This document shows positions 1 to 36,274 of a stretch of 36,274 nt of DNA, in pieces (positions within the stretch are counted from its first letter, which is position 1; the number at the start of each line of letters is the position of its first letter). This DNA comes from a virus. The DNA lies in IMG/VR virus record IMGVR_UViG_3300037247_000965, positions 1 to 36,274 of that record; one strand, 5' to 3'. A program made the translations under genes and the position numbers. A model generated the notes under the pieces. That model saw nothing but the letters and a program-made list of their open reading frames with translations, was not told the origin of the DNA and made no database searches.

Positions 1-43
1 GGAGGGTTCGCCTGAAAAGCTCTCCCTAAAGGGGAAGAAGTGA
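1..43 (+). CDS. 3' end of a truncated upstream CDS
   Basis: Reading from base 2, thirteen codons are open and end in TGA at 41-43. That stop overlaps the GTG start of the next gene in a GTGA arrangement, the same stop/start coupling used throughout this gene run. The visible tail is lysine-rich. Nothing can be said about function because the gene lies almost entirely outside the window. Confidence 0.4.
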   Translation, partial: EGSPEKLSLKGKK

Positions 44-267
44 CGAGGCTAACGGCACAAGACCGAGAGTTAGTTAAACAGATGGACTCAGCGAGGGAGT
101 TGCTGAAACGGTTCGGGCTTCGTTTGCGCGGATATGACCCAGGCGTAACCGCCGATGATTCACTGGGGCGAAGGTACGAGTTCGGCCACTACGAATGGGA
201 ATGGCTCGAACCGATTCTCAAGAGAGCAGGCCCAGCACCCCCACCTGCCCAGGCAGGCAAGCCGTGA
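40..267 (+). CDS. hypothetical phage early protein, 75 aa
   Basis: Starts at GTG 40, overlapping the stop of the preceding reading frame, with a purine-rich stretch (AAGGGGAAG) just upstream as ribosome binding site. The protein is charged and probably helical at its start, has an aromatic patch (HYEWEWLEPI, about residues 50-59) and ends in a proline/alanine-rich tail. It is the first complete gene of a plus-strand run of small overlapping genes to about 4.0 kb. I do not recognise a family. The short size and coupling fit a phage accessory protein. Confidence 0.6.
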   Translation: MTRLTAQDRELVKQMDSARELLKRFGLRLRGYDPGVTADDSLGRRYEFGHYEWEWLEPILKRAGPAPPPAQAGKP

Positions 268-281
268 GAGGGGGAGTAGAT

Positions 282-449
282 ATGGTCGCACAGTTTGGAT
301 ACTGGATGGACGAACTTAGAGCCATTGCAATCAGAGAGTTCGGGTACACCTACAATTCTGCTGAGAGCATGGACGAATCAGCATTCCTTGAGTTTTGGGA
401 AGACGGAATATCGCCGAAAGACGCAATGCGAGAGGAAACAACCCCATGA
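282..449 (+). CDS. small acidic protein directly upstream of fic, 55 aa
   Basis: ATG 282 was preferred to an upstream ATG because it follows a clear Shine-Dalgarno (GAGAGGGGGAG) and avoids overlap with the previous gene. The 55-residue product is acidic and helical, with W8, a run SAFLEFWEDG (33-42) and the pattern GISPKDA (42-48). Its stop overlaps the start of the Fic gene (ATGA at 446-449), so the two are probably translationally coupled. Known class I Fic enzymes are held inactive by a small protein encoded immediately upstream that carries an S/T-x-x-x-E-G/N motif. Here S33-x-x-x-E37 is present but followed by F, not G or N. An antitoxin role is therefore only a positional guess. Confidence 0.6.
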   Translation: MVAQFGYWMDELRAIAIREFGYTYNSAESMDESAFLEFWEDGISPKDAMREETTP

Positions 450-922
450 CCCCCAAGCCCGCTCAGGTTATCAACACGAAAGCTATCTTGGAGTTTATCT
501 GTGACGAGGTTGAGCGACAGGGATGGGATTTGGCGACAGAGGACGGGTTTCGCCGCGTCATGTGGATGATTGATGCATGGGATTATTCCTTAATGTGGCA
601 AGACGAAGCCTTCTGTGAAGAATACCTGTTAGCCATTGCTGGCATGGTTGAAAAGGTGAAGAACGGATATGGCTATCGCACAGTGGGGGTGCGCGTCGGC
701 CCCCGCATCTGTCCCCAAGCCCAAGAGGTTCCGGGCCTAATCAAACGACTCTTTGAGAGCCGCAACAGCCTGACGCCGGATGAGTTTTATGTGCGCTTCC
801 AAGAGGTTCATCCTTTCGTTGATGGAAATGGGCGCACTGGCAAGATTCTACACAACTGGCTGCTGGGAACTCTCCACAACCCCGTGCTCATCAAAGACTA
901 TTTCGGTGGGGGGAATCCATAA
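446..922 (+). CDS. fic: Fic-domain protein (probable AMP- or nucleotide-transferase)
   Basis: 158 residues from ATG 446. The Fic active-site motif is present at residues 122-133 as HPFVDGNGRTGK: catalytic His122, phosphate-binding GNGR (127-130) and a Lys where most members have Arg. The stretch before it (RTVGVRVGPR, 78-87) fits the Fic flap hairpin that positions the target. Fic enzymes transfer AMP or another phosphate-containing moiety to hydroxyl side chains of target proteins. The DGNGR form points to AMPylation rather than the Doc kinase type, which lacks that second glycine. The protein is close to a minimal Fic core. It overlaps a 55-aa gene upstream by 4 nt and a winged-helix-like gene downstream by 1 nt. 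The target is unknown; phage copies may modify a host protein or form a toxin-antitoxin unit. Confidence 0.85.
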   Translation: MTPKPAQVINTKAILEFICDEVERQGWDLATEDGFRRVMWMIDAWDYSLMWQDEAFCEEYLLAIAGMVEKVKNGYGYRTVGVRVGPRICPQAQEVPGLIKRLFESRNSLTPDEFYVRFQEVHPFVDGNGRTGKILHNWLLGTLHNPVLIKDYFGGGNP

Positions 923-1206
923 TGGCAAAGCCTGCTCAGGATAAACCCGCAGGGAAGGTTAAGTTGACGAAGGCAGCCCTTAATGTACTCAGATTGCTAC
1001 TGGATGGAGATTTGGTTCGGCTACAAGGCGAAGAGAATTATGTGCGGGCCTATACCAGTAGCGCCAAGATGCGTATTCATCCAAGAACCATGCGCTTCCT
1101 TGAGGACAACAGCTTGGCAAAAAAGAAAGATGTTCTTACATGGTCGGGGTTCGCAACTGGTATCACCTCACTTGGCCGTCGTGCCTTGAAGGAGTCCAGC
1201 AAATGA
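922..1206 (+). CDS. winged-helix-like small protein, 94 aa
   Basis: ATG 922 overlaps the TAA of the Fic gene (TAATG). After a short basic lead there is a helix-rich half (LTKAALNVLRLLLDG, about 15-29), then HPRTMRFLEDNSLAKKKD, and a C-terminal segment (GITSLGRRALKES) typical of the last strand and helix of MarR/PadR-like winged-helix domains. I infer a nucleic-acid-binding fold from this pattern only. Coupling to fic makes it a candidate regulator of that gene or part of the same functional unit. Confidence 0.55.
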   Translation: MAKPAQDKPAGKVKLTKAALNVLRLLLDGDLVRLQGEENYVRAYTSSAKMRIHPRTMRFLEDNSLAKKKDVLTWSGFATGITSLGRRALKESSK

Positions 1207-1442
1207 AAAAGCCCAAGCGCAAGAAGCCTGAGCCGAAGTTTTGGAAAGGGCAGGTGGTCACAATGGCTGATGACAAAGAGGGCTACCTGTTCCGCGTGGC
1301 GAAGGTTTCCAACGCATCATGTCCCGAATTTCAGTACCTGGATGAGTCAGCAATATTGCGTTACGGCACCCTGTGGCACGACGAATCAGAACTTCGCCCC
1401 CTCACCGCAACCGAGATAGGCCCCAGGAGGAATCGAGGCTGA
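1203..1442 (+). CDS. small basic protein, 79 aa, KPxFxxGQVV family
   Basis: ATG 1203 overlaps the previous stop (ATGA). The first dozen residues are almost all Lys, Arg or Pro, followed by PKFWKGQVVTM, a beta-rich SH3-like opening, and later YGTLWHDESELRPLT. The same opening (KPKFKVGQVV) recurs in the truncated gene at 36115, so these are probably paralogues. The fold may be a small beta-barrel. No function is assigned. Confidence 0.6.
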   Translation: MKKPKRKKPEPKFWKGQVVTMADDKEGYLFRVAKVSNASCPEFQYLDESAILRYGTLWHDESELRPLTATEIGPRRNRG

Positions 1443-1606
1443 TGAGTAAGAAGATAAGCAAGCGGGAGCAAAGGTTGAAGGAGCAGATATTTTCACTCCA
1501 CGCGCAAGTAAGAAATCTCCACGAACAAATAATTGATTGGAAGCGTCTGTGCCGCTGGCGTGCCAGCCAAGTCTATAGAATTCAGAGGATAGCCAATGAG
1601 CGATAG
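1442..1606 (+). CDS. short basic coiled-coil protein, 54 aa
   Basis: ATG 1442 overlaps the stop of the previous gene (TGATG). The protein is basic and predicted to be one long helix with heptad-like spacing (REQRLKEQIFSLHAQVRNL, about 8-26) followed by a tryptophan/arginine-rich end (WKRLCRWRASQ). Such small helical proteins are common in phage early regions, where some bind nucleic acid or host enzymes. No family recognised. Confidence 0.55.
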   Translation: MSKKISKREQRLKEQIFSLHAQVRNLHEQIIDWKRLCRWRASQVYRIQRIANER

Positions 1607-1844
1607 CAAAAAGCCCACGGTGAGTGAGATCGAGGCGCGTGAATTGGCTGCCAGGGTATCTCCTTCGTATCCTAATGCCGCTGACATCCCCTACCTACTC
1701 GACTTGGTTAAGAGGCTGGGAGGGATGACTAACAGACTAATTTTTAGTCATCACCACGATAGACACGAGGGCCTTGAATGGGAGGACTGTGATTATCCGA
1801 AGTGTCGTGCAGCCCGCGCACTCCTGAAGGAGATCAAGCAATGA
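1596..1844 (+). CDS. hypothetical protein, 82 aa
   Basis: Starts at ATG 1596, overlapping the previous gene by 11 nt. The middle holds the run SHHHDRHEG (about 51-59) followed by CDYPKC, which could form a small metal site. The C-terminal helix (ARALLKEIKQ) resembles the ends of several unassigned phage early proteins. Its stop overlaps the next ATG at 1841. No function can be supported. Confidence 0.55.
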   Translation: MSDSKKPTVSEIEARELAARVSPSYPNAADIPYLLDLVKRLGGMTNRLIFSHHHDRHEGLEWEDCDYPKCRAARALLKEIKQ

Positions 1845-2110
1845 CCGACACGATGATCAAGGTTGCGATGTTTCTTGGAGACAATGGAGAAGCAGCACTC
1901 TCTAGGGAACTATTTGCTGAAATCGAGCGCCTCCTAGCCGACGAGCGGGAGAAGATGAGAGAGATGTGCGTCAAGGCCGTCAAAGAACTGTGGCGCGAGG
2001 GTGAGGAAATGGATGAGCGGCAGAGAGGATACATCAGGGCGGTGAGAGATAGTACCTCCACAATCCGCCAACTCGACCTCACCGCGCCAGGTGACAAGGG
2101 GGAGAAATGA
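1841..2110 (+). CDS. hypothetical helical protein, 89 aa
   Basis: Start chosen at ATG 1841, which overlaps the previous stop (ATGA), rather than at an upstream in-frame ATG inside the preceding gene. The protein is acidic and mostly helical, with a long charged helix (residues about 25-60) containing many Glu and Arg. It overlaps the next gene by 4 nt (ATGA at 2107). No recognisable domain. Confidence 0.55.
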   Translation: MTDTMIKVAMFLGDNGEAALSRELFAEIERLLADEREKMREMCVKAVKELWREGEEMDERQRGYIRAVRDSTSTIRQLDLTAPGDKGEK

Positions 2111-2616
2111 GTGAGACAAGCTTGGTGGAGCGTAGGGCAGTTTTCGTCTATGACGCCGCACGGATTGCGGCTATCGCGGCCAAAGCTCCAATTATTCCAG
2201 TTGTGTGGAATGAGCGAGAGGAAGATTTCCGTCACCAATTCCTTGCAGTAATTGAACGCCAGTGTGGCCCACAGAGGTCTAATTCGCCAGAGGAACTTCA
2301 CGGTAGCTGGATGCAGGCGTACCTGAGTAATAGCTGGGTGTATGGGGTGGAATATGACCGCGAGAAGCGCACGCACCCTGACCTTGTTCCTTACTCTCAA
2401 TTGGGGCAACTAGAGCGCGACAAGGATGCCGTGTTCGTGGCGTTGTGTGAGATTGCCAGAAGTTACGTTTATGACGACCTCACTAAAGACCTTGCAGCTA
2501 GTAGCAGGGAGAAGGGTCAACCAACAGCAGAAGAAGTCCAAGCGGCTAGTGCTGCTCTTGAGAAGAAGTCCATTGGCAAGTTGATCGTGGATGAGGGCGG
2601 GGAGGAGAAGGTATGA
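2107..2616 (+). CDS. RyR-domain protein, 169 aa
   Basis: Residues about 60-115 match the RyR (ryanodine-receptor repeat) domain: HGSW (65-68), a second Trp at 77 with Gly80, the hallmark KRTHPDLVPY (87-96), then L99 and an E-x-x-K/D-rich helix. RyR domains are known in phage and bacterial proteins as well as in animal calcium-release channels. In prokaryotes they have been proposed to sense or bind nucleotides, but no enzymatic activity is established. The N-terminal half has an alanine-rich helix. The C-terminal 50 residues are charged and probably an extension. It is coupled to its neighbours by 4-nt overlaps on both sides, so it is expressed with the early run. Confidence 0.75.
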   Translation: MSETSLVERRAVFVYDAARIAAIAAKAPIIPVVWNEREEDFRHQFLAVIERQCGPQRSNSPEELHGSWMQAYLSNSWVYGVEYDREKRTHPDLVPYSQLGQLERDKDAVFVALCEIARSYVYDDLTKDLAASSREKGQPTAEEVQAASAALEKKSIGKLIVDEGGEEKV

Positions 2617-3269
2617 GCGTTGCTGGGAGAGAAGGCAGAGAACACGACAAGCGCATTCGGGCGGAAGTGTTGGCGGCGTGTATCAATGCAACCTGTGCCC
2701 TGTGTCGCGCTGGAGAGAAGCCTTACCTCCAGTCGTTTGGCGGGAAGAATTGGGAAGGGAGGTATCAGGCATGGGTTCACGATATGAAAATAGAGGGTCG
2801 CGTTGAGGTTCAAACCTGCCCAGCCGATGCAATGCACTCACTCCAACCCGCCGCCAAAGACCTGGAAGAGTTGCTCGACAAGGCCCATGAAGCCGCACTG
2901 CCTCATGCCGCCGAACAGTTGTTCAAAGCACTCACTGAAGGGGGCGAGTTCGCTGTTGGTAGTCCGCTCGACAAGGCCAAGAAGCGTGTGGAAGAGTTGC
3001 GTTCTCGCAGTTATCGGGATGGGGCAACAGGGGCAGCGGTATGGTTCGTCAAGCTACTCCACGGCCACCCTGAAGACCCTCCGCAGATGGGATGCAAACC
3101 TGAAGCCATTGTTGAAAAGCTGGAAGAGTTGCTGCGGGAAGAGCGGTTAGATGAAGCGAGGCTGTGGCAATCTAAGTGCTTACCTGATTATCCGCCGCAG
3201 CCATCAGCTTGGGGGCCACAACGTATTTCTGAGCTAGAGAAGGCCCGCGCCAGTGAGGGAAAGGGATGA
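2613..3269 (+). CDS. hypothetical protein with internal helical repeats, 218 aa
   Basis: ATG 2613 overlaps the RyR gene stop. Near the N-terminus is a Cys pair (C28-x-x-C31), with a further Cys near residue 71. The rest is helical with three loosely similar segments around KDLEELLDKA, KKRVEELRSR and VEKLEELLREERLDEARLW, suggesting a degenerate helical repeat or scaffold-like fold. The C-terminus is proline-containing and basic. I do not recognise a family. The length, about twice that of its neighbours, suggests a multi-part protein. Confidence 0.6.
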   Translation: MSVAGREGREHDKRIRAEVLAACINATCALCRAGEKPYLQSFGGKNWEGRYQAWVHDMKIEGRVEVQTCPADAMHSLQPAAKDLEELLDKAHEAALPHAAEQLFKALTEGGEFAVGSPLDKAKKRVEELRSRSYRDGATGAAVWFVKLLHGHPEDPPQMGCKPEAIVEKLEELLREERLDEARLWQSKCLPDYPPQPSAWGPQRISELEKARASEGKG

Positions 3270-3469
3270 AATCCTGCCACTGCGGAGCGCAGTCTAAGGT
3301 AAGCTGCAACCAGTGTGGGGCGGATTTATGTGGGGGCGGGAATTGCACCCGAACGCACGAGAAGGTCTGCCGGCCGCTTCCGATTACAGCGGACCTACAC
3401 CAGCTTCGGGCAGAGGAGCAAAGGCCGCACGGTGGAGTTTGTAGGAGGAATGATGTTAGGCGTCTATGA
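3266..3469 (+). CDS. small Cys/His zinc-finger-like protein, 67 aa
   Basis: ATG 3266 overlaps the preceding stop (ATGA). The first 37 residues are Cys/His-rich (C4, C6, C14, C17, C22, C27, H31, C35), a spacing like a compact B-box or double zinc finger. The remainder is basic and lacks structure I can recognise. The gene ends inside the next one, whose start lies on a separate strong Shine-Dalgarno. Zinc binding is inferred from spacing only. Confidence 0.55.
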   Translation: MKSCHCGAQSKVSCNQCGADLCGGGNCTRTHEKVCRPLPITADLHQLRAEEQRPHGGVCRRNDVRRL

Positions 3470-3659
3470 ATCGCCGTCCCGTTGGTGGAGAAGGAGACAC
3501 ATTCTCTCGTTCACAATTTGGCCCGACTGGTTGGCGCAATGGCTCTGTCCGCATCGTAGAAGATTTCCAACAGGCCACGCTAACTGGGAAGATGGGAGCA
3601 GTTCCTACTTCACGACTTGCCCAGATTGCTACAAACTGATGGTAGAGGAACGGAAGTGA
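3453..3659 (+). CDS. hypothetical protein with Cys pair, 68 aa
   Basis: A perfect AGGAGG at 3443-3448 stands 4 nt before ATG 3453 (1 nt before the alternative ATG 3450), deciding the start against much longer upstream openings. The protein is aromatic-rich (many Trp and Phe) and ends with YFTTCPDCYKLMVEERK, a single C-x-x-C that could pair with an upstream Cys to hold zinc. Function unknown. A repeated RBS block begins immediately after its stop. Confidence 0.5.
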   Translation: MLGVYESPSRWWRRRHILSFTIWPDWLAQWLCPHRRRFPTGHANWEDGSSSYFTTCPDCYKLMVEERK

Positions 3660-3682
3660 GCGCAACAGGCGCAAGAAGGAAG
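3660..3682 (+). repeat. direct repeat (copy A), RBS block before the lipoprotein gene
   Basis: A 23-nt block containing GCGCAA twice and an AAGAAGGAAG ribosome binding site, beginning on the base after a stop codon. It matches 3996-4018 at 20 of 23 positions. The two copies bracket the lipoprotein gene, so they may be the recombination edges of a gene cassette. Confidence 0.6.
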
Positions 3683-3689
3683 GATTGAA

Positions 3690-3995
3690 ATGAAACAACT
3701 GGCCGCATTGCTCTTCGTCGTGTTCGTGTCTTTTGGCTGCTCTACCGAAAAACCGCCGCCACAAGCAAGAGGGCAGCAGGAATGGAAAAGGATTTCTGAC
3801 TCTCTCTACAAAGACAACTGGGCCTGGGTGTGCCTGGCGAGTGGACGCATGGATGACGGGACAGTGAGGCTGAACAGCAGAGGGGAGTGGGCAGTCTTCG
3901 TGCGCGGTGGCGGTTATGGGGAATTTGAAACCAAAGAGCAAGGGCAACACCAAGCCGAGAGGATGTTCAAGTTGAAGGGGCTTAGTTGTCCATAG
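3690..3995 (+). CDS. probable lipoprotein, 101 aa
   Basis: The N-terminus is a short basic start (MKQ), a hydrophobic core, and SFGC with Cys17 at the lipid-modification position. This resembles a type II signal peptide, though Phe at -2 is not ideal. The mature part contains tryptophans and a glycine-rich segment (VRGGGYGEFE). Phage-encoded lipoproteins in early regions are known to block receptors or DNA entry of competing phages (for example T5 Llp). That role is only a suggestion here. The gene is bracketed by a 23-nt direct repeat. Confidence 0.6.
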   Translation: MKQLAALLFVVFVSFGCSTEKPPPQARGQQEWKRISDSLYKDNWAWVCLASGRMDDGTVRLNSRGEWAVFVRGGGYGEFETKEQGQHQAERMFKLKGLSCP

Positions 3996-4137
3996 GCGCA
4001 ACCAGCGCAAGAAGGGAGTGATGCCGAGTGGAAAGGAATCTAGGTTCTGACCCGAACAATGTAACGTAGCGGGGGCTCACCGAGCCGCGAACGAGTGAGG
4101 ACAGCGGGAAGAGTAAAAGCCACGCGAACACCAGGGA
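3996..4137. repeat. direct repeat (copy B) plus gene-free junction
   Basis: Positions 3996-4018 repeat the RBS block of 3660-3682. An ATG at 4020 follows but reaches a stop after only nine codons, so the second copy now precedes no gene, as if one had been lost. The remaining bases separate two gene runs that point toward each other. They contain a short hairpin (GGCTC, 3-nt loop, GAGCC) near 4070 without a T-tract. I see no strong intrinsic terminator. Confidence 0.5.
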
Positions 4138-4404
4138 TCAGGCGCGGGGATGAGCTTTGTTGTACACTCGCCGCAATTCTTTAGTGGTAGGCTTCGGTCG
4201 CACGAATCCGCACCGGCACTTGTTGGTCCAGATCGAGAACCTATGGGAGCGGAACAGCTTGCACTTGGGCCACTTCCGCGGTCGCCCTGTTCTCAGACGA
4301 TTGGCCCTGGTCTTGGCTTTGGATTTGACCTTGCCGCCCTTCCGCCCCCGACACGCAGGGCAGAAGGAGACTAGCTTGACTCCACATTTAGGGCAGTTAG
4401 CCAC
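4138..4404 (-). CDS. zinc-ribbon basic protein, 88 aa
   Basis: Last gene of the minus-strand operon. It begins MANCPKCG and continues to FCPACRGRKGG, giving two C-x-x-C knuckles (C4/C7 and C15/C18) of a zinc ribbon. A long Lys/Arg-rich stretch and a second Cys cluster (NKCRCGF) follow. The high positive charge suggests nucleic-acid binding. It overlaps the upstream gene by 8 nt. Confidence 0.6.
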   Translation of the reverse strand: MANCPKCGVKLVSFCPACRGRKGGKVKSKAKTRANRLRTGRPRKWPKCKLFRSHRFSIWTNKCRCGFVRPKPTTKELRRVYNKAHPRA

Positions 4405-4609
4405 GAGATTTTCTCTTTGGCCTCTTCTTGACCTTCTTCTTGTGTTCGTGTTCGTCCAATTCCTCTAAGGCATCTTCAAGTTCCCTCTCAATAGCCATAA
4501 TCACAAAGAGCGTGCAACGCCCCTTATCAGCCAACCCTTTCTTCTTGTAAAAGAGGGCAATGGCCTTTCTGTCCCGTTCATCCAACTCGAATGCCGTTAG
4601 GATTTGCAT
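4397..4609 (-). CDS. hypothetical charged protein, 70 aa
   Basis: Minus-strand gene overlapping the zinc-ribbon gene. The product has an N-terminal amphipathic part (LDERDRKAIALFYKK), a central hydrophobic strand, an acidic helix (ELEDALEELDEHE) and a strongly basic C-terminal tail (KKKVKKRPKRKSR). No domain recognised. A gap of about 100 nt separates it from the upstream gene; I see no further gene in that gap. Confidence 0.5.
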   Translation of the reverse strand: MQILTAFELDERDRKAIALFYKKKGLADKGRCTLFVIMAIERELEDALEELDEHEHKKKVKKRPKRKSRG

Positions 4610-4707
4610 GGCAACGACCTCAGCAGGAAAAGTTTAGCCATAGCGTGCTTAGACTCTAGCACTCCCCCCAACCCTCCGTAAAGCTCCTGAAGGGCTGGGA
4701 GTTGGGG

Positions 4708-5133
4708 CTAGTTGTCGAACCAGAATACGATCCGGGCGTCTTGTAAGCCCTCTGGATAGTCATACGAATTTGTGTGAAAGTCCCAGCGGTTCCCAAAGAG
4801 ATAACCCAAACCACGAAACTCCCAGCCGAGCCAATCTTTATCAGCGTGGCGTTCATCGTACCACTCGACCAGCGCGGCCAATTCTTTACAGCCCAGCCAA
4901 GAGTGGGAGTGTCCATCAACGCCCCAGTGCTGCTCAGCGTCAAAGCGAGTCGTGAAGGTTATATCACTTGGCAGTCCACGCGGACTTGCGATTGTCTCTA
5001 TTCCTTCGGCCTCCCGAACGCCTGCCATCCGGGTAAAGAGCGCGTAGTCCCTGCCAATATCTGGCTGAGAGTAGTGGTGCCACTCTCCATTTACCTTGAT
5101 TTCAGTGTGTGCATGTATATCGCAGCCCATCAT
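4708..5133 (-). CDS. conserved phage protein of the MGCDIH type, 141 aa
   Basis: Begins MMGCDIHAHTEIKVNG and continues with RDYALFTRMAGVRE, PRGLPSDIT and DGHSHSWLG, a pattern I recognise from uncharacterised proteins widespread in phage genomes. The clustered Asp and His residues (CDIHAH, DGHSHS) suggest a metal-binding site, but no activity is established for the family. A good ribosome binding site (GAGGTG) lies just upstream on the minus strand. It sits in the middle of the minus-strand operon. Confidence 0.7.
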   Translation of the reverse strand: MMGCDIHAHTEIKVNGEWHHYSQPDIGRDYALFTRMAGVREAEGIETIASPRGLPSDITFTTRFDAEQHWGVDGHSHSWLGCKELAALVEWYDERHADKDWLGWEFRGLGYLFGNRWDFHTNSYDYPEGLQDARIVFWFDN

Positions 5134-5199
5134 TTCACCTCAGCGGAAGTATCCGCTCACTGGCCTACTCCGTAGAGCGGCCAGCAGCCGGGCACTGGG

Positions 5200-5412
5200 C
5201 TAGTCAACGTCCTCGACAGTGTGCAGGATATAAACGTCGCGCCACTCTCCCTTGCAATCCTGACAGCGCACCGTCCTCCATGCCTGCAAGCCTTCATGTG
5301 CGCTAAAATCTGCGCTGATGTGGGGAGAGGAGCAAAACGGGCATTCATTGTACTTCGCTTGTATATACTCTCGCTTCTGCTTCTCGGTTAGCTTCTGCTT
5401 AATCTCGTTCAT
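5200..5412 (-). CDS. zinc-ribbon protein, 70 aa
   Basis: Contains ECPFCSSPHI (C28/C31 region) and VRCQDCKGEW (second C-x-x-C), the two knuckles of a classic zinc ribbon separated by about 20 residues. The N-terminus is a charged helix. It starts after a strong GGAGG and overlaps the upstream gene's end. Small zinc ribbons of this kind occur in phage early genes; the partner is unknown. Confidence 0.65.
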   Translation of the reverse strand: MNEIKQKLTEKQKREYIQAKYNECPFCSSPHISADFSAHEGLQAWRTVRCQDCKGEWRDVYILHTVEDVD

Positions 5413-5590
5413 CTTCTTTTCCTCCCTGTTCTTCTTCTGGATTCAGTACAAACAAACCCTCTTTCTTGCGCTGGGCGTTGTAGGCCACTTCATCGGGCGT
5501 ATCGTAGGGAAACTGGTCGGACGTAAAGAGCGCCGCAGTACCCGGCTCCTTATCCCCCAGCAGCCTCAGTTGACGCTTACGCTTTGCCAT
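5399..5590 (-). CDS. hypothetical protein, 63 aa
   Basis: A basic start (MAKRKRQLRLLG) leads into a region with FPYDTPDEVAYNAQRKK, then a highly acidic tail. The ribosome binding site is weak. It overlaps the zinc-ribbon gene by 14 nt at its 3' end. No recognisable domain. It is kept as a gene because it continues the operon with the same stop/start overlap style. Confidence 0.5.
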   Translation of the reverse strand: MAKRKRQLRLLGDKEPGTAALFTSDQFPYDTPDEVAYNAQRKKEGLFVLNPEEEQGGKEDERD

Positions 5591-5633
5591 AGCAGTTCTC
5601 AGCCTGCACCCCAGAGGATGCAGACGGCGAGTG

Positions 5634-5837
5634 CTAGAGTCTTACCCCGTCTCCTGGTGGGACGTAGTTCTGCGCGTAGCGGTCCCAAACGTAGCCGCGC
5701 GATTTCAGTTCCTCAATACAGCGCCGGCAATAGTCGCCACGAACCAGTCGGCCGGTTTCCGGTTCGCACCGTGGACACCTATCGCACCGCCAGCAACACC
5801 TATTCCGTGGATGGATCCCGCAAGTAACTATTCCCAT
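5634..5837 (-). CDS. cysteine-rich zinc-finger-like protein, 67 aa
   Basis: Nine cysteines in 67 residues, including CCWRCDRCPRC (about 14-24) and YCRRC (about 36-40), a spacing expected for one or two zinc-binding knuckles. A C-terminal aromatic segment (WDRYAQNYVPPG) ends the protein. Its ATG overlaps the stop of the upstream gene (TGATG) and follows AAGGGGTG. No specific family recognised. Confidence 0.6.
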   Translation of the reverse strand: MGIVTCGIHPRNRCCWRCDRCPRCEPETGRLVRGDYCRRCIEELKSRGYVWDRYAQNYVPPGDGVRL

Positions 5838-6193
5838 CAGAGCACCCCTTGTGCACGTTCCATTGCTTCGTCGTCGAACACCTGCTGCTCGTTGTTAAGT
5901 GGGGTGGAGCCGTAGCAATCGCGCGGATCGCCAGCCCGCATCCTGGGCCGAAAGACTCCGCACGGATGCTGCCAAGCCTGCCGGTTGCTGCTCCAGTGGA
6001 AACCCTCGAACCGCAGCCAAGCCAGAACTCCCCTAGCGGGCTTGTCAGGAAACTCCACCCAAACCCACGACCCAACGATGCGGGCATGAGGTTGAATGGC
6101 AGGATTAGACGCGCAGACAGCGACCACTTCCTCAGTGGACCGCAGCCGCCGCTGGCGCCATGCTTGCCTTTCTTCTTGTGTGTACTTTGCCAT
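5837..6193 (-). CDS. conserved hypothetical phage protein, 118 aa
   Basis: Basic helical N-terminus (MAKYTQEERQAWRQRRLR), then VGSWVWVEFPDKP and LRFEGFHWSSNRQAWQHPCG. The latter pattern (a short strand, then a W-containing turn ending in W-Q-H) recurs in small phage and plasmid proteins whose role is unknown. A strong ribosome binding site (GGAAGGAAGG) precedes ATG at 6193. It is the second gene of the operon behind the TTGACA promoter. Confidence 0.6.
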   Translation of the reverse strand: MAKYTQEERQAWRQRRLRSTEEVVAVCASNPAIQPHARIVGSWVWVEFPDKPARGVLAWLRFEGFHWSSNRQAWQHPCGVFRPRMRAGDPRDCYGSTPLNNEQQVFDDEAMERAQGVL

Positions 6194-6210
6194 TGGTTCA
6201 CCTTCCTTCC

Positions 6211-6312
6211 CTAGTCAAAGAATGTGCCGTTGATTAGGACGGCGAGAACGATTAACAGGAGAGTTAAGCCGCCGAAGAAAACCAGAAAAGCTAGGAACGG
6301 TGTCATAGTCAT
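6211..6312 (-). CDS. 33-aa single-helix membrane microprotein, first gene of the minus operon
   Basis: A reading frame of 33 codons. It has a GGAGG ribosome binding site 8 nt before ATG at 6312 (a second ATG lies at 6306), and a near-consensus promoter begins about 25 nt further upstream. After a short polar start, residues 5-28 are almost entirely hydrophobic (FLAFLVFFGG and LTLLLIVLAVLI), followed by a short polar tail, so it should be one membrane-spanning helix. Being promoter-proximal with a strong RBS, it should be the best-expressed product of this operon. Its role is unknown. Small phage membrane proteins can act in superinfection exclusion or membrane stress. Confidence 0.65.
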   Translation of the reverse strand: MTMTPFLAFLVFFGGLTLLLIVLAVLINGTFFD

Positions 6313-6337
6313 TGCAGTTGCCTCCATCACAAACACC

Positions 6338-6366
6338 AGCATAACACAGCACGCTTACTTTGTCAA
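6338..6366 (-). promoter_or_regulatory. sigma-70-type promoter for the minus-strand operon
   Basis: On the minus strand, TTGACA (complement of 6361-6366), a 17-nt spacer and TATGCT (complement of 6338-6343) form a near-consensus promoter. The leader to the first ATG at 6312 would be about 20 nt and contains GGAGG. This fits early transcription by host RNA polymerase. Confidence 0.75.
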
Positions 6367-6470
6367 TAGAGAACCTAAAGCGTAAGTCCAGACAGACTAG
6401 GAAACTCTCAGGATAGATCCTCAGAGACGCCACAGCAGCCCTAGGCCGACGAACCCCGCCCAACAGACCC

Positions 6471-6500
6471 TTGACAGCCTAAAGCTCTCAGAGGCAGAAT
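6471..6500 (+). promoter_or_regulatory. possible divergent promoter for the packaging genes
   Basis: TTGACA at 6471-6476 is followed after 18 nt by CAGAAT (four of six consensus bases). Transcription would begin at about 6507, next to the ATG at 6508. It lies back-to-back with the minus-strand promoter in a gene-free 195-nt region (6313-6507). The -10 is weak, so confidence is modest. Confidence 0.4.
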
Positions 6501-6507
6501 TAGGCCC

Positions 6508-6645
6508 ATGAAGAACCTAGATGCAGTGTTCATTCAGGTTTACTTAGAGATGCTGCGCGCGCACCTATCTTACTGGCAACATATCCAGTCTAATAATTCG
6601 CAGGGTCGTGTCATCCTTGACGGACTGATAATCAAACCAAGATGA
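6508..6645 (+). CDS. small hypothetical protein, 45 aa, before terS
   Basis: 45 codons from ATG 6508, ending in TGA at 6643-6645, which overlaps the ATG of the terminase small subunit at 6642. The product is helical and amphipathic at the start (VFIQVYLEMLRAHLSYW), with a hydrophobic end. No well-placed ribosome binding site is visible. A possible promoter would place the transcript start at the ATG, so leaderless translation is possible. Coupling to terS by ATGA supports it being real. Confidence 0.5.
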   Translation: MKNLDAVFIQVYLEMLRAHLSYWQHIQSNNSQGRVILDGLIIKPR

Positions 6646-7244
6646 AGAAGCACCGCAGAATGAAGCGCAGAATCAGCAAGCCCAGAGCCTACAAAACCAC
6701 CAAGAACGGCGCAATAGACCGCCGCAGCATAGGCCAGGGAACAGAGCTTTCCCCCAAGCACAGACAGGTCATCAGTAACTACACCGACCCTAACTCTCCT
6801 ACACAGGGCAATGCTACTCAGTCAGCAATCAAGGCAGGTTATAGCCCAATCTCAGCCCACGACACAGGCTCTAAGATACTTAAGCGGCCTGAGACTGAGA
6901 GAGAACTAACCCGCATCTTTGAAGCTGCTGGCGTCACAACTGAGAAGCTGGCAAAGAGAGTGAAGCAAGCACTTGACGCGAAAGAAACCAAAGTCTTTCT
7001 CTGTCAGAAGGATGGCGAGCTGGTGTACTCCAAGAAGATGATCGCGCACGACATCAGGCTCAAAGCAATCAGACTGGCCGGCGAGTTTGTCGGAGCGTTC
7101 GCACCGAAGGAAATCAACGTCAAGGTGGCAGTCCTGGCGACCCGAATCCAGGCAGCACGACGCCGGGAATACGAGCGAGCACCACAACAGGTAGTGGTTG
7201 CCCCTTCTGATAAAGAGCCCGAACCCGTAACCCCAACGGAGTGA
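6642..7244 (+). CDS. terS: terminase small subunit
   Basis: 200 residues. After a basic N-terminal extension, the stretch NATQSAIKAGYSPISAHDTG (about 57-76) is the helix-turn-helix of phage small terminases, followed by KILKRPETERELTRIF and a long helical oligomerisation region. The small subunit binds the packaging site on phage DNA and brings in the large subunit. The large terminase gene follows after a gap and one small gene, the usual neighbourhood. The C-terminus is proline-rich and acidic. Confidence 0.85.
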   Translation: MKKHRRMKRRISKPRAYKTTKNGAIDRRSIGQGTELSPKHRQVISNYTDPNSPTQGNATQSAIKAGYSPISAHDTGSKILKRPETERELTRIFEAAGVTTEKLAKRVKQALDAKETKVFLCQKDGELVYSKKMIAHDIRLKAIRLAGEFVGAFAPKEINVKVAVLATRIQAARRREYERAPQQVVVAPSDKEPEPVTPTE

Positions 7245-7676
7245 ACAAACCTTACTTCCGATAGTGGGTTATATGTCAACTAGGATGCGAAGCGAACCGA
7301 ACCGACCTCAGCCCTCCAGCAGACCCCCCACCCCCCATAAAACCGAGCGCGACCCCCGCCGTCAAGGAGTATATCCCCTCATCCTTCCCGGGGAGGTCTT
7401 TGAATTTCTGCAAAAACTTTTGCGAAGTGTGGGAGGGCTACAAAGGCGCCACGAGCGACGGACGCGGCGCTGCTTCGGCTCAGGACGAGGAATCGGGGCG
7501 GGCTTGACACACCAACTTTCGATACACCACTCCCGCTCCCAAAAATTTCGACAGATCGGGAATGCACCGACGAGGACTCCTGATGGGTAGATTTTCCCGC
7601 CCACCCTAGAAGCGTCACGGCTTGCAGAGGGCCAGCGTCCTCTATGCGAAAACTACTCTCCAGCATGTGAGGAGCC
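7245..7676. other. 432-nt interval between terS and the next gene, no convincing gene
   Basis: This is the longest gene-poor stretch in the packaging module. It has C-rich runs near 7320-7360, a TTGACA at 7505 without a fitting -10, and a short hairpin (AGAGG ... CCTCT) near 7625-7645. One frame is open with protein-like composition up to 7507 but has no ATG or GTG start. A pac or cos site, or a regulatory leader, could lie here; nothing in the sequence proves it. Confidence 0.45.
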
Positions 7677-7922
7677 ATGAAAGCCACGGACAAAATCAGG
7701 GTGTTGGAGACGCTGCCCCAAGCCGACCACAGAGAAGTGGTAGAGCAGTTGCAGAAGTGCCTTAGAATCGCCAAATCCGACCCCAGCATCAAAACCGTGA
7801 TTGTCTGCATGGAGGACCGCTCAAAGAACATAACGACCTACTGGACGACCTGTGAGGATAGGGCGCAGCTTGGCTCTAGGCTGATACTGGCTGGCTTGCG
7901 ACACATGGGAATGAAACCATGA
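7677..7922 (+). CDS. hypothetical protein between terS and terL, 81 aa
   Basis: ATG 7677 follows GAGGAG and its stop overlaps the large terminase start (ATGA at 7919). The first half is helical (QADHREVVEQLQKCLRIAKS). The second half has beta-like character (TVIVCMEDRSKNITTYW). No family recognised. Its position suggests a packaging-associated accessory protein. Confidence 0.6.
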   Translation: MKATDKIRVLETLPQADHREVVEQLQKCLRIAKSDPSIKTVIVCMEDRSKNITTYWTTCEDRAQLGSRLILAGLRHMGMKP

Positions 7923-9400
7923 GAGCAGACGTCAAAGCGCAGCGCGCGGAGTTGGAACTGCTGGACGACATCTGCCGGTTTATAACCGAGCGCGACCCTT
8001 TGGGCTATATCAAATACATCATGCCGTGGGGCGAGGGGGATTTGGCCGGGGTAGAAGGGCCGCGAGTGTGGCAAGCGGATATTCTAACTACAATTGGGGA
8101 TCATCTCAGGAATCCCGAAACACGGTTCCAACCTCTCTTGATTTCAGTCGCTTCCGGCAAAGGGATTGGCAAGTCTGCCCTGGTCGGGATGGTTTCTCAA
8201 TGGGGCATGACTGTCTGTGAGGATTGCAAGATAGTTCTGACGGCGAACACCGAGCCGCAGCTACGGACGAAAACTTGGCCGGAAGTCAACAAATGGTTCA
8301 ACCTAGCACTCAATTCCCATTGGTTCAATCAGGAAGCCGAAACGATCTCCATCAAGGACAACAATCGGAAGCGGCTGTGGCGCATGGATCGCATCGCTTG
8401 GTCGGAGAATAACCCCGAAGCCTTTGCTGGTCTGCACAATCTAGGGAAAATGATTATTGTAATTTTTGACGAGGCTTCTAGGATTGCTGACAAGATTTGG
8501 GAAGTAACCGACGGCGCTTTGACCGATGAAAACACTGTAATTATTTGGCTCGCCTTTGGGAATCCCACCCGAAACACCGGACGGTTCAAAGAGTGCTTCG
8601 GCCGTTTGAAGCACCGCTGGAAAACCTATCAGATTGACAGCCGAACGGTAGAAGGAACCAACAAGGAGCAAATCGCAAAAGAGGTTGAGGACTACGGGGG
8701 CGAGGAAGAGGATCACGTTAAAATTTGGGTGCGCGGGCTGTTCCCCTCTCAGTCCAGCCGGCAATTCATTCCGTCCGATTTGGTTACAGCCGCACGAAAG
8801 TACAAAGCTTTGGGCTATGAAAAACTGCCGAAAATTCTGAGTGTAGATGTGGCACGGTTTGGGGACGACCAGACAGTGATTGGGATTCGTCAGGGGCGCA
8901 AGGCAATCCTGTTGAAGAAATATCACGGCCTGGATACCGTCCAAGTAGCCGAGCGCACGATTGACTTCATCCTCAGCGAGAAACCCAACGCAGTTGTAGT
9001 GGATGGCGACGGCTTGGGCGCGGGCGTAGTTGACCAACTGAAATCGCGTGGGTTCCGCTGCTTTGAGTTCCACGGCGCGGAGAAGGCCAACAAGTCGGAA
9101 AAATACTTCAACCGCCGAGCGGAAATCTGGGGCTTGATGCGCGATTGGCTCAGAGAAGGCGCGGAAATTCCTGACCTGCAAGAGTTGGAGGACGATTTGA
9201 TTGGGCCGGAATACCTCACTTCCAACAAAGGGCAGATTCTTTTGGAGCGCAAAAAGGATATGAAAAGAAGAGGGTTGGCTTCTCCCGATTTGGGAGATAT
9301 GCTTGCAATGAGTTTCGCGGTGCAAATTGCGGTGGCAGAGGAAGATCGGAAGCCTGAGTACATTGGTATGCAATCCGAACTCTCGTGGCTCAGAGCATGA
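7919..9400 (+). CDS. terL: terminase large subunit
   Basis: 493 residues with both terminase domains. The ATPase has a Walker A-type loop SGKGIGKSA (79-87) and a Walker B MIIVIFDEAS (178-187). The nuclease has DVARFGDD (310-317), VVVDGDGLG (around 362-364) and a late acidic residue in SPDLGDMLAMSFA, together the RNase H-like metal site. The enzyme cuts concatemeric DNA and pumps it into the prohead through the portal. Its length is normal for the family. It overlaps genes on both sides by 4 nt. The Walker A loop begins SGKG rather than a textbook GxxxxGK, a variation tolerated in viral terminases. Confidence 0.92.
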   Translation: MRADVKAQRAELELLDDICRFITERDPLGYIKYIMPWGEGDLAGVEGPRVWQADILTTIGDHLRNPETRFQPLLISVASGKGIGKSALVGMVSQWGMTVCEDCKIVLTANTEPQLRTKTWPEVNKWFNLALNSHWFNQEAETISIKDNNRKRLWRMDRIAWSENNPEAFAGLHNLGKMIIVIFDEASRIADKIWEVTDGALTDENTVIIWLAFGNPTRNTGRFKECFGRLKHRWKTYQIDSRTVEGTNKEQIAKEVEDYGGEEEDHVKIWVRGLFPSQSSRQFIPSDLVTAARKYKALGYEKLPKILSVDVARFGDDQTVIGIRQGRKAILLKKYHGLDTVQVAERTIDFILSEKPNAVVVDGDGLGAGVVDQLKSRGFRCFEFHGAEKANKSEKYFNRRAEIWGLMRDWLREGAEIPDLQELEDDLIGPEYLTSNKGQILLERKKDMKRRGLASPDLGDMLAMSFAVQIAVAEEDRKPEYIGMQSELSWLRA

Positions 9401-9669
9401 CCATCTTACGACCGAAACGCATTCTCACCCGGCAAGAACTCCGGCGCTATGTGCTGCGAAAGTGCAGAATCAATCCGGCCAGTGTTCCCCACCTCAGTAG
9501 AAAAGAAAGGAGAGAGTTGCAACGCAGCGTTGTGAAGCAAGCGAGGAAAAACAAGCCTGGGAAGGTTTCAGTGGTGTCGGTGCCGAGCAATTGGTTTGAG
9601 TTGCTGAAAGAAGGGTGGCTGCCTCAGTGGGCTTTACCCTACTGGCCGGTGAGGTACATAGAGCAATGA
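9397..9669 (+). CDS. hypothetical basic protein, 90 aa
   Basis: ATG 9397 was chosen because it overlaps the terL stop (ATGA); an upstream in-frame GTG lies inside terL. The protein is strongly basic (many Arg and Lys in residues 5-55) with an aromatic C-terminus (LPQWALPYWPVRYIEQ). It may bind nucleic acid. Position between terL and portal suggests a packaging accessory. No family recognised. Confidence 0.55.
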   Translation: MTILRPKRILTRQELRRYVLRKCRINPASVPHLSRKERRELQRSVVKQARKNKPGKVSVVSVPSNWFELLKEGWLPQWALPYWPVRYIEQ

Positions 9670-9800
9670 TTCGCAAAACCAAAAAAGGCTACAAGGTAGT
9701 GAGCAAGAAGGGCAGGAATTTGGGCGGACCGTATCGCTCCAAACTTTCGGCCTTGCGTCGGCTGGCCCAAGTAGATTATTTTAAGCATCGGAAGTCTTAG
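9666..9800 (+). CDS. conserved 44-aa phage protein between terminase and portal
   Basis: ATG 9666 overlaps the previous stop. The sequence pattern (IRKTKKGYKVVSKKGRNLGG, then a basic helix ending AQVDYFKHRKS) is a small conserved phage protein that I recognise as frequently sitting beside terminase or portal genes. Its function is not established. Its TAG lies at the start of the repeated regulatory element. Confidence 0.7.
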   Translation: MIRKTKKGYKVVSKKGRNLGGPYRSKLSALRRLAQVDYFKHRKS

Positions 9801-9912
9801 GAGGATTGAACAAGCAGTAGCAGAATCATAGAGCGGCAATAGCCGCCGGAATTGAGGGGCAGTTTGAAGCCCGACTCCCGTGCAAGCGGGATGTCGGGCT
9901 TTTTTGTTTTTT
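9797..9912 (+). repeat. intergenic element copy 1 (com-tail relic, hairpin, terminator)
   Basis: First of two copies, with the other at 12103-12209. Shared blocks are an identical 17 nt at the left (9797-9813), an identical 26 nt (9827-9852) containing the perfect hairpin GCGGC-AATA-GCCGC, and a terminator hairpin. In copy 2 the left part is the coding end of a com-like gene. Here the matching frame (AGG AGG ATT GAA CAA ... TAG at 9829-9831) persists with a 3-nt length difference but has no start. Copy 1 therefore looks like a relic of a com gene end. Confidence 0.75.
9867..9905 (+). terminator. strong intrinsic terminator just before the portal gene
   Basis: Stem AAGCCCGAC-T-CCCG against CGGG-AT-GTCGGGCTT, followed by an uninterrupted T run and a second T run. 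It ends about 10-15 nt before the portal start at 9922. It would stop most transcription into the head genes unless read through. Confidence 0.8.
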
Positions 9913-9921
9913 GGGGAAGCG

Positions 9922-11976
9922 ATGGCAGAACACGAACACCACGACGACGACGAAAAGAAAGCGACCGAAGCCGCCGACGAAAAGCTGATTGCAGAAGCGC
10001 ACGAGCGTTTCAAACAGTGTGTGGACACCGAAAATGAGCAACGGCTTGAAGCCGTGGAAGATTTGAAGTTCTTGAACGGCGACCAATGGCCTCAAGAGAT
10101 TAGGGATCAGCGGAAAGGGAATGACCGTCCCTGCCACACCATCAATCGCCTGCCGCAGTTTGTAAGGCAAACCACCAATCCGCAACGCTCCAATCGCGTT
10201 TCTGCTCACGTTTTGCCAGTGGACGACAAGGCCGACATCCCCACCGCCGAAGTTCTCCAGGGAATCATCCGGCACATCGAAGTCCAAAGCCACGCGCCGA
10301 TAGCTTATGACACCGCAGCTTTCTATGCTGCGGCAATGGGGTGGGGCTACTGGCACATCACGACCGAGTATTCCAGCCCGATGAGTTTCGACCAAGACCT
10401 TCGCATCGTGCGAGTCCGAAATCCTTTCAGCATTTATCTCGACCCCTCCCTGCAAGAGCCAGATGGTTCCGATGCTGAGTTTGGTTTCGTCACCGAACAG
10501 TTCGCCACCAAAGAGCAATTCAAAGAAGTCTATCCCGAGGCCGATGTAGCTGGACTTGAAGATTGGCAAGCGCATGGCGACCCCGAATCCGATTGGGTAG
10601 GCAAGGATGGCGGGATAAGGGTTGTGCAGTATTACTACCGCGACTACAAACGCGACAAACTCTTGCTGGTTGAAACTGCACAAGGCCCGCTGCCGATTCT
10701 CGAAAGTCAAGCCAAACTCCTCAATCTCGATAAGGCCCGAATCATCGAGAGCCGTGAAACCAAAATTCCCACTATCAAATGGTGCAAGCTCAATGCCATC
10801 GAAGTCTTGGAACGAGACGATTGGCCGGGACCGTGGATTCCGATTGTCAAGGTAATCGGGGATGAAATAGAAATCGAAGGTAAGTTACAGCTCAGCGGGA
10901 TCATTCGCTTTGCCAAAGACCCACAGCGCCAATTAAATTACATGGCTTCGGCTGAAACGGAGGCCATCGCGCTAACACCCAAAGCCCCGGTAGTCGGCTA
11001 TGAAGGCCAGTTTGAGGGGCACAAGAAAGAGTGGGCCGAAGCCAACGTAAAGAATTTCGCCTATCTGGAAGTCAAACCTATCACTCTTGGTGGTCAAATC
11101 GCCCCTCTTCCACAACGCCTACAGGCGAGCCCGGATATTGGTGCCATAGTCCAAGCAAGACGGGAAGCCGAGAATGACCTCAGTGGCGTTATCGGGATGT
11201 ACCCGCCGCAACTTGGTGCTCCGTCAAATGAAACTAGCGGGCGGGCTATCATGGCTCGCACCCAGCAGGGCGAAACTACCAATTTCCATTACAGCGACAA
11301 CGTCCGGCGCTCGATTGAGCACAGTTGCCGTATCTTGGTGTACGCGGTCCCAAGGATTTACGATACGCCTAGGATGGTTCGCATCATCGGGGAGGATGAC
11401 GAACAGAAAATTGTCCAAGTGAATAAACAGTTTCAAGACAACGGAGACAATGGCAAGTCCAAGCACTACAAACTTGACGTTGGGAAGTATGACGTTATTT
11501 GCGCTGCCGGTCCCAGCTACGGCTCCAAACGTCAAGCTGCCGCCGCCTCAATGATTGAGCTCACCCGCAATTTCCCCGCTCTCATGGAAATCGGCGGCGA
11601 CCTTCTGGTAGAAAGCCTCGATATTCCAAAAGCACAGGAATTGGCGAAGCGCCTGCGGGAAAGGCTTGAACTGCAAGACGGGAAGCAACCCATTCCGCCG
11701 CAAGCCAAGGCCGAAATGGAACAGATGAGCCAGATGCTTGAGGCTTTGACCAAGGCACTCGACAAGAGCACCGAAGAAAATAAAAAGTTGGAAGGCCGCC
11801 AGGGGATTGAAAGGGATAAATTAGACGCGCAGATGGCCCAACTGCAACTCAGGCTTGACAGCAGCGAGGCAATTGCGCTACTAAAGACAGAGATAGATGC
11901 GCTGAAAGCGCGGTTGCAGGTGAATGTTGCTGAGAAAGCGAAAGAGGCAGCGCAGACGGCCAAAGAAATCCCATGA
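9922..11976 (+). CDS. portal protein, P22 gp1-like
   Basis: 684 residues from ATG 9922. An upstream in-frame GTG at 9880 falls inside the terminator hairpin and was rejected. N-terminal patterns such as FLNGDQWPQEIRDQR, RPCHTINRLPQFVRQ and AAFYAAAMGWGYWHI are those of P22-type portals. Residues about 600-680 form a long charged coiled coil (MEQMSQMLEALTKALDKS onward) like the P22 portal barrel. Twelve copies would form the DNA channel at one vertex and dock terminase and tail. The length is close to the roughly 725 residues of P22 gp1. A Com-like gene overlaps its stop. Confidence 0.9.
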   Translation: MAEHEHHDDDEKKATEAADEKLIAEAHERFKQCVDTENEQRLEAVEDLKFLNGDQWPQEIRDQRKGNDRPCHTINRLPQFVRQTTNPQRSNRVSAHVLPVDDKADIPTAEVLQGIIRHIEVQSHAPIAYDTAAFYAAAMGWGYWHITTEYSSPMSFDQDLRIVRVRNPFSIYLDPSLQEPDGSDAEFGFVTEQFATKEQFKEVYPEADVAGLEDWQAHGDPESDWVGKDGGIRVVQYYYRDYKRDKLLLVETAQGPLPILESQAKLLNLDKARIIESRETKIPTIKWCKLNAIEVLERDDWPGPWIPIVKVIGDEIEIEGKLQLSGIIRFAKDPQRQLNYMASAETEAIALTPKAPVVGYEGQFEGHKKEWAEANVKNFAYLEVKPITLGGQIAPLPQRLQASPDIGAIVQARREAENDLSGVIGMYPPQLGAPSNETSGRAIMARTQQGETTNFHYSDNVRRSIEHSCRILVYAVPRIYDTPRMVRIIGEDDEQKIVQVNKQFQDNGDNGKSKHYKLDVGKYDVICAAGPSYGSKRQAAAASMIELTRNFPALMEIGGDLLVESLDIPKAQELAKRLRERLELQDGKQPIPPQAKAEMEQMSQMLEALTKALDKSTEENKKLEGRQGIERDKLDAQMAQLQLRLDSSEAIALLKTEIDALKARLQVNVAEKAKEAAQTAKEIP

Positions 11977-12140
11977 TGGCCGACGTGAGGTGTAAGAGAT
12001 GCGGACGGTTCTTGTTGGAGAGCCGCAATATCGAGAAAGGAGAAATTAAGGTCAAATGCCATGTTTGCAAGTATGTCAACAAGTTCTCCTTTCCGATTCC
12101 AATTAGGAGGATTGAACAACAGGTAGTAGCAACTACATAG
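11973..12140 (+). CDS. Com-like zinc-finger protein, 55 aa
   Basis: ATG 11973 overlaps the portal stop (ATGA). C7-x-x-C10 (VRCKRCGRFLL) and C29-x-x-C32 (KCHVCKYVNKF) with an intervening short hairpin match the Com family of phage Mu, a small zinc protein that binds mRNA and switches on translation of the mom DNA-modification gene. No mom gene or adenine methylase is visible in the window. Com-like genes are found near portal genes in other phages. The C-terminal tail (IRRIEQQVVATT) is encoded inside the repeated element, and the stop lies just before the conserved hairpin. Confidence 0.7.
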   Translation: MMADVRCKRCGRFLLESRNIEKGEIKVKCHVCKYVNKFSFPIPIRRIEQQVVATT

Positions 12141-12209
12141 AGCGGCAATAGCCGCCGGAATCAGGGGCACAAAGCCCGACCCCCAGAGATGGGGTGTCGG
12201 GTTTTTTTG
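12103..12209 (+). repeat. intergenic element copy 2 (end of com, hairpin, terminator)
   Basis: Second copy of the element at 9797-9912. It includes the last 12 codons of the com-like gene, the identical 26-nt hairpin block (12136-12161) and a terminator whose outer stem matches copy 1 while the inner stem differs in sequence but keeps pairing (CCCC/GGGG instead of CCCG/CGGG). Compensatory change in the inner stem suggests selection for the structure. Confidence 0.75.
12171..12209 (+). terminator. intrinsic terminator before the scaffold gene
   Basis: AAAGCCCGAC, then a CCCC/GGGG inner stem, then GTCGGG followed by seven T residues. It sits about 70 nt before the scaffold ATG at 12279, with a separate GGAGG ribosome binding site afterwards. 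Confidence 0.8.
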
Positions 12210-12278
12210 TTTTTGGGCCTCAAAAGTTTTCCCCACCAGCGGGGATAAACGCTGGGAAAACTCCATCGGAGGCTTTCG

Positions 12279-13259
12279 ATGAGTGCAGAAGAAAAAACAG
12301 CCGTGGCCACGGAAGAAGCTGGGGCAGAAGAAAAAGAAGTAGAAACCCCTGGCACAACCGAGGACGAAAAAGAAAAGTCGGACGAATCGGCAACGCCGGA
12401 CAAACGAGAAACGCCCGATAAAGACACGGGTGCCGAGGAAGCAGAAGCAGAGACAGAAGCAAAGCCCAAGCGACCGGGTGGCTTTCAACGTCGCATTGCT
12501 AAGCTGAGCGCACAACGGTCAGCAGCCCAGGCCGAAGCCGAATACTGGCGCGAACAAGCGCTGGCAGGCAAGGAGCAGCCAAGGAAGAAGGAAGAAGTTG
12601 CCGTTGTCGGTGGTAAGCCCAAGCCTCGACAAGAGGACTTCCAACTCAAGGAAGAAGATGGCGGCGGCTTGGATAGTGCTGCTTTCACCGAAGCGTTGGC
12701 AGACTGGAAGGTGAATCAACGCCTAGCAGAACGCGATGCGACCCAGCATGCAACCCAAGCCCAAACAGAGCAGCAGAGCCAAAACCAAGCGTTTCTGGAA
12801 CGTGAAGCTGCGTTTGCAGAAACTCTACCGGCCCCGCCCCTGGATGAAAAGGAGGAAGACAAAAGCTACGAAGGATTGGCGGACGCTGCTTTGGGTATGT
12901 TGGGGCAATTAAATACCGCGGCAACCAAGCAAATCTCTGCGGCTATTGCGGCCTCTGAGAAGGGGCCAGAACTGCTTTACTACCTCGGACAACACCCGGA
13001 TGAGCTGCAACGAATCGCCAAGCTGCCTCCGCAGGTAGCGGTGATGTCGTTGGGCGGTATCGCGGCGAGTCTCGCAGAAAACACAGAGGAGAAGGGAAAA
13101 GAAACTGGAACCCAAACTCCTCTTGTGTCGCGTGCGCCGAAGCCGCCCACTCCTATCAGAAAGCCGAGTGGCACGACGAGTCCCAACCCGGATTCGCCGG
13201 AAAGCGACAGGCTTTCGACAAAGGAATGGTATCGGCTTCACCAGGCCAAAAGACGCTAG
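12279..13259 (+). CDS. scaffolding protein
   Basis: 326 residues starting after GGAGG. The first 65 residues are extremely Glu/Lys/Thr-rich and probably disordered. There are helical segments (RPGGFQRRIAKLSAQ, about 67-81) and LLYYLGQHPDELQRIAKL (about 233-250). The proline-rich basic C-terminus resembles the coat-binding hairpin region of scaffolds. Position between portal and coat and the low-complexity acidic helical composition match P22 gp8, about 303 residues. It would direct procapsid assembly and leave before or during packaging. Confidence 0.85.
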   Translation: MSAEEKTAVATEEAGAEEKEVETPGTTEDEKEKSDESATPDKRETPDKDTGAEEAEAETEAKPKRPGGFQRRIAKLSAQRSAAQAEAEYWREQALAGKEQPRKKEEVAVVGGKPKPRQEDFQLKEEDGGGLDSAAFTEALADWKVNQRLAERDATQHATQAQTEQQSQNQAFLEREAAFAETLPAPPLDEKEEDKSYEGLADAALGMLGQLNTAATKQISAAIAASEKGPELLYYLGQHPDELQRIAKLPPQVAVMSLGGIAASLAENTEEKGKETGTQTPLVSRAPKPPTPIRKPSGTTSPNPDSPESDRLSTKEWYRLHQAKRR

Positions 13260-13274
13260 GAGGCGTGATTTATC

Positions 13275-14477
13275 ATGGCCCAGACACTACTGAGTCCGAC
13301 CATCATTGTTCGCCGCGCGTTGGCGTACTTCCATGAGAAGGCGAAGTTCATTGGAAGTATCAACCGGGAATATGATTCCCGGTTTGCCAACAGCGGCGCA
13401 AGTCCGAGCGGAAAGATCGGCCCGAGCTTGCTCATCCGTATGCCTAACCAATTCACCGTCCGCAGTGGGGTGGTGATGTCTGTTAAGGACGTCGAAGAAG
13501 AAACCCAGACTTTGACCGTTTCTACAGTCAAGGGCGTGGACTTCGATTTCCCGGTGACAGACCTCACTCTGACCATTGACGACTTCTCTGGGCGGTATGT
13601 CGAGCCAGCGGTGGCACGACTGGTTGCCGAACTCGAAGCTGACGCACTCTCCATGTACAAGGACATTGCGAACATCGTGGATGGAGATGCCGCCGCCTTT
13701 GATTTCATCCACCTTTCGACGGCGCAAGAGGCGTTGAACGACAACATTGCGCCGCCGGAAAGCCGCTTCGCCTTGTTGAGTAACAAGCACGTCAACAAGT
13801 ACAACGTCGCCACCAAGGGGTTGTTCAACCCTGGCGGGGACATCTCGAAGCAAATCCGACGCGGGGTGATTACCAATGTGTGCGATTTCGACATCATGTC
13901 GAGCAGCCATATTGGAAACCACACCACCGGCACAGCAGCCAAAACCACCGGCTACGTGACCGACAACCCAGTAGTTGGCGCTGTGCTGGCTGTTAAAACC
14001 GGAACAACCACCTTCTTCAAGGGTGACATCTTCACGATTGCGGATGTTTTCTCAGTTCACCCGGAAACCAAGGCCAGCACTGGCGTGTTGAAGAAGTTTG
14101 CTGTGACTGCCGACTCTGGCGGAAGCGCAAGTTCGCTGGCGATTTCACCGGCGATTGTGGCGACTGGAGCCAAGCAGAACGTCAGCGCCGCTGCTGGTGA
14201 CGGGAAGGCGATTGTGAAGGTGGGCGCTGGCGCGAGCGAATTGCTCAACAACTCGGTGGCTTACCACAAGGATGCTTTCACCTTTGTGACCGCAGACTTG
14301 GTGGATGTGAGCAAGTTCGGTGCTTGGGGCAAGCGAGAACAACTGGACGGTATCTCGATGAGCATAGCCCGGCAACTCGACATCACCAACCTCACCGTCC
14401 CGTGCCGTATTGACGTGCTGTACGGTTTCAAAACCATCCGGCCAGAGCTGGCAGTTCGCATACACGCGGACGGCTAA
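13275..14477 (+). CDS. major capsid (coat) protein, P22 gp5-like
   Basis: 400 residues. The opening (LSPTIIVRRALAYFHEKAKF), the segment FPVTDLTLTIDDFSGRYVEP and LEADALSMYKDI match the P22-type coat family, which uses the HK97 fold. A glycine/alanine/threonine-rich inserted region (about 215-310, containing many VTADSGGSAS-type stretches) corresponds to the extra insertion domain of this family. P22 gp5 has about 430 residues. A GGAGG lies 11 nt before the ATG. As expected it follows the scaffold gene. Confidence 0.9.
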   Translation: MAQTLLSPTIIVRRALAYFHEKAKFIGSINREYDSRFANSGASPSGKIGPSLLIRMPNQFTVRSGVVMSVKDVEEETQTLTVSTVKGVDFDFPVTDLTLTIDDFSGRYVEPAVARLVAELEADALSMYKDIANIVDGDAAAFDFIHLSTAQEALNDNIAPPESRFALLSNKHVNKYNVATKGLFNPGGDISKQIRRGVITNVCDFDIMSSSHIGNHTTGTAAKTTGYVTDNPVVGAVLAVKTGTTTFFKGDIFTIADVFSVHPETKASTGVLKKFAVTADSGGSASSLAISPAIVATGAKQNVSAAAGDGKAIVKVGAGASELLNNSVAYHKDAFTFVTADLVDVSKFGAWGKREQLDGISMSIARQLDITNLTVPCRIDVLYGFKTIRPELAVRIHADG

Positions 14478-14501
14478 TAGCCGGAAAAGGAGAAGCCAAA
14501 A

Positions 14502-14702
14502 ATGGCAAAAAGGGAACTCAGCAGGGATACCCCGGATGGAACCAGCCTCGGACAGTCCGCCACCGACAAGGTGGGCCTTTACGGGGTTACTCCGGTCGTA
14601 CAGGCGGCGATTGCGGCCGCGGGCACCGACGCGGCTACAACCCAAACCCTAGCGAATGACTTGCGGACCAAGTTGATCGCTTTGGGCGCGGTCAAGGCGT
14701 AA
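14502..14702 (+). CDS. small virion-type protein with GLYGVTPV motif, 66 aa
   Basis: Starts after GGAG. The motif LGQSATDKVGLYGVTPVVQ (about 16-34) is a short sequence found repeatedly in phage structural proteins, often at the trimerising or C-terminal end of head or tail fibre proteins. The rest is an alanine-rich helix (AAIAAAGTDAATTQTLANDL). I infer a small structural or decoration protein from the motif and its place directly after the coat gene. Confidence 0.6.
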   Translation: MAKRELSRDTPDGTSLGQSATDKVGLYGVTPVVQAAIAAAGTDAATTQTLANDLRTKLIALGAVKA

Positions 14703-14708
14703 AGCTGG

Positions 14709-14729
14709 GGGGCGGTTCGTCCGCCCCCA
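14709..14729 (+). promoter_or_regulatory. GC-rich hairpin before the glycosyltransferase gene
   Basis: GGGGGCGG, a 5-nt loop TTCGT, then CCGCCCCC: a perfect 8-bp stem between two genes. No T-tract follows, and no Shine-Dalgarno lies before the next ATG at 14737. It may act as a transcript-stability or translation-control structure. Confidence 0.55.
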
Positions 14730-14736
14730 TAGCTCT

Positions 14737-15993
14737 ATGAAGGTTATCTTTGCCATCCCCGCGCTTCCGGGGACGCTCCAGATGGAGTGTGCGCTGAGCT
14801 TGATGCAGACGCAGCGCATTCTTGACCTGAAAGGCATCCCACACGAACTATTCACACTTTGCCAGTGCGGTTCCATCAATACAGCACGCAACACTTTGGT
14901 AGCAATGTTCTTAGCAGATGCCGAGGCGACCGACCTCTTTTTCATTGACTCAGATGTGGGATTTGACCCGGCGGCTGTAGTGAAAATCTTGGAACGCTCT
15001 GAGTCGATTGTTGCCGGAATCTACCCCCTGAAACGCGATGAGGGTGGTTTCCCGGTAAGACTCAAGACTAAGGACGGCGTGCCTTTGGGACGCGATGGAC
15101 TGATTGAAGCTATTTTCCTACCAGCAGGCTTCATGCGGATCAAGCGGGGAGTGTTCGACCTGCTGGCTGAATCATACCCGGAACTGAAGTACGAGGAAAG
15201 CGTGATCGAAGTGGACAGCGGAGCGGGCCAAGAAGCATTTGATTTCTTCGGCATGGGTGCCTTCGGACGGCGCTTCCGAACAGAGGACTACGCCTTTTGT
15301 CAGCGGTGGCGGGACATCAACGGCACGCTTTGGGTATATCCGAACATTGACTTTCAGCACATTGGCAGTAAGTCCTATAAGGGCAATTACCATGAGCATC
15401 TTCTACGGCTTCCTGGGGGAGCCAAAGACCTTACCCGCTTAGTACCTTATGCGGAACTGCCAGGCTGGATGAACCTTGAAGAATTGGAGTGGCTGGTTGA
15501 ACAAGCCTCCCAGCACCAGCGCATCGTTGAACTCGGCTCTCACCTTGGGCGCTCCACTCTTGCCTTGGCAGAAAACACAGAAGGCAAAGTTTGGGCGATT
15601 GACCTTTGGAAACCTTGGCGGGATAACTCTTTGACCTCCAGCACGGACCTTTATGAGAAGTTTTGCGCCAACCTGAAGGATGCGATTAGCTCTGGCAAGG
15701 TGACACCGATTGTGAGCGACCACGCAGAGACGGAGAATTTCCCCCCTGAATGGTTGACTGGCCCAAACGACCTCAAACCGGACATGGTATTTGTGGACGG
15801 CGACCATTCCTATGAGGCCGTGCGCCGCGACATAGAAACTTGGCGGCACCGCCTTGCTCCAGGCGGATTGCTCTGCGGCCATGATTATGACTGGCCTAGT
15901 GTGGGGCGCGCGGTCAAAGAGGCGTTTCCTGAAGTTCAAGTTGTCCCCAGCACAAGCATCTGGTTCTATCCGATTCCTACAGGGGCGACCTAA
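14737..15993 (+). CDS. glycosyltransferase-methyltransferase fusion protein
   Basis: 418 residues with two parts. Residues 1-230 resemble a GT-A glycosyltransferase: ARNTLVAMFLADAEATDLFF leads to the metal-binding DSD (71-73), then SIVAGIYPLKRDEGGFPV and RTEDYAFCQRW. Residues about 255-418 resemble a class I SAM methyltransferase of the Methyltransf_24 type: VELGSHLGRSTLAL (264-277), AIDLW, MVFVDGDHSYEAV (350-362) and LAPGGLLCGHDYD. The product may add and methylate a sugar on DNA, capsid or another target. The gene sits between coat and gp4-like genes, where P22 has none, follows a hairpin and lacks a Shine-Dalgarno, suggesting insertion. Confidence 0.8.
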   Translation: MKVIFAIPALPGTLQMECALSLMQTQRILDLKGIPHELFTLCQCGSINTARNTLVAMFLADAEATDLFFIDSDVGFDPAAVVKILERSESIVAGIYPLKRDEGGFPVRLKTKDGVPLGRDGLIEAIFLPAGFMRIKRGVFDLLAESYPELKYEESVIEVDSGAGQEAFDFFGMGAFGRRFRTEDYAFCQRWRDINGTLWVYPNIDFQHIGSKSYKGNYHEHLLRLPGGAKDLTRLVPYAELPGWMNLEELEWLVEQASQHQRIVELGSHLGRSTLALAENTEGKVWAIDLWKPWRDNSLTSSTDLYEKFCANLKDAISSGKVTPIVSDHAETENFPPEWLTGPNDLKPDMVFVDGDHSYEAVRRDIETWRHRLAPGGLLCGHDYDWPSVGRAVKEAFPEVQVVPSTSIWFYPIPTGAT

Positions 15994-16743
15994 ATGCCAA
16001 TCCTTCTCTCACCCTACGCGATCTACCAGCACAACACTACCGGGGCGAAGCTCGTCAAAAGGGCTTTGCGTAAGCTGGGTGTCATTGAAAGCGGACAAGA
16101 ACTGAACGGGAATGAACTGGCCGATGCCCTGGAAGAAATCAACGGGATGCTGGACAACTGGAACACCGAGGAGTTGCTTGTCCATGTGGTGAATCGCAAT
16201 GCTTGGACTATCAGCGCAGCCACTTCCACTTTGGAGATAGGCCCCGGGGGAAGCCTAGACCAAGTGCGCCCGCAACGGATTGAACCCGGCCAGGTTTTCA
16301 TTAAGGAAAACGAGATCGAGTATCCCACTACCATCTGGCAGCTCGACCGCTGGACTCGCATTGCCGACAAGACCACTACCGGCAGACCTCACATTCTCTA
16401 CTACGAGGCCAATCATCCTTTGGGGAAGATTTACCTCTGGCCCGTAACCGACAAGAACTACGACATTGTGATTTACTCTTGGAACCTGCTGGGCCAAATT
16501 TCCAACATCAATCAGCAAATGGCTTTTCCGCCCGGTTACGCCGATGCGATCATGTACGAGCTGGCAATCCGGCTGGCTCCTGAGTACGGCAAGACCGTGC
16601 CTGCGGTTGTTGCTGTGGCTGCGGTGCAGAGCAAAGCCAACGTCAAACGCATCAACAGCCAAACACCGGAATTGCGCGTGGACCCGGCCCTGCTGGAACG
16701 AGGAGCAGGACGCTGGAATATTAAGAGCTACGACTGGAATTGA
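15994..16743 (+). CDS. head completion protein, P22 gp4-like
   Basis: 249 residues, starting right after the previous stop. The helical N-terminal part (VKRALRKLGVIESGQELNGN, then ALEEINGMLDNWNTE) is typical of the gp4 tail-accessory family that plugs the portal after packaging. Later, a gp4-like YADAIMYELAIRLAPEYGK segment supports this. P22 gp4 is about 166 residues, so this version carries a longer middle. It is followed at once by the gp10-like gene, as in P22. Confidence 0.85.
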   Translation: MPILLSPYAIYQHNTTGAKLVKRALRKLGVIESGQELNGNELADALEEINGMLDNWNTEELLVHVVNRNAWTISAATSTLEIGPGGSLDQVRPQRIEPGQVFIKENEIEYPTTIWQLDRWTRIADKTTTGRPHILYYEANHPLGKIYLWPVTDKNYDIVIYSWNLLGQISNINQQMAFPPGYADAIMYELAIRLAPEYGKTVPAVVAVAAVQSKANVKRINSQTPELRVDPALLERGAGRWNIKSYDWN

Positions 16744-16744
16744 T

Positions 16745-18166
16745 ATGGCACCGTTCGTCGGATTTATCGGACCTTCTTACACCCTGCGCTCAGTGTCGGT
16801 TGACGCGCAGAAAAGCCTGAATTTATTTCCTGAGCTGAACGAAATTGGCACTGGGAAGCACCGCGAGATTGCTGCGCTGGTTTCGACTCCAGGACTGACA
16901 AGGATCGCTACCTTGGCAGGGCCAGGACGCGGGCTCTACGCTGCGGGCAATGGAAGGCTGTTTGCCGTAAGCGGAAGCAAGTTCTACGAAATCACCCTCA
17001 CCGCCGCCCTTGAGTACGGAACCCTCAGTTCCAGCACCGGGCAGGTCGGAATGGCTGACAACGGCATTGATCTTTTGGTCGTGGATGGCGTGAAAGGCTA
17101 CACCTTCAGATTTTCTACCAATACCTTTGCCGAAATCACCGATCCCGACTTTCCCAAAGCGTCAGCCTGCGCTTTTGTGGATCAATACCTGATTGTCTCC
17201 GAAGTCGGCACGCGCAAGTTTTGGATCTCCGCGCTCGCCGGCGCTACCGATTGGGATGGCCTGGACTTTGCCACCAAAGAAGGTGCCACCGACGAACTGC
17301 TAACTTTGCTGGTTGACCACCGGGAATTGTGGTTGTTCGGCCGAACTTCCAGCGAAGTCTATTTCAACTCCGGCGCGTCGGATTTTCCCTTTGAGCGCCG
17401 AGAGTTTCTGGAGCATGGGATTGCTGCGAAAGACACAGCGCAAAAGATGGACAACTCAGTGTTTTGGTTGCAGAGAGATGTCAACGGGAAACACATGGTC
17501 TTTCGAGCAGAGGGCTACCAACCGCGCCGCGTCAGCACCCACGCGGTCGAGAAGGCGATTGACGGTTACGGTGACACCTCGGGCGCGACTTCCTACACTT
17601 ATCAGTCTGGCGGGCACTCGTTTTACGTACTAAACGCTGGGGGAGAGACGACTTGGGTGCTCGATGTTTCTACGGGCTTGTGGCATGAGCGTGACTACAC
17701 CGCCTCGGACGGCACCCACACCCGCCACCGCGCCCAGAACCACGCCTTTGCCGGCGGACGGCATATTGTGGACGACTTTGAAAACGGCAACCTGTATGAA
17801 TTGAGCGATTTGGTTTATACCGATGATGGCGTAGTCATTACTCGCCAGCGCCGCGCACCTCACTTGAATGCGAATGGCCGGCGGCTCATCCTGCACAGTT
17901 TTCAGCTTGATATGGAAACTGGAATGGGGTTGGCAAGCGGGCAAGGCAAAGACCCGCAGGTGATGCTCAGAATTTCGCGTGACGGCGCCCACTCTTGGGG
18001 CAATGAGCATTGGGTCAGTGCAGGCAAGCAGGGGAAATTCCTGCATCGGGCCAAGTGGAATAGGCTTGGACAGGCGAGAGATTTTGTCTTGGAAGTGACG
18101 ATTACCGATCCTGTGCCGGTTACTTTGATTTCAGCTTTGCTTGAGGCCGAAGGTTTAAGGAACTGA
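16745..18166 (+). CDS. packaged-DNA stabilisation / tail hub protein, P22 gp10-like
   Basis: 473 residues from ATG 16745, almost exactly the size of P22 gp10 (about 472). Typical features are KSLNLFPELNE near the start, STPGLTRIA, the RGLYAAGNGRLFAVSGSKFY strand repeat, and WLFGRTSSEVYFNSG, consistent with the beta-propeller of this family. It forms the hexameric ring between gp4 and the tail and keeps DNA inside the capsid. It overlaps the next gene at TGATG. Confidence 0.88.
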   Translation: MAPFVGFIGPSYTLRSVSVDAQKSLNLFPELNEIGTGKHREIAALVSTPGLTRIATLAGPGRGLYAAGNGRLFAVSGSKFYEITLTAALEYGTLSSSTGQVGMADNGIDLLVVDGVKGYTFRFSTNTFAEITDPDFPKASACAFVDQYLIVSEVGTRKFWISALAGATDWDGLDFATKEGATDELLTLLVDHRELWLFGRTSSEVYFNSGASDFPFERREFLEHGIAAKDTAQKMDNSVFWLQRDVNGKHMVFRAEGYQPRRVSTHAVEKAIDGYGDTSGATSYTYQSGGHSFYVLNAGGETTWVLDVSTGLWHERDYTASDGTHTRHRAQNHAFAGGRHIVDDFENGNLYELSDLVYTDDGVVITRQRRAPHLNANGRRLILHSFQLDMETGMGLASGQGKDPQVMLRISRDGAHSWGNEHWVSAGKQGKFLHRAKWNRLGQARDFVLEVTITDPVPVTLISALLEAEGLRN

Positions 18167-18801
18167 TGCCGACCTATCCGCAGATGCGCGCCGAACCGCC
18201 CATACGAGAGCCGCTGACCGATAAGGACGGGCGGCTCACACGCCCGTGGGTTGCGTGGTTTCAAGGCCAGTACAAGAAGCTGGGCGGGGCAACCGACACA
18301 GCGCCGATTAGCGTGTTGGGTTCAGCGGTCAGCATCACGGGCGAGATTGACCCTGGTCAGCTTACCCCGCCGATTGCAGTAGCAACGGGCGGCACGGGCG
18401 CGGTAGATGCCCCCACCGCGCGGACCAACCTATCAGCGCAGCGCGCGATTGTCGGCAGCGCGAGCGAGAAGTTAGCAGTCTGGGATGCCACTGAGAGCGA
18501 TTTCATTGGCAAGACACTAGCGGATGCTGGGATCGTCCCTGCTTCTAACATCAAGTTTGGCCGACAATCGCTGAATCAACCGGCGACGGCCAACGCAGGG
18601 GATTTTGCCGACACCGCCTTTACCTGGAGTTCGGCCTTTCCCGACAACAACTACACGGTTTTGAGTGCGCTGGAATCCACCAAGCGCGGGGCGCTCACGA
18701 TTCTAAACAAAGTGGCTGCGGGGTTCGATGTTCGGCTGACGAATGTGACAGCGGAGAAAGCTGACGGCACCGCGCATCTGCTGGGAGTGAAAGACCCGTA
18801 A
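18166..18801 (+). CDS. tail fibre-like structural protein in the needle slot, 211 aa
   Basis: Residues about 74-90 contain ATGGTGAVDAPTARTNL, the GGTG-A-T-A-x-x-N-L motif common in phage tail fibre shafts. The C-terminal 100 residues are beta-rich (FADTAFTWSSAFPDNNYTVL), like a receptor-binding or head domain. In P22 this position is held by gp26, the tail needle. Here the sequence looks more like a short fibre than the long coiled-coil gp26, so its exact role is inferred from position. Confidence 0.65.
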   Translation: MPTYPQMRAEPPIREPLTDKDGRLTRPWVAWFQGQYKKLGGATDTAPISVLGSAVSITGEIDPGQLTPPIAVATGGTGAVDAPTARTNLSAQRAIVGSASEKLAVWDATESDFIGKTLADAGIVPASNIKFGRQSLNQPATANAGDFADTAFTWSSAFPDNNYTVLSALESTKRGALTILNKVAAGFDVRLTNVTAEKADGTAHLLGVKDP

Positions 18802-19316
18802 TGGCACCAACAGCAATCGCGTCCAAGTACGAGATTGTTTCTCCCTTTCCAGAGGAGTGCTTCCCGGCTTTTTGGAGTTGGATGGCAGAATTCAGAGAGC
18901 AGATGGTGGACGACTTTAGCCCGCAAACCTTTCAAGAATTGGTAGCGAAGGCACGACAGGACCAAGCGGCTGGGGGCAAGAGTTACGCCATTATGCAGAA
19001 TGGAGTTGTAGTTGGTTGTGTGTGGGGAGAGCATGTGGGCGACCGAGTATATGCTGGCCATCTGGTATTTGACCGCGATTCTTTGAAGTCAGCGGAGAAA
19101 CTGGAAGCCACCAAGATAACCTTACAGCGGTTTTTCTCTGAGGGAGCGAGAAAGATTCGCTGGATGGCCCTAAGTGACAATCGCGCTTACCGAATCTTCC
19201 TTCGGCGCTTGGGGGCCACGTTCGAAGGTGAGTTGAAGCGTGAAACGCGACGGCAGGGCAAAGAGTGCGACGTGGTTCTGTTTGCTTCGTTTCCTGCTGA
19301 GGAGCAGTCAACATGA
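18801..19316 (+). CDS. GNAT-type acetyltransferase, P22 gp14-like (DUF2824)
   Basis: 171 residues, matching the length of P22 gp14 (about 172), a protein of the DUF2824/GNAT class encoded in the same place. Visible are a GNAT-like beta stretch AIMQNGVVVGCVWGE (72-86), VYAGHLVFDRD, and a helix with NRAYRIFLRRLGATFEGELK (about 130-149), the typical N-x-x-A-x-x-x-x-x-x-x-G-F pattern of the C-terminal half. Its role in the virion is unclear. Confidence 0.8.
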   Translation: MAPTAIASKYEIVSPFPEECFPAFWSWMAEFREQMVDDFSPQTFQELVAKARQDQAAGGKSYAIMQNGVVVGCVWGEHVGDRVYAGHLVFDRDSLKSAEKLEATKITLQRFFSEGARKIRWMALSDNRAYRIFLRRLGATFEGELKRETRRQGKECDVVLFASFPAEEQST

Positions 19317-20314
19317 AGAACCGCGCAATGTTTTTGCTGTGGCCGATTGCCTTTCTGCTCTCTCGAATCTTTCCTAGCGCCCCCGAAGATGTGGGCTTGG
19401 CTGTGATCGGAACTGCGCTTGCTATCGGGCTAGGAGTAGCTTCGGCGGCTGGTTCGGTTGCCAGTGGTGTTTTGGCTGCTAAAGGTGCTGGCAAACAAGC
19501 CCGAGCAGCGGAACGCGCCACAGAAGTCGGTGTTGCGGAAGAACGCAGGCAATTTGACATCACCCAACAGAATCTCGCCCCCTGGCTAGGGGCAGGCACG
19601 GCAGCAGTTCAGCGCCTACAGTTTTTGCTGGGCTTGTCAGGCCAACCGACAGGGCAGCCCGCAGTCGGAGGGTTCCCTGGGGGTTTCGATTCTGCCGACC
19701 TGCGGGACGGGGACCGCTTTGGGAGATTGAGCCGTTTCGCGGATGAAGATGGGTTTGACTTTGACCCTACCCGTTTTCGGAGCGCGGCGGCACCCGGCGG
19801 CGGCCCAGAGGAAACCGACCCCGAGTTTGGTTCGTTGATGCAGGACTTCGGTTTGGAAGATTTTGAAACCGAGCCAGGATATGAGTTTCGTTTGGCAGAA
19901 GGGGCGAAAGCATTAGAGCGTTCAGCGGCGGCGCGCGGTCAGTCGTTTTCTGGCGGAACACTAAAAGCCTTGACGCGCTACAGTCAGGGGGTTGCTTCGG
20001 ATGAATTTGGCAGAGCCTACGGGCGCTTCCAAGAGAATCGTATGACTCGCTACAACTTCCTGGCGGGCTTGTCGGGCACAGGGCAGGCCACCGGCGTTCA
20101 ACTCGGAGACATAGGCGCGAGAACAGCGAGTGACATTGCGGGAATCCAAATCGGAGGAATCACATCGGCGGCAGCGGCCAGGGCTTCGGGTTACTCTGCT
20201 CTAGGGCAAAGCATCGGACAGGGAGTGAACACTAGCTTGAATTGGCTGGCGCTTAGCCGGTTGGCGCAGCGGAAACCCGGCCCAGAGGATGTCAGGGAAT
20301 TTTTCATGGGTTAA
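19313..20314 (+). CDS. DNA ejection protein, gp7 position
   Basis: 333 residues. The hydrophobic, glycine/alanine-rich N-terminus (VIGTALAIGLGVASAAGSVA region, about 31-50) could insert in membrane. Then come FDITQQNLAPWLGAGTAA (about 82-99) and FGLEDFETEPGYEFRLAEG. GAKALERSAAARGQSFSGGT and LKALTRYSQGVASDEFGRAY complete a pattern I recognise in P22-type and other phage internal virion or DNA-transfer proteins. P22 gp7 is about 229 residues. It would leave the virion with the DNA and help cross the cell envelope. Confidence 0.8.
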   Translation: MKNRAMFLLWPIAFLLSRIFPSAPEDVGLAVIGTALAIGLGVASAAGSVASGVLAAKGAGKQARAAERATEVGVAEERRQFDITQQNLAPWLGAGTAAVQRLQFLLGLSGQPTGQPAVGGFPGGFDSADLRDGDRFGRLSRFADEDGFDFDPTRFRSAAAPGGGPEETDPEFGSLMQDFGLEDFETEPGYEFRLAEGAKALERSAAARGQSFSGGTLKALTRYSQGVASDEFGRAYGRFQENRMTRYNFLAGLSGTGQATGVQLGDIGARTASDIAGIQIGGITSAAAARASGYSALGQSIGQGVNTSLNWLALSRLAQRKPGPEDVREFFMG

Positions 20315-20324
20315 GGAGGCAGTA

Positions 20325-21398
20325 ATGGGAGCATTCTTTCGCACAGACCCTTCTATCACGGCGCGGGGAATCCCTCGTCCCTTTGACCCCATCCAAGCCT
20401 TTTCCCGTATCGCCAACCTGCGTCGCTTGCAACAGCGCGGCCAGATCAACCAGCAAACACTAGAGGATATGGAAAGGGAAAGAGCGAGGATGCAAGCGAT
20501 TCGGGGTGCCGTGGGAGCAGGGGGCACCAATGCTGACATTCTTAGGCGACTTCAACAGGATGCTCCTCTCGCGGGCCTCGCGTATCGAGAGAAGTTTGCA
20601 GCGGAGCAAAGGGCCGCAGCAGGCGAGCAGAGAACGGCACAGAAAGACCAGCTTGAACGCTCCAAGGCTACCTACAAGCTGATTGGACAACTGGCAGGCC
20701 CGCTTAAAGTCCTAGAGGAGTCCGAGGCCGACCTTGAAACCATGCAGGTAGCCTATGCCGATTCGCTCGCAAAATTGGCTGCCGCAGGAATTGACGTTAG
20801 CAAACTCCCCCAGGAGTACAAGCTTGGGATGGCTCAGCAGGCCATCCTGGAAGCGGTAGATGTGACCAAGCAGATTGACCAAGCCCTGCGAGCAGAGGAA
20901 GCCGCAGAGAGAAAGGCGGCAAGAGAGAAGAAACTTCCTGGCGTTGATGTTCCTTTTCCCGCAGATGTAGAAGCTCAGAAAAAGCGGGTGAGAGCGGCGG
21001 GGAGAGAGCCAGATCGGGCTACTCGGGTGCAAGCGGCGATTGCGCGAAAGAACAACGACCTACTTGACTTACAGGAAAAGTATGATTGGCGCGAAGATGA
21101 AGAAGTGTTTTTCAACGCCAGCACTCTTCAAGCCCTAACCCGTGAACAGATGCGGCAACGCAAACAACAAATCCAAAATGCCTTTGAAGAAGAATTGAAA
21201 GCACTCGGCCAGCAGGTAGAACACTTTGAATATCCACTTGAGTGGAATCCCGTGCAGCCCGCTACTCAGCCCGCCGAGCCAGCAAAACAGCGTCTCGCCA
21301 AAAGAGCAGATGTTGAACGCTTTGCCGTCGCGCAGGGTTTAACATACGAACAAGCGGCGCAGAAACTCAAGGCGGGCGGGTGGACAATCGTTGAGTAA
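20325..21398 (+). CDS. DNA ejection protein, gp20 position
   Basis: 357 residues starting after AAGGAGG at ATG 20325 (an upstream in-frame ATG was rejected because it lies in the preceding gene). The central region is almost all helix and coiled coil, rich in Gln, Arg, Glu and Ala (IANLRRLQQRGQINQQTLED, about 27-46). P22 gp20 is an alanine/glutamine-rich helical ejection protein of about 471 residues in the same slot. Assignment rests mainly on position and composition. Its stop overlaps the TTG start of the next gene. Confidence 0.75.
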   Translation: MGAFFRTDPSITARGIPRPFDPIQAFSRIANLRRLQQRGQINQQTLEDMERERARMQAIRGAVGAGGTNADILRRLQQDAPLAGLAYREKFAAEQRAAAGEQRTAQKDQLERSKATYKLIGQLAGPLKVLEESEADLETMQVAYADSLAKLAAAGIDVSKLPQEYKLGMAQQAILEAVDVTKQIDQALRAEEAAERKAAREKKLPGVDVPFPADVEAQKKRVRAAGREPDRATRVQAAIARKNNDLLDLQEKYDWREDEEVFFNASTLQALTREQMRQRKQQIQNAFEEELKALGQQVEHFEYPLEWNPVQPATQPAEPAKQRLAKRADVERFAVAQGLTYEQAAQKLKAGGWTIVE

Positions 21399-24300
21399 CG
21401 GCAAGGACATCTCACAAGACTTTGAGCAATTCCTACAAGGGGATGCTTTCGGCCAAAAGTTTCAGGCTTGGCTACTGAGCCAACCAGAGCCGACTGCGAC
21501 CCCAGCATTTCGACCTCTTGGGCCAGTGGGGAGAGCTTACGCACTTGCGCCGACTCCCGAAGAAGCACCCGCACTACAGGAAGCTGGCCGCGCCTTTCTT
21601 GAGACACCCCTACTTCCTTTGACCAAATTGCTTCCCGAAGGGCCACCAACTGCTACCGTAACTCTGCCTCGCCGTCCTAGCCGTTTCGGTCCGCCTGTGG
21701 CACTACCAGGGCAAGGAGTTCGCGCTGACGAAACAGTGGACTTTCCTATTGGGGGCGTAGCGCGTGGCGCAGTTGAGTTTGCCGAAAGTCTGACAACCCC
21801 CGCCAACATCGCACTAATCGCAAGCATTGGTTTGACCGCAGGTGCGTTCCCCATAGTGACCAGGCTCATCTCGGCTGGCTTCTCGATTGACTTGATCCGT
21901 GGCGCAGTGCAGCAGTACCCCGAACTCCGTGAGGCCCTGAACGCAGGCGACGAGCAGGCCGTAGCACAGGTGGCAACCAGGATGGGGCTGACGGGCCTAT
22001 TAGGTGCTCTTGCTGGCCGTCACGCTATCCGTGGCAGGGCTGCTCCAGCGGAGATATCCAGGGTACGGCCAGCCGTGGAACGTGCGCCAGAGGCCCGCCC
22101 AGCGCCTCTCACGAGGGCTTTGCCTCCCCCAAAGCCGGTTTTAGCCCGGGAAGCCGCAGCGCCCAAAGTTGTCCTAGACGAGTTCGGGGATACGATTGAA
22201 CGTGGCGGACGAGTTGTAGATGCACTCGGGAGGAGTGGGAAAGTTCGATCTGTAGGTGCCTTGGTACAAGACTTAGAGACGGGCAAGGCGGTGTTTCGGG
22301 AAGATATGCTGAAAGTAGATTTCGGCAAAGGCCCTGAACCTGTGTCCATTGGCGACGTGACGGTGAAGCGACACGGGCGGCCGAAAGCATTGGCAGGGAT
22401 TGGTGGAAGGCGTGCGCGCCTCTTTGGTGAAACAGAGCAAGCCGAGATGGAGCGGTTTGCCCGTGAGGGTGGATTTCCAGAGGAAGCACTGCTTGGTGCT
22501 AGACCCAAACTGCCTGCTCCGGCAGCAACCGCCGCCGCCGAGGTCATCAGCAGACGCCAAATCTTGCAGCAGATTTCACAGAAGCTAGAGCTTCCTATCC
22601 GCGTCGGGCGTTTTCGCGGCAAAGCTCTAGGTATCTACAAAGTCACACCCGAGGTTGTTCGCAGCAAGATTGCTCAAGACCTGCCTGTAATCGCACATGA
22701 AGTCGGCCATCACATCAACAAAGTCTTGTGGGGAACCTACGAGCGCAAAACGGGTGTGCGTCTGAATTGGAAACCCCTAACCCCATTCCGCGCCGAGTTG
22801 AAACCTATTGCCACCAAACCCCGAGGGGGAAAGTCTTACTTGCCAGAGGGCTTTGCCGAGTTTGTGCGAATGTATTTGACCGATCCAGCCGAAGCGGGAG
22901 CGAAAGCACCGCGATTCCTTGAATTCTTTGAGAAGGAACTTGGGCGAGTACCGGAATTGAGGGAATTGCTGACCGAAACGCGAAACAATATCCGACGCTG
23001 GATCGAGCAGCCCGCCGTTGCCAGGGTAGTCAGCCAAATCAGTAAGCAGCAACCTAAGCGCCTGGGCTTCGGCCTGGAAAGGCTCTACACAGACGCCAAG
23101 GATGCCCTGCGACCCATTCAGCGGGTTGTAGAGGAGATGAACAAAGGCAAAGACCCGCTGGCAACAGAGAAGAACGCCTACGAGGTGGCGCGGCTGTTTG
23201 CTGGCTGGTGGGGCAAAGCAGATCATTTCTTGCGCCGTGGTACTTTCGATGCCGATGCCTTGTATAAAGAAGGCCGCTTACGGGTCACAGGGAAACCGCT
23301 GAATGAAATCTTGAAGCCCGTAGAGGGTAGCCTAGACAATTTCCGGGCTTACATCAGTTCCCTTCGCGCCATAGAAAAAGGCAAACAGGGGAAGGAAACA
23401 GGAATTTCCCTGTCTGACGCCAAGGAGGTTGCCCGCGAACTGGAAAGCCCTGAATACCGGCAGGCGTTTGAGGAACTGAAAGCCTACCAAAACGCCGTCC
23501 TAGATTATCTCCACAAGTCAGACCCGAAAAGCCTCACAGCAGAAGCGTTGCGAGTGATTCGCGCGGCGAATCAAGACTACGTTCCCTTCTACCGGGTTTT
23601 CGAGGAAAGCCCCGTAGGAGCGGGCGCTGCGGCAGGCAGGGGATTGGCTGATTTGTGGTCGCCCATTAAGCGCATGAAAGGAAGCGGGCGCGAGATCATT
23701 GATCCGCTAGAAAGCATTGTAAAGAATACCTACACATTCTTGAACCTAGCTGAGCGCAAGCGGATTATGCGTACCTTGATTGAACAAGCGGAAAGCACAG
23801 AAGGGGCAGGGCAATGGATTGAGCGCGTTCAAGCGAAACTTCGGCCCACACAGTTTGAAATCAACGAAATCAGGAAGCAGCTTCAAGCTGCTGGCGCAGA
23901 ACTTTCACAGGCAGAACTGGACGCCACGATAAGCGTATTCCGCCCGTTCACGGCGGCCTCCCCCAAGGAAGGGATTATTGTCGTAGGCAAAGACCTGTAT
24001 CAAGTTCAGCCAGAGCTTTACCGAGCTTTGAAGGGCTTGGACTATGAATCGAGCAATGTGTTGATTCGCCTCCTGAGTATGCCTGCCCGGGCCTTGCGTT
24101 TGGGCGCGACAGCACTAGGGCCGGAATTTGTTATCCGCAACCCGCTCCGAGACACCATGACCGCTTTCATGCAGTCACGCTATGGATTCAAACCAGGGGT
24201 GGACACGGTACGCGGTCTTTTCCATGCGTTGAAGCGCGACGACCTCTATTGGGAATGGAAAGCCGCAGGCGGTGAGCACGCCGCAATGGTCAGCCTGGAC

Positions 24301-25602
24301 CGAACCACGCTGCAATCAAACCTAACCGATCTGATGAGAACAAATCTGGGCTGGGCGGTTCACCACCCCATCGAAGCGGCGCGGATTGTCAGCGAAATGA
24401 GTGAAGCCGCAAGTCGTTTGGGCGAATACCAACTTGCGCGGAAAGCGGGCGCTACCCCGCTGCGAGCGGGCTTTGCAGCGCGTGAGGTTACGCTGGACTT
24501 TGCTCGCATGGGGGCAAAGGGTAAGGCTGTCAATTCCATCGTAGCTTTCTTCAACGCTGCCCTAGAGGGAACCGACAAGTTTGTGAGGGTTCACTTGCAG
24601 AACCCAAAAGGAACAGTTGCGAAGGCGGTTGCTGGCATTACTTTGCCAAGTATTTTGCTCTACGCCATCAATTCCAGAGATACAAGCGAATGGCGGGGAA
24701 CACCCCGCAAAGAAATCTTCCGACAACTTCCTCAATGGGTAAAAGACTTTTTCTGGCTGGTGCCTTCGCAATATACCCCACTGGCTGAGGCAACGCCCTA
24801 TATCCCACTCCCAAAACCGTTTTTGTGGGGGATGGTTTATGCAAGTGTGCCGGAAAGAGTAATGGAGTGGGTGGAAACCCGTGACCCGGAATCTTTTGAC
24901 GAGTTGATTCAGAACGTAGGGACTGCGGCCCTGCCAGGGTTTATTCCTACGGCAGCGATTCCACTCATTGAGATTATTTCCAACCGCAGTATGTTCACCG
25001 GGAAACGCCTAGAGCCGCGCTACATGGAGAGGATTCACCCACAATTTCGGGCCCATCCCTACACTTCGGAGTTTTCAAAGATAGCGGCGAAGGTAATTTG
25101 GCGGGTAAGTCTAGGGAAAGCGTTGCGGGCATCGAATGTTGAAATTTCTCCGATCAAGCTAGACCAAGCGATTTTCAGCATTACCGGCGGCTTGGGTCGA
25201 GCGGTGCTGCGCGGGCTGGACAAAGTAATCGGGAAGGCGGAAGCGCCAACAGGGAAGATGTCGGAGATTCCGATTCTGCGAGCCTTCGCCGTCCGGTGGC
25301 CGACAGGACAAGCCCAAAGCGTGCGACGGTTTTATGGCCGCTTGGGTGAACTGGAGGAAAAGTTTTCCACCAAAAGATTTGAGGACAAGTATCCTGGCAG
25401 AGCGCCCACGGCACAACGATTGACTACAAAGGAAGCTATGGAACTGAGGCGACTGCGCGGGTACAGTCGGCGTATGCAAAGTATCTATCAACAAATGCGT
25501 TCCGCAGGGGTTTCTAAGCTGGCAGGAAAGGAAAAACAGCGCCAAATTGACCGCTATATGTTGCAGATTCTCGAACTCGCTGGAAAGGCGATAGGCCGCT
25601 GA
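21391..25602 (+). CDS. large polyvalent ejection protein with zincin motif (gp16 position)
   Basis: 1403 residues from TTG 21391, overlapping the previous stop by 8 nt. A hydrophobic helical segment lies around residues 130-165 (ANIALIASIGLTAGAFPIVT). HEVGHH at 436-441 with downstream GFAEFVRMY (E490) forms a gluzincin-like metallopeptidase motif. AFFNAALEGTDKFVR near 1052 is a pattern I associate with large polyvalent proteins of phages (LPD38-like). The basic C-terminus ends in a coiled coil. P22 gp16, an ejection protein of about 609 residues, occupies this slot, so this version is more than twice as long. It probably enters the cell with the DNA. The peptidase may cut cell-wall or host proteins. 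Confidence 0.8.
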   Translation: MSNGKDISQDFEQFLQGDAFGQKFQAWLLSQPEPTATPAFRPLGPVGRAYALAPTPEEAPALQEAGRAFLETPLLPLTKLLPEGPPTATVTLPRRPSRFGPPVALPGQGVRADETVDFPIGGVARGAVEFAESLTTPANIALIASIGLTAGAFPIVTRLISAGFSIDLIRGAVQQYPELREALNAGDEQAVAQVATRMGLTGLLGALAGRHAIRGRAAPAEISRVRPAVERAPEARPAPLTRALPPPKPVLAREAAAPKVVLDEFGDTIERGGRVVDALGRSGKVRSVGALVQDLETGKAVFREDMLKVDFGKGPEPVSIGDVTVKRHGRPKALAGIGGRRARLFGETEQAEMERFAREGGFPEEALLGARPKLPAPAATAAAEVISRRQILQQISQKLELPIRVGRFRGKALGIYKVTPEVVRSKIAQDLPVIAHEVGHHINKVLWGTYERKTGVRLNWKPLTPFRAELKPIATKPRGGKSYLPEGFAEFVRMYLTDPAEAGAKAPRFLEFFEKELGRVPELRELLTETRNNIRRWIEQPAVARVVSQISKQQPKRLGFGLERLYTDAKDALRPIQRVVEEMNKGKDPLATEKNAYEVARLFAGWWGKADHFLRRGTFDADALYKEGRLRVTGKPLNEILKPVEGSLDNFRAYISSLRAIEKGKQGKETGISLSDAKEVARELESPEYRQAFEELKAYQNAVLDYLHKSDPKSLTAEALRVIRAANQDYVPFYRVFEESPVGAGAAAGRGLADLWSPIKRMKGSGREIIDPLESIVKNTYTFLNLAERKRIMRTLIEQAESTEGAGQWIERVQAKLRPTQFEINEIRKQLQAAGAELSQAELDATISVFRPFTAASPKEGIIVVGKDLYQVQPELYRALKGLDYESSNVLIRLLSMPARALRLGATALGPEFVIRNPLRDTMTAFMQSRYGFKPGVDTVRGLFHALKRDDLYWEWKAAGGEHAAMVSLDRTTLQSNLTDLMRTNLGWAVHHPIEAARIVSEMSEAASRLGEYQLARKAGATPLRAGFAAREVTLDFARMGAKGKAVNSIVAFFNAALEGTDKFVRVHLQNPKGTVAKAVAGITLPSILLYAINSRDTSEWRGTPRKEIFRQLPQWVKDFFWLVPSQYTPLAEATPYIPLPKPFLWGMVYASVPERVMEWVETRDPESFDELIQNVGTAALPGFIPTAAIPLIEIISNRSMFTGKRLEPRYMERIHPQFRAHPYTSEFSKIAAKVIWRVSLGKALRASNVEISPIKLDQAIFSITGGLGRAVLRGLDKVIGKAEAPTGKMSEIPILRAFAVRWPTGQAQSVRRFYGRLGELEEKFSTKRFEDKYPGRAPTAQRLTTKEAMELRRLRGYSRRMQSIYQQMRSAGVSKLAGKEKQRQIDRYMLQILELAGKAIGR

Positions 25603-25603
25603 T

Positions 25604-25768
25604 TCATGGTGCTTTTTTTCGACGATGTAGGAGAGCAAACACAATCACTACAAGGAAGACCCAAAATGAATAGTCGAGGATGGAATCTGCAACTCCCACA
25701 GCAGAAAGGAGGAAAAGGAATCCACCGATGATTCCACCCAGCATGAAAAGCGTAAGTATCTCTTTCAT
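25604..25768 (-). CDS. antisense 54-aa two-helix membrane protein
   Basis: On the minus strand, ATG at 25768 opens 54 codons ending in TGA at 25604-25606. Two hydrophobic helices are clear: residues 5-26 (LTLFMLGGIIGGFLFLLSAV) and 35-47 (FWVFLVVIVFALL), separated by VADSILDY and followed by the basic tail HRRKKAP. This topology fits a holin-like or other small membrane protein with the tail in the cytoplasm. It fits almost exactly into a gap between two plus-strand structural genes. I see no good Shine-Dalgarno or promoter, which lowers confidence. A competing 41-codon plus-strand frame lacks recognisable features. Confidence 0.55.
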   Translation of the reverse strand: MKEILTLFMLGGIIGGFLFLLSAVGVADSILDYSFWVFLVVIVFALLHRRKKAP

Positions 25769-25868
25769 GGCTGACGAAACATGTTAGGCGCAATTGGTTG
25801 GGGAAGGGAAGCGAAGGAAAAGCGTAGATTCTCAATGACTCTAGGCATAGACTTAAGGCCGGTGATTC

Positions 25869-26807
25869 ATGGCTAAGATTATTGCGAACCCTAAGTTCCG
25901 AGCGGTCGATCCAAACACTGGTGCGGCATTAGTAGGTGGAAAGTTGTATTCATATCAGGCCGGGACCAGCAATCCCAAAGCGACCTACACCAGCCAAGCG
26001 GGTTCAGTTGCCAATCCCAACCCTACGGAACTTGATGGCAACGGAGAAGCGAACATCTGGCTGGGAACAGGGGGGTACAAGTTCAAACTCACCGACGCCT
26101 ACGATGTCGAACTGTGGACGATTGACAACATTCAAATTGCCGATGTAGGCGCGTTTTCCTCTCTGACGGTCACAGGCGCAACCACACTTGCAGCGGTTAC
26201 GGCAAGCGGCCAAATCACTAGCACAGTTACGACTGGCACCGCCCCCCTTGTCATTTCCTCGACCACGAAGGTCGTTAATCTTAACGCCGACAAGTTGGGT
26301 GGAAAGAATTGGGCCGCACCCGATCCAATTGGAGCGACCACACCAGAGACGGGGAAATTCACCAGTCTGGAAGCCAGTGGCGATATAACTCCGAAGGCTA
26401 ACGTCAGCCAAGAGAGCGCCAACGCAGGGAAGTGGATTCGCGGGCAAATCTCCGAGGAAATCACGCTTTCTACTGGCGGGACCACAACAGATTCGGCAGG
26501 CAATCTCCTGCCCGCCAACTCTGTCATTGAAGGAGTGGTTGCGCGGGTCACGGAGGAAATTACAACGGCGACCGATTGGAAGTTAGGCGATGCCAGCCAA
26601 GCAGCACGCTTTCTAGCCGCCAGCAGCAACTTGGCCGCAGGCGACACTGAGGTAGGACTGGCGCACCGCCAGCCTAGTGTAGCGGATGCTAGTGGGCCAG
26701 TGCAGAGTGCAGCGGCCAAACTCAGAATCACCACTACCGGAACACCGGGGGCAGGGAAGATCAGGATCACAGTTTTCTATTCTCAGTTTGTAGCGCCGAC
26801 TTCATAA
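25869..26807 (+). CDS. tailspike/tail fibre protein with head-binding domain
   Basis: 312 residues. The first 90 (FRAVDPNTGAALVGGKLYSY, then GSVANPNPTELDGNGEANIW and DNIQIAD) match the tail-binding domain of P22-type tailspikes and related fibre proteins. The middle is threonine/alanine-rich with repeat-like strands (TVTGATTLAAVTASGQITST), and the C-terminus is beta-structured. It probably anchors to the tail and carries part of the receptor-binding assembly, with the following genes supplying more parts. There is no strong ribosome binding site. Confidence 0.75.
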   Translation: MAKIIANPKFRAVDPNTGAALVGGKLYSYQAGTSNPKATYTSQAGSVANPNPTELDGNGEANIWLGTGGYKFKLTDAYDVELWTIDNIQIADVGAFSSLTVTGATTLAAVTASGQITSTVTTGTAPLVISSTTKVVNLNADKLGGKNWAAPDPIGATTPETGKFTSLEASGDITPKANVSQESANAGKWIRGQISEEITLSTGGTTTDSAGNLLPANSVIEGVVARVTEEITTATDWKLGDASQAARFLAASSNLAAGDTEVGLAHRQPSVADASGPVQSAAAKLRITTTGTPGAGKIRITVFYSQFVAPTS

Positions 26808-26866
26808 GGAGCAACGAAGGAAAAAGCAGGGTAGAAGAATGCAGGGTAGAAAAGGAAGGAAGATAA

Positions 26867-29011
26867 ATGCGTTCCCTGCAAAGATTCTACTTCTGGCTAG
26901 TCAGGCAGATGGTGGCGGCATTGCTTTGCTACCCTGCGGCACTGTTCGCCACCATCCTAGTTCTGTTGTTCCCAGTTTCCGCCCATCCTCAGGGCGGAAT
27001 CTTGAACGATTCTGTCTTGCGGGCCGATGGCAGGCCAGCCATAGGCGCGACAGTACGAGTCTGCACTGAGGCCGCTAGTGGCACGCCTTGCTCGCCCACC
27101 GCTTCCATTTTCAGCGATAAGGCTCTCACAATTGGAATTGGCCCTACTCTCGCAGTGGATGCTGCTGGTGGCTACACCTACTACGCTTCCCCAGGCTTCT
27201 ACAAAGAGCAACTGTGCTTAGGCGGCACCTGCGTCACCCGCACCGTACTAATGCCGATTGATGCAGGTTTGGTTTCAGTCGGAGAGTGGAATGGTGCGCC
27301 GGTTGCCGGTAGTGCCAAGTATCCCACCATTCAGGAAGCGGTTGACGCTATCGGTTCGACAGGTGGAAGGGTCTATGTCCTGCCGGGTGCCTACGATGAG
27401 CGGATCACTTCAATCAAAGAGGGCATCCATCTGATTTGTCTCGGCAGCGCCAGCGTGTTCGGCGGCAGCGTAAATCCCTGCCGCATAGTCGGAAGCAGTA
27501 GCGGTGTCTTGCTTACGCTCGGAGACGGAGCCACAACCTACAACAACGGTTGGATTATTGAGGGTATTAGCTTTGAGGACACTAGCGGCACTGGGGCTCT
27601 GAATGGTGGTGTGAGGCTCCGCTGGTTTAATCGCACCACTTTTAGGAAGTGTGCTTGGAAGGATTTTGAGGGCACGGGCGACTACGGGGTGTGGTTGGAT
27701 GGCACAGGTGATGCCGTTGCACACACGACCTTCTATGAACCCTATGCTGAGAACAACTACGACTGGCTCAAAGGGACGGTCGGTACTGATACACAGATGT
27801 TTGGTGGTGAAGTTCATGGTCTGAACGCGGGCGTGACCTTTTCAAATGGCGGGTTGAGTGTTTTCGGAACCGGATTCAAGATTCCCGTAGGAGGGGCAGG
27901 GATTATTTGGAACTCCCCTAGTCCTCTGCGTGGATTCATAAAATGTGAAGGCACTCCCCCTGGAGCCCTCCGAGCAGGCGAATGTGTCCGTTTCCAGAGC
28001 GGCGCAACCGGAGGTTCGCAATTGCTGTTCACAACAGTGTGGCTCGATGAGGGCGCAGTTATTGATGCCAGCGCCCAGTTAATCCAGGTGATTGGCAACT
28101 GCATAGGCATAGATGACGACAACTGCGTGAACAATTCGGGGGATGCAACTTTCAAGCTCACCCGTGACCAGATTGTTCTTGAAACCTTGCAATCTGCCAT
28201 CGCTGGTCAAGCGGGGTTCAAGACAGTCACAGAGCCCGATGGCATCTCCGTTCCCGCCCTTCTGGTCAATCTCAGTCGTGGGATTCTCGTCAAGGACGAC
28301 CCGACCATCAGCGGTGGGCTGTGGCTGTCGGGTGATGCTGCCTCACAGGGAACGGTTGGTGCGGGTGCGTATGGCGACCTGGCCTCAAACCCGATTGCAA
28401 CCGACGCCGAGTCATCGAGCATCCTGTTCTGGAACAATGAGATTCGCTTTTATGCGGACACTGGCCTCACCCCTGGCAACTCGTTCAACCGGACTTTACG
28501 TGGGGAAATTACTCCTACTTCGGCGTTTTTCACCCCACTTGAAGGCTCGTCGTCCAATACCGCTCACTGGATTTTCAAGTTGGTGGACTTCAGCGACATG
28601 ACCGCTGGGGCCACTGCCGACACTTTCACTCTCTGGACGCTGCCCACAAACACCATGATTCACGATGTTGTTGGCATCGTCGTAACAGGCTGGTCGGGTG
28701 GAACAATCTCAGCGGCAGTCTGCTCGGTCGGAACTCAGGGTGGTTCGGACAATGATTTGACACTGGACGACAATTTCTTTGCCACCGCGACGGTGTACGA
28801 ACTCCACGACGCTACCGCGAACGGGGGCAAGGGCACGCTGCTTTATGACGCCACCGACAAATTTGCCCCCTATATGTTCGTCGCCGGTGGTGTGGTGGAA
28901 ATCCAGTGTGACTTGACTGGCGATAACCACGCCAATGCCACCGCAGGGCAGGCGAGGATTTACATTCTCGTCTCTCGACCCCTAGAAAACACCACCAGAG
29001 AGGCGAACTAG
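26867..29011 (+). CDS. secreted beta-helix tailspike-like protein with signal sequence
   Basis: 714 residues. The start has a basic region, a long hydrophobic core (ALLCYPAALFATILVLLFP, about 18-36) and a small-residue stretch VSAHPQ, i.e. a Sec-type signal peptide or anchor. Next comes a beta domain with VCTEAASGTPC and YASPGF, then YPTIQEAVDAIGSTGGRVYV (about 150-169), the classic entry to a right-handed beta-helix as in pectate-lyase-like tailspikes. The cysteines suggest an oxidising compartment. The beta-helix could bind or cut polysaccharide, as tailspikes do; no catalytic residues can be named. Such signals are rare on phage virion proteins. Confidence 0.75.
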   Translation: MRSLQRFYFWLVRQMVAALLCYPAALFATILVLLFPVSAHPQGGILNDSVLRADGRPAIGATVRVCTEAASGTPCSPTASIFSDKALTIGIGPTLAVDAAGGYTYYASPGFYKEQLCLGGTCVTRTVLMPIDAGLVSVGEWNGAPVAGSAKYPTIQEAVDAIGSTGGRVYVLPGAYDERITSIKEGIHLICLGSASVFGGSVNPCRIVGSSSGVLLTLGDGATTYNNGWIIEGISFEDTSGTGALNGGVRLRWFNRTTFRKCAWKDFEGTGDYGVWLDGTGDAVAHTTFYEPYAENNYDWLKGTVGTDTQMFGGEVHGLNAGVTFSNGGLSVFGTGFKIPVGGAGIIWNSPSPLRGFIKCEGTPPGALRAGECVRFQSGATGGSQLLFTTVWLDEGAVIDASAQLIQVIGNCIGIDDDNCVNNSGDATFKLTRDQIVLETLQSAIAGQAGFKTVTEPDGISVPALLVNLSRGILVKDDPTISGGLWLSGDAASQGTVGAGAYGDLASNPIATDAESSSILFWNNEIRFYADTGLTPGNSFNRTLRGEITPTSAFFTPLEGSSSNTAHWIFKLVDFSDMTAGATADTFTLWTLPTNTMIHDVVGIVVTGWSGGTISAAVCSVGTQGGSDNDLTLDDNFFATATVYELHDATANGGKGTLLYDATDKFAPYMFVAGGVVEIQCDLTGDNHANATAGQARIYILVSRPLENTTREAN

Positions 29012-30901
29012 ATGAAAAAACTACTCATCCTGCTCTTGCTGCTCGCCCCCTCTCTTGCTTGGGGGCAGGTTGTTATCCCTGGCACTGGCGGTGCTACGCC
29101 TGCCGTTGTAGCGGGCAACCGGACTACTGTAATCCCCGCTCTTTGCACCGGAACCGACAAGGTAACTGGCATTGCGACAGGTGGAATCGTCGTATGCAAT
29201 ACCGACGTAACTGGCACAACCTCTCCGCTCACAACCAAGGGCGACCTGTGGGGATTCAGCACGGCAGATGGCCGGGTAGCAGTAGGCACAAACGACCAAT
29301 GCCTAGTAGCTGATTCGACCGCTGCGTTCGGCATTAAGTGGGGTTCGTGTGCGGCAGGGGGAACCGGGATTACTTCACTCGGTGGGGAGACTGGCTCGAC
29401 GCAGACTTTCTCCAAGGTGGACGACACCAATGTTACCCTGACAATCGCCTCTGCTACCGACGACCACAAATTCACCTTGGGATGGACTGGAACCCTGGCT
29501 GATTCCCGCTTGGCCTCGAACTATTCCGGGGTAGGGAGCTGCACCAACCAGTTTGTCCGTGCCACGGTGGACGACGCCGCGCCCACCTGCGCGAGCATTG
29601 CCGATGCCGACCTGCCTTCAACCAATGCGCTCGATACAGAGTTGCACCCGCAGGTGCATGTCCTGGTCAGCGCCGACCACACCGCCAGCGGCCTGACCAT
29701 CGGCTACGTCGTGCGCGCCACCAGCACCACCGCTTTCGCTTGGCAGCAACTCGGCTTCTCTGACCTGGGCGGCAGCGCCACCGCAGGGCAGGTGCCCAAC
29801 CTAGAGAGCTTGAACGGGACGCTGGACATAGCTTCCGGCGGTACAGGTCAGACAACAGCCAATCCAGCCTTCAACGCTTTGTCTCCCGTGACTACCGAAG
29901 GCGACCTGATCTATCGCAACGCGACTGTGAACGCACGACTGGCGCGAGGAGCCAATGGGGAATGCTTGACTGCAAGCGCCAGCACGATTCTGTGGGGTTC
30001 TTGCGGTGGTGCCGGGGATGGCGTCGGCTACGACGAGGTTTTGGAGGAAGCCTCTGGCCTCACCAAGCGCGCGCAAATCAATTTCATCGGCGTAGATGTG
30101 ACCGCCGTAGATAACGGTGGAGCTACCAGGACGGATGTGACGATCATTCCGGTTGCGGAAGCCTACGATGCGACCGGCTGGAACGCGGACACCGGAGCAG
30201 CCTCAAAAGACAACGTACGGGACAAGATCGAATCTCTGGACTTCTCTGACCTCGCAGGAACAGTTGCGGCTGGACAGTATGCTGCCGCCAGCATTGACGG
30301 AGACGACATCGCCAGTGGTCTAGCCGGAACTGGGCTGACTCTGACCGCCGCCTCACCTGATACGCTCGACTGTGACGCGGCCAGCACAACGGCTGTTGGT
30401 TGCCCGGAAATGGCAATCGCCAGCGAGGTTGATACCGGCACGAGCACCATCCTAGCCGTGACCCCCGACGCCTTGGCAGGCTCAGAGTTTGGACAGGTTG
30501 AAGTCCAGATGGTCGCCTTTGACTTCACGACCGCCGTGGCGACCGGCGACGGTAAGTTCTACTTCCATATCGCCACAGGGTCCAAGTTAATCGGGATGAA
30601 TCTGATTGATGCCATCGCTGCGGTCATTACGGTCAGTTCGTCGGGCTTGCCCACCGTGGACATAGCTCGGTGTGCCCCTGTAGCTACCGGAAACCCCTGC
30701 TCCGGCACCGTAGCCGACGTTCTCTCGACCAATTTGACCATTGATGCGAACGAAGACAGTTCCGACACTGCGACTACTGCTGCTGTTATAGCCGGGGCCA
30801 GCGACGATGTGATTGTGGATCAAACTTGGCGGATAGATGTGGACGTTGCTGGTACAGGAACACAAGGTCTAATCGTTACGCTGATATTCCAACTGCCATG
30901 A
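29012..30901 (+). CDS. tail fibre-like protein with Sec signal peptide, 629 aa
   Basis: Begins MKKLLILLLLLAPSLAWGQ, a textbook signal peptide with a likely cut after AWG (about residue 18). The body has fibre-shaft motifs: ASGGTGQTTANPAFNALSP (about 273-291) and two copies of a module around SPLTTKGDLWGF ... WGSC and SPVTTEGDLIY ... WGSC, each ending in a Cys. These are typical of phage tail fibre shafts. A C-terminal beta domain (about 490-629) may be the tip. It is the second gene of the signal-bearing series, starting right after the previous stop. Confidence 0.75.
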   Translation: MKKLLILLLLLAPSLAWGQVVIPGTGGATPAVVAGNRTTVIPALCTGTDKVTGIATGGIVVCNTDVTGTTSPLTTKGDLWGFSTADGRVAVGTNDQCLVADSTAAFGIKWGSCAAGGTGITSLGGETGSTQTFSKVDDTNVTLTIASATDDHKFTLGWTGTLADSRLASNYSGVGSCTNQFVRATVDDAAPTCASIADADLPSTNALDTELHPQVHVLVSADHTASGLTIGYVVRATSTTAFAWQQLGFSDLGGSATAGQVPNLESLNGTLDIASGGTGQTTANPAFNALSPVTTEGDLIYRNATVNARLARGANGECLTASASTILWGSCGGAGDGVGYDEVLEEASGLTKRAQINFIGVDVTAVDNGGATRTDVTIIPVAEAYDATGWNADTGAASKDNVRDKIESLDFSDLAGTVAAGQYAAASIDGDDIASGLAGTGLTLTAASPDTLDCDAASTTAVGCPEMAIASEVDTGTSTILAVTPDALAGSEFGQVEVQMVAFDFTTAVATGDGKFYFHIATGSKLIGMNLIDAIAAVITVSSSGLPTVDIARCAPVATGNPCSGTVADVLSTNLTIDANEDSSDTATTAAVIAGASDDVIVDQTWRIDVDVAGTGTQGLIVTLIFQLP

Positions 30902-31632
30902 GAATGAAAAACTCAATGAGAAGAATTGTTTTAATTTTGCTTACTTTATTCGTGTGTGTGACTCCAGCGCAAGCGACGATTACTTTTGTTCAACAAAATT
31001 CAGCCGCCGCCAATGGCTCCGCTGCAACTATCACCGTTGCGCTAACGGGTGTAGGGGCAGGCAATCTAATTGTTCTCTTTGCCTGCCATGAGACCGTACA
31101 GGACACGATTACTGCCAGCGATGGCACCACTTCACTAACGGGTCTAACTCGACACGACTTCGTTGGCGGTTCAGGGTCGGGGAGATTCCTTTATTTGCTT
31201 TCAGCCAACAGCGGAGACAAGACCTACACCGTAACTTTCGGGAGTGCAGCACAGTTCCGAAAGGTGTTTGTTTGGGAGTATAGCTATTCCGGCACAGCGG
31301 AATTCGACCAAGAGAACTCAAATGAATCGAATGGCGGGACTTCCTCGATCACATCCGGCAACATTACTACAACAGGAACAGATGAAGTTGTCTTGGCTGG
31401 TAACTGGGCCTACTCCGCATCCTTTCCAAGCGATGAACAAATAAATGGAGTAGCTGCCGATAACATTGACCATGACGGAAACGATGGGTCGAGTTGGGAC
31501 AGTATTGTTACCGCAACCTTTACCGGGCAAGCAACTGCCACTCGTGGCACAGCATCGTGGGCGTGTCTTATTGCTTCGTTTAAGGCAACCGGGGCTGCTG
31601 CCGTAGAGCGCCGAAAGGTGATTGTTTATTGA
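30898..31632 (+). CDS. secreted beta-domain protein, 244 aa
   Basis: ATG 30898 overlaps the previous stop (ATGA) and was preferred to an upstream in-frame start inside that gene. Residues 8-27 form a signal peptide (RRIVLILLTLFVCVTPAQA) with a cut expected after AQA. The mature part is beta-rich and low in charge (ATITVALTGVGAGNLIVLFA), with a long Asn/Ser/Thr-rich segment and a final SWACLIASFKATG strand, like a jelly-roll or surface-binding domain. No catalytic motif is seen. It belongs to the same export-marked run. Confidence 0.65.
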   Translation: MRMKNSMRRIVLILLTLFVCVTPAQATITFVQQNSAAANGSAATITVALTGVGAGNLIVLFACHETVQDTITASDGTTSLTGLTRHDFVGGSGSGRFLYLLSANSGDKTYTVTFGSAAQFRKVFVWEYSYSGTAEFDQENSNESNGGTSSITSGNITTTGTDEVVLAGNWAYSASFPSDEQINGVAADNIDHDGNDGSSWDSIVTATFTGQATATRGTASWACLIASFKATGAAAVERRKVIVY

Positions 31633-31648
31633 CTAAGGAGGAACTGAA

Positions 31649-32050
31649 ATGAAACGACGTTGGCTACTGATTGCTGCTGTGGTTGTTGGGGTCTTGGTGT
31701 TCGCCGTTTGGAGGGTGCGAGCTGCCATCGTGGATTTCACTTGGGACTACGACTACACAATTCACATCGCTTGTGTGGACGCCGCTGCGGTTGATTGCGT
31801 GGAGGGGTTTGAAGTCTTGGACGAGGGCGGGGCTACGCTACTGGTCGTTCCGAATCAAACACCTGTCCCGACAGGCGTTGTGGTCGATATTCCAGCCCAA
31901 CTCATCACGGGTCCGCCCTACGGCAACCGAACATTCGGCTTGATCGCTGTGGCGAGGACTAGCACCGGGGCTCGGATTGTGAGTGAGACGGTGAACTTTC
32001 CTACGGCTCTTATCCGCCCAGGGAAACCTACAAACCTGAGAGCGCAATAG
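31649..32050 (+). CDS. exported or membrane-anchored FN3-like protein, 133 aa
   Basis: Starts after AAGGAGG. A hydrophobic stretch (LLIAAVVVGVLVFAVW, about 6-21) follows two Arg residues and acts as signal anchor or signal peptide. The remaining 105 residues form one beta-sandwich-like domain (VDFTWDYDYTIHIAC, VDCVEGFEVLDEGGA, ending PGKPTNLRAQ), resembling a fibronectin type III repeat. A small adhesion or fibre-tip partner is plausible. Confidence 0.6.
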   Translation: MKRRWLLIAAVVVGVLVFAVWRVRAAIVDFTWDYDYTIHIACVDAAAVDCVEGFEVLDEGGATLLVVPNQTPVPTGVVVDIPAQLITGPPYGNRTFGLIAVARTSTGARIVSETVNFPTALIRPGKPTNLRAQ

Positions 32051-32335
32051 ATGATTGCTGACCACGTTCCGAGCGTACTGGATTACGGGCTGTACGGGCT
32101 ATTGGCCGTGGTGATGATCCGTGAACTCTTCTCGCTCATTCGCTTCGCTTTCAGCCATCGGAAGAACGGCAATCCTGGTAATCACGCTATGAATGCCTCG
32201 GAACTCCGGGGCCATTTAGAAGGATTAGGTGCAGACCTCCGGGCTATCCGAGATGGACAGATTGTGATTCAGACCAAGCAAGGGCAAATTCTGAGCGGAA
32301 TGAATACGCTGCTGGCAAGGAGGGATGGTGGCTAG
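32051..32335 (+). CDS. small membrane protein before the endolysin (holin candidate), 94 aa
   Basis: Starts immediately after the previous stop. Residues about 11-33 (LDYGLYGLLAVVMIRELFSL) form one transmembrane helix, followed by a polar linker and a charged helix (LRGHLEGLGADLRAIRDGQI). Its end overlaps the endolysin start by 11 nt, and the endolysin RBS (AAGGAGGG) lies within it. Position suggests a holin or a lysis accessory protein. One helix is fewer than most holins have, so the call is tentative. Confidence 0.5.
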   Translation: MIADHVPSVLDYGLYGLLAVVMIRELFSLIRFAFSHRKNGNPGNHAMNASELRGHLEGLGADLRAIRDGQIVIQTKQGQILSGMNTLLARRDGG

Positions 32336-32804
32336 GTTTGACCTCTCCATTGAGACAATCCTGAAACATGAGGGCGGCTATGTGAACGACAAGGACGACC
32401 CGGGCGGGGAGACAAATTTCGGTATCTCCAAGCGCCAGTATCCCAAACTCGACATTGCAAACCTAACGGTGGAGCAAGCCAAGTTGCTCTACCGGCAAGA
32501 CTACTGGAAGTACGACGAAATCATCAGTCAGCCCGTCGCTACCAAAGTGTTCGATATGGCGGTGAACATGGGGCACGGCAGGGCGCACCGGATACTACAA
32601 GAGGCGCTGCAAAACGTAGGCGAACCCGTCAGGATTGACGGAATCCTTGGACCGCAAACCACCAGGGCCGCAAACGGTTCTGAGTACGAGGAACTGCTAA
32701 AGGAGATTCGCATTCTAGTGGCTGTTACCTACGCGCAAATTGCGATTGCCCGACCTACGAGCAGGAAGTTTCTGCATAACTGGATGAGGAGGGCGGCGAG
32801 TTAA
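32325..32804 (+). CDS. endolysin, glycoside hydrolase family 108
   Basis: 159 residues. HEGGYVNDKDDPGGETNFGI (15-34) carries the family's catalytic Glu16 in the EGGY motif. FDMAVNMGHGRAHRILQEAL (about 73-92) and RIDGILGPQTTRA (about 103-115) form the rest of the domain, the latter like a PG_binding_3 segment. It cleaves the sugar backbone of peptidoglycan to release progeny. ATG 32325 sits directly on AAGGAGGG; GTG 32328 is an alternative start only one codon later. No signal peptide is seen, so a holin is needed. Confidence 0.88.
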   Translation: MVARFDLSIETILKHEGGYVNDKDDPGGETNFGISKRQYPKLDIANLTVEQAKLLYRQDYWKYDEIISQPVATKVFDMAVNMGHGRAHRILQEALQNVGEPVRIDGILGPQTTRAANGSEYEELLKEIRILVAVTYAQIAIARPTSRKFLHNWMRRAAS

Positions 32805-32815
32805 AGGAGAGACTG

Positions 32816-33025
32816 ATGGAAAACTTTTTCAGCACAGAAGTCTTGGTAGTTGTGGGGCTGTACTACGGGCTCAACGCCTTGGTGGAATCATTGCCTGACC
32901 CGAAAGAAATGGAGAGCCTGTGGGGCAAGTTCCTAGTCAAGTTCCTGAATGCCTTGGCTGGAAACTTCCGCAAGGGGTTGACGGAGAAGTTTCCGCAGTT
33001 GAAAGGCAAAAAAGTGAAGGAGTAA
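32816..33025 (+). CDS. small post-endolysin protein, 69 aa
   Basis: Strong RBS (AAAGGAGAG). The first 25 residues are hydrophobic (FFSTEVLVVVGLYYGLNALV), followed by PDPKE and an amphipathic segment WGKFLVKFLNALAGNFRKG. This pattern is one I have seen in small phage proteins beside lysozyme genes. The basic C-terminus suggests membrane association. Holin or lysis accessory is possible, not shown. Confidence 0.55.
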   Translation: MENFFSTEVLVVVGLYYGLNALVESLPDPKEMESLWGKFLVKFLNALAGNFRKGLTEKFPQLKGKKVKE

Positions 33026-33037
33026 AAGGAGACAATC

Positions 33038-33403
33038 ATGGGTGTATTCGTAGCAGCTCTGCTCGACCTTGCCCTAGCTGCGTTCGGCAAGATCGTTGAC
33101 CGATTCTTCAAAAGCAAACGTGGCGAACGGGTGAAGGGAATCATGGGTGACGCAGCCCGGATCGTCGCAATCGTGGCCTCTCGAACCGAGACGAAGGTGG
33201 ACGACACTGTTGCCGCAATCGCGCTGGAGTTGAGCCTACCTGAGACTAACGTCGAGGCGCTACTCACCGGCCCTTGGGGGGACATCATCAAGCGCCTTGT
33301 TGCTGGCAGACTACTAAAGGAACAAACCGGCGCATCTGATTCTGAATCGAACCTCGCCGTCGAGTTTGTTCTGAACCAGGCGAAGGAAGCTTCGGAGGGC
33401 TAG
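33038..33403 (+). CDS. hypothetical protein with membrane-active N-terminus, 121 aa
   Basis: After AAAGGAGAC, the first 20 residues are an amphipathic or hydrophobic helix (VFVAALLDLALAAFGKIV) followed by a basic stretch (RFFKSKRGERVKG). The rest is helical and alanine/valine/glutamate-rich without motifs. It is the last gene of the lysis run before a GC-rich hairpin. No family recognised. Confidence 0.55.
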   Translation: MGVFVAALLDLALAAFGKIVDRFFKSKRGERVKGIMGDAARIVAIVASRTETKVDDTVAAIALELSLPETNVEALLTGPWGDIIKRLVAGRLLKEQTGASDSESNLAVEFVLNQAKEASEG

Positions 33404-33423
33404 TCTCCTCGCGCAGCGCCACA

Positions 33424-33452
33424 GGGGTCGGGTTTCTCCCCCTCCCGGCCCC
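33424..33452 (+). terminator. GC-rich hairpin at the end of the lysis operon
   Basis: GGGGTCGGG pairs with CCCGGCCCC (one G-T pair) around an 11-nt loop, about 20 nt after the last stop codon. A strong T-tract is missing, so it is a likely but imperfect terminator of late transcription. Confidence 0.5.
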
Positions 33453-33506
33453 TTCCCCGCAAGTATAACAAAACTAACCAGTAGTAACAAACCTGCACAA
33501 TTTACC

Positions 33507-33536
33507 TTGACACGCCGGCGCTTGGAGGGGTATAGG
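33507..33536 (+). promoter_or_regulatory. promoter of the XRE regulator gene
   Basis: TTGACA at 33507-33512, an 18-nt spacer and TATAGG at 33531-33536. Transcription would start near 33543, giving a leader that carries the inverted repeat at 33545-33590. The motif GTATAGGG-x-CAG recurs at about 34098-34109, before the next divergent gene pair. Confidence 0.55.
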
Positions 33537-33544
33537 GACAGTAG

Positions 33545-33590
33545 CGACTACCGATAACAGACATTTATGTCAGATTGAAATCGGTCGTCG
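33545..33590. promoter_or_regulatory. nested inverted repeat (operator or leader hairpin)
   Basis: Outer arms CGACTACCGAT (33545-33555) and ATCGGTCGTCG (33580-33590) match at 10 of 11 positions. Inner arms GACAT (33560-33564) and ATGTC (33567-33571) flank TT. The two dyads are not fully concentric. Lying just after the promoter and before the XRE gene, it is a candidate autoregulatory operator or a leader RNA structure. Confidence 0.6.
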
Positions 33591-33599
33591 CGGGGAAAC

Positions 33600-33803
33600 A
33601 TGGCGACGACCACCAAAAAAACTCCGACACTTGGAGACAGACTTCATCAGTACCGCCTTGAACACGATCTCACCCAAGAAAAACTAGCCCAGCTTCTCGG
33701 CCTCTCCCGTTCGACCATTCACAAGGCTGAGCACGGCGTCCGTGCCAACGCCCGCACTGCCTTCAAGATCAAGAAACTCATCGGGGAGAACGCGGATGGG
33801 TAA
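33600..33803 (+). CDS. XRE-family helix-turn-helix regulator, 67 aa
   Basis: Residues 12-63 form a complete HTH_3 (Cro/cI-type) domain: LGDRLHQYRLEHDLTQEKLA followed by LLGLSRSTIHKAEHGVRANA, with the recognition helix at SRSTIHKAEHG. At 67 residues it is little more than the DNA-binding domain, like Cro or an antitoxin. It starts at ATG 33600 after GGGGA behind its own promoter and an inverted repeat, suggesting autoregulation. A minus-strand gene overlaps its last 120 nt. Confidence 0.85.
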   Translation: MATTTKKTPTLGDRLHQYRLEHDLTQEKLAQLLGLSRSTIHKAEHGVRANARTAFKIKKLIGENADG

Positions 33804-34037
33804 CTCCGTCAACTTCTGTCGATGCTCAATCAACCAACGCGCCAGCAGCCCTTCGGCCTTGAGTTCGATGCACTCTTTGGCAATCGGTGTCTCGAAGATT
33901 GCCTCAAGGATTTCGGTAGCGGCAACGCGGATTTCCCGTTGCAGATTGGCGACTTGGTTCAACCTCCGAAGTTCAAACTGCCCGAGTTGGAGATTGGTAA
34001 GTTCGGAAAGATATTCAACTGGCGGCTTGCCGTTCAT
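33684..34037 (-). CDS. coiled-coil protein antisense to the XRE gene, 117 aa
   Basis: ATG at 34037 follows AGAAAGGAC on the minus strand. The protein is helical with heptad-like leucines (LSELTNLQLGQFELRRLNQV, about 10-29, and IRVAATEILEAIFETP). Its last 40 codons lie opposite the XRE gene. The N-terminal two thirds are outside that overlap and look protein-like, which supports a real gene. Convergent, overlapping transcripts could dampen each other. Function unknown. Confidence 0.55.
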   Translation of the reverse strand: MNGKPPVEYLSELTNLQLGQFELRRLNQVANLQREIRVAATEILEAIFETPIAKECIELKAEGLLARWLIEHRQKLTELPIRVLPDEFLDLEGSAGVGTDAVLSLVNGRTGEAEKLG

Positions 34038-34163
34038 TTTGTGTCCTTTCTCCCCCCAGCCGTCAGCGCCGTCAGCGTTTTCAGCTTATCAGGCAGACAA
34101 GTATAGGGGCAGAGGCCATTTCTCCTACGGGCTGTACCTAGACTCCTACATCGAGGAAAACTG

Positions 34164-34556
34164 ATGGAACCTGACCTCACCCTCCAGATGTTGAAGTCCT
34201 GGCACGACCCGCGCAGCGTGACGTGGCTTGACCTGTTCGGGCGGGCGTTCAGCAAGATATGGCGCGGGAGCCGGAGTTCCGTGATTGCGAAGTTCTGCGA
34301 GTGGGGTGTGTTCTTCATGCGCCATCGCAGGATGCCCCCCGATGCCTACATGACGCAAGAGGCCGTTGAGGTACTTGTTAGGGACCGTGAAGGGCCCGAG
34401 TTTCCGGCCGTTTCTGACCTGACGGCTGGGCCGGGGTTGGCGGATCAAGGTGAAACTGGCGCTAGGGTTCGCCGGCCCCGGCTTGATCCCTTTCACCTGA
34501 TTTTGGCGGCGATTCATTCCTCTCTCAAGCGCAAGACGGAATTGGAGAGGGTGTAG
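34164..34556 (+). CDS. hypothetical protein, 130 aa
   Basis: ATG 34164 follows GAGGAAAAC. The first 75 residues look protein-like, with tryptophans and basic helices (VTWLDLFGRAFSKIWRGSRS, about 19-38). Residues about 85-112 become low-complexity (TAGPGLADQGETGARVRRPR) because they span a set of inverted repeats. That part may be an insertion tolerated by the frame. Its stop overlaps the next GTG start. The 126-nt gap before it (34038-34163) holds a weak promoter-like GTATAGGGGCAG but no gene. Confidence 0.45.
   Translation: MEPDLTLQMLKSWHDPRSVTWLDLFGRAFSKIWRGSRSSVIAKFCEWGVFFMRHRRMPPDAYMTQEAVEVLVRDREGPEFPAVSDLTAGPGLADQGETGARVRRPRLDPFHLILAAIHSSLKRKTELERV
34430..34497. repeat. cluster of alternative inverted repeats
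   Basis: GCCGGGGTTGGCG (34430-34442) pairs with CGCCGGCCCCGGC (34470-34482) with two G-T pairs. GGATCAAG (34442-34449) pairs with CTTGATCC (34482-34489). GGTGAAA (34449-34455) pairs with TTTCACC (34491-34497). The arms interleave, so the pairings exclude each other and could form alternative RNA structures. Confidence 0.5.
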
Positions 34557-34753
34557 TGCTGTGGGCGGTGAAGAAAGGCAATGAGTATTTCGATGAGTAC
34601 GAAATCTGGCCCGGCCATGTTGAGGCCCAAGTGGTCAAGGCGTGCCTGTTTCACCACTTCCGCTACACAGAAAAGATTGGCGTGTGGTGGTGGGGTCAGT
34701 GTTTGCATTGTCCAGTGATGGACAGGAAGCATGAATCGTTCTTCCAGGTCTGA
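34556..34753 (+). CDS. hypothetical aromatic-rich protein, 65 aa
   Basis: GTG 34556 overlaps the previous TAG (TAGTG). The protein contains many Tyr, Trp and His residues, with FHHFRYTEKIGVWWWGQC and CLHCPVMDRKHESF (a C-x-x-C with nearby His residues, possibly metal-binding). No family recognised. It opens the second run of tiny overlapping genes. Confidence 0.5.
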   Translation: MLWAVKKGNEYFDEYEIWPGHVEAQVVKACLFHHFRYTEKIGVWWWGQCLHCPVMDRKHESFFQV

Positions 34754-34835
34754 GAATGAACTGCGTAGGGCTGGAAAAGTTACGAAGAAAGATTTGCAAG
34801 CCTGTTCTGCCGAACAAGAAGGGGCCAGGGCATGA
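34731..34835 (+). CDS. alternative small ORF, 34 aa
   Basis: ATG 34731 after GGAAG opens 34 codons with normal-looking charged composition (ELRRAGKVTKKDLQACSAEQ). It ends in ATGA, coupling to a 19-codon frame at 34832 whose TAG in turn overlaps GTG 34891, an internal in-frame start of the next gene. This chain competes with the long reading of 34756-35115. I cannot decide between them. Confidence 0.3.
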   Translation: MNRSSRSENELRRAGKVTKKDLQACSAEQEGARA

Positions 34836-35115
34836 ATCAATTAGCGTCCATTGGAGTTCGCGTGCGGAAGCATTCTCTTTTTGGAAGTTAGTGCTGAGGG
34901 ACAAGCTGAGTTTTCACCAAGCGAAGAAAGAAATTTTAATGACTGAGCGGCAACTTGCATGGTTGCGTGAGGGTTGGCCGCTTGAGGCGAGAATGATGGA
35001 AGCCATCCACGAGCAGCGCCTAGACACTTGGAAAGACTTTCTCTACCTGTGCGAGCACCCAGAAGCGGCTCCAGAGTTTCAGAGGGCATTCATTCAATCG
35101 GGGAAGGCAGCCTAA
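34756..35115 (+). CDS. hypothetical protein, 119 aa (start uncertain)
   Basis: Open from ATG 34756. GTG 34891 is an alternative start that overlaps the stop of a tiny upstream frame and gives 74 residues; ATG 34939 gives fewer. The downstream part is clearly protein-like (MTERQLAWLREGWPLEARMM, then DTWKDFLYLCEHPEAAPEFQ). The segment before residue 45 is less convincing. No family recognised. It overlaps the next gene at TAATG. Confidence 0.5.
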   Translation: MNCVGLEKLRRKICKPVLPNKKGPGHESISVHWSSRAEAFSFWKLVLRDKLSFHQAKKEILMTERQLAWLREGWPLEARMMEAIHEQRLDTWKDFLYLCEHPEAAPEFQRAFIQSGKAA

Positions 35116-35270
35116 TGGACAGGCTTGAGTGGGTACTTTTGTGTGCGTTTCTCGCAGCCGTGAGTCTTGCGATTGGCATTCTGATTGGGGCTTTCAGAGC
35201 GCACAGAAAGATGATGGCGGAAGAGGAGAAGTTCACGCCCACGCACAGAAGGACGCGGGAGAAACCATGA
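35115..35270 (+). CDS. 51-aa single-span membrane protein
   Basis: ATG 35115 overlaps the previous TAA. Residues about 6-26 (VLLCAFLAAVSLAIGILIGA) form one transmembrane helix followed by a charged cytoplasmic tail (HRKMMAEEEKF). The next gene, which also encodes a single-span protein, overlaps it by 4 nt. The pair could be partners, for example spanin-like or holin/antiholin-like, but no lipobox or other signature is present. Confidence 0.55.
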   Translation: MDRLEWVLLCAFLAAVSLAIGILIGAFRAHRKMMAEEEKFTPTHRRTREKP

Positions 35271-35551
35271 GCAGAGAGCCACGCGAGAGGTTCATGTTCG
35301 GCTGCCTGCTAGTGGCCCTCATGGTCGGGATTGTAGCTGTGAAGTTTTGGGTTGTGTCGGTAGAGGAACGGTTGGCCGTGAACCTAGCAATCCACCAGAC
35401 GAGCGTAGGGACTGACCGGAGCCAAACCAACGTGCTCTACAACCACGAGAACCGCCTGCGGAGGGTCGAGTACAACGACATAGCCTTCCAGGACTACCAA
35501 AGGTTCTGCGAAGGATGGCCGACGCAGCAGCAGATTGCACAAGGGGAATAA
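35267..35551 (+). CDS. 94-aa single-span membrane protein
   Basis: ATG 35267 overlaps the preceding stop (ATGA). A basic start leads to a membrane helix (FMFGCLLVALMVGIVAVKFW, about 9-28) and a helical outer or inner domain with NHENRLRRVEYNDIAFQDYQ. The last residues (TQQQIAQGE) are encoded by an RBS-like repeated block that recurs 238 nt downstream. Together with the previous gene it forms a small membrane-protein pair. Function unknown. Confidence 0.55.
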   Translation: MSREPRERFMFGCLLVALMVGIVAVKFWVVSVEERLAVNLAIHQTSVGTDRSQTNVLYNHENRLRRVEYNDIAFQDYQRFCEGWPTQQQIAQGE

Positions 35552-35555
35552 TGAG
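35531..35555 (+). repeat. direct repeat copy 1 (RBS/start block)
   Basis: A 25-nt block containing GCACAAGGGGAA and an ATGAG start. It matches 35769-35793 at 21 of 25 positions, so two consecutive genes have the same start block. Confidence 0.6.
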
Positions 35556-35796
35556 CGCCGATAGCCTTGGGAGAATTGTTGAGATGTGGACGGGGCAAAA
35601 TTCCTACCACGGAGTAGGCATGGTGGTTGGTTATCAAGAGCAACCGACGTTCCTTATCCGCACACCCGATGGAGGACACATCTCCTGGGCGGCCCATCTA
35701 TGCAGGGAGCCGGGATTGTCAAAAGAGGCGGGCGACGAACTCATGCCCCAAAAAGCCCCACAAGCCAGCAAATCGCACAAGGGGAACGATGAGTGA
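35551..35796 (+). CDS. hypothetical protein, 81 aa
   Basis: ATG 35551 overlaps the previous TAA and follows AAGGGGAA. The protein is beta-like with glycines (SYHGVGMVVGYQEQPTFLIR, about 18-37), suggesting a small SH3-like fold, then a lysine-rich tail. The tail is encoded by the second copy of the start-block repeat, so its C-terminus may have been set by recombination. No family recognised. Confidence 0.5.
   Translation: MSADSLGRIVEMWTGQNSYHGVGMVVGYQEQPTFLIRTPDGGHISWAAHLCREPGLSKEAGDELMPQKAPQASKSHKGNDE
35769..35793 (+). repeat. direct repeat copy 2 (RBS/start block)
   Basis: Second copy of the 35531-35555 block. It ends in the ATGAG that starts the gene at 35789. The two copies bracket the gene at 35551, like a removable cassette. 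Confidence 0.6.
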
Positions 35797-36118
35797 AACG
35801 AAGCATACGCCGCTGCCGTGGCATATCGACCGACGTTCAATGAGCATCTGTTCTGAAAAAAACGAATTGGTCACAGGAATCGGTGCAGACAGTGTTGATG
35901 AATGGGATGCAAATGCCAAACTCATCGTCACCTCCGTCAACGCCCGCCCGCAGGTGGAGGAGTTGGTGAAATGTGGCAGGGCGGCGCTAGAACACATCAG
36001 CCTCTACCGCACAGGGATTCAGACTGGCTCACATTGCGATATGGGCAACGCTGTTCCCGAAAGGTTAGTTGAAGCCATCCTCGAAGTCGAAGCGGCGCTA
36101 GGGGGGAAAGCAGAATGA
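35789..36118 (+). CDS. conserved small phage protein, 109 aa
   Basis: ATG 35789 after AAGGGGAA. The opening HTPLPWHIDRRSMSICSEKN and the segment WDANAKLIVTSVNARPQVEE belong to a type of small phage protein I have seen in many genomes, whose role is unknown. The second half is helical with ERLVEAILEVEAALGG. Its stop overlaps the next ATG (ATGA). Confidence 0.6.
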   Translation: MSETKHTPLPWHIDRRSMSICSEKNELVTGIGADSVDEWDANAKLIVTSVNARPQVEELVKCGRAALEHISLYRTGIQTGSHCDMGNAVPERLVEAILEVEAALGGKAE

Positions 36119-36274
36119 GTTCCAGCAAGCGAAGCAAGCCTAAGTTTAAGGTGGGGCAGGTGGTTGTTGCACTCGACAAAGATTTGGGGAAAATCCTACA
36201 TAACCACGGGCTGACCAACCTCGACAATCATCTTAAGCGGGATGAATACACGTATGAACTTGATCTTGGCATCG
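36115..36274 (+). CDS. 5' part of a KPxFxxGQVV family protein, cut by the window edge
   Basis: ATG 36115 overlaps the previous stop. Fifty-three codons are visible before the right edge. SKPKFKVGQVVVALDKDLGK resembles the start of the protein at 1203, suggesting paralogues. The C-terminus is missing. Confidence 0.55.
   Translation, partial: MSSSKRSKPKFKVGQVVVALDKDLGKILHNHGLTNLDNHLKRDEYTYELDLGI

Follow-up and report, generated by a model that had tools for sequence, protein, structure and literature searches.

In the textbook view, tailed phages assemble entirely in the cytoplasm, and the question raised by the locus described here is why a run of fibre-type genes within it should open with export signals. 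The window, that is the whole stretch of DNA analysed, is a 36,274-bp linear virus contig (IMG/VR record IMGVR_UViG_3300037247_000965) whose head and tail genes are P22-like (podovirus). They comprise a terminase, a portal protein (phrog_156), a scaffold, a coat protein (phrog_283) and the head closure protein Hc3 (phrog_578), together with a gp7-like ejection protein (phrog_598) and a large LPD38 protein (21391..25602, + strand) upstream of the fibre cluster. Judged by Hc3, the closest cultured relative is Rhodoferax phage P26218 (47% identity); a prophage-based host assignment, which returned a single match in a bacterial MAG, was discarded. The structural block ends with ORF1 and then ORF2 to ORF5, after which come a small protein with one predicted transmembrane segment that opens the lysis cassette (32051..32335) and a GH108 endolysin (32325..32804; Glyco_hydro_108 and PG_binding_3) homologous to P26218 gp22, all on the + strand. 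Near the contig end, a 94-aa ORF (35267-35551) has a predicted N-terminal transmembrane segment or signal and is possibly a spanin.

ORF1 (25869..26807), a 312-aa tail fibre without a signal, serves as the reference neighbour. ORF2 (26867..29011, 714 aa) combines a 39-aa Sec signal with a long n-region (26867..26983), a cysteine-bearing N-terminal domain, a putative beta-helix and a C-terminal fibre module (residues 552-714, 28520..29008) that includes Cys619 and Cys681. ORF3 (29012..30901, 629 aa) has a signal of 16-18 aa (29012..29065), TKGDL-type fibre repeats with local cysteine pairs and a C-terminal module of its own (residues 497-629, 30500..30898). ORF4 (30898..31632, 244 aa) consists of a 26-aa signal and a beta-sandwich-like domain, and ORF5 (31649..32050, 133 aa) of a signal or N-terminal anchor and a small domain with Cys42 and Cys50. 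A fibre-type character is supported for ORF1 to ORF3 and, by way of its relatives, for ORF4; for ORF5, which has no family match, it is a suspicion.

Export signals in the tail locus

Signals were scored with a home-made Sec predictor built on a basic n-region, an uncharged h-region (8 or more residues) and small residues at -3/-1. ORF2, ORF3, ORF4 and ORF5 score 7.1, 5.9, 7.5 and 8.3, respectively, and in 1000 shuffles of each protein the observed score was never reached (0/1000 each, 0/4000 overall). All four show the n-region, h-region and -3/-1 residues of a Sec-type I signal, ORF5 alternatively reading as an anchor. The four consecutive genes with export signals described in the first-pass annotation were in this way confirmed, with every reading frame found in its place. 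Among the other head and tail genes of the window, only the gp7-like ejection protein (19313-20314) was flagged; it has a long hydrophobic N-terminus and scores 6.2. A test on E. coli K-12 (39 genes) recovered both genes recognised as exported (yaaX and yaaI); the further genes flagged at the threshold of >=4.5 were three for polytopic membrane proteins and one for a soluble protein. Five P22-like genomes yielded 3/185 genes scoring 5 or more, P26218 gp24 among them. Signal peptides were found in 0/73 control fibre ORFs, a set gathered solely by a common GTNGQVLxAD-type motif, and a search of viral_contigs for a Cys variant of the GTNGQxLTAD motif gave no matches.

The likely cleavage sites lie between PVSA and HPQGG in ORF2, after the long signal of 39 aa, between SLA and WGQ or between AWG and Q in ORF3, between PAQA and TIT in ORF4, and between RVRA and AIV in ORF5, which could alternatively have an uncleaved anchor. 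Lipoprotein sorting was rejected, since around the likely cleavage site none of the four window proteins has a lipobox (Cys at +1). Glutamine occupies the likely +1 position in many signals (ORF3 of the window, L004, L099, L106, L108 and L110 gp24), which recalls the Q-rule of Bacteroidetes (PMC10653852); the strong Shine-Dalgarno sequences of the signal genes argue against a Bacteroidetes-type host.

ORF4 may start at 30898, in an ATGA overlap with ORF3, at 30904 or at 30916, and its signal is intact from any of these positions. A dual translation start by which the signal would be skipped was rejected: just past the signal, ORF2, ORF3 and the signal-bearing fibre of the contig G002 (see below) offer no internal start preceded by a Shine-Dalgarno sequence. 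In G005, a Shine-Dalgarno sequence and an ATG are positioned exactly at the signal. The first reading of the locus had allowed for relatives with internal starts that bypass the signal; the relatives that have no signal turned out to differ in their N-terminal architecture rather than in the choice of start.

Shared modules and their cysteines

L004 (G001), a close relative of the window with colinear structural genes, keeps ORF1 without a signal and carries ORF2 and ORF3 with different signals. The mature starts are almost identical between the two (QGGILNDSVLRADG and QVVIPGTGG), and the ORF2 counterpart places a canonical 20-aa signal ahead of the same mature start, QGGILNDSV. The mature parts of ORF2 and ORF3 contain 13 and 12 cysteines, respectively, whereas their signal-less neighbour ORF1 contains 0.

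The C-terminal 163 residues of ORF2 are present in 12 IMG/VR loci. The cysteine pair of this module (AAVC...EIQC) occurs in 6/6 signal-bearing copies, the window included, versus 0/6 signal-less copies (p=0.002); in the module tree, signal status changes twice, each change being matched by a change in the cysteines, and with just two events a formal phylogenetic test of the link is not possible. At about 75% identity, the cysteine positions are taken by Ala/Gly and Met in the signal-less copies, and one further copy, of uncertain start, is likewise without the cysteines. The association suggests that the signal-bearing modules may indeed pass into an oxidising compartment.

In ORF3, the 12 cysteines make up six local pairs, an arrangement with a chance probability of about 2e-4. 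Its C-terminal module is found on both signal-bearing and signal-less phage proteins and shows the same trend as the ORF2 module, less cleanly: two or more cysteines are present in 6/15 signal-bearing versus 1/36 signal-less copies, 9/15 signal-bearing copies are without them, and across the at least 10 changes of signal status in the module tree the cysteines mostly fail to track. Among the fibre-like proteins in these loci, the median cysteine content is 1.07% with a signal versus 0.45% without one (p=0.002). Export with disulphide formation would be the economical reading of a signal combined with cysteine pairs.

ORF4 is a distant relative of a signal-bearing G002 protein that shares, from just past its signal, 38% identity with a G005 protein without a signal; this latter homologue matches a minor tail protein family. 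A shared C-terminal tail, RRKVIVY in ORF4 (31606-31632) and ARRPVVVY in the G002 relative (L239:9586-9612), is possibly a docking or sorting element. For ORF5, a family search gave no match, a scan returned no relatives of either ORF5 or the LPD38 protein, and the small domain is FN3-like as judged by eye alone. A relative at L244:4602-5048 (- strand) has a signal, a cysteine-bearing FN3-looking domain and a C-terminal transmembrane anchor; it is 44% identical to ORF5 over its first 36 residues, so the two seem to share the signal itself.

Head-binding domains and recurrence in other phages

Residues ~10-90 of ORF1 form a tailspike head-binding domain of the P22/Pam1/Pan3 type (PDB 7eeq, E=5e-5 alone and 6e-8 as a profile). 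The best Foldseek matches of the ORF1 structure model are Pan3, Pam1 and P22 (1LKT), and the N-terminus of P26218 gp26 is 47% identical to ORF1. When the window was searched with the A3 head-binding profile, ORF1 was the one match. The N-terminal domain of ORF2 bears a weak likeness in pattern to that of ORF1, an hhalign comparison of the two established no link (probability 1.3%), and a structure model of ORF2 was set aside (pLDDT 39); in ORF3 to ORF5, no recognised virion-attachment domain was found. Because the window already encodes a signal-less head-binding fibre, ORF1, the products of ORF2 to ORF5 need not be virion parts here.

The signal-bearing fibre of G002, whose gene directly follows the LPD38 homologue, consists of a signal, a head-binding domain, a beta-helix (PF13229) and the cysteine-bearing ORF2 module, in that order. 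Its head-binding domain is 32% identical to that of ORF1, matches the Pan3 tail spike in the PDB (E=7e-4) and, as a profile, the Pam1 and Pan3 tailspikes; it is the one head-binding domain found on the contig and lies behind the signal. A pectate-lyase-type tailspike domain stands behind a signal in G005, and G004 encodes a pectate-lyase-type tailspike behind a signal as well as another three signal genes side by side. From residue 24, at about the cleavage site, one of these G004 signal proteins is 36% identical to S-CREM2 gp176, which has no signal and was detected in S-CREM2 virions by mass spectrometry (20 unique peptides, 39.4% coverage; PMC10665884). In several families, the same virion-type body occurs both with and without a signal. 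In the papers searched, virion proteomics turned up for none of the signal-bearing homologues.

The tailspikes of P22, Pam1 and Pan3 are not known to have a signal, and their assembly takes place in the cytoplasm. They share their N-terminal head-binding domain with ORF1 and the G002 fibre, and their beta-helix bodies with relatives of ORF2; what sets the G002 fibre, ORF2 and its relatives apart from them is the combination of a Sec signal with cysteine pairs. The cyanophage family of S-CREM2 gp176 (phrog_8198), despite its identity to the G004 signal protein, differs in the same respect, the cyanophage proteins examined being without a signal. P26218 gp24 is a small signal-bearing protein with two cysteines in its mature part, and its gene lies in the same slot as in the window, between those of gp26, a head-binding fibre, and gp22, the endolysin; however, it has no sequence homology to ORF2 to ORF5. 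A 333-aa signal-bearing protein encoded right after the major capsid protein, in G002 (L239:5532-6533, - strand) and at L002:14426-15427, shows, in its C-terminal half, 49% identity to a protein of virus Rctr197k that has no signal, and may be an exported head decoration protein.

The first-pass annotation had also pointed to related phages as the place to look for the same architecture, and it does recur there, with runs of at least three signal genes on several contigs. Such runs are found in podo-, sipho- and lambda-J-type loci, and since the neighbours in two of the loci include the N-terminus of a T7-type fibre and a tail protein of the lambda J type, the pattern crosses phage types. In our sample of loci, which was gathered via window-related modules and to which the figure applies rather than to all phages, 34/56 signal genes have a signal-bearing neighbour on the same strand, versus about 11% expected. 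L010:11398-20690 (IMGVR_UViG_3300033143_005101) holds three consecutive signal genes, among which are a pair of near-identical copies and a gene for a 2535-aa protein. No cultured phage with signal-bearing homologues of the window fibres was found, and searches of open-licence papers yielded no description of signal-bearing tail fibres. Signal-bearing fibre genes are a real and recurrent feature that has apparently gone undescribed.

A possible periplasmic route for fibres and its alternatives

Best supported are the signals themselves, the fibre homology, the exchange of modules between proteins with and without a signal, the link between signal and cysteines in the ORF2 module and the head-binding domain behind the signal of G002. 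Our results suggest that signal-bearing fibres mature in the envelope and then reach the virion or act on other cells after lysis. Tentatively, we favour the view that ORF2 to ORF5 are virion-type adhesins that travel via Sec, become disulphide-bonded in the periplasm and dock after lysis. We infer that the proteins are exported and cleaved in this host, that they form disulphides, when this happens and that they dock after lysis, and propose the following hypothetical sequence, in which (i) ORF2 to ORF5 would be made late, together with the structural genes; (ii) their products would cross the inner membrane via the host Sec system, and the signal would be removed; (iii) in the periplasm, the exported fibres would fold and form disulphides, while the ORF5 product might remain anchored; (iv) they would be held there during the assembly of capsid and tail in the cytoplasm; (v) the adjoining lysis cassette would free virions and exported fibres together; (vi) the freed fibres would, most probably, attach themselves to the virion tail and become receptor- or polysaccharide-binding parts. 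Docking would explain both the head-binding domain retained in G002 and the detection of the homologue gp176 in virions, and on these two grounds attachment after lysis is favoured among the functions first suggested for the locus, with receptor masking and a secreted depolymerase kept as candidates of lower probability. Outside the tailed phages, G3p (pIII) of filamentous phages is likewise a Sec-exported virion adhesin (PMC8310372), but it belongs to another type of virus, which assembles at the membrane and has no tail or lysis.

The coexistence of the exported proteins with ORF1, and their many different bodies, would also be explained by a decoy, receptor-masking or enzyme role. We consider it rather unlikely that they are fibre-derived soluble or cell-associated adhesins that block the receptors or glycans of the producing cell, of neighbouring cells or of debris, and so prevent superinfection or wasteful re-adsorption after lysis. 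They do share their C-terminal modules with signal-less fibres, the virion fibre is already supplied by ORF1, and most signal-bearing copies have no recognisable head-binding domain, G002 alone having one. Lambda Lom provides a precedent, as a signal-bearing product of a gene within the tail region that acts in the host envelope (PMC12309495); Lom, however, is an outer-membrane beta-barrel and not a fibre. A head-binding domain behind the G002 signal would serve no purpose in such a role, as many as four different exported proteins in one genome are more than a lone receptor blocker would call for, and delivery to the periplasm does not by itself reach the outer face.

It is improbable that the proteins are secreted depolymerases or lectins, with the beta-helices as enzymes, that loosen the extracellular polysaccharide of the host for the spread of progeny. 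ORF2 itself gives a sub-threshold Pectinesterase match, its relatives have beta-helices of the pectate-lyase/epimerase type (PF13229, PF12708), and the ORF2 family profile has epimerase-like matches; yet no enzyme domain was found in ORF3, ORF4 or ORF5, and a beta-helix is equally the standard body of virion tailspikes. Uncleaved inner-membrane anchors that face the periplasm and aid lysis or membrane-proximal assembly are quite improbable. Such a role would fit the position of the genes next to the lysis cassette, the strong hydrophobic segment of ORF5, which could stay uncleaved, and an ORF5 relative in G004 with a signal and a C-terminal transmembrane segment, but ORF3, ORF4 and the ORF2 relatives have short h-regions and clean AxA/AxG motifs, often with glutamine at +1, and no lysis role is known for an anchored fibre body. 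Chance hydrophobic starts or misannotated start codons are very improbable, for although the predictor is home-made and gives about one soluble false positive per 39 E. coli genes, they are contradicted by the shuffles (0/4000), by the signal and mature start conserved in L004, by Shine-Dalgarno sequences placed exactly at the signal, by the lack of a usable start further downstream in ORF2, ORF3 or the G002 fibre, and by the association of cysteines with the signal.

The docking of exported adhesins after lysis, as we favour it for the window, might extend to a second route of assembly, widespread among tailed phages, in which late adhesins are exported via Sec, mature with disulphides in the periplasm apart from the capsid and are added to virions only post-lysis; we regard this generalisation as possible but doubtful. 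If true, it would mean a split assembly line, with adhesins that are able to use disulphides and to be swapped between co-lysing phages. The alternative meaning would be that of secreted decoys built from fibres. Either reading would alter the annotation of receptor-binding proteins and the prediction of host range from genomes.
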